Shown here: positions 1 through 64,000 of the stretch, piece after piece
Layout: every line of letters starts with the position of its first letter
How positions within the stretch are numbered: the first letter of the stretch is position 1
NCBI RefSeq assembly: GCF_027580225.2
Contig: NW_027395276.1
Span: 744,001-808,000 of the forward strand
Length of the DNA: 64,000 nucleotides
Direction: 5' to 3'
From: Misgurnus anguillicaudatus
Taxonomy: Eukaryota > Chordata > Actinopteri > Cypriniformes > Cobitidae
Notes under the pieces: model-generated
The model's input: the letters and a program-made list of their open reading frames with translations, nothing else
What the model was told of the DNA's origin: nothing
Database searches by the model: none
Made by a program: the position numbers and the translations under genes

Positions 1-902
1 AACTCTTTCATACTGCTTTATAACTTTGTGAAATTGCACTGTTTCTCGCACACTTTGACCATAATTTAGATTTCACTAAAGATAAAAAATCTCACACACG
101 GTCATCGTTTCCTTTATCGCATAGTAATGTTTTGGTCAATGACCTGCTTGAAAGTGTTTCAGTAAACAAATCTGTTGTTTGTTTTAAAATAACAATTCCT
201 AAAGATATGAAAACAAAACACAGCTGCGTGTAATGTTTTGGGGAAGGTCACACAACTCGGCCAGGAGAAAAAGTATCATCTGAACTTGCCAAGATAAACA
301 AGAAGTTCATAGATGTTGATGTTTGTAAATATTGAAGACCACCTTAAAAAAAGACCCTGACGAGCAAGACGTTTCTGGGGATTCGATATGTATGTGTTTA
401 CGATGATACAATAAAATCCAGATTGTAAAAGCAACGACAAGTTGTGTTGACACACATTCCTCCTGGTCCGTCTTTCGTGGCTGGAGATAAGGCTTCTTGT
501 TTCATGGATGATTGGCATAGAGGCAGAGAAGCGTGTAAGATGTATAAATCATATCTTTGGCACACTGGTGCATCCGTTATGTGCACTTCTCCCATGGCAA
601 TGCAGCGATAATTCATGATAGCCATGTCACATACCCCCATGATTCAGAGGTGAGCTACCAAAAGCCAAAACAAAACTAAAACAAATCGAGCAGAAAGGTG
701 TTTGACAGAGCAGAGTGATGTTTGTAGTAGAGGAACATTCAGCCCACACCGAATCCCACTGAATTCATGACAGGGGGACTTGGAGACATAAGAGAAATAT
801 CAGACAAATATCCCAACCAAACTGCTGCGTACTTTCTCAGAGTTTTCAAATCTGCAAACTCTTTAGTGGACTGTCTCAATTCAATGCCGCAGAGATCAGG
901 TA
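1..902. other. AT-rich sequence, no gene recognised
   Basis: I see no reading frame with a recognisable protein motif, no paired terminal repeats and no tRNA-like box here. Short open frames on both strands overlap one another and look like chance. Confidence 0.5.
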
Positions 903-1021
903 TTTTTGTAGGCCTACCTTGAAGTTAACGGGACAGTGGTTACCTCGCAAAAAAACATACATTTTCCCATAGACTTTTGGATTAAAAAGCAAAACATAAG
1001 CTCTGTGTTTAACAAAAGTTA

Positions 1022-1261
1022 AAGGCGGGGTGCATGATCAATGAAGGCCGATGTTCATATTTGAAATCACCTAAACAAACACGCCCCTACCCTATAGAAT
1101 CTGGACCTTCTTTTGATAGACCCACCCCACATATACGCAACCCAGGCAACGATGTTGTTTAGTAGACACGCCCCTTACTGCTGATTGGCTACAAGTGTGT
1201 TTTGGTACTCGGCCCGACTACCTTTTCCAAAGTGCTTATCAAAAATCATGCACCCCGCCTT
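1022..1261. mobile_element. 240-bp MITE nested in the 903-1940 element
   Basis: The inverted ends are AAGGCGGGGTGCATGAT at 1022-1038 and its complement at 1245-1261. It contains no coding sequence. I could not settle the target duplication, so the superfamily is open. Confidence 0.65.
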
Positions 1262-1448
1262 CAAAGACTCTTACATGTTTGGTCCAACCAGTTAATCTTC
1301 AAAGATAAATAAATAATTTATGAATTTTGACGTGTAAATGCGATGACTAGAAATATAAAGCGCCAAATTTTTACTTCTAAATTCTTAAAAGTTGTGTATC
1401 ATCTGTGCAGACGATCTTGTTGGACAAAATGTGTAAGTGTCATACAAC

Positions 1449-1819
1449 TAGGGCTGTCAAAATGATTAAATAATAATCTCAACGCGATTGTTTGACCTCA
1501 TCGCGATGATTTAAGATCACCGCAATGATTGCACATCTCTGTAAAAAACACAAGGGGGAGCTGCAGCACCTGTATAAATGAGACAGTATCAGATTAATAC
1601 GTGTTATGTGTATTGAAACTTGTACTGCCAGATAAACCTTGCAAGAGATTTAATTTAAATAATCACAACAATGTGTGAAAATTATTACATGAACAAACAA
1701 AAAATGAAATAAATGTCAAAGCAATAAAACTTCAAAGTCAAAGTCCTAACACAGGCATTTAATCGCCATAACCGTCGCAATTTTACCGTCAGCCAAAATT
1801 CATAACCATGACAGCCCAA
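1449..1819. mobile_element. hAT-type MITE (TAGGGCTGTCAAAATGA ends)
   Basis: The left end is TAGGGCTGTCAAAATGA. The right end is the degenerate complement ending ...ATGACAGCCCAA. Flanks CATACAAC (1441-1448) and CATACAGC (1820-1827) agree at 7 of 8 positions, as expected of an aged 8-bp hAT duplication. Ends of the same family bound the elements at 28225-30408 and 58983-59889. Confidence 0.7.
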
Positions 1820-2411
1820 CATACAGCACGTGTAGGTTAACACAGAGATTATTTTTTGCTATATTTGTCTTTGGAAAAATGTATGGGCTTTTTTGCGAGG
1901 AATCCAGTGTCCCGCTAACTTCCTGGTTAGCCTACAAAAATACATCATCCCTACGGCACTTTGTTGCAATGTTTAAATTTATGTTAAATTCATTTTTAAT
2001 TTTAAATTTTCTGCTAATACAAGTTTCTGCTACATTTATGGATTGAGAAATGTTGCGAGTCAAACATGCTGCTGTATATATCCGAGTCATATTTTACACC
2101 AACATCAAAAGAAAAAAAAATTATAATATTCAGAAATTATGTATGAATAGTTTCGTTGCAAAACGAGATAACCACCGTTTTTTTTTTATTGTTCAGAAAC
2201 CTCGTTTTTTGGTTGTGCATTCCAATTAATTTCAATGCAACTGCAGTTGGTTTGTTTTGATTTAAACCTTCATAACTTAAAAAATACAGTAGCACCATAA
2301 AACAAAATGATAACATAATAATAAACATGTTTTGACAAAAATGTTAAAAAATGGATTTATCTCGTTTTGCAACGAAACTCTTCAAACTCTTCAACAAACT
2401 TCATTTAGTTT

Positions 2412-2701
2412 CAGGCCTCCAGACTAACTTTTTTTCACTAGGAGCACAGGGCCCCCAGATGAAAATGTTAGGGGCGCAACCAGAAAATTTAGGGGCACAC
2501 ACTGTAAATCAACATGCTAACCAAATAATCATATTTCTACTAATTTCTGAAAGTACAATGTGCTGTTTCAAATTCAGTGTCATATCACAAAAAAATGTCA
2601 AATTTACTAGTCGGACATGTGCGACTGGATGTAAAATTCAGTGGCACACTCTCAAATTTTGGTGCCAAAATGCCACCATTTAGTGGCAGTCTGGAGCCCT
2701 G
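2412..2701. mobile_element. hAT-like MITE (CAGG-CTCCAGACT ends)
   Basis: The left end CAGGCCTCCAGACTAAC is matched at the right by GGCAGTCTGGAGCCCTG. Length (290 bp) and CAGG...CCTG termini suit a non-autonomous hAT element. A clean 8-bp duplication is not visible. The 110-codon plus-strand frame across it (2351-2683) resembles no known protein and is not called as a gene. Confidence 0.6.
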
Positions 2702-4705
2702 AGTTTAGTATAATACAATTAAGCCCATTTATACTAATATTCACACATTACACTTCTATCATTGAAATAATTACAGTAATGGTAGGCTTAAAACAGTTGA
2801 AAAGAGTTTAAATGTGTTTAACGTTTACGATAATACCACGAATCAAACGAGCATAATAGTCCTACAACTAATCTTTACGAAACTTTTATTTTTCTTTTGA
2901 TAATTGGATGAAACATGACCTTGACATATTTCAGTGAGCATCATAGCTCATTTATTTGAAGACATTTGAAGTGTGTGCTGTTAAACATATTAATAAAGAA
3001 ATCTGTCTCACATTGCATGGACAAACTTAAATTTAATCTACTACTATTATGACTTCCACATTTCCATTAACACATTCTGCCTCAATAAAATGCAAACTCA
3101 CGGCTCAACGCTCAAGACGCATATTCTCAAAACTTCATCTGTGATGACGAATTATTCACCGTCTCTTTCTTTCAACCGCATCTGAACAACATCACTCAAT
3201 TTACAATCCACAGATGGTTTATTCCAACTATGACACATTTATGGTGTGTATGTGAAAAGAGACAGTACCGTATATACTCTGCTTTGAACATCATAATTAC
3301 ATCAATTACTGCAACATGCGTAGACATTTCCTAGAGTCAGATAACTACATTTTACAGCCTAATTGTAACAAGCAAGTCTAGGCTGAAGCAAAACAAAATG
3401 ACATTTTGGGTAAGATTTAATAAATGAATTTCAGCTTCTCATTATTTGTTTGGCCACATGTACCAGAGCGGGTATGCGTGCAAGTAAAAAATCTGACAAC
3501 TTAACATGACTTTTTTTTTAAAAATCCTAAAACTTTAAAATTGCTAATTTGTATTTTATCAAAGTCAATAAATTACAAAAAGTAAAGTTTCATAAATATT
3601 TAACTTTGCAAAATAGTTTCAATGTTTTGATTTCTCAAGAACCATAAATGTGAGGGGAAAACAAATGGAAAACTTACATTAGATTTTAAAGGGTTTGTTG
3701 AAAGTTTTGTGTGATTATCCATCATTAGATGTGGAGGAAGAAAAATAACTGAGAAGATTGTTTTGTGAGGAGCTCATTGGATGTGCGGTTGGTTTTTAGC
3801 TCCAGGATTGTTCTGGGTAATGCTAAATGACTTGTGGATGGATGAGATATTTTTAGAGCGATCCACGCTCATTCCTCTACTGATGGATTGGTGACTGATC
3901 ATTTACTGAGCTAAGAGCTTGCACGTCAAGAGAAACCAAAAACCTAATTACGCCAAAGACAATGCCAAAATAAATCACTTTGGTGTTGGGAATTAACCTA
4001 AAGTTATAATACTGCAAACAATGCTCACATCTGATGGAAAATCTGCTACGTATCAGCAATTTCTTTTACTTTTTGGTATTTCTAGCTCATGAATTGCACA
4101 GCAAAGCAGACAAGCAAAAAAGGTGGAAAAAATAGCATAGTCTCTGTTTGAAGATATGTTGTGCTGCTTGTGTATAATTAATGTTTGGCACTCGAGCGTG
4201 TGATTAAATCAATTTTGTACTGAAAAGCACAGAAAAAAGAAAGACTGCGATTATGTAAAGACGTGGTTTCGATGGCATACAACCACACATGTAATTATGA
4301 TTGAACGTGTTGATCAAACCCAAAGAGCCAAAGAAGATATAGTCAAATATTGATTTCACTTTGTCGCAGTCATTTTGGCGACCAGCCCAACGCACATGCT
4401 TCATGTTCTCAGGTGCGCGGATAATCACGCCGCCTGCATTTCAAATGCTTTCAACCAGCATAACATTCACATCGCTCATCCCAAACAAGATTTCAGCGCT
4501 CTCGCCCGCAGGAGAAGTGTGGGACTGCAAAATAACACGCAGACTCGAAGCGGAACTAATTGAATTCGCAAACTAAACCAAACACACAGACACGTGCGAG
4601 GAAAGTGTCTCGCTTTCACTAAACACGTTACGTATTAAATCCCTCAATATTTCAAGGGTGTCATTTTATGAGCAGTCCAAATTGCAAAAAAGCATGTGGC
4701 CTTAC
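2702..4705. other. AT-rich non-coding DNA
   Basis: No terminal repeats, splice-framed exon or protein motif was recognised. The stretch nearest the exon (4360-4620) is less AT-rich and lacks repeat signatures, so it may contain intronic regulatory sequence, but nothing specific supports this. Confidence 0.4.
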
Positions 4706-4907
4706 CTTCTGAACATTGCAAAAAGATCACAGTTAACAAAAGTCCATGCACAAAAGGACATTTCCACAGTGAAGTAGCCATCGCAGTTAATGACAGACGA
4801 TCTCCAGACGCTGGACGATAGTTTGGACTTTAAAGGGGAATGATAAAGTATTCAGGCCACGATGTCAGCGATCAGTTGTCCTTAGAGATTCACCGATCAT
4901 CTTCCAT
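4706..4907 (-). CDS. Signal-peptide exon of an unidentified secreted or membrane protein
   Basis: Read on the minus strand, a pyrimidine-rich tract ending TGTGTTTTCAG precedes 4907, and the exon ends at 4706 before GTAAGG, so both splice sites are canonical. About 126 bases of apparent 5' leader come first. The ATG is at 4781-4779 and opens 25 codons plus one base (phase 1): MATSLWKCPFVHGLLLTVIF, then LQCSE. A short polar or basic start, a hydrophobic core (HGLLLTVIFL) and a small/polar end form a classic secretory signal peptide, so the protein should enter the ER. A signal-peptide exon ending in phase 1 is common in receptors and adhesion molecules with Ig or fibronectin domains, but 25 residues do not identify a family. 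Downstream exons must lie below position 1. The only plausible upstream exon in the window is in the CpG-rich block at 35739-36400. The exon itself is well supported; the gene identity is unknown. Confidence 0.7.
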
Positions 4908-7900
4908 CTGAAAACACATGAAAAAAATGTTTTCTTTAGTAATGTAAAAAACAGGAATTTAATACATAAATGTCCTAACTTTAATGTGCCCTGTGGAAAT
5001 ATTTACATCGTAATGCATCTTGTGTGTTTTAAACAACCAAACAGAAACTATGCCCGAGGACAATTTATTTAAATACAAACGTTATACAGTGATGTTTACT
5101 CATTATGTTTATTTTAGTCAGTCTTTCTCCAATAAATGATGTAGTAATGGGTAACTGGAATGTACACAGTGATTTCTTTACATGGTTGTTTAAACTTTTA
5201 CCATGTTGTCACTACAACAGCAGCCAAGTGCTAGTGAGATAGATATTGATCTGCAGTATCAAAGAAAAGATATAACTCGTCTACCTATACAAAAGAATTG
5301 TAATGGAATGTGAGATCCGTGTCTGGTTTTACTTTGAGCACAACATATGAAAGCAACAATCTCAAATCAATCAAACTCAAATTCTGTTTCAAAACTCCCA
5401 TCTGGTTTTGAGAAAGTATGAGAGTGGGTAGATCAATTTTCATTAAAACTTTTTTTTTTATGAAAAAATGTAGTGTAAAAATGCATTGACCAATACTATT
5501 ACTGGGTGATTTCTTACTAGTTAAAGTAAAAAAAGTGCACCATCATGCACGTCCTTGTGATGTTGTCTCTAGATATGTCTCGAGTCCCTCCTACAATGTA
5601 AGTTAATTCAATTGCATTTGTCTTTTTACGAAAATGTTTTGTTGAAGTCAAAAACGTAACCAAGTTAATTTCAGTTGAGTAAACAATCACGGGGATGTGT
5701 AAATCTAGGCTTCGGTGTCTCAAATTTAAAAGCCCAGTTTTAAAAAAAGCGCTGTTTTAAAGCATACCGTATAATTTGGATCCACCAAAAGCGTTTTGTG
5801 GTCGAGTCTCGCTTCGCTGAAACCTTTTGCCAAAGCTGAATTTCGGAAGCTGGTCTCCACAGACCTTAATGTGCCACATTAACACCGTTCAACTCAGCTT
5901 TCGGGACATGATGGATTTCATGGGAAGTCAAAAGCTATCTTTGGACCTCTGAGTGGCATTCACACGCCTATACTTGCGTTCGTAATTTCACTGTTTATGA
6001 AGATTACAGACACATCCCTCATTTCTCAACATCTCCGGCTTCTCCTCGACCCACCCTGCGGTAGATAATAATTATTTTGGCAACTGGTTTAGTCGGTAAA
6101 CTATTAAAAACACCTCTCCTTTGTGTGTGTGTGTTGTGTGTATGTTTGTGTGTGTTTGCTTTTGTTTCTCCGTTATCTCATGGGGGTGGGATGAACAGAT
6201 TCAGACTGCTTTGTCTCCTTTGGAAAAGGTTACTATTCGAGACCCTGGGGAGCCCGAGCTCATTATAACGCAACGTCAAACGCTGAAGACGGATGACATG
6301 TCAAACTCACTTTGCCCACGAATTCATACCCACTGACACGCACGCGTGCGCATACGCACGCAAACATCCACCCACCCACAAACTAAATAATACTTTCATC
6401 TTCAGGAAAGAAAAGCACTGCCCCTCCTCCTCCATCCCCACAATGCAATGGCTCAGCATGTACGGCACAGGTAGTTTGTGGTTTTGACTCATTCGCATCG
6501 CCTGCGGAATTTCGCACTTTGATGTGTGCTTCACCAAAGGTTTCTCATCATCAAGCGGCGTGATTATTTTATAATGAACCTAACTATGAACATTACGCCG
6601 TTCTCAGAGCTCAAGCGATGCTGATGAAAAGAGAAGAAGAGAAAGTTCCAACAAAACGCAGCATACAGCAGACAGAATTTAATTAAGTTTCATTAGAAAT
6701 CCAGCTGCAGGAAACGTTCGTTCCCTTTTCAGATGCATTTCAATTCGAGCAGTGGCGTCAAACAAGGACGAATCAGAGCGATGCGCAACATTAAACTAGC
6801 AGGCAGTAGGAATGTCATTTAAAGTATCTTTAAAGTCAAATTCTCCAACACATTATGTACAGGAATATTTACCATTCGAGTATCAGCACCGGACGGAAAC
6901 AGGGCTAGGATATATTTAGGCTGAATAGTTTTTCGCTTCACGCTAATACACTTAATTAACCTAATCAAAGCCTACATCTAATCGACCTTATCGCTGACTG
7001 TGTGTTTAGGTAGGAAAATCATGTGGTGCGTTGGTGAATCCTGATGGGATCAAGATTCCAAATATCCTGCAGAAAGAGCACACAGCCGTGCCAATCCCCA
7101 AACAGGGTGTCTCGAGTGTGGTGTTGATCTGTACTTCGGTAATCGTCGATCATGGATATAACTCGCCGGAAAATCCTGTACCCTGCTGAGTTTGCCGAGA
7201 CGCTGATCCTGGCAGACGGGAGGCGAGGAGGAGTGGGTGGGGGGCTCACGAAAAGTGAGGGACTGCACCGTCTGCCCGACATGGTTTATTTCTCTTCATT
7301 ATAGTGCGCAAACTCTCACCCTGCTGAGGAACATGTTCGCTTTATGTCTGGAGGCTTAAATCGCAGGAGCCGACCATTATCATCCTCCTAAACACCATTT
7401 TGTTTGGCAGATTTCGGACTGGATTTGTTCTGACTTGAAATAAAAGGATTAAGCGATTAGCATTAGAGCTTTGCGCCATTCCTTTCCGAGACATCATATT
7501 TTTTGCAAAAGCAGAGATCAGGAATCCGGGAGAGTTTCTGCTTTCGCATGAATGAAATAACTGCTTTTTTGATCATTCAAGCTATTTCATATCCCTGGCA
7601 ATGCACCATTTCTAGGTTTCCATAAAGGCTCCATGGGGGTAAAATATGATCCGTCATGAATAAGAGCCATTTATTTTACTCATTTTCTCGTTGTTTGTCA
7701 AGATTAAAAAAACAACAATACGCTTTATATCTCATGACAAATCCCCTCTAGTCATCTAGACAAGATGACAGATGCCATCATTATAGCAAAGGGTAAAAAT
7801 GAGTGTGCACTTCAAATTTCCCATGTTATCAGAGTGGAAAGAGGGCAATTAAATTATAATTAAAATGAATGGGTGGGAAAAAACGGCAGCTAGGAAGCCT

Positions 7901-9890
7901 TAATGTTAAATATGGCTCTGTTTGTGAATGTGAGATTCATCACAGCACTCCCGGCTTCCTTTCGGAGACTGGGGAGGTGACTGCTGGAAGAATAGCCAAG
8001 AAGGAGTTTCTAAGACAGAAAGCAATTGAATGAATGAGAAAGAAAAGAATGGGAGAGAAAAAGAAAAGGACGGGCGGGTCACACAGGAAGATTGACAGCT
8101 AGTGAGTCTTGCTTGACCTCTCAGGGTTCGCCTTCAAGTATTCTTGACAGCCTTAAAGAGAAAAACATAAAAGAGCTGGAATGTTAATTTATTTTCAATT
8201 GTCAGGGCCAAGATGGGAGAAAATAAAGTATGCATACATACATGCATAGTAATTGAGGCGAACACAAATGAAACATAAAGCTGCATCCAAGTGCAAGCTC
8301 AAATGAAGCTAGATGGTGCTTTTTTTATTTTGGAGACCACTTACACCACTATGCATAGATTATAAAATCAGTAAAACTAATTTAACCACAGCAAGATAAT
8401 AGCTTCAGATGTGAAAGGACAAAGATACTATCCAAAAAGCAAGTCTAACAATTTTTGGCATTCTAGAGAGTGTTTATGTGATCAAACAAGAACTGTCTAC
8501 AAATCTTTAACTACCAAAAGATAGCATTACATTTAAAAAGACAGATAATCAAAATAGCTCTCTGTTACATCACAAAATATCCAGGCAGGCAATTTCATAA
8601 AACGAAGATATGCTTTCTGGGTAATTATCAAGCACACAGATGTGCATGGAGAGGTGCAGAGCAGCCTAGAGGAGATCTCCGACATTCTCACCGGAAGCCT
8701 CTCCGAGGCATTGCACTTTGTGATGACAATCCCTGACAAGACTACAGCAGGCTGGGTCTCCCCCTCGAGGATTTAATGTCATTTTCTCGGCTACGGCGAC
8801 GTTACGAACTTGTCACAAGTACGAGGGAGACAGCCACTGGATGCCCATGGCAGGTGGGGTGTCAACACCAGGCGAAAATGCTGAAAAGTATCGAAATGCG
8901 GGTAAAGGTGCAGAAATGGTGTCACAAAGCTCAGGTGTCAATCAGCGAGCCAATGATCTCACCTCAGATTTTTCTGCATGGAAAGATTCATGTCAGCATG
9001 TCGGCTTTCTATCCACGCAGACTGATTAAATGGCAGGACGTTTTTTTCGGAGCCAATTTCAGCACTAGCTAAGCCATGGGCTTAATTTTTATTCTCTTCT
9101 CAGTTTCGTTGTTTTTATTAACATTGGGTTCCCTATCGTCTAAGTAATGTGAAAATCTCCAGCATAGCCAGAGCGATTTGTTCGGGTTAGCAGATCTTAC
9201 AGAGAAGTCATAATAAGGCATGTTAATGCCCTACGACCGATAATCTTTGTGTTGAACTCAGAAATGACTCAAACATCCATTCATTAAAAAGAAATATTCT
9301 TTTGTGTGCGATACTGTAATTCTTCTCAGTGTCAGATCCCTGAATCATTTGCTTTTTATTAAAAAAATCAAAACAAAATTTTCTCTTTAATGCCTGCTTT
9401 TTTTATCATGGATTGAACTGTAAGGCGCCCACAGCGACCCATTCCTCCACATACTTCAGTTGTTCCCTCACATTTCACCATATAGAAGAGAAAATGCAGT
9501 TGGCTTGACAACCACACATTAACTATGAACAGAATAGGCTGTAATGTGTCCTATCAGTCAACTGGTGAGTGAATAGAGAGTACCCACAGATCAACAGTTA
9601 AACACCCCGCAGGCCTAAACTACCATATTTATTCAGTTTGCTTCACACAATTACATGGTGCCATTCACAGCTACACCTGAGCACTTGGCATGGAATCGGG
9701 ACACCAAGAGAAAGCAATTACGATAGACTTTCAAAACATAATCTTGAGGTTGTTTATGGACATTGGTAAAATAAATTGTAATGTGGCCTGAAAAAATAAC
9801 CAAAACCAGAGGGGCCCTTTGGTGGATTACGCTTGGCTATAAAATTTATTTATTCTTAGTTGATCTCAATTGGATTTGGTTAAAATCTAA
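4908..9890. other. Single-copy-looking DNA (putative intron 1), possible conserved non-coding elements
   Basis: This is the longest stretch without recognisable transposon ends. Segments around 5760-6800, 6900-7560, 7560-8230 and 8600-9070 have more balanced composition than the surrounding AT-rich DNA. The segment near 7800-7900 contains several ATTA/TAAT cores of the kind homeodomain proteins bind. Short GT-rich runs occur near 6121-6165. Overlapping frames at 7019-7282 show no protein motif. Regulatory function is only a suggestion from composition and position. Confidence 0.35.
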
Positions 9891-10193
9891 CATTGCTTAT
9901 AACACAGTCTGTTGAATGCTTGAATCTGATTGGCTGAGAAATGTTCCATGGTTGTTGATTATTTTTCTTTATTACACGGCTCTCTGGAATGCTTGATTCT
10001 GATTGGTCAGTTGAGACATTTGCAGGTTTGTTCTTTTCAAATAATAACCGCTCCAAAGTAATAACACATAGCCGGTACTACTTGTATGTTTTAAATCCCT
10101 CCGCGCCAACAAAGATTACTGTTTGGCGCCATCTTGTGACAAACACTGGACAACCACAATTAAGAATGGAAAAAGTTTGACATTCATTTTAAC

Positions 10194-10453
10194 ATGTACG
10201 GAAAAAACAAAACATTTAAACAGTGGATAGAAGAACGAACAACGACAAGACACAGAGAGCTTACTGAGACTGAACTTGACAAAATAGAGCATGACAGCTA
10301 CGAAGCCAACACTCAAAAAAATACAGAATGGGCATTAAAACTTCTCAAAGACTGGCTAAAAGAGAAAAAAATGGAGACAGACAAGTAGCAGAAGATCTTA
10401 ATAAGGTATTACAATCATTTTATGCATCTGTGCAAAGTTTCGCGGAAGGATGA
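10194..10453 (+). pseudogene. Frameshifted N-terminal fragment of a Crypton/DUF3504-like recombinase
   Basis: A plus-strand frame from 10194 gives a basic peptide that includes NTQKNTEWALKLLKDWL and ends at TAG 10386-10388. Moving to the frame that starts at 10382 (CAA) continues with QVAEDLNKVLQSFYASVQS before TGA at 10451-10453. The pair (N-T-x(4)-T-x-W-A-x(3)-L...W, then DLNKVL-x(2)-FYA-x-V) is the pattern I associate with the N-terminal region of DUF3504/Crypton-type proteins of animals (the QRICH1, KIAA1958 and ZMYM group), which derive from tyrosine-recombinase transposons. No catalytic part is present. The fragment therefore looks like a truncated, frameshifted remnant. It lies between simple AT-rich DNA and a long hairpin at 10541-10688. 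Family assignment is from pattern memory only. Confidence 0.5.
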
Positions 10454-10540
10454 AAATGTTAATTTAAAACAAATATGCCAATAAAATGTTTCAAATTCAT
10501 ATTCATGTCCAGTTTTTTTCTTATGTGGCAAGTAGCCGTG

Positions 10541-10688
10541 TAATAAGCGGGATAATGTAGAGGCAGCCGGTAGTTATCGGGTAAATAAGCCCCTTCAGTG
10601 TGAAACAAGACCCTCCGCTTCGCGTCGGGTCCTGATCACACTGTCGGGGCTTATTTCCCGATAACTACCGGCTGCCTCTACATTATCC
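10541..10688. repeat. Long palindrome (about 70-bp arms)
   Basis: The left arm (GGGATAATGTAGAGGCAGCC, then the GGTAGTTATCGGG segment and TAAGCCCC) is repeated as its complement, ending CTGCCTCTACATTATCCC near 10688, with a short GC-rich loop. Single-stranded DNA or RNA would form a strong hairpin. It probably belongs to the same mobile unit as the recombinase fragment just upstream. Confidence 0.7.
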
Positions 10689-10749
10689 CTTACGTAAACC
10701 ACACACCTAACTTGTCGAATGTCTCAAAAATAGGCATCAGAGCAATGTT

Positions 10750-11257
10750 TGTCGTAACCGTGGTATAAGCGGAATAATTGACTCCGGACCTTTGAATTAT
10801 TCGAAAATAATGCACAACCGCTTCGCATTGTGCCGCATTACCACCTTGGGTGTGCATTATTTTCTTATAATTCAATGGCCCGTCATCAATAACTCCTAAC
10901 ATAAAAGTCTAATACATTTTCTATTTCAATAATCGGCAGGCCACCTGCACTACCATGTTAAAGACCTCTGACCTTGAAGAAATTTGGGTGCACAATTATG
11001 ATACTATGACATAAAATGGTTGTGCAGAACAATTGCATCTCTCAGCCTAACACAACATAATAATAATGACGACAGAATCATGCGTGTAATTCATGTTTCT
11101 GTGCTGCCACAGACAATAAAGTCTCGCTGCACAAACCTGTCGCCTCATAAAACTGCTTAATGAGCGTTGTTTTCTTGCAACTTTTATAGCCATTCTTCAC
11201 TGTGGACTTTGTGCAAAACATGCAAAGTATGCATAAAACAGGATTCTTCGTTAACTT
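10750..11257. repeat. Second imperfect inverted repeat and flanking AT-rich DNA
   Basis: AATAATTGACTCCGG... and ...TTATAATTCAATGGCCCGTCATC around 10775-10890 pair imperfectly, with TTCGAAAATAATGCACAACC opposite TGTGCATTATTTTCTTAT. This is the kind of foldback seen at the ends of decayed fish DNA transposons. Nothing else is recognised up to 11257. Confidence 0.4.
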
Positions 11258-11960
11258 CAAATTCATGGACCTTTCAAGGACTTTCCAGGTCCAATACTCT
11301 CCAATTCAAGGAATAAATGTGGGGAAACATTTCAAGTGAGAGCAAGGTTACATTGTGTTACCTTTTAAGATACATTGTTACAGTTCCCTTTTGAGGGAAC
11401 TCGCGCTGCGTCACTTCGGTGACACTTTGGGGACGCCACAGGGGTAAGTGCGTCTGAATGTGTATATAAAATTCAACCAATGGTGAGGCTTAACAACAAA
11501 GACAGGGAGACGTGGGAGCCAGGAAGTATATCGCCATCTGAAATATTGCCGAAGACGGCGTTACAGGGACGCAGGAAGTATGGCAAGGGAGACGCAGCAC
11601 CTTGTTCCCTTCTCAGGGAACAACAGTTACATACGTAACCCGAGACGTTTTCATGTGTCAAACACAACTATGCAAAAAAGCATTTTGGTATGAATCAACA
11701 TTCGCATACAGAAGATATAAGCATTTAAAGAGAACAATTTAGCACGTGTGCTTAAACAGCCTAGAATTTTTATGATATTATCCTATACAACACAGTGAAT
11801 ATATGGATTTTTTTATAGAAAACTTCTTGCATAAAATAGATTCAAGCACTTTTCATGACCTGTATCTATGCATGTATATTTTCAAAAACTTCCCTGGGCC
11901 TTGGATTTTTCCCCCCAGATTCCAAACTTTCAAGGATTTCAAGGACCCGTGGGAACCCTG
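11258..11960. mobile_element. hAT-like element (CAGGGTTCCCACGG end), left terminus lost, carrying a nested repeat
   Basis: The right end on the minus strand reads CAGGGTTCCCACGGGTCCTT followed by GAAATCCTTGAAAGT. The left side keeps only the subterminal motif with TCAAGGACTTTCCAGGTCC. The pairing suggests one old hAT-type element, with the 11375-11642 repeat inserted in its middle. Confidence 0.45.
11375..11642. repeat. Dispersed fish repeat with TTCCCT..AGGGAA terminal hairpins
   Basis: Both ends carry small hairpins: TTCCCTTTTGAGGGAA near 11384 and TTCCCTTCTCAGGGAA near 11605, the latter followed by GTTACATACGTAAC. The GC-rich body includes ...GCGCTGCGTCACTTCGGTGAC and an ACCAATGG box. The layout matches a repeat I recall as common in cyprinid genomes. 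No protein is encoded. Confidence 0.5.
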
Positions 11961-13775
11961 ATAAAATCAAGATTCACAGTGAAAACTTGAAGTGTATAAT
12001 TTTTGTGTCACTAAACAAAATCAAAAAATTAATGATTTTTTCCCATGACAGTTTTTCCACCACTTCCCGTCTTTGACAAACAGAATTCCTATTGGTAAGT
12101 ATGACCTTGTAGTGGTGTTCATGTTCACTTATCTAGTAAACAAGATAATAAATTCAACCGGAGTCAACAGAACAAGGGAAGCCAATGCTGACACGTTTAA
12201 CCACATATTAAACTTTGTTTCAATAAAGATAAATATATCTAACCCAAGGGCGTAGATTTGTTTTAAACATTGGGGTGTTTGAAGTGTCAGCTGTCTATAT
12301 GTTTACATGAATCATATGTGGATGGGGGGTTATAATTGCAGTTTTGATTATTGGTGGGTTACTCCCCCTATTCCCCCAGAAACGACGCCCAAAATCTAAC
12401 CACAGCCATAGCATCTGCGCGAGTTTATAAGCAAGCATTAATGCTCAACGCTTCACATTAATAATCAATAAGCCACGTTTTCAAAGATATTTTGAATACA
12501 TTTGCTCTTTATTCATGTTTGTAATGCTCTGTTCATAAATGCGAAACAAAATTTGCATCAAACACGCAGCTGCATTGGCAAACAAAAATTCAATTAGAAA
12601 TAAACTACTTTCGTCATAAAGTCGATGCAGGAGGACGGCCACCTCGGGCTTTGATATAGAAGCACAATATGCATAGATTAAAACTGTGAGAATTTCCCCC
12701 GCCCGTACAGCCTGTAAATTCTTCATGTTTTTTTCTGTCACCAGCCTCGTGTTAATCTTCAGGCCGGCCGCTGGCTGGCGAGACGCTCTCATTTCATTTT
12801 CTGCCCCCAATCCACCACACCAGCTTTCTTCCCCTCTTCTTTTCCCCGGAACGTAATTCCTTCTTGTGTTTGTGTAGCGTCCCTTAGTTACCATACAGAA
12901 GACGAACCGACACACCGAGTTAAAAGCTTGCCGGGTTCCACTCAACGAAAACAAACCTTTCAATAATTCACTGTCATTGGTTGGACCGCCTTGATTTTCA
13001 TCATGGTCTGTGACAGCTCAAAACAGACAGAAGAGCATCATTACAGGTCTAACGACACCATCAGCAAATCACTAAAGGCTCATGAATTAAAAGGACATAG
13101 GACCGAAATTAGAATGGATTTTGAGTATTTTTAGTTCCTAAACTAGGGTGTGTAAACTAGTGGTTACACTAACCCTCCCTGCCAGAGGCTGCGAGGCAAA
13201 TCTATGTGGCCAAGATCAATTAAATTCGATTCTTAAGTCATTACAACATCTAACTTATGATTTTTGAACTGAAAACTTGGATTTGTCGAGTAACAAATTA
13301 CCCCAAGCGCCTGCCTGTATCGCTTTCCTGACCTGAGCAATAAGAAAGCATCAGCACTTGATCATTTGATTAGAGCAATGTGACAACACTAAAGACAGTT
13401 AGCAGGTGACAAAATCGTGTAATACCATACACGTGTTTTATAACATTATGCCTTTTCTGCTATCTTCATTTAAAACATTCCTCAAACGCTTGACATTTTA
13501 TTTCTTACAAGGGTTTTATCTCCACATTTGAATTTTTGGTTCCTTGCCACTGTCACCATCTTGGTTTACTTACTGGGAGACTGCTGACATTAGCTTAACT
13601 TACCCCTGGTTTCACAGACAAGGCTTAAGGTCCTAGACTAAGACACATGTTTGAGCTGTCTCAACAGAAAATAACTCGCACTTACAGATCTTGAAATGTG
13701 CCAATGCCATTGATTTGCCTCAAGATACACACCAGTAACGTCTTTTTTCGAGGGCATGTTTATAAAAGATGCTTC
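11961..13775. other. Mostly single-copy DNA; 160-codon minus-strand frame of unknown meaning
   Basis: From 12481 to 12963 the minus strand is open for 160 codons. The product has no domain I recognise, no clear splice context and mixed composition. The DNA (12380-13020) lacks repeat hallmarks and looks more like conserved non-coding sequence than a gene. The rest of the stretch shows nothing definite. Confidence 0.3.
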
Positions 13776-13779
13776 ACTG

Positions 13780-14631
13780 TAAAATCTGCTGAGTTATTTT
13801 TAACCTAGTGCTGGGGAAATATTGGACAGAACACATGCTGGGTTAATAAATAAACCTATGCTGGGTTGTTTCAGCGCAATGCTGGGTTGTTTCAGGGCAA
13901 TGCTGGGTTGTTTCAGGGCAATGCTGGGTTGTTTTAGGGCAATGCTGGGTTGTTTCAGTGCAAAGCTGGGTTGTTTTAGGGCAATGCTGTGTTGTTTCAG
14001 CGCAATGCTGGGTTGTTTTAGGGCAATGCTGGGTTGTTTCCGTGCAATGCTGGGTTGTTTTAGGGCAATGCTGGGTTGTTTCAGTGCAATGCTGGGTTGT
14101 TTTAGGGCAATGCTGGGTTGTTTCAGCGCAATGCTGGGTTGTTCCAGCGCAATGCTGGGTTGTTTCAGCGCAATGCTGGGTTGTTTCAGCGCAATGCTGG
14201 GTTGTTTTAGGGCAATGCTGGGTTGTTTTAGGGCAATGCTGGGTTGTTTCAGCGCAATGCTGGGTTGTTTAAGGGCAATGCTGGATGGTTTCAGCGCAAT
14301 GCTGGGTTGTTCCAGCGCAATGCTGGGTTGTTCATGCGCAATGCTGGGTTGTTCATGCGCAATGCTGGGTTGTTCCAGCCCAATGCTGGGTTGTTTCAGC
14401 GCAATGCTGGGTTGTTTCAGCGCATTGCTGGGTTGTTTCAGGGCAATGCTGGGTTGTTTCAGCGCAATGCTGGGTTGTTTCAGCGCAATGCTGGGTTGTT
14501 TCAAAGCATTGTTGGGTTGTTTCAACTCATGGTTGGGTTAACAACAACCCAGCATAGGTTTTATCTCCACATAGATAGGTTTTATCTCCACTATTTACCT
14601 AGCATTGGGTTAAAAATAACAGCAGAATTTA
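13780..14631. mobile_element. TIR element (MITE) carrying a minisatellite
   Basis: Inverted ends flank the tandem array: the left arm has TCTGCTGAGTTATTTTTAACC at about 13784-13804, and the right arm has GGTTAAAAATAACAGCAGA at about 14608-14626. Outside the array the interior is short. The array has evidently expanded inside the mobile element. Confidence 0.6.
13858..14540. repeat. 21-bp minisatellite, about 32 units
   Basis: The unit is ATGCTGGGTTGTTTCAGCGC plus A, with variants TTTTAGGG, TTTCAGGG, TTCCAGCG and TTCATGCG at its variable end. Since 21 is a multiple of three and the unit lacks stops in most frames, open frames of up to about 240 codons appear on both strands (heptapeptides MLGCFSA on plus and KQPSIAL on minus). 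They are a by-product of the repeat, not evidence of a protein. Confidence 0.9.
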
Positions 14632-14907
14632 AATCTTAATTTAACAAAGGCCTAGTCCTGGCTTTAGCTAAGCCTTGTAAGTAAAAACAGGCCTTAATGT
14701 AAATTCTGTTAATATAGCTTTTCTTGCAATGGCCCGGCTACAATCTTAAGGACATCACTATTTCAGTTTTGTATAGGCGTGTGGTGCTGGGGTGAACTTA
14801 TTGATGTTGACGAGCAATTCCATGCAAATGTCAACCAAGCACAGTTTTTAATCATACTGATATCTCGGATTATTGGGTGTTATTGCTTCTGATTTTTGTG
14901 ATTTTAA

Positions 14908-15599
14908 AGGTGCAGTGTGTAACTTTTAGGAGGATCCCTTGACAGAAATGCAATATAATATACATAACTATATTATAAGTGGTGTATAAAGACCTTACAT
15001 AATGAACTGTATTGTTTTTATTATCTTAGTATGAGCCGTTTTTATCTCCATACTGCCAGTGTTTCCCATACATTGATTTATTTGTGGTGGCCCACCACAG
15101 AATCAACACTGGCCCCCACAAATAGAATTTTCATGATTCCCATTTACATTTTTATTTCACTATTTAAAACAGCTTAATTCGGCTTAAAATATAATTTGAT
15201 ATATAATACAGATCAAATACAGATACAGATCAAAGAGTAGAAGTGAAACATATTTCAGGTGCAAACACTAGATCAAACGCAAACACGACATGATGACGTC
15301 ACATATATGCTAATTAGCGGGTGACGTCATCACCACCACAGTCTCCTCAAAATCCTGTGGGAAACACTGACTGCGCGGGTCCCCTTACATGGAAGTCGCC
15401 ATTTTGTGCCACCATGTTTCTACAGTAGCCCTAAACATACAAACTGCTCTACAGATCGCGTTTCGTCAATACTGTATTTTGTCTTAGACAACAAACATGT
15501 TTTCCTTTTGCAGCTACCATAGCATTTCGGTGAATTGAGCCGTTGGTTGCAATTCACAATCTCACTGCTAGATGCCGCTAAAATCTACACACTGCACCT
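14908..15599. mobile_element. TTAA-flanked MITE, AGGTGCAGTGTGTAA family, copy 1
   Basis: Ends are AGGTGCAGTGTGTAA and its complement TACACACTGCACCT. TTAA occurs at 14904-14907 and 15600-15603. Same-family copies lie at 20041-20419, 52933-53319 and 54709-55040. This copy is longer because another MITE (15057-15369) sits within it. The TTAA duplication fits the Kolobok or piggyBac groups, and the first five bases (AGGTG) match those of the Kolobok element at 16633-23066. Confidence 0.85.
15057..15369. mobile_element. 313-bp MITE (CAGTGTTTCCCA ends) nested in copy 1
   Basis: The ends are CAGTGTTTCCCATAC and its counterpart GTGGGAAACACTG. ACTGC borders both sides (15052-15056 and 15370-15374). 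Removing the insert joins host sequence that matches uninterrupted family copies (TTTATCT..CATAC..TGCG..GTCCCCTT). Confidence 0.75.
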
Positions 15600-15668
15600 T
15601 TAATTTACAAAAATCCTACAAAGAATGTGGCCTCCAAAAACGTATGACCTTTTTTGTCACATCCATAA

Positions 15669-15813
15669 CTGGGGCTGCTCGATCATTTGTAAAATCATAA
15701 TCATGATTATTTAACACGATTACTCTGTGCCTATGAAAACATGCTTTTATGTAACATTTTTATCTAGTTTTACAATAGGCTCAAAATAAAAACCGATTAA
15801 TTGCACTGCCCTA
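15669..15813. mobile_element. Decayed short TIR element
   Basis: GGGGCTGCTCGATCATTTG at the left and CGATTAATTGCACTGCCC at the right form a weak inverted pair around AT-rich DNA with an ATAATCATGATTAT palindrome. The boundaries are uncertain. Confidence 0.35.
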
Positions 15814-16632
15814 TCCATAATGCATGCATGTTTCCCTAGACTGATATTTTTCTAATGTCTGGTTCGTCGGGGGTTAATGAAATTATAAACAGACGGTTAA
15901 ATATATTGGTAATAAATGCATTCTCTGAGAAATTTTATAACAAGTTTTGACTGCAAATGTCACATCCATAAGGCTGGAATGGCCCTGATGTAATTTCTCT
16001 TTGCCTTAATGATTTCTCCTTGCTTTTTACACCACTTATCATGGCATTATTGCAATTATGTAATGTCAAACTCTTATACGTTTTTTTCTTATTTCCATGT
16101 AATATGTCTAGTCTAATATGACGCTTGTTATTTATCACATAATTGACTAAATCACCAACAGTCAAATAGTTTTATCAGATTACAATCTCTATGATGAAAA
16201 TAACATTTGCAATAATACTAAATATTTAATATTTAGTTTATTTCACGTAAAAAGTGCTATATAAATATATCTGACTTGATTTCATGTGTTTACCAGAACA
16301 GCACAAGGAACAGGAAGCAATGCTAAACACTTTTTCAGTTAACGCCAGACCACTTCAGTTCAGTTGCTGTGTAACAATGTGGTTACACTTGCACCTGATA
16401 ATATCATGCAATTCAAGCAGGTAATTACTTTGATCGCAAACACTGATACAACAAGCCCGAGAAATGCTCTCTGATTGCAACAGCAACATTAATTGCATTC
16501 CATCTTTTGCGTAATTGTGTAGAAGTGTAGCACGACATAAAATTAAATTTACCTTTTCACGACTTTCGCCATTAGCAAAATAATCGCGATCTGCCTCGAG
16601 CACTTTTAGGAGCTCATGATTTCCATAATTAA
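15814..16632. other. AT-rich DNA, nothing recognised
   Basis: Open frames of 76 and 95 codons on the minus strand show no motif and no splice structure. The stretch ends at the TTAA (16629-16632) that forms the left target duplication of the Kolobok element. Confidence 0.45.
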
Positions 16633-16646
16633 AGGTGACCAAGAAT
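16633..16646 (+). repeat. Left terminal inverted repeat of the Kolobok element
   Basis: AGGTGACCAAGAAT, preceded by the TTAA target duplication (16629-16632). It matches the right end at all 14 positions. Confidence 0.93.
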
Positions 16647-16899
16647 AGATTGAAATAATGTGTTACATTGCTCTTTGATATCTAAATATAAGGTATGTGG
16701 CTTTTTAAGTGAAAAAATTATCCAGAGACGGTTTTACATGTCCATTTACAACCCTAGGATTTGCCCTCAGAATGAAATGGTCAGTTATTACCTTATTTGG
16801 AAGGTTCATGAATAATTATGAGCTGCGCTCTGATTGGCTGTTCCCAAACGACGGTCACGTCACCAGCTCTCACAGTAAATAGATCTGTCACCGGTGTGA

Positions 16900-18530
16900 A
16901 TGATGGAAAATATAGGCGTTCAACCTTATATGTTTGAACCTGTCTCAGATGATGATGAAGATGAAGATTTTGTACCACAACCAATTGTTAGGAGATTGGA
17001 TATGAACGTTTCTGAATGGTAAGTTTATTTTTTTTCTCAGTATGCACAAACAAAACGTAAGTTAGCTGTAACGGCAATTGTAGAAATTCAAAGCACGTAT
17101 CATTAACTTTGTACGTTAACTCATAAGGCCAGCATTCATTTTTTATCACTGCAACAACATTGTCATTAATGGCATGTCACCGTATGACAATGACTACGTT
17201 TACATGTACACCAAAAGTGCGATGACGAACGTTAACGCAACGTTAAATGATGAGCATGTTATTTTGGATGTATTTCATTATTCTGTGCCGTTATGAAGAC
17301 AGAAATATTGTAACAGCGTCTGTAACAATTTTATACGCTGCTGTCGTGTTATTCGAGTCATTTCTGTATGAAGGCAAACTGCAGGGAAAACTTCATACGT
17401 GCACTTCAGGTAGTGCGGTAAAACTTCGAGCAAAGTGTCATTATTTTTATCGAAGTATTGTGTTTACATGAGGTATAATCTCAATATTGTCAAAATACAA
17501 TTGTAATCACATTTTGAGGGTGCATGTAAACGTAGTCAATGATATATTCTTTAGTATCTAGAACTCATGACTAACTGGACAGTCCGTAAATTTGTTGTTT
17601 GTAAAGGTTTGAGTGTAGCCTACTGTCACGTACTAAAGTTATATAGTTAGAAGTCAATATAGTCACAGTCATGTTTGGTACGACCCTGTTGGAGTGTACA
17701 GTACTGAGGACTTATCATAACCTGCATAAAAAAATCTATAAATATGCATAAAGATTTTTATATGCATAAAAATCTATAAATATCTTTTTTACAGGTGTAC
17801 TTGTGGAAATTGTGCACGCATGACTCTCGAGACAGAACTTGTATGTTGCAGGGAAATACCACAGGTAGTATAACTACAGTAAAAAAATATGTTATGCCAT
17901 GTGTGTGTTTTCTGATACTTGAAGTATAAAAGACTACTGTAAATAATAGTGCCATTATGTTTTTTCCTTTTGCAGGTCACAAGAAGAATGAGCCAAGTTC
18001 CGGAAGAGATATCGTGCATGACAGACCATCCGGGCCTTGAACCTGTGTGCTTAAACTTATATTCTTTGCAAAATGCAATGAATGTTTATCGAGCTGACCA
18101 TGGGCGTTTAAGACTCAGAGGGATGGAAAGGTAAGGCTAATAACAAATAGTTGTTACATGTTGTGTAAATACAATTTTACTTTATGTGTTGCATAGCCAT
18201 ACTGTATGATCTATGTTAGAAATGAAGAAACATGCACAAATAGCACATACGTATTAATATGACACTTTTATTGTGCCTTAGCATCATATAAAGCTGAACT
18301 AATAGCGTGGTAAAACGTAAATACAAAAACAAACAATGTGCTGTCTTCTCTTTCTCCCTTACTGCAGGCAGTGCAGATATTTGGCCTACAGGTGGTTTGT
18401 TAGCTGGTGCTGGGGTTTCCTTGGACGTAGTGTACGTGTTGTCATTCCCTCATGTGTGGTGCTGCGCATACGAAGGGAGTTCCCTAATGCTGCAGGGCAA
18501 TATGTCGGATTCAGACCCCCCCTTGACTGA
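16900..18530 (+). CDS. Transposon-encoded P2X7 ballast-domain protein (168 aa, 4 exons)
   Basis: Exons join as 16900-17018, 17795-17864, 17976-18130 and 18368-18530 (507 bases, all GT/AG, phases consistent). The product is 168 residues. After an acidic lead (SDDDEDEDF, residues 15-23) comes WCTCGNC at 40-46, CC at 57-58, C77, C88, RQCRYLAYRW at 115-124, IPSCVVLRIRREFP at 141-154 and GQYVGF at 158-163. This order of motifs matches the cytosolic ballast domain at the C-terminus of the P2X7 receptor (WCxCGxC, CC, CAYRCY, ILPSCCRWRIRKEFP, GQYSGF), whose cysteines bind zinc and which binds guanine nucleotides. There is no channel or transmembrane segment, so it is a free-standing soluble form. The start chosen is the first of two adjacent ATGs. 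It lies inside a transposon, convergent with the transposase gene and overlapping it by 20 coding bases. A role in transposition or host interaction is unknown. Similar genes are often annotated in fish as P2X purinoceptor 7-like. Confidence 0.9.
17191..17538. mobile_element. MITE in intron 1 of the ballast-domain gene
   Basis: The inverted ends are TGACTACGTTTACATGTACA at the left and TGCATGTAAACGTAGTCA at the right. It lies wholly inside the 17019-17794 intron, so splicing of exons 1 and 2 is probably unaffected. The family is undetermined. Confidence 0.75.
18267..18272 (-). terminator. Candidate polyadenylation signal of the transposase mRNA
   Basis: AATAAA on the minus strand lies about 240 bases past the transposase stop, inside the third intron of the ballast-domain gene. 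If used, the transposase 3' UTR is antisense to that gene's last exon. Confidence 0.45.
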
Positions 18531-21500
18531 AACGTGACACATGCTCCGCAACAGCTTCCTCCATGGAAGGTCTGTCATGCTGAGCAGACAGGTACGGAGG
18601 CACAGGAATCTGCTGTACGGCATCCAGAAATGGAAGGGGATCACAGACAGCCTCTTCAAAAACACTGTCCATCAAGCTGGTGACATAGCCTGTTAAGTTA
18701 ATTTTATATTTATTTATTTAGTTTGTTTTGTTTATTTGCACATATGTAAGTATTGTTTAAAATAAATATTTTTTGTAAAAACATACAAAATGTTGGCTCT
18801 GTCTTTACGGGTTTGACAGTATGTCCTCCCTTTTTGGCCTTTGGAAAGAGAAGCTTGTACACAGGTTTCCCTTTAGATGTTCTCAGTTGTGGCCGTACAG
18901 CATTCTCATTAAAGTGCATTGCTGCAAGATATAATCTAAAGCACAAGACAAAGAATCTGTTCATGTCAACCTTTCAATTTAACACTAAAATTATGTAAAT
19001 GTTCAAATGACAATTAATAGCTACACTATTATGTAACCTGTAAACTCTAATAGAAACATACTTTACTTCAGGTCTTTTAGTTAGAACAGCCTCAAACTGG
19101 TTTGCATTTTCAGTTGTGAGGGAGACGACGTACCTGCATAGCATTCCGATGAAGGGGAACACAACATTTTTGGGTGCAAAGTGTAAGATGACTTTGTGAA
19201 ATGACTCTACAGTTGATGTCTGGTAATGTGGGCTCAGCTTTTCCACATCTGAAAGGACTCTTTTGTTAATCAGCACATTCTGTAGCCTATTTAGTGCTCT
19301 TGAACCTTGGGGAAAACCGATGTAATGTTATTGCTACAACAATTTACATAACATGCCCCACATAACTGCTTATGAGTGTTTTAGGCAAATAACACAACAA
19401 AGTTACACACCTGGTTGAAACCACTTTCTACGGTCCTTAGACAATCTTTGTGCATGTTTACACCTAGGGAAGGCTGGGTCAGAATGTGTGTGAATGTCTT
19501 GAATGTGGTTGATGATAGAGGTCCATTTGGCTAACTTCTCTGGTCCTGAAGCAGAGCTAGTGGCAGACCAGTACAGGTGATTGATGATACTCTTATGCCA
19601 CTTCTTCACCAAACTGCAGTCTTTCTCTCTAGAAATTTTCTCCACCTTCTTTGACAACCCTAAAGAAGTGAATTTACAGTTCAAACATATCACAGATTTT
19701 TTTTAATGACGAAGTAACCTTCGTAAGGGTTATGAATATGTACTTTAACCATGATAATATGAAATGTATTTTCTGTCAACCAAAATAAAAAACCATTACC
19801 TTTAGCCATATGCCAGACGTCATAATAGTGTTTGATTTTACGATCCTTCAGGAACTTTTGTATTTGGGGGTGACGGTCAGTGACAATGCAGTCCAACGTT
19901 ACACCGCTTTCTGATAGGCAATTCAAACTTCGTCTAAGGCCCTCCTTTTCCATGTGGTAGCTTCCCCCTACCTCATTACTCTGTGTACAAACACACAAAC
20001 ATAAATATATGTGTAATATCTTCATAAATGACGTATTTAAAGGTGCAGTGTGTAAATTTTAGTGGCATCTAGTGGTGAAGTTGCGAATTGCAACCAACGG
20101 CTCAGCCCACTGCACAACCCTCGATTTTAAAAGGCATAAAGAAGCTACGATAGCCACCACCGTACAAACGTGTCATCGTCGGAGACAACTTAATAAAACA
20201 GTTTGTCCGTTAAGAGCTTCTGTAGAAACATGGTGGCACAAAATGGTGACTTCAACGTAAGGGGACCCTCAGTGTATGAAGATAAAAACGTCTCATTCTA
20301 AGGTTATAAAAACATAACGGTTCATTATAAAGGGTCTTTATACACCACTGCTAATATAGTTTTGTATATTATTAGGCATTTCTTTCAAGAGATCCTTCTA
20401 AAAATTACACACTGCACCTTTAATATGTGTGTATAAAAAGTAGTCTGATACTACTATCATACTATACTATCAAGGGTAGTTTAGTAGTATACTTGCTATT
20501 TTTCAGCAATCGTACATAACAAGAGTATGTTGTCTGTAGTCTGCTGTTGTTGAAGTATTTTCGAATACCTGTACCAGCTGTATGTCTACAATGTTGTTGG
20601 TCTGCAAGTCCATCATGGTGTAGCTCCCATACTTCGCAGAATGTCCTGAAATAAAAATAATAAAGTTACTAATAAATTTGAAATACAGTAAAGTTATGTA
20701 TCAGACACAAACAACTTCATCTGCAGATTTATGCGGCCTTGTGCAATGCATAGTCCTTTAAATAGTATGAAAAAATCTAAATGAGCATTTGTACCTGGCG
20801 AGTCTGCTCGCATGTCACCACCAAGAATGACACTGTCGTGCTGCGTCAAGTATTGTAGCTTCAAATTTTGCTCTTCATTCCACTTGTGGATGATAGCAGG
20901 TTGAAGGTATGTGTTGGCATGTCTTCTAAAAGCATCATATGTATGCGTTTTCAGGTACATCGCCCTAAACACCTTTAAAGTAAATATGAAAAAAATCAGT
21001 TGTCATATCTACTTTTGACTAATTTGGTGTGTATAAATAATACACTACCTTTTGCATCTTCAAAAAGGATGCTCCACTAAAATAGATGGCAGCAGACAAC
21101 TGAAGGTTCCCCACAGGTGTGCTGCCAATGACAGGCTGACTCCTCCACTGCCTAAAAAAGTCACAGTGAGGGCACAGCTGGTCAATGGCTATGAAGGTCC
21201 CTCTTCTGCGTGGGTGGACATTACAAGCCCTGGTACAAATAGGACAATTCTCGAACAGGCTAAGGAGGCATTTTTCAAATACAATATACTTTGTATCCTT
21301 ATGGAATGGCATTGATGTGGCACTGAAAGAAAACAAAGAAACAACATTGTGTCATTGAAACGAAAACAGGATAACTAATTAACAGTTTGTGTGAAAACAT
21401 TGTTGAATTGTCAGATAAGTGTGACAGATAACTGTACTTACGAAACCTGTGAAGATTGTGTCTCAGTTGTAACAGACTGTGCAGGATCATATGTGGAATC

Positions 21501-22770
21501 TTGTGGATCAGTGACAGCAAAGGAAACATCCCCCATTTCCTGATCCTCCTCCAATTCAACACGGGGTCTTTTGGCTGGCCTTGAATCCTTCACTGGTGTC
21601 GATGTAAAAGGCAGCATTGTGGGCCATGGCATTGTTGGAGTTGTGGTGCCTACCGCCACACTTTGAGATGGCACTGTCACCTGTACGCCTAAAAAAAAAA
21701 AATAGTAGTATGGCAAATAAAGTTAACCCATATAAGATTTTAATAACTGGGCACAAATAAATTATGTTCTTTGTTCATCATTGCAAACAGATTTTGATGA
21801 TTAAGAATAGACCTATATTTAGCAGCAATTAATAATAATACACAATTAGTCTGTCCTTACAGAAGCACACTGGCTCTTAATAATAAATAACATTACCTTT
21901 GCTTCGAAGGTGGGGCCTCAATGTTGTCAAAGACAGCTGTGTTCCCTTAGATAAAACCACAGGATCATCTGTTTGACAGCCTACATCTTTTGTGCACAGG
22001 GGCTGTGATGTACTCTGAAATTCAAGCATGCCAACAGTCATACCGCAGTTTTCAAAAAAAAAAAAAAAAGTGTAAAGATATTGTATAGGCTAATGCAAAT
22101 CGACATGATCGCGCTGACAATCATTTCAGCGAGTGAGCTATCTTTGAGCAACCGTAGTAACCGTGTTAGTGCCTGATTTATGTGCTGTTGATGAAATATA
22201 GACTACATAAAAAATCTACCCGAACAAATGAATTGACATATGTATCTAGAGTTGTAATCAGGCAGGAATTAATATAAACATGCGCGTACATATCGTCATA
22301 CTAAGTAACGTAGTTATCTATGTCATTTAGTTTGACAGTTAAAGAAAGCAACGGTTAAATTTACAACAGACGCATCTTGCGTTTGATCTTAACAACGCAG
22401 GTTAACTTATCAGTAACATTGTTTGCTTACGATACACCTTTACATTTAAATCGAAATCAACAGTAAATAAGTAAATAAAATCAATACTTACGGATTGTAG
22501 GGTTTGTAATTGCCATATTGTTGGAATTGCTCCCTTTTTTAGTACCAAACGCTGGGCGAATCCTGCGTGATATTGTCCCAGGTTCGAAAAACTGTCCGCG
22601 GTAAAATGGTCAGAACAAATTAACAATTTGTGATTAAACTGCTCCGGTATCCGGTTGTATATAAACATCAACCATGCCTGTTGACACTTCTTTTCTGTGG
22701 GAAGGGTATGGAAAGTGCTCACATGCCCCGCACAACCTGGAACATAACATTTGTTTCCATGTTCTGTCAT
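18511..22770 (-). CDS. Kolobok-type THAP/DDE transposase (700 aa, 11 exons)
   Basis: Exons in coding order: 22770-22492, 22014-21897, 21688-21442, 21322-21049, 20972-20795, 20645-20569, 19980-19800, 19659-19411, 19305-19134, 18935-18787, 18689-18511. They total 2103 bases with consistent phases and GT/AG introns, giving 700 residues. Residues 1-93 hold a THAP DNA-binding zinc finger (C8, C13, C52, H55, with P24 and W33). A low-complexity linker covers about 94-214. A likely zinc ribbon has C241/C244 and C265/C268. The catalytic core shows GGDMRADSPGHSAKYG (D359), IVTDRHPQIQKF (D426), YYDVWHMAKG (D445) and STVESFHKVI (E568), the DDE set. A conserved tail has RLYLAAMHFNEN and FPKAKKGG. The enzyme should bind the element's ends and cut and paste it into TTAA sites in the nucleus. 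The start ATG at 22770 directly precedes the THAP finger. No stop or frameshift interrupts the frame. The junctions are inferred by eye, so one or two could differ in real mRNA. Confidence 0.9.
18761..18766 (+). terminator. Candidate polyadenylation signal of the ballast-domain mRNA
   Basis: AATAAA on the plus strand lies about 230 bases past the stop at 18528-18530, in the intron between transposase exons 10 and 11. Together with the opposing signal at 18267-18272 it would make the two mRNAs overlap for about 500 bases. Confidence 0.45.
20041..20419. mobile_element. TTAA MITE, AGGTGCAG family, copy 2, inside a transposase intron
   Basis: The ends AGGTGCAGTGTGTAA and TTACACACTGCACCT are flanked by TTAA at 20037-20040 and 20420-20423. 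It lies in the 19981-20568 intron between transposase exons 6 and 7 and leaves both splice sites intact. Confidence 0.88.
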
Positions 22771-23052
22771 TTTCGTCCTCGCTTGTTACTTTGTAATACC
22801 CAGATGATTACGCTGTGAACGTCCAGCTTGCCTCGAAGATGGGCGTGTATATGCAAATGTTGGGGGCGTATACATCTCGACAGTTACGTCACTGCCGGTG
22901 TTCTGTTGAGATCGGCCTGTTTTTCAGTGGATTTTTGAATGCATGATATTTACTTGAGACTGAGGAAACATTACTGTTTGAGGCTCACGATATGTCATTA
23001 CTATATACAGAGCTCTAATTATTCGGCTATGACGAGGTAAATACAGTTTAAC

Positions 23053-23066
23053 ATTCTTGGTCACCT
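23053..23066 (-). repeat. Right terminal inverted repeat of the Kolobok element
   Basis: ATTCTTGGTCACCT on the plus strand is the complement of the left end. It is followed by TTAA at 23067-23070. Confidence 0.93.
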
Positions 23067-23298
23067 TTAAAACCCTGAACGATCATCAGCAATCACACTA
23101 GCTCTCACCCGCCGTTCAACACAGACTCTCTTTTGCGACACATCTAGCAAAACGGTCATGCCTCTCTCTTCACAGGCCTGTTTCAAATGAAACAAATCAT
23201 TGCCAATCAAGGGGGGGGGGGGTATAAATTAGGAGCTCTTATTTCACTGGCACTATATACGCCACAGAATTGTGGTTTCTGTCTACATCCATAACTGC

Positions 23299-23451
23299 AT
23301 TTACATTTATGCATTTGGCAGACGCTTTTATCCAAAGAGACTCACGGTGCATTCAAGGAACATATTTATCAGAATAAGTGTTCCCTGGGATCGAATCCAG
23401 AACCTTTCGTGCAGCTTATGCAATGCTCTACCAACTGAGCTACAGTAACAC
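23299..23451 (-). repeat. tRNA-derived SINE, minus orientation
   Basis: On the minus strand an A-box-like TGTAGCTCAGTTGGTAGAGC is followed by a B-box-like GGATTCGATCC (23398-23388), then CAGGGAACAC and the tail with CTTTGGATAAAAGCGTCTGC. Related copies or pieces lie at 27412-27515, 27995-28143, 38339-38785 and 42014-42110. This is a pol III retroposon rather than a functional tRNA gene, because there is no intact acceptor stem. Confidence 0.8.
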
Positions 23452-26269
23452 ACTCATCAACTTTTCTACTAAACTTGCGGTAAAGGAAAGCACGAAGTTA
23501 GGGCATCAGGAAAGCAGGATTTAACAGCAAGTGAAACTTTCATAGCATACACGGGCACAATGAAAAAACAAAATGCGCAGCCAAGTTTATTCGGTCTGAG
23601 AAAAACAAAGACATTACCAAGCACAAATGTTTGAATTCACAATCTTGCAATACATATGCCTACTTTTTCTTTTATAAAACTGACATATGTGAAAATGCAG
23701 TTGTGAATGTGTCTTATAACATCACGGTGTGGTGCTCGCAAATTCAAATTCAGCTCACATCATTTTCTCATCATCAAAATCAGAGAAAGAGGCAAAGAAA
23801 TAGAATTAACGATTGTAAATGCTTTGCATTCACTATATAATAATTTCGTATTATCAAGTCACCAAAAGTGACGTAAAGGTCCAAAACTCATATTAAAATA
23901 ATCAATACAAAAAGCTGAGAAATGCACATATGCAGTTCTTCTCCATTCGAATACTTTAGCCCCCTAATGAATGTCAAATGGGCTCATCGAGGTCCTCCTC
24001 AATGCCATTAGAATCTAGATGATGATTCATAACCGTTTGGCACCGAGCTCTTCGGGACATCAGCATGAAATAATGTGGCGCACATTAACGCATCAACCTG
24101 ATTCCTCACGTGCTCCCTTCCACTTCAGGGAAACGTGGCATAATCAGCACAGACAACCGACTCGAGTGGCGCATTAAACGACACACAATAGACGCGCAAC
24201 ATCCTCCGCCGCCAATATCTGCATGCGCATCCTCTCGCCCGAAAAATAATATAATAAGTTTAAAATTCCCACAGAGAGATAAAAACATATTACCGCTCTG
24301 GGCTCTGAAAAGCCTGTGGTCTCTATCTATGCTAATGTAGCCATTTGTTGTGGCGCAGGAGCCCAAGGGCCAGTACAGACGTCTCGCAGGTCAATGCTAA
24401 TCCCCTGATAGATGGAGCAACAAGACCTTTAACCATTCATCAACCTCCAATTCACAACTCCAACGGGGTGTGCAGCGCCAACACGGAGCGCTTAATACAA
24501 AACCAAAAAGGTCTAGAAACTATCCATCATTCAAACCTGGCAGCTCCAGCAGGGTGTGTTTAAAGGACCGTTTTACTCCTTTAAAAAGCCTAGGGAGGAC
24601 TAATCGTCAAAGGTGCCCCCGTTCACCGGCCAGATGGTGGGTGCGCCGTACAGGTCCTAACATCCAAAAAGGCAAGATATTTTCTGTATCACTTTGAACT
24701 ACAAAAAATATGTATAGCAAACAAAAGTGCAGGTGGCAGTGGAGACAACAAATGTTTGCAATGAACTGGAAGTTTCGCTTGGTAGTCCCACAACTTATTT
24801 ACCCTCAAGTAATCTCATTAGTATCAGTTTAAGTCAAGTCATGACATGACATAAAAAATACTATTTCCAGGTCCAAGCCTTCACTCATTTCAATTGTAAG
24901 ATATGGTAAAATGTCGTTGTATTGCGCCTACATCAAGTATGGGGCAAGTGTAAGTATGCGACAAACTGAGGCGCCCGCAACATGAAAGCAAGGCCGGGTA
25001 TACCCTTTTTCCGCGTCCGAGTGCGCGGAGCTTTCAAAGTATACTCACCGCGCGTTCGACACACACGCAACACAAATGATTTCTTATTCAAATGATTCCT
25101 TTACCAGGCTGTCAGGGCAGCACTGATTTGCGACATTGACAGTAGATTAAAAAATGTAGGATAAGTAAAGAAAAGTAGCCGATCCACCATTGCAAACAAA
25201 GTTTAGATCAAACATCAAGAAAACAAAGAATCAAACATTATGGTGACAAAAAATATCCAAATCTTTCTGTTCTTGGAAGAAGTAAAAATAAAAGAGAAAA
25301 CAATTACAATTTGATTTTTGTGTGCTGTTCTGTCTCAATATTTTCGCACGCATGCGCTGTGGTACGCGTACTATCCGTGCACTGTCCGCGCATATTTTGT
25401 TACCTTGTAGGACTGCATTATTGAATGGGGGCATAAGTATGGCTGTATTAAAAAAACAGCTGTGATACAATTGTGAAATCGTGATTTCTCAAAAAAAAAG
25501 AAAAAAATGTGATATGATATTCCCCACATATCACCCACCCCTAATTTCAATCGAGGATGCTATTTAAACAGATATTTATGAACATTATTTATTTATATCA
25601 CACATGTAAGAGAAAATTGTATAAACTTAGTTTACACTGCAGTCTCCAGGCTCAAAGAGTCATCAACAACAATATATTAATAATTCGTAAAAAAATGCCA
25701 ATGAGTCTGGTCATCTCAGATTTTTCTATGGAGATAAAAATTAAGATCAGGGGTTTTTGATAGTCTAACATAATGAAATGAGTGTATATTAGCGTGTTTT
25801 TAGTTATTTCTTTATGGCATTTGAGATCGGTTAGACCCGAAAGCGGTGCAAGATGTCAGACTTAACAAGCGGATTTGTATAGGTATTTGTACATGGAGCA
25901 CACGCATAGACATTCATATACGTTTGGATAGATGCTTACTCAATATAAATCTATTGACAGCATCAGAAATTCTTATTCTTATTCTTACGTACACACCAAA
26001 AGCGGGGCATCGCGTTACTCGCTCTAGATTACTCGCGGGATTTAACTTTGTGTCATGCTAATTTTTGTTTGCTCGAGTTAAATATTTTCAACTTGGGCGA
26101 AGGAGTGTTTGAGGCGAATAGTGCGTGAATTTGCATCGCCCCACGCGAGGAGGCATCTGATCGCGTCTTTGCATTGATTTTGTATGTAATATTCTCGCAC
26201 AAATCGTTGAACTCGCGTCTGGTGTGAACCCACAGTTAGGCTGATTTGCTTACCGTCACATTTACTTAA
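23452..26269. other. Single-copy-looking DNA with a possible decayed MITE
   Basis: About 23930-24660 is more GC-balanced, lacks repeat signatures and could hold conserved non-coding sequence. Overlapping short frames there have no motif. Around 25988-26240, ACACACCAAAAGCGGGG and CGCGTCTGGTGTGAACC form a weak inverted pair like old Harbinger-type MITEs. No gene is supported. Confidence 0.35.
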
Positions 26270-26563
26270 AAGAGATAGTTCACCCAAAAATCTGTCATCA
26301 TTTACTCACTCTTATGTAGTTACAAACCTGTATGAGTTTTGTGTTATTTTGATGAACCCAAAAAAAGATATTTTGCGAAATGTTATTGTACCCCATTGAT
26401 TTCCATAGTAGGAAAACAAATATTATGAAAGTAATAAAATGATAAATGATGAAGAAGATCAAATCTTTGCTCACCATCATTTATCAAAATATTTTCTTGT
26501 GTTCATCAGAAAAAATAAATTCATACAGATTTACAACAACATGAGGATGAGAAAATTATCCAT
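26270..26563. mobile_element. TTAA MITE, GATAGTTCACCC family, degenerate copy
   Basis: The left end (AAGAGATAGTTCACCCAAAA) follows TTAA at 26266-26269. The right end is eroded (GAAAATTATCCAT) before TTAA at 26564-26567. Better copies are at 30545-30777 and 56198-56516. Confidence 0.6.
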
Positions 26564-26567
26564 TTAA

Positions 26568-27411
26568 CATTTCCTAACTTGACATTATAAAGATGTTATA
26601 AACTTTTATATACTATATTTTGTTTTGTGTCATTTGGCTGAATCATTGTAAAACCACACACACAAATACAAAATCAGTGAACCAACAAACACACATTTTG
26701 ATCTAACACAGTGTTTTGCTTGTGTTTCATATTTCTTGAGCTTTGATGATAATTATGTTCAGCCATACAAAAACGCAAACGACTCTCCAAAGATTTGATC
26801 TGAATCTCATTTAGCCATTAAAGCAGACTCCATCATACAAAGTTTATCTATTTACTGATAAATATATAAGGGCGCTTATATATATCGTATCCACTTATTT
26901 GACTCATTTGCAAGTACCCATTCATGTGTGAGCCAGTCCTCATCAAGGGTTCATTAAAATGTGTACATCTTCAAAGTTGCACACTCAAGGCTTGCATATC
27001 CACCATGATTTGAAATATGTATGTTCTTGCAAGAAATGCAACTATCCAGCTGCTTTCAACAAGCATTTCACTCTTCTTTTACATCTGTAATTTTCACATA
27101 GATCAACTGGTGAGAAACCAACTACAACTGTTCTGAGAGATAGATAAGACCATCATTTCCATCACACATAAACATGCCGTAAGTGCCGTGATAGTCCTAC
27201 AGGAGCGTAAAATCGTTTTGGAAAAACAGGAATGCATTTCTCTTGATTCATCTCTTGTTTTCTTCTCCATCGTTTTATCTTTTTTTCAGAGAAACAGACA
27301 GTGACGTTCCGTCGAGCAATCCTGCTGTGACTGAAGATTGCACTTAACGCTGGAGAACTGCTGCATTACCATCGCACCCTATAGATTTGTCCCGGTACAC
27401 AAGAAACATTT
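26568..27411. other. AT-rich DNA, nothing recognised
   Basis: No terminal repeats, tRNA-like boxes or protein motifs were seen. Confidence 0.45.
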
Positions 27412-27515
27412 GCTGTTATGTATTCAGCAGATGCTTTTATCCAAAACAACTTTTACCTGAAATTTGAACCCATGACCTTGGCATTGTCAGCGCCACGATC
27501 AACAAGAGCAGGAGC
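27412..27515 (-). repeat. SINE fragment, minus orientation
   Basis: The tail motif (CAGCAGATGCTTTTATCCAAA) and a B-box-like GGGTTCAAATT on the minus strand are present. The A-box half is badly eroded. Confidence 0.5.
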
Positions 27516-27994
27516 TCATGCGCGTCTCTCTTCACCTTATCAAGGTGTGCTTTTGGGAAAGCAGATCATGTAATAGTTTGCAGTTGCATCATTTCAACTT
27601 TCCTGCTCTTAAAGTCGGGAAGAAATCCTGCCTGCTGGGAAGAGCTTCATTCTGTAATACAATGTACCGAAATGACTAATAACCGAGACGAGGGAGGTGT
27701 CTCTCTTTAAAGCAACTATTTTAATGGCCTCCATACAGTCTTTCAAAAAGTTTCGAGGACGATCAATGGTTCTGGGTGAAATCACTGTCACTCAAGAAAC
27801 CTTATGTGTTCAGCAGTACTCAGAGGGGAAACGCAAGTTTCTTTTCAGCCCTGAAAGGTTTCTGGCAGCTACAGAAAAACTACCACTAATTTAAAAACAC
27901 TCTTTGACAAAGTATCAAAAACAGGCCTTTTTGTAGGCTTTTTAAGGAAGCTGTTTTTTTTCTAGCTGAATTTTAATTTAGCACTAAAAAAGTA
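27516..27994. other. Single-copy DNA, nothing recognised
   Basis: Short frames of about 60 codons on both strands (27609-27894) overlap and lack motifs. No repeat termini were found. Confidence 0.4.
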
Positions 27995-28143
27995 GTTCCT
28001 GTGTAGCTCAGTGGTAGAGCATTGCATTAAGAGTGCAAATGGTCATGTGGTTGAACCCAGGGAACATACATACTGATAAAAAATACCTTGTATACCTTGC
28101 AATGCACTGTAAGTCATCAGCCAAATGCATAAAAATCTGCCTG
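27995..28143 (+). repeat. tRNA-derived SINE, plus orientation
   Basis: TGTAGCTCAGTGGTAGAGCA (A-box region) is followed by GTGGTTGAACCC (B box), CAGGGAACATACATACTGAT and the tail GTAAGTC..AGCCAAATG. It is the best-preserved SINE in the window. Confidence 0.8.
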
Positions 28144-28362
28144 TTATACTAGTATTTTGGGTCGCACACCTCGTCAGATAACGGTTTATAAATAAATAGT
28201 CAATAAGCTAATTTGTTTAATTATTAGGGCTGTCAAAATGAACGCGTTAATAACGTGTAAAAGCAAATTCTTTTTAACGCCAATAATTTTATTAGCGTGC
28301 GATTAACGCAATGCACAATTTCTGTGTGACCCCCATAGTTGATTAATTGAGACGCAGCCTTA

Positions 28363-28615
28363 GGGGTTGTGCACACCAAAACTTTTACGCCCGCAACCGG
28401 CGCATGTTTTCAATTGTTTTCAATGGAAGCTCTGCATTTGTCACATAAGCCAGCAACTAGCAGTTTTCTTCCGCGCTGAAAACCGGCGTCCAGTGTTTTT
28501 TCCACGTTCAGCGCTGAGCGCCACGAGTTGAAAAATGTTCATTGTTGGGTAAAAAGCTCCGCTCATTGTCCAGGCATTTTCAGTCGCGTTTAAAAGTTTT
28601 GGTGTGCACAACCCC
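28363..28615. mobile_element. Harbinger-like MITE (GGGGTTGTGCACACC ends)
   Basis: The ends GGGGTTGTGCACACCAAAAC and their complement are flanked by TTA at 28360-28362 and 28616-28618, the 3-bp duplication typical of PIF/Harbinger. It is 253 bp and non-coding. Confidence 0.8.
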
Positions 28616-28618
28616 TTA

Positions 28619-28815
28619 GGGACTGTTCACATTTCGCGTCTAAATCCGCACGGAAAACGCGATCGTCTGTTGGTTCTTGTCACATGACCTGAGGTGCACT
28701 TGCGGCATTCTAGAAATGTAAAATGTTTTTAACTCGACGCGCCTGAAAAAAAAGCGGCCCTACATTTGAAATAACCAACTTGAGCGCGCAAAAGACGCGA
28801 AATGTGAATTGCCCC
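28619..28815. mobile_element. Second Harbinger-like MITE abutting the first
   Basis: The ends GGGACTGTTCACATTTCGCG and CGCGAAATGTGAATTGCCCC are flanked by TTA at 28616-28618 and 28816-28818. The left TTA is the same trinucleotide that flanks the 28363-28615 element. Confidence 0.8.
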
Positions 28816-28955
28816 TTAGACAGTGAATGTGACCCGTGCTGCCTAATGATTTGTAGGTTTTCATAAAAATAAAAACATGAGGCTCTCGTCTAGCGAATCC
28901 AATGCTCTAAATGGACATTTAAAATGAACTTTTTTAAGAGGCGTAACGTCCTAAA

Positions 28956-29400
28956 TAGGGATGCTCCGATCGATCGGCCGATAATGCTTGCTATGCTTCC
29001 CAGTGAATTACGGCGAAATGCCGCTACATCCAAAAGACAGGGGGCGCTCTCGTGCAGAAACTCAAAATGCGCTGTAGACGAAGAACAATACACACGCAGC
29101 TATGATGACACGCAGCTTCAGGAAATGTCTTAAGGATATATTTATATTGCTGTTCTTAAAACCTTTTCAGGTATTTGCATGATAATAAAGAATATGTTTA
29201 ATAATTATGTTTGACGAGTGTTGCTTTTTCAAATGCATGTTATAAACGACTCAAACTAACAGTCATTTCAGATCGATAAGGACTTACTGATCAAAAGCCG
29301 TAGTACATGAACTAGCTTCGAATAAGATTGGCTGTCCGATTCAGAATAGTGATCGGCCACATATTTTTAGTGGAGATCGGCGTTGATCGGAGCATCCCTA
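28956..29400. mobile_element. hAT MITE with perfect 8-bp duplication
   Basis: The ends are TAGGGATGCTCCGATCGATC and GATCGGAGCATCCCTA. GTCCTAAA occurs at 28948-28955 and again at 29401-29408. It is 445 bp and encodes nothing recognisable. Confidence 0.9.
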
Positions 29401-30544
29401 GTCCTAAATACACAAAGATGCGTGTCCATCCACTTGCGCTTCTCATTGTGGTTTGGGTTTTAAAACATACAGGAATTAGAAAATAAAGTGCAGGACTTGC
29501 TTGATGTTAAAATAGTTATTAGAGAGAAAAAATGTAGGACCTGATTGATGTTAAAAGAGTTATTACCAAGACTCAAAACAATCTTTCTCACGCTGTCTGA
29601 CACATCTGAAGCGCGTGCACACAGACGTGCGAGTGCCTGATCTCGATATATGCACACATAGACAGAATTGAAGCTTTAAAAAATATCTGTTTTGACAAGA
29701 ATTCACACAGATATAATCTGTTAGGTCTTAATTAAATGTTTGGTTAACTGTTGAGGAAAAATATATGATGTGTAACAGTATATTATATCCTTGCATTGCA
29801 GTAGATCTTAAAGCTGTCTGTCTCAATTTCAGAAAAAAAAGTTTAATATTGATATGGTTTTTGTTGTGTGTGTATTAAATCTATTAGTTTTACCTGTGAT
29901 TTTAAGGTATAGATGTGGTAATTTTGGATTTTTTTTAACTTTGCTGACTCTGTCAACTTCAAACAGGCGTAGTTCTCTCATGTTTAGTCAGATTCCAACA
30001 AATCATACATTGTTTTGAAGCTTTAATAGAGAATGTGAAATATAAATAACTAATTTTTGAAAATTTCCCCCTTCCGACTCAATTTGCCAGCACGGGTCAC
30101 AAATGACGCAGCAGCAAACAAAAATTTAGAAAGAAAAGGGTCTTCTGGAAAAAAAATTCATATACAAAACAACGGCTGATAGGTCCGTCAAAAATGTAAA
30201 CAGGCTGGTGTAAACATACATTTGCATAAAGCATATAAATTTATCCACACCCATGGTTGATTACAGTATTAAATACTTGAAAATTGATAAAATTAAGATA
30301 AATTTAGAACAGATAAAATGTGCAATTAATTTGCGATTAATCACGAGTTAACTCATGGCAATCATGCGATTAATCTAGATTCAATATTTTAATCTACTGA
30401 CAGCCCTATTAATTTTATTTTATTATATTGAATAAAAAACAACTTTAGCCATGGTATTTAAAGATAACTTCATATGCAGGAAAAAAAACTTTTTATTGTT
30501 TTGTTAGTTAGCTATGAGAAGAATGAAATGTGGAGTTTGCTATA

Positions 30545-30777
30545 CATGGCAAACTCATTCCTGAAACTCACAAACCTGTATTAATTCCTTTGTTCTGATT
30601 AACACAAAGGATTTTTTTCCTACTAGGAAAGTCAATGGGGCCTCTGAACAGTTTGGTTAACATTTCTCAAAATATCTTCCTTTGTGTTTATCAGAACAAA
30701 GAAATTAATACAGGTTTGTAACAACATGAGGATGAGTAAATGATGACAGAATTTTCATTTTTGGGTGAACTATCCCT
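30545..30777. mobile_element. TTAA MITE, GGGATAGTTCACCC family, left-truncated
   Basis: The right end GGGTGAACTATCCCT is followed by TTAA (30778-30781). The subterminal GATGAGTAAATGATGACAGA and an internal inverted pair (ACAAACCTGTATTAAT and ATTAATACAGGTTTGT) are kept. The left terminal motif is missing. Confidence 0.7.
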
Positions 30778-30849
30778 TTAACTGATCATATAGCGAACTA
30801 TTACACCATGTACACTTTTTAAAATGTCTTAGTTTTACATTGTACAGTG

Positions 30850-31300
30850 CAGAGTTGTATAGTACTTAAGTATTTTACTTTCTACATAAAAGTACATTTT
30901 CAATTATTCGTATTTTATTATAGTGTTTTTCTTTGGAAAACAAACATTCCAAAACATATTATCATAATTTTTACTCCACTACATTTCATAATTTCAAGTT
31001 TTTGGTTTATATTTAATATTTAAGTACATTAAACATCTAGTAATGTTTTGTACTTTTACTTAAGTAATTTTTTTTCATACTTTTACTCAAGAAAGTAAAA
31101 GTACACAATTTTTATGTAATTAGGCATTAAATCAATTTTAATATGCAATATATAATGAATATACAGTATGATTTTATGCTTTAGAATGTAGTGAACATTT
31201 TTTAGTAAAGAAAAGTAATTTTTTTCCCAAGACAAACACTCTGATAAAGCATAGATGCTTGGAAAATGTAACTAAAATACTTAAGTATTATACACCTCTG
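30850..31300. mobile_element. hAT MITE with perfect 8-bp duplication (GTACAGTG)
   Basis: The ends are CAGAGTTGTATAGTACTTAA and TTAAGTATTATACACCTCTG. GTACAGTG occurs at 30842-30849 and 31301-31308. The subterminal regions hold repeated ACTTAAGTA-type motifs. Confidence 0.9.
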
Positions 31301-31308
31301 GTACAGTG

Positions 31309-32873
31309 TCTATTTTAGCATTTAAAAAAGATCTTGAAATACTTGATAACCCCCAGACACACTCATCTAAATACTTATAAAACTGATTTGTCCCATATTC
31401 AACTAAATCTAAAAAAAACCTTAGTTTTTAGCTAGTGAGGCAAAATTGAAGTACTCTTTATTGTAACAGCATTAAAATATTCAACATCAAATACTTGATA
31501 TCTACTGTATATATGTAGGACTCGTACTGAAACAGATCTTTTGAGAACCGCTTTTGTAGGTTGACACGTGATAGCAGTGGCTTGTTAGCATCAGGAATTC
31601 TATAAAGTGACGTGAAGGACTCGAGACTTAGTTTCTAGGACAGTCGAAATGAGATCTCAAGTAATCCAGATCATTTCTGTGGGAACATTAGCACACTAAA
31701 GGGATCAATCTCCATCCTAACACTCAACCACTGGGCTGGTGACATTAAGGAGCGAATCAAATTTAAAGCAGAATCAGGAGAACGTCGATTATTTCAACAC
31801 ATGTCAGAGGTTGCCGTGAACACGTGTGTTGGGCACGGTCTGGAATTCCACGAAACGTATCCTGAACCACGCGTCTGTGAAATCATAATACTAATGATTA
31901 TAATTAATCATCTACGACAGCCTTTCACTCCGGCAGAGTACTGAAATAAACATTATCAGCATTCCTCATCCACAGAGCAGACATTCGCGAAGAAACGCCA
32001 CGCTCCCACCTCGTGGCATCCAATTGAATTCTTCCACCGTGCAAAAACACTCCCAAAACATCGTTATTTCACTTTTCCAGACGTGTCATTCCTCATTCCG
32101 AACAGCTCCGTACAAACAACGCCTTTTGCCGCAAGTTCTTGAGCCATCATTTCTTTCGACGTACAAAGGCTTTTGCTGGATGGAGTTAGTAAATAGTGGG
32201 AAAGGAAACCAGTGGCGTAATATGATCTAGCTGAATGCTATTTTCAAGGCAGCTTTCTTCCGACAGGCCTGTTGTAAATCATAGGATTTTTTCTAAAAGA
32301 TATGATAAACAATCCGCTCTGCGCCTTAAAATGTAATATGTGAGAATACATTCAGTATTTGCTATATCACATTGTGGCATGCATGGATGTGTGTTTGTGT
32401 AGGGCAAGATCATCCTGTTTAAATGCTGAACTACATTAAAAAAATCAATCAATATTTGAATTAGGATCAACTGGTGCGGTCTACAAACACTGGCCACGAC
32501 CATCATACAAAACAAATAAAAAGTGTGTTTTTTGTTTGTTTGTTTTTTAGTGCAGCTTATCACAGTTTTACTGCAATAACTATAGTATTTTGGCATAAAC
32601 TACCGTGGAAAAAGCAGTCAACAGCTGCGAGAACAACTGGAAAATGCTGGTGTCTGCATTTCATCAGCTGGGATAAACAATACTGCAAAATAGACAAAAT
32701 GTCGTGAAATATTTGTGCACAGCATGAGACACTAAAGACGGTGCACAGCAGTATTTAAAAATCAACTAAAATATAATTAAACAACAAAAAGTGCAGCACC
32801 TAATAAAAACAGTCCAAGAATTAATCCTGGATAAACCTACTTTATCTGGAATTCTGTTTGTTCTTCTAATATA
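31309..32873. other. Single-copy-looking DNA, possible conserved non-coding element
   Basis: About 31560-32240 lacks repeat ends and contains clustered TAAT/ATTA cores (near 31890-31915, ATAATACTAATGATTATAAT). It is a candidate intronic enhancer on composition only. No exon was recognised. Confidence 0.3.
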
Positions 32874-33794
32874 CGGGTGATTCTCACGAAACCATTGAAA
32901 CACCACGGCACTAATGATTTTAGCTTTAAAATGTGTAATATAGTAACATTAAAAAGCATCAGAATTAACACAATACTGTGTTCTACCTTGCACAATGTGT
33001 GATTTCAACATAAGAATTTATAATTGTAAATTTTATCTCATTTTCTGCTGAAATTCTCATTACCGCAATGTGTCCGGCTGTGTTTGAACATGCGTTATGT
33101 TGTAATTTAATCAAATTAACACAAAAATATTAAGAAAAAAAATAAATGGATGTTTTGCTAGACTACTTTAGATGACAGAAAAAATATTTACTGAATATTC
33201 ATGTATAATAATAATGAAGAAAAATTAGGAAAATGATGTGTCCATGCCTGATGTTCTCATCCTCCGCAACACTTTTTGAGAACAGTTTAAGCACACATAC
33301 AGAATTTTAATAAAGTTTGATTTTGAGTGACCAAGCACATGGACCAGTTACTTCAAGATGGTTACCAGGTAAGATAATTTTTTTTACAGTTAATTTGAAA
33401 TATTGTCTTGTCAGAATGCTTACACGACATTTTGATTATCATTACCGCAACAGATGCTTATTAAATGTTAATTTAATTAATAGAAGCATAATACTCTGAT
33501 TTTAAATGCATGTGCAGAATCTCCAAATTATGTTCTTTCAGGTTTGTCATGTCATTTTGAAAATATGTCAGTGTTGATGTTTTCTGACTGTTGCGGTAAT
33601 GAGATTTTTTAGGCCTAATTTTTTAAATTATGTTACAAAAAGTGTTAAATGATAAGTAAAAGTTTTTAAATTAATGTTCCCATTTACTCCAGACTTTGTT
33701 TTTCGATGTTTGGTGGGAAAAAAAGTAAATTTAAGCAATTTTTACATTTTCATGCTTGACATTTTTTAAACCAAGTTTTCGTGAGAATCACCCA
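32874..33794. mobile_element. TA-flanked TIR element (GGGTGATTCTCACGAAA ends), 921 bp
   Basis: The ends CGGGTGATTCTCACGAAA and TTTTCGTGAGAATCACCCA are flanked by TA at 32872-32873 and 33795-33796, suggesting a Tc1/mariner-type non-autonomous element. Repeated ATTACCGCAA motifs occur inside. No transposase remains. Confidence 0.78.
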
Positions 33795-34618
<824 letters not shown>

Positions 34619-35738
34619 TTAAATTCCAGCTCTATCTGTGGTGTTTTAAAACTCAAACATGTGTCCTGTGTGACCTTCGTCTAATTTAGATTCAACTTAT
34701 TTCTAATATTTAAGGTTACTTAAATATTACGTTTTCAAGCAAGCTCGAAACCCTTTAAAAAAGAATTGACCATAATGTTTCAGTTTCTTCCACACTTTGT
34801 TTTAATGACTGTCCATGGCACACACAAGTCCATTTTCTTTAAATACAAAATCACATTTTCAACAAACTAGTACCCTGATCTGTGAATTTCTGTCTTTCAC
34901 ATCACACACACAGCGAGTGTGACATGAGCAGCTCGTAGCACACTAAATAATGCATGTGCAGTAAAATGATCTCATTTTAGCTGCTGCAAAATGACTTTCT
35001 AAGAGACGAACAAAACTAAAATCAACTGAACCGAACCCTATTCATGTTTCCTATTCACAAACCCCATGTGAAAACGGTGATTAAATGCACTCCTGTTTTT
35101 CTTTTACCTAACCCCGCTGTTTAATTTATTTCTTACAGCTCATACTATATAAGCACTGTGAATACTTTGGTAACATTGTGCATTCGTGCAAATAGCTTTC
35201 AATATTATTTATTACTGCAAAGCCTTTGATGTGGTGTAATAAATAAAGCCACAGAGGACAATGCGTGGCCAGTTTATAAAGGTGTTATTTGCCTATAACA
35301 TCTCCATTGATTCATTGCACTGGCCTTCATCAGTCACATATAAAGTACAATTCAGCAGATATTATAATAATAACAAGATATAAGCACAGCTGGCACATGC
35401 ATGCTCTTTTTTGGTTTTTCAAAACCAGACAAAGTGCTGTTATCAATGTCTTGTAGCAGGACAGTAAACACGCGCTGAACACTAGACGACCTGCATTCTT
35501 TCACATCCTTACACTGTTTAAGATTTTTTAATCGTTGTGTTTTCATTTTAAATAGACACGTTTGGTTTTTTTAACACTGTTCTTTGATGTTTACTGTCCC
35601 GGCGTCTTAAGACCCAAATGGAATCGGTTGAGGTGCAGAAAGACGGTAACGTACGCGCTTTCACGAGGATAGTTACACTACGATAAATACTGTTCAAGCA
35701 CATGCAAATAAACCTTGACTGAAAAGAAAAATACTCAC
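34619..35738. other. AT-rich non-coding DNA next to the CpG-rich block
   Basis: Nothing recognisable. If the donor at 35738 is real, this is the 5' end of a long intron on the minus strand. Confidence 0.4.
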
Positions 35739-36400
35739 ATGTTGAGGAATATTTCCAGCAGATTGTGTTTGGGCGCAGTATAAACTGAAAGGGTTTCCAA
35801 GTGACCCCTAAAAGCAGCGCACAAAGACTTTCAGCGCGTCCGACGCGTTCGCTCAGGTAGACGCGTCCCCAACAGATCCACGCGCTCCAGATAACTCCAT
35901 CAGGCCCACGTATAACCTCTGCTCGTAAACCGAACAACGAGTGCTTATTTCACAGAAACATTTCGCCGTTTTCAGGAGCCCGGGGTGTCCCGGTCCGTGC
36001 AACGTTCGGTTCGGGCGCAATAAATTCGCGTGACGTCTACATCAACCCCACGCGTCCTCTCCTCATCGTGCCAGCCCGACCAGTTTTTACGAACTCGGTC
36101 GATACTCGTCGACTTGCCGTACGTTCGGCTGTAATTGTGTTTTTGAACTTAAGGAAATCCGAGCAGCTTCGTACTGCGCAAAGTGAATCTTGAGTCAGTG
36201 GCTGAAAGACGGCGAGCGAGCGCGTCGAGCCGGCTGCGTGTCTCTCTGCAGAGGTGCCCTGGAAAACGCGAGCTGGATTCACACCGGGGGATCCGGAGCG
36301 GGGCAGCACCTGGCTTTCAGGCTCAAACCCATTCATGAGGCCATAAACCTTATGGAAGGCTCTTTTCCTAACAACTGTTTAAACACTGCCGAACTTTGCT
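35739..36400 (-). promoter_or_regulatory. CpG island with candidate minus-strand first exon
   Basis: This is the only stretch with dense CpG dinucleotides (especially 35810-36320), in contrast to the CpG-poor DNA around it, and so looks like a vertebrate promoter island. On the minus strand it ends in ...CCTCAACAT|GTGAGTATTTTTC, a good splice donor with the exon ending at 35739. A 5' UTR exon here spliced to the signal-peptide exon at 4907-4706 would be a normal gene structure. On the plus strand a TATATAAAAGG box at about 36411 could serve transcription in the other direction. The 99-codon minus-strand frame in the island (36037-36336) has no recognised motif. The link to 4706-4907 is inference. 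Confidence 0.5.
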
Positions 36401-36587
36401 TTGGGAAAGCCATATAAAAGGTGATTTTCTTGTACACACCACATTGCTGTGTGTGCACTTCTAGATGAAGGTTTTTATTGTAAACTCATATATTTTTATA
36501 ATGAAAATAATTGGCTACACTTATAGTAGCCTACTGCTGGATATATAAACATAAAGAGAAACATTTTGAATTCAAATTAATTTCTAT

Positions 36588-36880
36588 TATAGACTGACGC
36601 GATACACGTCTGGATCCGAACTTTACTTCCGGATTCGTTTTTTTTAATGGTCTGACTAGTTGCTAAACTGATCTCTTGAACAAATGCCTCGTCGAAAATA
36701 ACAAATGTTTTGGTTTCCTAGGTGATCTATGTGTTGTTTTTTTGCTTGTTATAGCCTATAAATAAACTACGTTTAAAGAACTTTGTTGTTATTTATTCTT
36801 AGCGGAGTTTACCGGAAGTTACGTGCAGACCACCACAGCCGCTTGTTTATGTTGTTACTGCTGAAACCGTCTATACAAAA
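36588..36880 (+). repeat. Repeat family X, uninterrupted copy
   Basis: The sequence aligns, with modest divergence, to the complement of 52905-53981: the shared blocks are CGAACTTTACTTCCGG, CTAGTTGC.AA.CTGA, TTTTGGTTTCCT.GGT and ACTTTGTTGTTAT. TTAA occurs at 36644-36647 and 36773-36776, exactly where the other copy carries two MITE insertions. The origin of the family is unknown. Confidence 0.65.
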
Positions 36881-37247
36881 ACTTTGGAAATAAATCTTAT
36901 TTCAGACGCTTTACAAGGAATACTGCTATACAAAGCCCAGTAGGTGAGATAAAGGGGGTTGTGGGAAAACACATAAGAATGATAATGAAACAAATAAGAG
37001 ATTAGCAACAAATAAATAAGTGTAACAAAATTTGTCTTTTTCACTGAAATTTCATGGGCACCTCCAGGAGGCCCCCTGATGTAGGAATTTAGATCAAAAA
37101 ATGGTCCCAAGCTGTCATTGGGGCAGTATCCTTTAATACGATCCTAGTATACTGTTTGGTATAGATATACATTTCTTATATCTGAGGTAATTGCATCAGA
37201 AATAATGGCGATAGTCAATAGTAATGTCTTTTTAAGATCATTGATTA
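36881..37247. other. Non-coding, nothing recognised
   Basis: A 79-codon minus-strand frame (36871-37110) has hydrophobic stretches but no splice or motif support. Confidence 0.4.
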
Positions 37248-37249
37248 TA

Positions 37250-37799
37250 CACTCACCTAAAGGATTATTAGGAACACCTGTTCAATTTCTCATTAATGCA
37301 ATGGTGTAATGATGTGGGGGATGTTTTCTTGGCACACTTTAGGCCCCTTAGTGCCAATTGGGTATCATTTAAATGCCACGGCCTACCTGAGCATTGTTTC
37401 TGACCATGTCCATCCCTTTATGACCACCATGTACCCATCCTCTGATGGCTACTTCCAGCAGGATAATGCACCATGTCACAAAGCTCGAATCATTTCAAAT
37501 TGGTTTCTTGAACATGACAATGAGTTCACTGTACTAAAATGGCCCCCACAGTCACCAGATCTCAACCCAATCGAGCATCTTTGGGATGTGGTGGAACGAG
37601 AGCTTCGTGCCCTGGATGTGCATCCCACAAATCTACATCAACTGGAAGATGCTATCCTATCAATATGGGCCAACATTACTAAAGAATGCTTTCAGCACCT
37701 TGTTGAATCAATGCCACGTAGCATTAAAGCAGGTCTGAAGGCGAAAGGGGGTCAAACACAGTATTAGTATGGTGTTCCTAATAATCCTTTAGGTGAGTG
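37250..37799 (+). mobile_element. Internally deleted Tc1/mariner element (550 bp)
   Basis: Perfect 29-bp terminal inverted repeats (37250-37278 and 37771-37799, beginning CACTCACCTAAAGGATTATT) are flanked by TA at 37248-37249 and 37800-37801. Intact relatives are about 1.2 kb or more, so roughly the first half is missing. The ends are complete and could still be mobilised in trans. Confidence 0.92.
37309..37767 (+). pseudogene. C-terminal part of a Tc1/mariner transposase (152 codons)
   Basis: The frame holds the second and third catalytic residues of a DDE transposase: YFQQDNAPCHKA with the second D, and PQSPDLNPIEHLWD with the E. There are 36 residues between them, which fits the DD36E group (named Incomer in the literature I recall) rather than classical DD34E Tc1. 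The N-terminal paired-type helix-turn-helix and the first catalytic D are absent, so it cannot be an active enzyme. The frame is open to TAG at 37765-37767, just before the right inverted repeat. An in-frame MMWGMFSW at the apparent start matches an internal transposase segment, so that ATG is not a true start. Confidence 0.88.
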
Positions 37800-37801
37800 T
37801 A

Positions 37802-38338
37802 TATGAAAATAAAATAGCATTATAATGCAAGTACATCCTTTAAAACAACTTAAATTTTTAAGAATATTAAGATAAAAAATGAAATATTAATATGAAATTG
37901 GAATGTAAGATTTTTTTATATTTAAATATTCAAAACATAAATAAATATCATAAAATATGCATTTCAATTTAAACAGCTAATAGTCATTGTGTCGAGATTT
38001 GAAATGGCATTTATTTGTATGCAAACAAACACACATGTAAACATTATGGCAATATATTGCCTCTCCAAAAACTACAGAGGTTATGTTCACTTATCGTGTG
38101 ATATAGTCGTTATCGTGACAGGCCCAGGCCTAATGAACTCTTGCAAAAGTGCAAAGGTGTATGTTTTGAAAGGGTACCACCCCAGTAACAATTTTTTTAA
38201 CAATTTTTACTGACGATGTGTTTTTTTATTTGTCTTTTGTGACTTGTGTTGTTAGAAATTTTATAGATTATACTATAAACAATTTACTTCAAGAATTTAC
38301 TTCATTTTTATCAGCATTTTAGGATTTATGTTTCTGTA
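37802..38338. other. AT-rich DNA, nothing recognised
   Basis: No repeats with defined ends and no protein motif were seen. Confidence 0.4.
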
Positions 38339-38785
38339 CTGTAGCTTGGTGGTAGAGCATTACGTTAGCAGCAGCGCAAACATCATTGGTAACACTTTAC
38401 AATAAGGTTGTATTACTAAACATTTGTAAATGCATCTAATACGAACTAATACGAAAAAACAATTAACAATATAGTTTTTCAGCAATTGTCAATCTTTAAT
38501 AATATTAGTTAATATCAATGCAGTTACTTGATTTAGTTTATTGTGTATTAACTAATGTTAACAGTTTCAATGTTTGGTTTTAGTAAATTCTGAAATTAAC
38601 ATGAACTAAATGATGTAGAAGTATTGTTCATTGTTAGTTCATGTTAGCTAATGCATTAACTAATGTTAACAAAAAAAAAAACTTATTGCAAAGCGTTGCG
38701 GGTTGGATCATCCAAGAACACACATACTGATATAATGTATAGCTTGATTACACTGCAAGTAGCTTTGGATAAACTTTAATCCCTT
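38339..38785 (+). repeat. tRNA-derived SINE split by a MITE
   Basis: The A-box half (TGTAGCTTGGTGGTAGAGCA, from about 38340) is separated from the B-box half and tail (GGGTTGGATCATCC, ACACACATACTGATATAATG, AGCTTTGGATAAAC, about 38700-38780) by 312 bases of another element. Confidence 0.75.
38388..38699. mobile_element. MITE (GGTAACACTTTACAATAAG ends) inside the SINE
   Basis: The left end GGTAACACTTTACAATAAG pairs with CTTATTGCAAAGCGTTGC at the right. The interior is AT-rich with repeated TTAGTTAAT and AACTAATGTTAAC motifs. The exact target duplication is unclear. Confidence 0.7.
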
Positions 38786-38811
38786 GCTATTTATTATATG
38801 TGCAAAACAAA

Positions 38812-39545
38812 AAAAGTATTTTTATATGAAAACTGTATTTTCACACCCTTCAGTAAAATAAGAATAACTTTTGAATTTGACATGCTAAAGAGATCATTCT
38901 TTTTGTTGGTGTTAACTGTCCGCTGCTGGTAACAACCAGAACTGTCTGCAGTCTGCTAGAGCACACAGAACCAGAGTTATTCACTTTCAAAGACAGTGTT
39001 TACAACACAAAAAAAAGAAAATTTGGTGTTTCATCCTATGAAAAACAACATAAATAACAATATTTGTCACAAACAGCAGCTTTTTATGTAACTTCAAATG
39101 GTTTTCTGTAAAATGATATAAAGTTATTGTATTTATTCCACTGTATGTGGTTATGGGAACACTTAAAATGTTTTAGAAATTAAATACAAAAAGGGTATTA
39201 TTCCTCCCTTCAGTTGGAGTAAAATAACTTTTGCATAATAGATTATGAAAGAGAAAAAATTCCTTTTTCCTCTGTAAGCTGACAATTCAAACAAAACTGT
39301 CTGTAGGATTCGTTACCACTCAGGGCCAGAGTTATACACTTTTAAATACAGTCTTTAGATAAAAAACATCAAAAAGCGCCTATTTATTTTTGTGTTTATT
39401 AGAGGACTGACAACACATACAACCATGTTTAGCACTTTCAACAGCGTTTTATGAAATTTCAAAGGGTTTCCTGTAAAATTATACCAAACTTTTGTATGTA
39501 CACCTCTGCATGTAGGTATGGGAAGCTTTTGAAATTGGGTAGGCC
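38812..39545. repeat. Diverged tandem duplication, two units of about 365 bp
   Basis: Unit 1 (about 38812-39175) and unit 2 (about 39186-39545) share an ordered set of blocks: CCCTTCAGT..GTAAAATAA..AATAACTTTTG, AACTGTCTG, CCAGAGTTAT.CACTTT, CAGCAGCTTTTTATG or CAACAGCGTTTTATG, TTTC.TGTAAAAT.ATA and TATGGGAA. Spacing is conserved and divergence is high, so the event is old. No coding capacity is recognised. Confidence 0.65.
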
Positions 39546-42010
39546 AAATCCAGGCAGAAATCCCCAAAATAGCCTCAGAGTGTAAGAAGTTAAATTGAAT
39601 AGGTCACACCAATACAAGGTGACAAGAAATGGCATTAGTGAATAAACAAATCAGCATTAACACAAAATAATTTTATTAGTCACCACATTTTGCAACAACA
39701 TAAGAAATCACTTCATTATTTATGACTGATTATGTGTATATATCTAAACAAATATGAACCCAACCATTAAACTATTTTTAAGTAAACTAAAGCATTCTGG
39801 GAAATGAGGTGTTCTTCCACCATGGTCCATTAAATAAAAGAAATTTTTAAGGCTTCTCATACATGTTTAATTCTGATGGGTCCAAACAACTATGATTACT
39901 ACAAAATGTATATGATTAATATTCATAAAGGAACATCTTTAAAGTGTCTTCCAATAGAAAAATATTCACCGCCAACTCTGCTATGGGCGCATAAACTTCC
40001 CTTCACCATATAAGGTCATTTAAATGATGCTGTCATTGTACATCTCTGTGATTGAGGAGTCACATCGCTTCTCTTCGTGGAAGGGGTGAATTCGGGAAAA
40101 ATCCACGTGGGTGATGAATGATGTTTAGAGTAGAGTCGGACCAGCGGGAAGTAAGGAGGAGTACAATGACATTCGCTGGGAGAGAGCGGAGCAGGAGAGA
40201 TATGAATTAGGCAAACACAGTGGTAACTCGAACCCATGCAGACATCTCAACACTTCAAGCAACAAAAAATGTTTGTCCAGCCATTTGTTCCCAGTGGTGT
40301 CAGTGGTACCTCCCCTGAGGAATAGCTCTGGGGGCTACAGCCCACTCCATAATTCCAGGAGGCACCAAGATTAGCCGAGTAAACCAATGATACGAGCTAC
40401 AACAACAGTCGCTTCTTTGAAATGGCTTAGACGCCCCTGGAGACTGCGTTTTGTCAATGCGATTCCTGTTCAGACAAGAATACCTCACAAAAACAACATA
40501 AAGTTTCCAGTTTTAAGGACTGAAGTTGAGCAGAACTCGAGTCTTAGTTGTTGAAAGAACAATGTCGCTCATGAGGAGAATAAAGACAGACTCGGCACAG
40601 GGAAAGGTCCTATCACATACCCGAGTCTCTCAATTAGTTTTAAAGGCACTGGTTGGATTACTTCACCAGAAATATAATGAAAAAAAGTAAAACAATTATT
40701 CTGGATTTAAGAAGGAAACGATTACAACCTTAAACTTGTTTCATTGTATCTCTTTAATGATCTTTTTCTAATTATAAAGTGTTGAAATGTTACATATGAT
40801 AGAATTTCTCTACTTTATATTTTTACGTGTTACCATAGCAACAAGATAGGCTATTCAAACATTTTTCATTGTGTAACATTAAGACTTAAATACAGCAATT
40901 TTTAAAGCACGTCATTTCTTATACCATAGTTTAACATGTCACAAGCATTTCACTTTCTTTTATTAAAAAAAATCCACACCTGTTACTTATTATATACAAA
41001 CTGACATGTGATCAGATCCCTTTTGCATTGATAAATGTTTTAAGGCAGATGATGTAAAAAAAAAGATTTCTACCATTCAAGAAGAGATCTCCTAATTGAA
41101 GAATCACCCACATATATTAAAACATGACAGACTGTCTCATACGAAACAGACTCACTTTACTACAGCGCTTAAACAAATACAAAAACAAGCACTTCAGTAA
41201 GAAGATTAATTTCCATCTCGTTCTCTTTCCTCCCAAGACCAAGTACACAGCCAGGTCAGTAGGATCCCATACACGTGGCTTCAATAATAATAATATTTAA
41301 AAAAAGGAAGGGGGGACACACAAGGGAAGCTACGAATTTGGGTCAGATTCACAAGGTGGAAAGCGAGTGGATTAGTGGTGTGCTGTCTTGTATTCGCAGG
41401 CATAATTTTACATAATAAAGAATAGCAGAGTAAACGAAAACAGATGTACCGCAGGTTACTGCCACCACATTCACCGACACATATTGTTATTTGAGCACAG
41501 AAATGTTTATGCAGTAGGTCGAGCAAATGGGAGGAAACGCAAAGCGACGTGGAATGTTTTGTCTCGTTCAATCTATTTTTATTTATTTATTTATTTATGG
41601 GGGGGGTGTAATGTGTTGCACTTTTATATGCGTGATACATTAATTATTAAAGATAATATTTGTATTTTGCCATATAATCAGAAGAACTGAAAGGGGTTTT
41701 GAATTGCATCTATGTCTTTGAATTATAGGGTTTAATGCAAAATGATGGCAACCGAATGAGAAATGTAAATACTGCACAAATAAATGAATGGAGAAATGCA
41801 TTGAATTGCTTACTGCATCCAAACTTTAAAACTTAATAATAATTACTACAGTAAGTTGTTCATATACTGTGCATCAGTTACCTTGTTATTTTATTTTGTG
41901 AAACATTTAAAAGCATACTTGGCAACATTGTCTATGATGAGCATGTTTTATGTTCTGAATTAATTAATTATAAAATAATTTATTATAATTAATTCATTTT
42001 GATATTTTTG
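39546..42010. other. Single-copy or AT-rich DNA, no gene recognised
   Basis: About 39960-40620 is slightly GC-richer and repeat-free. A short (TTTA)n run lies near 41576-41600. No terminal repeats or exons were found. Confidence 0.35.
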
Positions 42011-42013
42011 TAT

Positions 42014-42110
42014 GAAGTCAGCTGGTAGAGTGTGTTGACAATGACAAGGTCAGGGATTCAATTCCTTTAAAAAACAAAATAATCGCCTTTGACAAAAGTT
42101 GACCAAATGC
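42014..42110 (+). repeat. Eroded SINE fragment
   Basis: GAAGTCAGCTGGTAGAGTG, then AAGGTCAGGGATTCAATTCC, resembles the A-box to B-box spacing of the SINEs elsewhere in the window. TTGACCAAATGCC resembles the tail. Confidence 0.45.
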
Positions 42111-43365
42111 CGAAATGATAGCACCCTGAGATAACAGAAAAAAGTCTATAAAACTTCATAAATAAGAAGTAGTGAAGGATTTTTGATTCAAAATGTAACA
42201 TTTGTCTGTCTGTTATGCTTGAATTCATCTTGTCATCATGAATCAAGACCCTTGCATATCAGACTGGCAGGTCATGCAGGTTTATTATTGTCAAAACCCA
42301 ATTATACCTTAAATAATTATTATACTTGTATTTATGATAAATAATATATATTTTGAAACTTTTTTGAATTTTTTTATATGCATTTAGAGTGTAAAGACAA
42401 AGTTTCATTGTTTTAATTAATGATTAAATCACTTCAAAATCATCATCAAAAAAAAAAACAACAACTTTTGTTCACATTCTATAAAAGTTTTAAAATGAAC
42501 ATGACCCAGAAAAAAGTTTACAGTTCTACAAACTTGCTCCCTGCATATAAACTAGATTTTTAAAGATTTATTTTGTCATGAAAATCCTCGTCTTCAAACT
42601 CCTTATTTGCCATTGACCCATACGCAACCCATCCTCATTTTTCATTAATACAGGCTTAACTGTCTAGAATTTTAAATCAAATTTGTATAATGATCACAGC
42701 AGCTCTGTTGCACTTTTGCTCTCATATCAAGAGTAAACCGTGAGAATGAAATGTTTTGAAACCCAGAATGAATCTTTGCATCAGAGCCCTCATCATCAGC
42801 TTTAAATCATTAAATATGTTTGTCATGTCAGTGAGTTGTGTGCTTTAAAAGATGTACGACCTTCTTTAATGAAGCTGTAACCGCACTATATAACCTTCAA
42901 AGGAAAGAGTTTACATAAATATGGAAATTATTTTTGAATATACTCACCCTCGTGACATCCCAGATCAGATTTCAATTCATTGACGTGCCACCGTATTTCA
43001 GCCCTAATAATGCTCTGGTTTAAAGTCTGTGTGATATTAAATGTGTGTTCATGTTGGAAAATGTAATAATAACCACCCAGCCAAATTTGAATGGTTAAAA
43101 AATGACAAATTTAAGAAGTTATCAAAATATAGGAAAAACAGGCAGGATTCTCAGTTCTCACAAACTGGGGGCGTGTCCACTTCTGCACTGAAACCACGCC
43201 CACTCATGGAAACGCTGCCATCTCTCTCACCTTTCAAATTTCCACTACGATCAAACCCAGTCTCATGGAGATGCGTAAAAAAGTGTGAAAACTCGTGCAA
43301 TACGTGCATATGATATGCCAGTCCTTCCCTTTCCCTTAAAACTGCACATCTGTTTTGGCGTGTTA
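42111..43365. other. AT-rich DNA, nothing recognised
   Basis: No repeats with defined ends. The 90-codon plus-strand frame at 43041-43313 shows no motif. Confidence 0.4.
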
Positions 43366-44452
43366 TGTATTGGTTTCAGAATTCGGATTCAGCCCAATAC
43401 TGGGCTTTTTGACGGGGTTCGGGTGGATTTTTTTTTCATCGAACCGAACCCAAGGCTTGCGCTACGCTGGTCGACGCCACACGGCCGTTGATTACACACA
43501 TTGGGTGCTGACGTGAAGATAAGCGTTTTTTTCCATTGAGCCTTAGGGGCGGTTCACATTTCACGGACGCACCTGGAAAAATCAGCTTGCGTCGCACTGC
43601 GTTGATTTCATTCTCATTTCATTTTATGAGCGTGCATACTGGTTTTACATTAATTTAATTATGATGCAGGAGATGTGTGTGATCTTCCATGATATTTTTC
43701 CTAATATTTTTCGTAATATTTGGCTATTGTTTTAATCGTAGCCTAGCCCAGTGGTTTTCAAACTGGGGGTCGCGAGATGGTGCCAGGGGGGCCCCAGTTT
43801 TATGACATTTTATGAAATACATTAATTTATCATGAATTCTGTGTAATTAAATCAAAAAAATAAGGCTACTAACCCAAATCACTACTTTTTTGTATAATTT
43901 AATGTTTTTTTTGTTTTTTTTTATTAAAATTTTGAGTTTTAGAACAGTTTTTTGTCACAAATTTTCTTTGGGGGGCCGCGAAGGAATGTACCTTAGGGCC
44001 GCACGCTGAAAAAGTTTGGGAACCACTGGCCTAGCCTACTGTTATTAACGAAAACTAAACAGCCTACTATCCATGTTTATTAAGTACATGTTCAATATCA
44101 CTAATTTCAGTTAAGTCACCAAACATATTCTGATTTAAAAAAAGAAAAGAAAAACACCTTTCTTTGCATTGTTGCACTTTTATTGAAAGGTTTTGGTTTG
44201 TGCTTGGGTAAGCATAGTTTTTCCCACTTGTCATCCTGGCATAATGTTGCCTATCCTGTTTTTACAGTTAAAATCAAATAAAATGAAAAATACACTGCTG
44301 TGGATGTTGTTTACTTCATTAATGTGTTTTACTGTGTTAATGGAATAAGGATGCGAGTAGGATTCGGTATTCGGTTTCGGCCGAATCTTAAACAGTGGAT
44401 TTGGTATCCGGCCGAACCCAAAAAATCTGGATTCGGTGCATCCCTATTAAAA
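43366..44452. mobile_element. Decayed composite hAT-like element (GGATGCACCGAATCC end)
   Basis: The right end at about 44345-44452 shows the repeated ATTCGG/CCGAA motifs and ends TGGATTCGGTGCATCCCTA, as in a common fish hAT family. At 43375-43460 similar ATTCGGATTC and CGAACCGAACCC motifs mark the opposite side without a clean terminus. At 43545 a Harbinger-type left end (GGGGCGGTTCACATTTC) is present alone. A hAT MITE (43749-44028) sits inside. Confidence 0.45.
43749..44028. mobile_element. hAT MITE with perfect 8-bp duplication (GCCTAGCC)
   Basis: The ends CAGTGGTTTTCAAACTGGGG and AAAGTTTGGGAACCACTG are flanked by GCCTAGCC at 43741-43748 and 44029-44036. It is 280 bp and non-coding. Confidence 0.93.
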
Positions 44453-44887
44453 ATATTCAAAAACATGTAGAAACCTATAACATCTTAAAGCAAATCTTAA
44501 ATATAACCCCAAACCTAACCGAGAATGGTTTAAAAAGAGAAAAAAGATGCACCATTTTAAGTGAACAGGAAGGACTGGTGTATCATATGCATGTATTGCA
44601 TGAGTTTTCACACTTTGTGCTATTTATACGCATCTACGTGAGACAAGTAGGTACAACCTGAATATAGGCTCGCTTTATTATTAGGGGCGGAGCCATGCTC
44701 GGTAGCTCCAGTGTGTCATCTATAGCCACCATTGTAGCCCTGCCCAAATAATCCTGAACACTGTGGAAAAACAGTTTAATATTGTTGTTACTCCACAATT
44801 CAGTACTACATTGCTCACAATTTTTGTAACGTGTTTCATTTCCAACATTTATAATGTGTGTTTAGAAGCAATTGACTACACAGATTT
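44453..44887. other. Non-coding, nothing recognised
   Basis: The 88-codon plus-strand frame 44395-44661 overlaps the transposon end upstream and has no motif. Confidence 0.4.
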
Positions 44888-45112
44888 TACAACCCTATCT
44901 CACGAGAATTTGTACATATTTTACACGTTGGCTAATTCGTACAACCACATTCGTAAGTTTTGGTACGATTTGCCTTGACCCATGTGACATTGGGGTTAGG
45001 GGTTCGGTTTTGTTGTTGTTTTTTCATGAGAATTGTACATTTTGGCATGATTAACTTCATATGAATTGATACGAATTAGCCAACTCGTAAAATATGTACG
45101 ATTTCTCATGAG

Positions 45113-45409
45113 TGTCACGACAGGGTTGCAGGAAGTAGGACGCATACGCAAAGTTCACAAATAAATAACATTTAATGATAAAAAAACACGAGGAATGACA
45201 CGGTGAATACAGGAACACAGGAACATCAACAGGGAACAGACGGGGATGCAATGACAATAATCCGGCGACCGGTGTGACAGAACAAAGGCATATAAATACA
45301 AAGACAATTAAACATGACAGGTGTGGTGTATTGGCGTAATGAGTCAATGAAAGTCCAGGTGAGACGGATCAGTGCAATACACAAAACATGTCACGGACTA
45401 GACGTGACA
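45113..45409 (-). repeat. 3' LTR (minus-strand sense)
   Basis: 297 bp, TGTCACGACAGG...GACGTGACA on the plus strand, preceded by ATGAG. Confidence 0.93.
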
Positions 45410-45972
45410 TAACCCTCCCCTCTACGAGTGGCTACCAGACACTCACATAAAACACAACAAACAAAGTCTGGTAGCGAGAGTCCAAGGGAGGGTTGGAGGG
45501 CTTGGGGACCCTGGCGAAGCCGGCAGCCGCCGGGATGAGACCAACAGAACGGTTGGCCGGACTGCGCCAGGAGAACCGGAGCGATCGCTCCGAGAACCGA
45601 GGCAGACGAATTACCCCCCTCCTGGGAATCGTCGACGATCAGATGCCCCCGGAAATCATCTCCCATCCCCTCGCGGAAAAGGAGACCCTCGCTCGGTAGC
45701 CACCCCGGGGAAATGATCGGGCGTGGTCCGTTCCGGATCCCCCTGCGAGCAGGATGGTGGTCCTCCGAGGGACCGTCGACGACGACTCAACCGTTGGGGG
45801 ACCGCCTGGGCCGATCCTCCTCCCGCAGGAGCGAGCGATCGCTCACGGTGGTCCCCAAGAGACATCGGGGCTGATGAGGAATGAACCCCGATGTCACTAC
45901 TCCCCCTCGACGAAACTCCTGGGGGAGCCGCCCTCCGTGAACTTGCTGCGTCCAATGCTGGCCGGATTATTC

Positions 45973-46269
45973 TGTCACGACAGGGTTGCAGGAAGTAGGA
46001 CGCATACGCAAAGTTCACAAATAAATAACATTTAATGATAAAAAAACACGAGGAATGACACGGTGAATACAGGAACACAGGAACATCAACAGGGAACAGA
46101 CGGGGATGCAATGACAATAATCCGGCGACCGGTGTGACAGAACAAAGGCATATAAATACAAAGACAATTAAACATGACAGGTGTGGTGTATTGGCGTAAT
46201 GAGTCAATGAAAGTCCAGGTGAGACGGATCAGTGCAATACACAAAACATGTCACGGACTAGACGTGACA
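45973..46269 (-). repeat. 5' LTR (minus-strand sense)
   Basis: 297 bp, apparently identical to the other LTR, followed by ATGAG. Confidence 0.93.
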
Positions 46270-46389
46270 ATGAGATTAGGCTGAGATTTTCACAAAATAG
46301 TAATAATCGTTTTTTTCATACGCAGTGATCGTTTTGCTTTAGAAAACATTTATTAACTTTCTGGAGTCACTTGGATTGTATTAACAGTA

Positions 46390-46628
46390 CACTATAAAAA
46401 ATACTTGCTGCCTTAACATTTTTTGTTGAATCAACTCGGATTTACAAGTTATCTTGACTAGAGATGAGTTGTTTTAACTACAGGTGAGTTGTTATAACTT
46501 ATAAAATTAAGTAGACTTTTCTCAACTATATTTTATAAGTTGTGACAACTCATCTCTGTTGACATGACTTGTAAATCTGAGTTGATTTAACAAAAAATGT
46601 TAAGGCAGCAAAGTATTGTTTTACAGTG
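46390..46628. mobile_element. MITE with long inverted arms, TA-flanked
   Basis: The arms run from CACTATAAAAAATACTTGCT (46390) and its near complement ending at 46628, with about 80 bp of pairing (CTGCCTTAACATTTTTTGTT segment). TA lies at both flanks. A degenerate relative is at 51302-51475. Confidence 0.8.
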
Positions 46629-46670
46629 TACCTGTATGTGCTTTGGAGCTTTGTATGTTGGATCCATATA

Positions 46671-46839
46671 CACTGTCAGAAACAAATGGTCAAAAAATAG
46701 TCCCAAACACACTTTCAATAAGTACAGCTAGTGGTACATACAGTATGAGTATTTGTCTCTAAATGGTACATATTACTGTAGGACCTTTTTAAAGAGTACT
46801 GCACCAGCAACAGCTTGGGACCATTTATTTCTGACAGTG
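46671..46839. mobile_element. 169-bp MITE (CACTGTCAGAAA ends), TA-flanked
   Basis: The ends CACTGTCAGAAACAAATGGT and GACCATTTATTTCTGACAGTG are flanked by TA at 46669-46670 and 46840-46841. Confidence 0.82.
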
Positions 46840-46841
46840 TA

Positions 46842-48356
46842 GACATGACGTTACATCTTCATAAAAATCTTATTCAGTTGAAAAAGGTAAGTCTACATAC
46901 ACATGGGATGACAAGAGGGTAAGTAAATATGAGATATTTTTTATAATTTGATGAACTATTGCTTTGAGCATTTCTACCATAATCATGTTTTGTGTTATCT
47001 CAAGTTGATATGACAGATCAAAAAGTGAACTATACATAAATCTAAACAGAAACTCCAGCAGGCAAACTTTTCAATTATTGTAATGTTTTCCGTTCACATG
47101 CAGATGTGGGTCTCGTTCTGGTCTTCTCTCTTTACATACATGTGTTTCCCTCTTACATATATTGTTCTGCATGTTGGGAAAACCTCACAAAGGCTGGAGA
47201 GCCCTTCACCACTAATAAGAGAGCACTGGAGAGAACTGTGGTAAAATATGTCTTGTGTCATTACTCGGCGGTTTCGCTCGCAAAAAAAAGTTCAAAAGCG
47301 TTTCATTCAAAAGCAATTCTGAGATGGAGAGAGAGGAGAAAGCGGACGGACAAAAAAACAAAAACTGCTTCGACTGTTGTGGAGATGATTTTCCATCAAA
47401 ACTCTTTCATGAAACACATTTCCATGCCTTTTCATTGGAGACAAAGCACATGCCATGCACTCCGCAATTCGCAAACTATCTCTCACAGCCCGCGTTTTAA
47501 TCACACGCTTTGCCACTGAAGTCGACTCTATCCTTCAACCCACTGCTCATCAAAGTCTATGAGAGTCTGGCTGATCTTCAGACTGGTGATGAAAGCAAAA
47601 TTAGGTTAACTTGGATGAGCCAAATCTTCTCCAGTTCAACCATGCAGGTCATTGCAAATGACTTTTCCATGCCAAAATTGAACGCAATAGACCGAAATGA
47701 AAATCTACTTCAATCTTCTCACATTCAAAGCTGACAAAGAAAAGAAATCAGGGAAAAGTTCATGAAATGTTTTCGAGAGCTTGATTTTTTTGTATAAATA
47801 CAATCTTTTGCCTGTTTGAAAATAAACACGGTTTGCATCAAGCGAATGAGTTGCATTTGCATACGATATCAACACACACTGCACACCACTGCAAATTTAT
47901 ATGAATATAGCAGCGGATACTCATTCTTCCAAATGCCTCATATCATTTACAGTTCACTCGAAGGCAAGAGCATCATAACAATGTCAAGGTGAGACTGCAC
48001 CAATAAATTATTCCTGTTTATTATCCTGGGCAAAGGGACAGCTTTATATTTACCAGAAAGGCGTATTTAAACTCAACAATGAATCTCTTTGAACTCCATA
48101 CTAAAATATTGTACTGATCTGTTGTGTCCTTTAATTTAAAGGCAAGATCTTTATTTTATTTTTTTTATTAAAAATGTGGTTTGGTGTAATAAACTGTTTA
48201 CGCAAAAATCTATCTGATTTCAAATAAATGTTTTATATTTGTATTAATATTTCTTGATATTTGTATAGCCCACGATTCTAAGAATAAAAATTTGGTTCAG
48301 ATTCAGATAATTTTTTTTAAACTCTGATTTCTTTATGGTTCCATCAGTAAGCCTTT
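46842..48356. other. Single-copy-looking DNA; 137-codon plus-strand frame
   Basis: The longest frame (47106-47519, 137 codons) starts with a hydrophobic run (GLVLVFSLYIHVFPSYIYC) but continues as a basic, motif-free sequence with overlapping frames on both strands and no supporting splice context. I do not call it a gene. The 47060-47860 block has no transposon ends. Confidence 0.35.
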
Positions 48357-48357
48357 A

Positions 48358-48807
48358 ACCCCTTTCACACAGCACAATGATCCCAGAAATTTGCCATAAA
48401 AAGGTTGCACGTGATTAAATTAAGTTTTCTTAAAACTGTTGGATCTACATAATTTAATTATATACACCAGTTCAACATGATTGAATCAAGTTTTCTTAAA
48501 ATTAAATTAATTATAAATTCAATCACATAAACGTCGCACACCTGTGTATGATAGGTGCGTAGGAGAGCAGGATACGAAAGTCCAAATATCAACAAATGAA
48601 AAAAGAGAGGTCCCGCACACTATTCACTTGCAAAAATAAAATGGTTTATTGCTTTATTGGAACGTTTCGATCTTCAGGCATCAAACATTTCATTTTATCA
48701 AATTTAATTTTAAGAAAACCTAATTTAATCATGTGCAACTATCATGTTAGTGTAGTAACATTAGCGTAACATTCCCGAAATGTGTCCTGTGTGAACAAAA
48801 GGCAGGA
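48358..48807. mobile_element. MITE-like element (CCTTTCACACAG..CTGTGTGAACAAAAGG)
   Basis: The ends are imperfectly inverted. Inside, AATTAAGTTTTCTTAAAA segments pair with TTTTAAGAAAACCTAATTTA, and a GGTCCCGCACACTATTCACTT unit with TTGGAACGTTTCGATCTTCA sits centrally, perhaps a further insertion. Confidence 0.5.
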
Positions 48808-48906
48808 TAAAATTTAACTTTCTTTTTCTCTCTCAACAGGTATTGTTTCGTCAGCCCAGTCACACAAAATTATGTACCTGTAGTCACGTAATTTTTTAAA
48901 TTCTTT

Positions 48907-49301
48907 TTCATGATACTGTCGCGAATTTCCCCGTTTTTTTCGCGATCGTATCACGAATTTCTGTTTATGTGTCATTGTCACGTATTGGTTACTCAACTGT
49001 TTTGTCATATTTTCTTACCATTGTCGCTTTGGTTTAGGGTTAGATTTACATAAAATGACATCCTTACCCAACTCTAACTCTAACGCCAGGCGACAATGTC
49101 TTAAAATTTAAAAAAAATATAAACAATACTTAAAGTGACAACCTAACGCAAACACAAAATCTAACCCTAAACCGAAGCGACAATGGTTTGAAAATAGGAA
49201 AAAGCAGTTGAGTAACCAATACGTGACAATGACACATAAACAGAAATTCATGATACGATCACCAAAAAACACGGAAATTTGTGACAGTATCACGAAAAAG
49301 A
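48907..49301. repeat. Large palindromic foldback, copy A
   Basis: The arms contain GTATCACGAATTTCTGTTTA, GTCACGTATTGGTTACTCAAC and CCATTGTCGCTT.GGTTTAGG in one direction and their complements in the other, around an (AACTCT)-rich centre. Confidence 0.8.
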
Positions 49302-49404
49302 CTATATGTTGATTATTATTTTGTGAGACTGGGTAGTGTTTCGTAGGTCTGAAAACTTGTAACTTGGTCTAAGCACTTCTTGTATTATTGCCAACATTAT
49401 TTTA

Positions 49405-49990
49405 CGGAAAGTCGTGTTATTGTCACAAAAAGTTTAATTATTTATTCGTGTCAATGGCAAAAAATTCAGCATTTTGGTGCCTTGAGCGCAAATGTCTTTT
49501 TCGTGTCAGTCGCACTAATTTCTATAAACAGTTTTTCGTGTCCGTGGCACAACTTTCTTTTCCGTGTCATTTTATGTATTGGTTTCTAAATTTTTTATCC
49601 TACTTTTAAATCATTGTCGGTTGGGGTTAGATTTGGGGTTTGGGTTAGGATGTACTTTTATGTATTCGTTTCTACATGTTTTTCTTCTGCTTTTAAAACT
49701 ATTCTCGCCTTGGGTTGGGTTTTGGGTTAGGATGTCCAAAAATGTAACAGAAAGTGATTCTAACCCCAACCCCAAGCGACAATGGTAAGAAAATAGAAAA
49801 AAAACACAATGAGAAAACAATACATAAAATGCCACAAAAATGTTGCGCCACGGACACAAGAAATTATTTATAGAAATTTGTGCAATTGACACAAAAAAGA
49901 CATTCGTGCTCAAGACACGAAAAAAGCTGAATTTCGTGCCATGGACACAAATAAATGAATCTAATTTTTCGTGACTATAACACGATTTTT
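49405..49990. repeat. Large palindromic foldback, copy B
   Basis: The left arm holds GTGTTATTGTCACAAAAAGT, GAGCGCAAATGTCTTTTTCG and AATTTCTATAAACAG. The right arm mirrors them as TATAGAAATTTGTGC..GACACAAAAAAGACATTCG and ends CACGATTTTTTGTGAG. The centre is GGTTAGGAT-rich. Confidence 0.75.
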
Positions 49991-50011
49991 TGTGAGTTCA
50001 CTCTCTATTGT

Positions 50012-50070
50012 TTCCTTATCTTTGTAAGTCGTTTTGGATAAAAGCTTCTGCTAAATGCCTAAATGTATCA
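50012..50070 (+). repeat. SINE 3' tail fragment
   Basis: TTTGTAAGTCGTTTTGGATA followed by AAAGCTTCTGCTAAATGCC is the 3' tail of the tRNA-derived SINEs. The tRNA-like head is absent. Confidence 0.6.
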
Positions 50071-51301
50071 ATGGCATAAGGGCATTGGGTCTCATGTTAC
50101 TGCGTACATTTTTCATGTTTATCAGACTTGAACTTCTGAATTTTTGGTTGAATCATGATTTGTTTGTGAAAACATCCGTACGCACATTTCACGCACATAT
50201 TTGTGTATGCATGCTTCAATGAATGAGACCCAAATTGGATCTGCAAACTGGAAAAAAACTGAGACCTGTTGTTGTGGACTCCTCACTATCCACACTAAAG
50301 CTGAAATTGTTTGCCAGCTTAACAGTACGCAATACAATAGTTTCAGAAAAGGAAATGCATGCACATGATTTCCCAAAACAAAAATTACAGATTATAAGCA
50401 AACTTAAGAAAATTAAGTGCACAAATACATTTACATTACATGTCACGTGTCTTTATGGGATCTTTACAAATGTAAAAAAAACATCATAGGCAGTGAATGA
50501 ACCAAAATGCGATCCAGGGACAAATCCAAGACATATTTTCCATGTTTTTCTGTAATCTGTGTGTGAATATGGTTAATAAGTACTTTGCAAGCTGTTTTTT
50601 GAGCCTATGCATTAAAAAAAATTGTATGGGTGAGGAAAATGCAGCTGAAAGACGTGTAGTCGATTTATTGTCTTTGCATCATTTTGCGTCTTTCTCTTAT
50701 AGCACATGTGGGAACAGATGCTATAGATATTTTGGAAAAGTTCTGTTCACATTGGCAGAAGTATGCATATATTCAAGAACTGTTAATGCAACCACATTTC
50801 ATAAAATCATTTGGTTTTGCATTTGTTTTTGACAAAAGGAAATGGTTCTGAATATCAATCAGGTTCACGATTCCCAACCCTATAGCCTTGGCAATGAATG
50901 ACTAGTCCCTCTAAACCAGACCTTTGACCTTTTGGCGCAATGACTGTTGGCACAATATCATGAGTCCAAGGGTGTGCCGTCTGAAACTGAAACTGACGGT
51001 GACTGACGGTGTGAAATGCAAAGAAACAACCCGGCCAATGTTTTTCTTTAGACAAATTCCTCTGTACAGGAGCTTCAAGTAGTTACAGTATCCCGGTGCA
51101 AAATAAATATTCAAATAGAGAAGGTAAACTAGCCACATTCAATTTTACATTTATTTAAATTGAATGTGTTTCGGCACACAGGACATCATTGCGTTTAAAA
51201 GTATTTAAGTGAAGGGAAATTAAATACAAAGAAATGTCATGCTCAAAATCAAAATAGACTAATGATATAATAGGAAATAACAAAAAAACGTGTGACATCT
51301 A
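50071..51301. other. Non-coding DNA, nothing recognised
   Basis: Frames up to 111 codons (50497-50832 plus) lack motifs. No terminal repeats were found. Confidence 0.4.
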
Positions 51302-51475
51302 CATTGTAAAAATGATATCAAATTAACATATATTATTATGTTACTTTAACTTAACAAATTCATTTGAACAATTTCAACTTGTTTTTATAAGTTATGTCAA
51401 CTTATCCCAAGTATACACTTAAAATAATAAGATGAATTGACTTGCAAAACCAAGTTGTTTTAACTTCACGCAGTG
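51302..51475. mobile_element. Degenerate relative of the 46390 MITE
   Basis: CATTGTAAAAATGATATC at the left and ..CACGCAGTG at the right lie between TA dinucleotides. The AACTTGTTTTTATAAGTTAT motif recalls the centre of 46390-46628. Confidence 0.55.
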
Positions 51476-52514
51476 TACAAATTGGAAAAGTGAAAGGACA
51501 AGGCTACGGCACACATGAACACGCATGAACTGAAATGAATGAGTATATAACACAATCAGTACATACATTTCAGTTAGACTTTTTGTGTAGCAAGTGTCAC
51601 CAAACAAAACTGCAAAAAATAAGGGCTTAACAGGTAGTCCAGCCCCAGCACCATTGGTTAAGACAAAAGTTGATGTGTCAAACAAAAGGCAATGTTTTGA
51701 TAGCACCTCAAAGACATCTGCCTTACAAAAAAATCATCATCGAAAGACATTGGAAAAATGAGAAAATATTTTAATGACTGAAAAACTCCCATCTCATCGT
51801 TCAGAACCTCCCCGCTGTTTCTAATATTGTCAATGTCTCTAATGTTGCATGGCATGATAGTTCACGAAAGCACTGTAGCCCACCCGTTCACTGCGAATGG
51901 TACTGTTCGGGTTTGAAAAGCTTTGGTGGAGTCAGAAGTAAAGGGGTTATGTGTGTTACTGTCACAAGTGTGTATTTGACAGTACAGCAGAAAGACTCTG
52001 ATGTGCGTGTGGCTATTGCTTTTGTGCTGAGGACAGGGCCAAATGGAAACAGATGCCGCTCACTGGTGTCCCAGCGGAGAGAGGAGAAAGGTGGGGGTGG
52101 AGAAAAAACGGAGAGGGAACAGGAGTGGAAGAGAGAAACCGAATAGATTTACAACATCTGATAATTCAGTTTCTCAACGGCCGACCTCCCAGTTGGTTTC
52201 GTTCATTTAAAGAGTGCACTCACTGACCAAAAAGACAAAGGAAACCTTTTCAGGGCTTGTTTAGAACCCAGCAAGGAAAAACTGAGAGTGAAATGACGCC
52301 TTGACCCAATATAGTCCGGCTATGAGTAACCCACTTCTACCCAAAATAACCTTGAATTTGGTTACATGCCGTTTTTGCCAAAATAACTTGGAGATGTAGG
52401 CTACTATAATCCATCATGTAAGCAAAGTCAACAGGTGTTCTAGGTGTTTGCTTTAATTTCTTGTACATGCTCTAAACGTATATGCATCATCTATTCTTGG
52501 GCTATGGTTAGACG
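51476..52514. other. Single-copy-looking DNA
   Basis: No transposon ends. A purine-rich run (AGAGGAGAAAGGTGGGGGTGG and onwards) occupies about 52078-52145. No exon was recognised. Confidence 0.4.
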
Positions 52515-52850
52515 ACTTTCTTTATCGTGTCATTTTATGTATTGTTTTCTCATTGTTTTCCTATTTTTTTACCATTGTTGGTTGGGTTTGGAATCACTTT
52601 TTGTTTTTTAGACATCCTAACCCAAACCCAAAATCTAACCCCAACTCCAAGCGAGAATAGTTGTAAACGCAGAACAAAAGAATGTAGAAACCAATACAAA
52701 AAAACAGTTTATAGAAATTTGTGCTGAGTGACACAAAAAAGACATTTGTGCTCAGTAACACGAAAAACAGCGAAAATTCGTGTCCTGAACACAAATAAAT
52801 TAATTAAATATTTTGTGACGATAACACGACTTTCTGTAAGATAAGGTAGC
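52515..52850. repeat. Large palindromic foldback, copy C (partial)
   Basis: It shares with copy B the blocks ATTTTATGTATTGTTTTCTC, TTTATAGAAATTTGTGCT and AAAAAGACATTTGTGCTCA, and ends AACACGACTTTCTGTAAG. The outer part of the left arm is missing. Confidence 0.65.
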
Positions 52851-52932
52851 GCATACCCTAATAAGCTTTCATGTTTAAAAAAATAAAAATATGCTATAAA
52901 ACACAAACTCAATAACAACAAAGTCCTTTTAA

Positions 52933-53319
52933 AGGTGCAGTGTGTAATTTTTAGCGGCATCTAGTGGTGAGACTGTGAGTTGCAACAAAACGGCCTGTCC
53001 ACGGCTTACCCCTCGCTTTTGAAGCGCATAGAGAACCTACGGTAGCTGCCACAGGACAAACATGTCATCATCGGAGATCAAACAACTTATCAAACAAAGT
53101 TTGTCCGTTAAAGGCTTCTGTAGAAACATGGCGGCACAAAATGGTGACTTCCATGTAAGGGGACCCACAGTGTATGTAGATAAAAATGGCTCATTCTAAG
53201 GTAATAAAAACATAATGGTTTATTATGTAAGGTCTTTTTACAGACCCTTGATAATATAGTTTTGTATATTATATTGCATTTCTGTCAAGAGATCCTTCTA
53301 AAAGTTACACACTGCACCT
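52933..53319. mobile_element. TTAA MITE, AGGTGCAG family, copy 3
   Basis: The ends AGGTGCAGTGTGTAA and TTACACACTGCACCT are flanked by TTAA at 52929-52932 and 53320-53323. It is close in length and internal sequence to copy 2. Confidence 0.9.
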
Positions 53320-53447
53320 TTAAGGTAGTTTATTTATAAAACAAGCAAAATAAACAACACGTATATTACCAAGGAAACCAAAATATTTTTTATTTTCGAT
53401 GAGGTATTTGTTTAAGAGTTCAGTTAAGCAACTAGTGAGACAATTAA

Positions 53448-53897
53448 CTCTTTCGCCGCCATTGATGAGATAACTCATCAATTAAGAGAAAGCGCTTCCC
53501 TGCCAATGACGAGAATTTTCGGCTTTCCGCAATACTGCTATTATCCACCAGGTGGACCACCACTTCCGCAACTTATACAACCAGGAAGTAGCGCCTCACG
53601 TGAAAGAGAAAGAACTCTGTGTATGTTTTAAAGATCGCTCTGCATGTGATCTCTATCAAAAGTCCTTCACAAAAATTGAATTATCTCAGCTTTTTGCTCC
53701 AAAATGGGTGTTTTTGAAGAAACCATATTTGAGAGGTGATAAAAAGAGAACTAATGAAGGTAGGATGAAACTTTTTTTGTTTGAAAGCAGAGCAATGTTC
53801 AAAACATTTTCTGGAAGGCATTAAACTTTTGTGAAAATCATGAAAAATGCTGGCGCTGGCTGGCAACTTTAAAAAAAAAATGCTGGCGGGGAAAGAG
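53448..53897. mobile_element. TTAA MITE, CTCTTTCCCCGCC family, copy 1
   Basis: The ends CTCTTTCGCCGCCATTGA and GCTGGCGGGGAAAGAG lie between TTAA at 53444-53447 and 53898-53901. A subterminal hairpin pairs ATGAG with CTCAT, then AATTAAGAGAAA follows. Other copies are at 54235-54704 and 62710-63135. The 90-codon frame inside is not a recognised protein. Confidence 0.82.
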
Positions 53898-54234
53898 TTA
53901 AACAAACAGAAACTGGAAGTAAAGTTCCGACCAGACGCGTAATCGTGTCACCGCACTTGCGTCTGATGAAACTGTCTATAGATAAGACCAAAAAATGCCA
54001 GTTATATTGGATATATATATATCCAAAGGGAATATTTCATTTGATCGTCAGACACCAAAGGGCAGAGCAGCGGGACTGAAACAGAGGCAAATTTCAGAAG
54101 GACTTGCGGAGATGAGGCGGCGCTGACCACCCGCTGATACCTGGAACTCACATATCCGAAATGTCAGAGGATATTTTTAAATAGGCACTATTTTTACTAA
54201 CTGACCACAAATTTTGCAACTAAACAGCTCTTTA

Positions 54235-54704
54235 CTCTTTCCCCGCCATTGACGAATTTTCTCGTCAATTAAGAGAAAACATTTTCATGAAATAAACATG
54301 TTTCTGATGAGTTTTTATGCTAATCTGTAATAAAAAACTGAATTATTTTTTTTTTACTAATTTTAAACTCTGTGTATTTTTTGATAATCGTTCTGAATCT
54401 GATCTTTATCAAAATTCCTTCACCAAAATTCAATTATTTCAGATTTTTGTTAAAAAATATGTTTTAAAGAAAAATACCCATATTTAAGAGTTTATAAGCA
54501 GAGAAAAAAAATATAAAGAGGATGAAACGTTTATCCCATTTTGTGTGTTTGTTTGTTTTTTGTTTGAAAGCAGAGGGTCTGTTCTTTCATTTGATATATT
54601 TGTATGTTTATATATTTTTAGAAGAAAATTTTCCCAAAAGGCATTTTCAAATCACAAAAAATGCTGGTGGGCAACTTTAAAAAAAATGGCTGGCGGGAAA
54701 TGAG
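54235..54704. mobile_element. TTAA MITE, CTCTTTCCCCGCC family, copy 2
   Basis: The left end CTCTTTCCCCGCCATTGACG follows TTTA (a mutated TTAA). The right end GGCTGGCGGGAAATGAG meets TTAA at 54705-54708, which also serves as the left flank of the next element. Confidence 0.8.
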
Positions 54705-54708
54705 TTAA

Positions 54709-55040
54709 TGGTGCATTGTGTAACTTTTAGAATGATCTCTTTACAGAAATGCAATATAAACTACATAACTATATCATCAGTGGTGTATAAAGACCTTACA
54801 AAATGAACTTTTTTCTACATACACTGCGAGTCCCCTTACATGAAAGTCGCCATTATGTTTCTACAGTAGCCCTAAACAGACAAACTGCTCTACAAAGCAC
54901 GTTTCATCCCTACGTTGTCTCAGACGACAACATGTTTGTCCTGTGGGGCTACCGTATGCGTTTTGAAATTGATGGGTGAGCTGTTGGTTGCGATTTGCAG
55001 CCTTACCACTCGATGCACTTAAAATTTACACACACCGCCT
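54709..55040. mobile_element. TTAA MITE, AGGTGCAG family, copy 4
   Basis: The ends TGGTGCATTGTGTAAC and TTTACACACACCGCCT are somewhat mutated, with TTAA at 54705-54708 and 55041-55044. Confidence 0.85.
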
Positions 55041-55120
55041 TTAAAACTACATTTTATGACAGAGAAAGAGTAATATTTTGAATATTGTGCAGGTTTAAGC
55101 TCCATTGCCGTTGAAGCGAA

Positions 55121-56727
55121 CAGTGGCGGAGCCAGAGGGGTGTCCAGGGTGGCACTGGACACCCTTGACATGTCACTGGCCACCCCGTGTGCCACCCCAA
55201 ATTTAATGCGCTACTTTTACTTAATCGCTATGTTTATTTTCGACGTGCGACAGCGCAGCACATTGTTAAAAACAAACATTATGAATATTAATTAACCCTC
55301 CCTGCGGTCGCGGCGCAAACTCTTTATTTTTCAATCACTGCGCAAAGAGACTTGGATTACCCTGCTGATTTTGGACATACAGATATGATTTATACATCAT
55401 TTAAAACGTTCAAGTGTCATTTTTTGTGTGTCTATAAAACTGAATGTTGTGCTTTTCACAAAATTAAGAAAATATACATAATGCGCGTTCTGTTATCTCT
55501 CCATCAGTGACGTCTTTTCAAAAACGCGTCAGAAAAATTACTGTAACTTAACGAATACTTTTCATACCATCAGAAGATAAATGTCTACATAATGCTTGGA
55601 ATCTCTTTAAAATTATGTAAGTGAAGTCGTACATTTTGCTAATACTACATGATTTATTTTCACCGTATATGCTGGAAGTGTGGTAATTGTCTTGTGGACT
55701 GAATCTAAGATTGCCAATTCTTTTTACAACAAAACCCAGCACCATGTTTTCATTCTTGACGTGATCTTTATAGGCTACTTTATGATTGTTAATTCGACTG
55801 GATTGCCACATTGAACTTGAAAGCGCGACGCGCATATCCGATAGTGCGCGTGCACAGCCAGAGCTTAAACAACTTCAATATTCGTGTCTTTTTGGCTTAA
55901 ACGGACAAATGCTCATATGTCAAAATAGCTGTCTTGGTGATTTTCATACTAAACATTTGGTTACTGTACGTCTTAAACGAATAAACATTTTATTGCATTC
56001 GGTCTTAGCCTAACCTGTTGAAGTGTCTCTGTCATTAAAGTTAATTAAATAGCAAAAGAAAAAAGAAAACATTTGCATCTTCTGTATCTTCGTAAAGAAA
56101 GATTAATCGCAACATCCTTTGTGTTGGAGCTCTGCTATTTGAAGTAAGTTTAAGGTTTATCATGGAGTTTAGATTTCCTGATCTTTTGCTTCATTAAAGG
56201 GATAGTTCACAAAATGAAAATTCTGTCATCATTTTTACATCCTTATGTTGTTCTAAACCTGTACAAATTTCTTTTTTCTTATGAACACAAAAGAAGATAT
56301 TTTGATAAATGATGGTATGCACACAGCTGTTAACCATTGATTTCCATAGTAGGAATAAAAACAACATAATGGAATTCAATGGATATACCATTAATTGTGT
56401 GCTTACCATCATTTATCAAAATATCTTCTTTTGTGTTTATTAAAATAAAATACAGGTTTAGAACAACATATGGGTGAGTAAATGATGACAGCATTTTCAT
56501 TTTTGGGTGAATCCCTTTAACAGACAGTAAATGAGATGTATAAGAAATACAGTAGAAAGATTTAAAATTCACCCTTATTATGTTTACATCTAATGCGATC
56601 AAAAGATTAATTTATGCTTTCTTGATACATGGTTACATGTCATTTTCTTTTATGGACTATGGACCCCCTAAAGTAGCTTTGGCCACCCCCTGGCCACCCT
56701 ATTAAAAAAATTCTAGTTCCGCCACTG
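55121..56727. mobile_element. hAT element (CAGTGGCGGAGCC ends), 1.6 kb, perfect 8-bp duplication
   Basis: The ends CAGTGGCGGAGCCAGAGG and CTAGTTCCGCCACTG are flanked by GAAGCGAA at 55113-55120 and 56728-56735. The subterminal regions carry GGCCACCC-type repeats. No transposase is recognisable. A TTAA MITE is nested at 56198-56516. Confidence 0.92.
56198..56516. mobile_element. TTAA MITE, AGGGATAGTTCAC family, nested in the hAT element
   Basis: The ends AGGGATAGTTCACAAAATGA and TTTTTGGGTGAATCCCT lie between TTAA at 56194-56197 and 56517-56520. An inner inverted pair (AGAAGATATTTTGATAAATG and its complement) gives a long foldback. Confidence 0.88.
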
Positions 56728-56735
56728 GAAGCGAA

Positions 56736-58427
56736 ATGCATTCTGGGAAACTTGGCTGTCATAAGTCTACACAAGTCCTGATACATCCTTGTTAAAGGGG
56801 CGGATCAAGAACACATTCAGGGATGTTATGTGAATTTGGCTTGATGTGAACTTGAAATTGTAATGGGCCGCAACTGATAGTCCACTAGAACACAAATACA
56901 AAGAAGAACGCATTGAGAAACTGTCATAGTGACGTGAGGGGACTGTGAAAATTAAAACCTGGACAAAACCCAAGAGCAGAGGTAAAAAAACGAAACAATT
57001 TGTATTTATTTCATGAATTACTACGTCACAGTAATGCTGATCAATGCAAAATGTTAAATTATCGTCTGGTATTGTTTTGGGTTACTAAATTATGTCCAAT
57101 GTATAATGTGACTCCTGAAGCAAAACAATTCACAAGACACCCTCTTTTACAGAAATCATTAAGCTTTATTCAGCCACAGCATTTTTTAAAAGTTGTTTGA
57201 TATTTGAACACTGAAAGTTCCTTTTGGGTTGATCATCGAGCATGTTAAGACGCCAGTCATCGTTCATCTTCAGCGGTGGTTATAATTAAAACATATTGCT
57301 TTGGGTCAAACAGTGTGTAGTGGTGACTGATGAGGCGTCTCTTCACATGGACGGATGACCATAACTGTGGCAAATTACAGCTGAAATGATTTCACTCATA
57401 TAGATGTTATTGCAGATAAAAGTTCAGCCAGGAGCCTTATGTGACTGGCCTGTAAGCTCAACTAAATAGATGAAAAGAAGAACGATTTGTCAGGATGGCT
57501 TACCAAACATAAGTACTTTGAAGGTCTAAACACAACTGTATCGAAATATCATTTCAGAAATGATTAAGTGCAAGTTCAAACAGAAGTACAACTTTCTTAA
57601 AATAATAATGATAAGAACGAAAAACCTGTGACATGAGCTGAGGTTTTTGTACTGTTTTGATTCATTTCCGAAAATAAATTAAAACTCCGGGTTTAATAAA
57701 TATTTTGTAGTAACTTGATCCCGGACGAGCCCCGATTTTATGTTACAAACCCCTAAGTAAATCCATAAGGAAGGGGAAAAAGCAACATAAAGGAAGGACA
57801 CGTGAAACCAAATTACTACAAAATATTCATTAAAAAGGAAGCACGCATCAAAAGAAACAACCAACCCTGAAAATTAAGTCTTTAAGTAACAAAAATTCAT
57901 CAAATTACTCCCAATAATAACAATAGGAAATAACAAAGTGCTTGTCTCACACGCTTGTCTACTTGTATATGTGGTTTACGGGGACTCTCCATAGACATAT
58001 GAATAATTTTAATACTGCATGTGCAGTGCGAGTGACGCAAATTTTCGTCATCAGAAGAGTGCATGCATACTGTACGTTGTATGGTGTAGGATACAAATGT
58101 GCATACAGGAGAAAGTAATATGTAGCCCAAGAGATGCATTGCATATTGACGCAATGCATCTGCATCGAATGTCTGTGTACATGTACAAGTCAAATAAATT
58201 ATGCTTTGTAAGGCTGTGTGTTCGACCATGTTCGCACGCATAAAAACAAACTATAATTCGGGCTTAACCCAACACTAAAACACTCAAAGAAAACTTTTGG
58301 TATTTTTTATTTATAAAATATTATGTCACACTTATTTTTTCTGTGAACTACATATACCAAAACACACATGGTTACTTATAGGAGGACATTAGACATCTAT
58401 TGTTTTTTATAGACCTACACTGTTAGA
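56736..58427. other. Non-coding DNA, nothing recognised
   Basis: No element ends or exons. The 113-codon minus-strand frame at 57900-58241 overlaps frames on both strands and has no motif. Confidence 0.4.
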
Positions 58428-58559
58428 CTTTTTATTGTATAAATGCGGTAACTGCCCCATCACAGCACCATAACTGTACATGTTTTTACAGTATGATGTC
58501 TTTACTGCAGTTCCATTTTACAGTATAATACCCTTATTGTAAAATAGTTTTAAAAAAAT

Positions 58560-58650
58560 ATATTGCCTTGAAGGGGAATCAAACCCAGGTCACCCATGTC
58601 ATTGGTCTGTAACACTACCACAGTGCCAAAGAGGCTACACACTCTGAGGA
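58560..58650 (-). repeat. tRNA-like (SINE-like) segment
   Basis: On the minus strand TAGCCTCTTTGGCACTGTGG is followed about 45 bases later by GGTTTGATTCCCC, resembling A and B boxes. No full cloverleaf was seen, so a decayed SINE head is more likely than a gene. Confidence 0.4.
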
Positions 58651-58982
58651 GCGAAATCTTGCCGTCACTAGTGTTTTGAAGTCTTGAGTTCAAATTCAAA
58701 TCTGACGGTCAAGCATTTATCCATAATCCCTTTCTTGTTTCTATCTACAATTCCCAATAAATTATTTACACTGCTGAAAAACAATTCACATTTTGAAATT
58801 TGCTTCACTGCTAAAAGCATAACAAATAAAATGTATTTAATTTCATAGATATATTTTTTCCATTTTATATGCTTTTATAACACTCTTTTATTCAACTACA
58901 GTAGCACTACTGCTGTTGTTTTACAGCAGTCTACCGCAAATTTACAACATACAGTAAATCACTGTAAATTAAATGTTTATAC

Positions 58983-59889
58983 TAGGGCTGTCAATCTTCC
59001 TCTATTATCCCATTCGAATTTCATTCATAATTTTTTTTAATATTCGATTTATAATCGATTATTTAATGCTCAAATTTGACTTATTAATATTTACTATACC
59101 TATCTACACACATTGTAAAAATGGGCTTATGCATTGCCAATGCCACTGTGAGCTCGTATAGTTGACTTGTTTTAAATTATGTCCACTAGAAGACATTGTA
59201 GTATTACTAATAAACATGTAATTATTTAATAACAGGTGATAGCTTTCTTGCTAATTAATGATTAAGCTTAGACACAAAATTAACAAAGTTGTCATCTTTA
59301 ATGAAAAATTTCATTATCAACGCAGTTCTCTTTGTTCACGTATGAGGGCTGCGTAGATCGCATCATTAGTTATACAATACTTACACACAGCACACACATC
59401 CCCTGGCCTCCAATTTCAATATTCTTTTTTCATTTAAACACACACCTTAGAGGAAGTGTGATATTGAACAAGTATTTTGTCACTGGTCAAAAGACAAACT
59501 TATCCAAACAAATTAGCATTAAAGACATTCCCAAAACGGTCGTCCATAGGACTGAGAGCGGTTTTCTCCTGACACTGTCCTCTTCACCTTGGCTGCTCCG
59601 TTCTCGTCTTCCTCATAACCTTCCTCCGCAATCGCTATCAGCTCCGCTTTCTCTTTCTCACGTACCTCCTGCTGCTGGTCTTGTTTCAAATGAATTAGCC
59701 GATGGAAATGTGGGTCGAGGTAGCTAGCGGTATTTAACAGCATAAATGCGTTAGATAGTGAACACAAAAAAATATTTTTAAATCTATTTTTTTAAATCCC
59801 ATTCGAATAGTAGTTTTAACATTCGATAAGTATTATTTTTTTAATATTCGAATTATATTCGATTACTGAAATTCGTTTCAACAGCCCTA
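58983..59889. mobile_element. hAT element with transposase remnant, perfect 8-bp duplication (GTTTATAC)
   Basis: The ends TAGGGCTGTCAATC and TTCAACAGCCCTA lie between GTTTATAC at 58975-58982 and 59890-59897. Clusters of ATTCGA/TCGAAT motifs fill the subterminal regions. A piece of hAT transposase survives on the minus strand. Confidence 0.93.
59519..59767 (-). pseudogene. hAT (ZBED-type) transposase fragment
   Basis: The 82-codon minus-strand frame reads LLNTASYLDPHFHRLIHL followed by a charged stretch (QQQEVREKEKAELIAIAEEG). This resembles the segment of ZBED1/ZBED4-like hAT transposases that begins ...A-x-FLDPRFK-x-L and precedes the C-terminal dimerisation region. The BED zinc finger, most of the catalytic core and the dimerisation domain are missing, so it is an internal-deletion remnant. 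Assignment rests on motif memory, with support from the enclosing hAT-type ends and 8-bp duplication. Confidence 0.65.
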
Positions 59890-60074
59890 GTTTATACGCA
59901 TAATGCAATGCATATTACAGTAATGAACTGGAAAAGAAAATGATGGTATTTTACTGGGCATTTTGTGGTAAGTAACTGTAGAAATTACAGTTAAGTCTAA
60001 CAGTGCATAGCTACTAGTTGTAAAAAAGGCTGCAGTGCTGCGTGCAAGTTTAATCAAATTGATAATGCCAGAGT

Positions 60075-60551
60075 CAGTCCCTCCAGAAAAACGCGATTGT
60101 GCGATCGCGCGATATATTGCATAATCAGCCAAAGTTTGCATATTTATGCGGGGCTAAATTTTTTCCAAATACGACGCACTTTCGCCGCATTAATTACATA
60201 TTTCCGCGCACAAAATATGTGGGGCTTGCATGATTTCATAATCTCCGCATTTTCTTAGCAAAAAGTCACATATATTAGCAGAAAGTTGAAAAATGTTGCA
60301 TTTACTTCCCAAAAGCGCAGCCGTGTCCTCTATTGCCATGGGAACATTATGAAGTGACGTGATTATGTGACGTGAACATCATTGCAGCTTTTGCAAGTTT
60401 CCGCAGTTTTTGCAAATTCCCGCAATTCCATCGCATAAATTGCATAAATATCCCGCATATTCCATAGCATTTTTTAAGAAAACGTGCCGCAAAATCGAGG
60501 ATTTTTGCCCGCAACAATCACAAAAAACTCCGCGTTTTTCTGGAAGGACTG
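60075..60551. mobile_element. 477-bp TIR element (CAGTCCCTCCAGAAAAACGC ends)
   Basis: The left end CAGTCCCTCCAGAAAAACGC pairs with GCGTTTTTCTGGAAGGACTG. CAGAGT occurs directly outside both ends (60069-60074 and 60552-60557). The interior has repeated TTGCA, CGCAT and TCCGCA motifs. Confidence 0.82.
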
Positions 60552-60557
60552 CAGAGT

Positions 60558-62567
60558 AACCTACTATTTTAAGTGTTTGACAAGAATATAGTTGACGTAA
60601 CTCATGAACAAGTTGAAATTATTTAAACTTAATATGACTTACTTGATATGATTTTTAATTAGTTTAATTTATATTTTATAATTTAATTTATATAGTCGTG
60701 CGATTTTATGCCATAGCTATGCCGTAGATTATGTGTTGGCTGTGCGTAGCCTGATGCGTACCTTTGCAAAAATGCAACACTGCGTCTGTTCTACGCGGAC
60801 CACAAGCACTGTGATTGGTCCACTAGAACCCCTCCCGTCAGGTAAAAAAAAATCGGCATCAGATTTCTTCATAGGCATTTCCACTTGCAACAAAAACAAA
60901 GATGGGCCAAGTTAAGGAGTGATAACACAAATTGCAACAAAAGTCGCTGTCTATTTACTTCCATCACTGGTGATCTTCTCAAATCATACACAACAAGCTG
61001 CTGCTTCTTCTTCGTTTGTGGGCCAAGCTGCTTCTTTTTTGGCCAGTAAACCCACAAACTTCTTCATACTGCCTACTAGTGGTCTGCATGTGTAACTGCA
61101 TGTCGACCAAACTACGATGCATACATGAAAGTATACATGAAAACCATTGAGGCTACGCCGTAGGACCTATGCAAAACTATAATGAGTCCTTAACCTTAAC
61201 AGAAAACTTTCTGCATTTTTACAATAAAAAAATTTATTTACTTTTGTAACATAATGAATATGATTCTATATGTGATATTTGAAAAATGTACAAATAAAGT
61301 GGTTAAAAAAACTTTATTTACTATATATTCGTTTTATAAACGTGGACATGCCCAAAGGGAGGTTTTGCTCAGGTTTGTCAGGTTTTGCTAACTTTGGGTA
61401 CAAGTTTGTTCCCAAAATATAGTTAAGTAGGTGTACGCTCGCACACACATACCAAAAAGCAAACAACTTTACATCACCATCGTAAGTCATGATTTGCAAC
61501 CTATCTGCTACTGCTAGTCATAAAAAGATTGTGTCAGGGGGAGGGGCCAGACCTTTTCTACAAAGTCTTTTATTGGACAAAAATGTAGCCAGTGCAAGAT
61601 GAGTCATCACTAGCTTTGATTTGTTATTGGAAGAGAAATGTGTCGGCTAGGAATACAGATGACCTTGGCCAACAGTCATAGACTAAAAGCCACAAAGCTC
61701 TAGTTTCGACTTCAAGGGGGTTTTAAGTATACTGTAGTAATGAAGTACAATTACTCAACTTTACAGCCCTGTCTCATACATGAAGTCATGATGGGAAGAA
61801 CAATGCAGATAAACAAATTTTGTCGAGGCTTAGGAACATTGGCATGCCACCGAAACAAATGCGCTCGGCAGCTCAAGGCAGATTTATGGAGCTTTATCTA
61901 ATATTAGCATCAGGATGTGAGACGGCCAATGTACGGCAAAGACATGGCACACTCAGATAAGATAAATCACTCGACTAGCAGACAGAGGGGCAACAAATCT
62001 GTCCCATCATTTACCAGGTGGACTCATTACAGCAGAGACAGTTTCATAGAGGACAGGATGAAAATTTGATCGAGTCGAAAACAAGATATACAACATCATA
62101 TAACTCGCCATCTAGTATTGCTGACATATAAAGTCAAATCCTCCGTAATTCAAAACATATGCTGCGGGGAGCACATTCTTACCTAGAGTACATGATAAAG
62201 ATGTTGTGTGCAAAATGATGGCATACGAAGATTGTTCAGTTTTTGTGTTTTGTGGTTCGTGGCAATGTATGCGTTTGGGTATTTGTATATCTGGGTAAGA
62301 ATCACAACATCGTCTTTCATTGTGATCTCCATCTATGACAATGTACAATGTATGACCTTGCTGCTGGTTATATTTGGTGTAAAGAATGTTTACATGCATT
62401 ACTGTGTGAAAATAGAGCCTGTTTAAAATGACACGTTTACACATTACAGCTCCAGTGTTACACACATTATTTCATATATTTAATCATATAAATAATAACT
62501 ACATTTAATAATTGCTAATGGAACCATGTGGTTGTATGTGTTGCTTGCTACGGTTGTTATGAAGACC
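60558..62567. other. Non-coding DNA with a possible decayed MITE
   Basis: Around 60700-61170, GCTATGCCGTAG and GCTACGCCGTAG motifs at the two sides suggest an eroded mobile element, but the ends are not clear. The 117-codon minus-strand frame at 62112-62465 has no motif. Confidence 0.35.
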
Positions 62568-63290
62568 CCCATATGGCAAGAATAAATTTAAATATATTTC
62601 AAAATACACAAAAATGTCAAAAAATATATATTTGTTGAAATATATTTTGGAATATGTTTATAAAAACATTTTTTAACAAAACATTTTTTGTATGTTTTGA
62701 AATATATTTAAAAAATGTCCCCGCCAGCATTTTTTATGATTTTCACAAAAGTTTAATGACTTCCAGAAAATGTTCTTCTTAAAATATATAGACATACAAT
62801 ATATCAAATGAAAGAACAGACCCTCTGCTTTCAAAAAACAAAACAAAACAACCTTTCATCCTACGTTGATTAGTTGTCTTCTTATCACCTCTAAAATATG
62901 GTTTCTTCAAAAACGCCAAATTTTGAGATTTTTTTGAAGGACTTTTGATAGAGATCAGATTCAGAGCGATCCCCAAAACATACACAGAGATCTTATTCTT
63001 TTACGTGAGGCATTGCTTTCGGGTTGTATAAGTTGCAGATAATAGCGGTATTGCAGATTGGCGGAAATACTCGTCATTGGCAGGGAAGTGTTTTCTCTTA
63101 ATTGACAAGTTAACTCGTCAATGATGGGGAAAGAGTTAAAGTATTTAAAAATATATATTTAGCCCTCCATATATTTCAATCCACTGAAAGATATTCACAT
63201 TGCATTGAAAGAAAAGGTTACAACATGTAGGTAAAAATATACCAATATATATATATATTTGGTCAAAAAAAATATTTTTTGCCGTATGGG
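62568..63290. mobile_element. TIR element (CCCATATGGCAAGAA ends) with nested TTAA MITE
   Basis: The left end CCCATATGGCAAGAATAAAT pairs with AATATTTTTTGCCGTATGGG. AAATATATTT motifs recur on both sides. The CTCTTTCCCCGCC-family MITE occupies most of the centre. Confidence 0.7.
62710..63135. mobile_element. CTCTTTCCCCGCC-family MITE, copy 3, reverse orientation
   Basis: CCCCGCCAGCATTTTTTATG begins the left side, where the outermost bases are lost. ATGATGGGGAAAGAG ends the right side, followed by TTAA (63136-63139). The interior matches the complement of 53448-53897. Confidence 0.75.
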
Positions 63291-63375
63291 CCACCAAGAC
63301 CAAAGATTGTCGAGATCAAGTCAAAACCAAGACCATGGCAGGGCGAGACCAAGTCAAGACCAGGGATGCGGTTCC
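63291..63375. repeat. Degenerate tandem repeat of AAGACCAAGTC-type units
   Basis: CAAGACCAAAGATTGTCGAG, ATCAAGTCAAAACCAAGACC and GAGACCAAGTCAAGACC are variant repeats of one short unit, a pattern common in fish genomes. Confidence 0.6.
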
Positions 63376-63429
63376 CGAACAAAGACGTAACTCGCTGCTG
63401 AACCATCAAAGTACACAATCCAATATCAC

Positions 63430-63900
63430 AAAATTATGAACCTATAGGGACGTATGGACCAACGTGAAAATGTCACGTTTTGCCGCGTTTGAGCGTGAGC
63501 ATCTTTTCTCATGCTTTTCTGTTTGTGTCACTGTCAAGTATTGGTTACTCAACTTTTTGTCCTAATTTCTTACCATTGTCGCTTCGGTTTAGGGTTAGAT
63601 TTACATAAAATGACATCCCCCAAATCCAACTCTAACCCCAATGTCAGGCGACAATTGGTTAAAGTTTAAAAAATATAAAAGAATAAGTCTTGTATCTTTT
63701 TTAGAAACCAACACTTAAATTGACATACTAACGCAAGCACCAAATCTAACCCTAAACCGAAGCGACAATGGTTTGAAAATAGGACAAAAAAGTTGAGTAA
63801 CCAATACGTGACAGTGACACAAACAGAAAAGCGTGACATGCTCACGCTCAAACGCGGCAAAACGTGACATTGTGACGTTGGTCCTTACGTGCCTATAATT
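63430..63900. repeat. Large palindromic foldback, copy D
   Basis: The arms pair almost throughout: GGACCAACGTGAAAATGTCA, CGTTTTGCCGCGTTTGAGCG, CACTGTCAAGTATTGGTTAC and CCATTGTCGCTTCGGTTTAG at the left recur as complements at the right, ending TTGGTCCTTACGTGCCTATA. It shares its core with copy A. Confidence 0.85.
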
Positions 63901-64000
63901 TCATGATATAGGGTTGTAGTACGATGCTGCATAGTTGGAGAAACTAACTAGCTTGTCACGACTGTTTCCCAAAAGCATACTCTGCCGCACTTTCGTCGTT

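Follow-up and report, generated by a model that had tools for sequence, protein, structure and literature searches.

We found a 6,434-bp element at positions 16633 to 23066 of the 64-kb window, by which we mean the whole stretch of DNA analyzed here. Between its inverted ends lie two predicted genes, one for a Kolobok-type transposase and one for KolX, a free-standing protein that resembles the ballast domain of the P2X7 receptor. The coordinates that a preliminary description of this DNA had given for the element proved exact. The ends consist of the following features.

16629..16632, no strand: TTAA target-site duplication, left (from the TTAA-plus-repeat inverted pair)
16633..16646, + strand: left 14-bp terminal inverted repeat, AGGTGACCAAGAAT (100% complementary to the right end)
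23053..23066, - strand: right 14-bp terminal inverted repeat (100% complementary to the left end)
23067..23070, no strand: TTAA target-site duplication, right (from the TTAA-plus-repeat inverted pair)

Together, 16629-16646 and 23053-23070 form an 18-nt inverted pair that is 100% complementary, so that both the perfect 14-bp inverted ends and the TTAA duplications of the preliminary description are present. We searched the 64-kb window for the 18-nt end with up to 3 mismatches and found 2 matches, both of them the element ends, where the mean expected by chance is 0.11. At the same tolerance, two or more matches occurred in 0 of 100 shuffles. When the two ends were compared over 80 bases, the first 18 were alike and the sequences diverged beyond them. 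Duplication of a 4-bp TTAA target site is a feature of the Kolobok superfamily, for which the published rule is TTAA with termini 5'-RR..YY-3' (Kojima & Bao 2022, PMC9587614). The termini of this element, AG...CT, fit that rule.

The KolX gene lies on the + strand in four exons.

16900..17018, + strand: KolX exon 1, ATG at 16900 (joined-frame translation)
17795..17864, + strand: KolX exon 2, with cysteines 41, 43, 46, 57, and 58 (translation, residue map)
17976..18130, + strand: KolX exon 3, with C77 (translation, residue map)
18368..18530, + strand: KolX exon 4, with CRYLAYRW, IPSC..RIRREFP, and GQYVGF; stop at 18528-18530 (translation; Pfam P2RX7_C, residues 35-164)

Joined, these exons encode a protein of 168 aa, the length previously proposed for the ballast protein, and all the motifs named for it earlier are found in the translation. 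We compared KolX with Pfam and found that residues 35 to 164 match P2RX7_C (PF20478) with an E value of 2.8e-18. This was the sole family at E ≤0.1, and with 168 aa in all the protein shows no P2X channel domain, which agrees with the earlier claim of a ballast protein lacking the channel. In a phmmer search of the PDB, KolX matched four distinct P2X7 sequences (E values from 5.1e-10 to 7.9e-8). The remaining two rows at E ≤1, both iC++, had E values of 0.35 and 0.41 and were taken as chance matches.

The transposase gene runs in the opposite direction, from 22770 down to 18710, in ten exons that encode a protein of 690 aa.

22492..22770, - strand: transposase exon 1, ATG at 22770, THAP domain at residues 8-85 (translation, Pfam)
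21897..22014, - strand: transposase exon 2 (translation)
21442..21688, - strand: transposase exon 3 (translation)
21049..21322, - strand: transposase exon 4 (translation)
20795..20972, - strand: transposase exon 5, GGDMRADSPG, with the candidate first catalytic D (translation, motif reading)
20569..20645, - strand: transposase exon 6 (translation)
19800..19980, - strand: transposase exon 7, TDRHP (candidate second D, D426) and DVWH, the C/DxxH motif at 445-448 (translation, motif reading)
19411..19659, - strand: transposase exon 8, H2CH-like zinc motif H503/H508/C518/H520 (translation, motif reading)
19062..19305, - strand: transposase exon 9, TVESFH, with the candidate catalytic E568 (translation, motif reading)
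18710..18935, - strand: transposase exon 10, stop ends at 18710 (translation)

We found that the THAP domain matches PF05485 in Pfam (E value, 1.9e-12), and by reading we assigned its C2CH residues to C8, C13, C52, and H55. The features described for a Kolobok THAP domain are C2CH, P/W/F, and an AVPTIF-type box; here the box reads AIPTIW (residues 81-86), with two substitutions, I for V and W for F. Against the PDB the transposase gave a weak THAP2 match (E value, 0.007), the sole row at E ≤0.1. A Pfam match to a Mutator-like transposase (E value, 1.7e-4) scored 21.1 bits, below the cut-off of 26.5. The candidate DDE set, read from the motifs by eye, comprises D359 or D363 within GGDMRADSPG (residues 357-366), D426, DVWH (445-448), and E568. 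H503, H508, C518, and H520, which lie between DVWH and E568, form an H2CH-like group by the same kind of reading. The C/DxxH motif is common to Kolobok, hAT, P, MuDR, and Dada (PMC9587614), and the order GGDMRADSPG, TDRHP, DVWH, H..H..C.H zinc motif, TVESFH is the order described for Kolobok transposases. The THAP match, the TTAA, and the perfect ends, along with DDE residues assigned by eye, support the earlier identification of a Kolobok-type THAP/DDE transposase.

The two genes are convergent, with 179 bp between their stops. Both gene models were predicted from sequence, and both have in-frame joints and a single stop that ends the frame, with GT..AG at 12 of 12 introns. The open frames, 858 codons summed over both predicted genes, are partly open by construction, because openness guided our choice of splice sites, which was made by eye. 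The Pfam match spans all three exon joints of KolX, which supports the splice sites chosen for that gene. The preliminary description had placed two intact spliced genes between the ends, and the two predicted open frames bear this out.

The ballast of P2X7, also called the ZCD domain, has three cysteine clusters with seven zinc-coordinating cysteines (Rump et al. 2020, PMC7016195). We aligned KolX with the rat fragment using MAFFT, counting rat P2X7 residues from the chain start of the PDB match, and found that the two domains are homologous, with 38 of 119 aligned positions identical. All seven rat ballast cysteines were matched in this alignment: rat C477, C479, C482, C498, C499, C506, and C572 pair with KolX C41, C43, C46, C57, C58, C77, and C144, respectively. 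The phmmer alignment places the KolX CC pair (C57, C58) out of register with the rat CC pair and aligns 5 of the 7 cysteines. Both proteins contain a CC-R motif, and it is the gaps in the MAFFT alignment that bring the two motifs together. The GDP contacts of the rat protein are R546, H547, R574, R578, and K583 (PMC7016195). KolX retains two of the five (R546 as R118 and R578 as R150) and differs at the other three (H547 to Y119, R574 to V146, and K583 to N155). Partial sets of these contacts also occur in nanor and in invertebrate members (PMC7016195), so the GDP contacts do not define the wider domain family.

The exon structure of the ballast also differs between KolX and P2X7. Intron 1 of KolX interrupts the W40 codon, immediately ahead of the cluster's first cysteine. 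Two more introns lie inside the ballast domain: intron 2 follows residue 63, and intron 3 falls in codon 115. In P2X7, the ballast is encoded by one exon, exon 13 (PMC7016195), whereas here the ballast region is split by two introns. Capture of a single exon from this family would therefore not yield the P2X7 arrangement. We infer that the donor of the P2X7 ballast was intronless in this region or that the introns were lost later.

Residence of a ballast gene inside a TTAA transposon was already described in 2022, which answers the question that the preliminary description had raised on this point. Kojima and Bao (Mob DNA, PMC9587614) reported that Kolobok elements of the Kol0 lineage encode a second protein, KolX, clearly similar to residues 476-595 of human P2X7, the cytoplasmic ballast. 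They proposed that P2X7 originated when a P2X4-like gene fused with KolX, and they regard fish nanor as a probable domesticated KolX. KolX was assigned to the Kol0 lineage, and the remaining Kolobok lineages have other accessory genes or none. The parts of that paper on which we draw report no experiment on KolX. In the literature searched, the name KolX was found in Kojima & Bao 2022 alone, and P2X7 and Kolobok were mentioned together there and in one general review. Rump et al. described the ballast domain across animals, and words beginning with transpos, Kolobok, or mobile are absent from the main text of their paper (PMC7016195). We therefore rejected novelty in kind, since the main claim of the finding, that KolX of Kolobok corresponds to the P2X7 ballast, is published. 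What may be new is the anatomy of one copy with coordinates, the split ballast domain, and the nested TTAA element. The locus supplies an apparently intact copy, placed to the base, of the transposon type thought to be the source of the P2X7 tail, and it could serve to study the function of KolX apart from a receptor. Some P2X7-like loci in fish annotation may likewise be transposon genes.

We concluded, with a probability of roughly 0.88, that the locus is an apparently intact, autonomous Kolobok cut-and-paste transposon of the KolX-encoding (Kol0) kind, that KolX is most likely an accessory protein, and that the tail of P2X7 would have come from a KolX fusion. The ends, gene models, Pfam and PDB matches, and cysteine alignment all support the first suggestion, that a TTAA transposon of the Kolobok type carries a free-standing ballast protein like that of P2X7. 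Its make-up of transposase plus KolX is that of the published Kol0 description, and the predicted placement in Kol0 rests on KolX and the motifs. The element shares with the Kol0 lineage (Kolobok-1_XT type) the TTAA duplication, the RR/YY termini, a putative DDD/E transposase, and a separate KolX gene (PMC9587614). The element is known here from one copy.

According to this model, which we draw from the motifs and ends, the transposase would read the ends through its THAP domain and its RNase-H/DDE core would cut the element out. Insertion at a TTAA would then duplicate the TTAA, as is the mechanism of the class. The second gene would produce KolX. This protein is a ballast domain on its own, is expected to bind zinc, and would act with the transposase as an accessory protein or subunit in transposition. 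We favor an accessory role for two reasons: the element encodes KolX beside the transposase, and in a mite protein a THAP-type domain and a ballast domain occur in one chain, although this chain may be a faulty gene model (PMC7016195). In line with the proposal of Kojima and Bao (PMC9587614), P2X7 would owe its tail to an old KolX gene that fused with it.

The ballast gene could instead be an unrelated host gene of the nanor kind, or a separate mobile piece, that sits within or was newly acquired by a Kolobok carrying only a transposase. Ballast-only genes such as nanor are annotated in fish genomes (PMC7016195), and some Kolobok lineages encode the transposase alone (PMC9587614). By the description of Rump et al., nanor and other ZCD-only proteins of fish and invertebrates are short, carry the ballast at the C terminus, and have no other known domain, all of which KolX shares; those genes are given with no mention of transposons, whereas the gene here lies within intact ends. 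The preliminary description had named nested ends of the ballast gene's own as a refuting result, and we looked for these among the 19 inverted pairs detected. Two pairs enclose the ballast gene and leave out the transposase gene.

16678/18704: pair I15, 14 nt, 86%, AT-rich; looks like chance
16537/18692: pair I8, 16 nt, 88%, AT-rich, left arm outside the element; looks like chance

In neither pair do both outer edges carry TTAA, and on this ground we rejected separate ends for the ballast gene. The convergence of the two genes on stops 179 bp apart and the occurrence of the same gene pair in the published Kol0 elements (PMC9587614) further argue against an unrelated gene, and we consider this explanation extremely improbable. 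Alternatively, KolX could belong to the element and have the host, not transposon DNA, as its target. It might, for instance, serve as a regulator in the cytoplasm or on the membrane side, a role that the P2X7 ballast may also have. The P2X7 ballast is intracellular, and authors have proposed unknown ligands or partners for it (PMC9859053); the three GDP-contact positions not kept in KolX also leave room for such a role. The position of the gene beside a THAP/DDE transposase speaks against it, and the mite chain, if real, hints at a partner on the DNA side. We regard a host-directed function as unlikely.

In a bolder version of the accessory reading, KolX would be a subunit of the Kolobok transpososome that depends on guanine nucleotide and zinc. 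It would do in trans the job of the GTP insertion of the P element, so that the nucleotide site of P2X7 would be an inherited transposition cofactor site. P element and THAP9 transposases share with this one a THAP domain and, as predicted here, an RNase-H/DDE-type transposase. For the P transposase, pairing of the ends, cleavage, and strand transfer all depend on GTP bound by an inserted domain (PMC7776569). That GTP-binding insertion belongs to the P transposase itself, whereas here a separate protein carries the domain. The KolX domain is the one that binds guanine nucleotide in P2X7, and such binding by KolX is putative. We know of no relation between the KolX ballast fold and the GTP-binding fold of the P element. 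No paper in the literature searched brought together THAP, transposase, GTP, P element, and synapsis. Because three of the five contact residues differ, we keep the GTP-cofactor reading as speculative only, and we think it very unlikely to be right. It is also quite unlikely that decay or domestication has left the locus a relic instead of an autonomous element. Two features described below indicate some age, namely a TTAA element nested in an intron and the inverted repeat that KolX intron 1 contains. Set against this are the 858 open codons, the 12 GT..AG introns, and the perfect terminal repeats and TTAA, and a domesticated gene would have no need of intact ends.

We searched for relatives of the element and its proteins within and beyond the window. 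In the rest of the window, tblastn gave one KolX match, with an E value of 0.08, and no transposase match at E ≤1. Rfam gave no family at its cut-off over the window. In IMG/VR, we found 37 pattern stretches for KolX and 4 for the transposase, and a profile built from KolX and the rat P2X7 fragment gave 9 in IMG/VR and 26 in the GTDB genomes; none was confirmed. Both collections consist of viral or prokaryotic sequences; the lack of confirmed relatives therefore says little and is expected for an animal element. The exact 18-nt end sequence has matches in 4 IMG/VR contigs.

Within transposase intron 6, at 20037-20423, we found a 387-bp element (both TTAA included) with ends AGGTGCAGTGTGTAA. 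Its relatives in the window lie at 52929-53323, at 14904-15603 (interrupted), and at 54705-55059 (diverged). A second inverted repeat, at 17183-17546, lies inside KolX intron 1. The nested TTAA element and this repeat suggest that the copy is not brand new, though its genes are open. The 387-bp element shares TTAAAGGTG with the ends of the large element. Of the nine occurrences of this 9-mer in the window, six mark ends of the small family and two mark those of the large element; the remaining one, at 20978, belongs to neither. We think that the 387-bp element may be moved by a Kolobok transposase.

Within intron 6 of the transposase gene of the large Kolobok-type element, we found a nested miniature element (20037-20423) that has TTAA at both flanks and ends that read AGGTGCAGTGTGTAA. 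The ends of the miniature element and those of the large element alike start with AGGTG. We found further copies of the miniature element within the window:

52929-53323, copy
14904-15603, interrupted copy
54705-55059, diverged copy

We also found an inverted repeat in intron 1 of KolX, the ballast protein gene of the large element, with 44-nt arms (17183-17226 and 17503-17546) that are 77% complementary. This is perhaps a second nested miniature element. A separate transposase fragment at 37297-37764 (+), presumably of Tc1/mariner type, matched Pfam DDE_3 (E value, 7.7e-13).

According to a passage in PMC7016195, the mite protein XP_029850348 carries a THAP-type domain (printed as "TAHP") and the ballast zinc domain in a single chain. 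If real, this protein would be a natural fusion of two functions that the large element encodes as separate genes.

When we took out the large element in silico and kept a single TTAA, an open frame spanned the site:

16355-16628 joined to 23071 onward, minus strand, 99-codon open frame

In the filled locus, most of this frame is contained in a 108-aa frame (16355-16681), for which a Pfam search (E values up to 1) returned no match. Several frames are also open, on both strands, in a tandem array at 13858-14524 (21-bp unit, about 32 copies, 91% matches).
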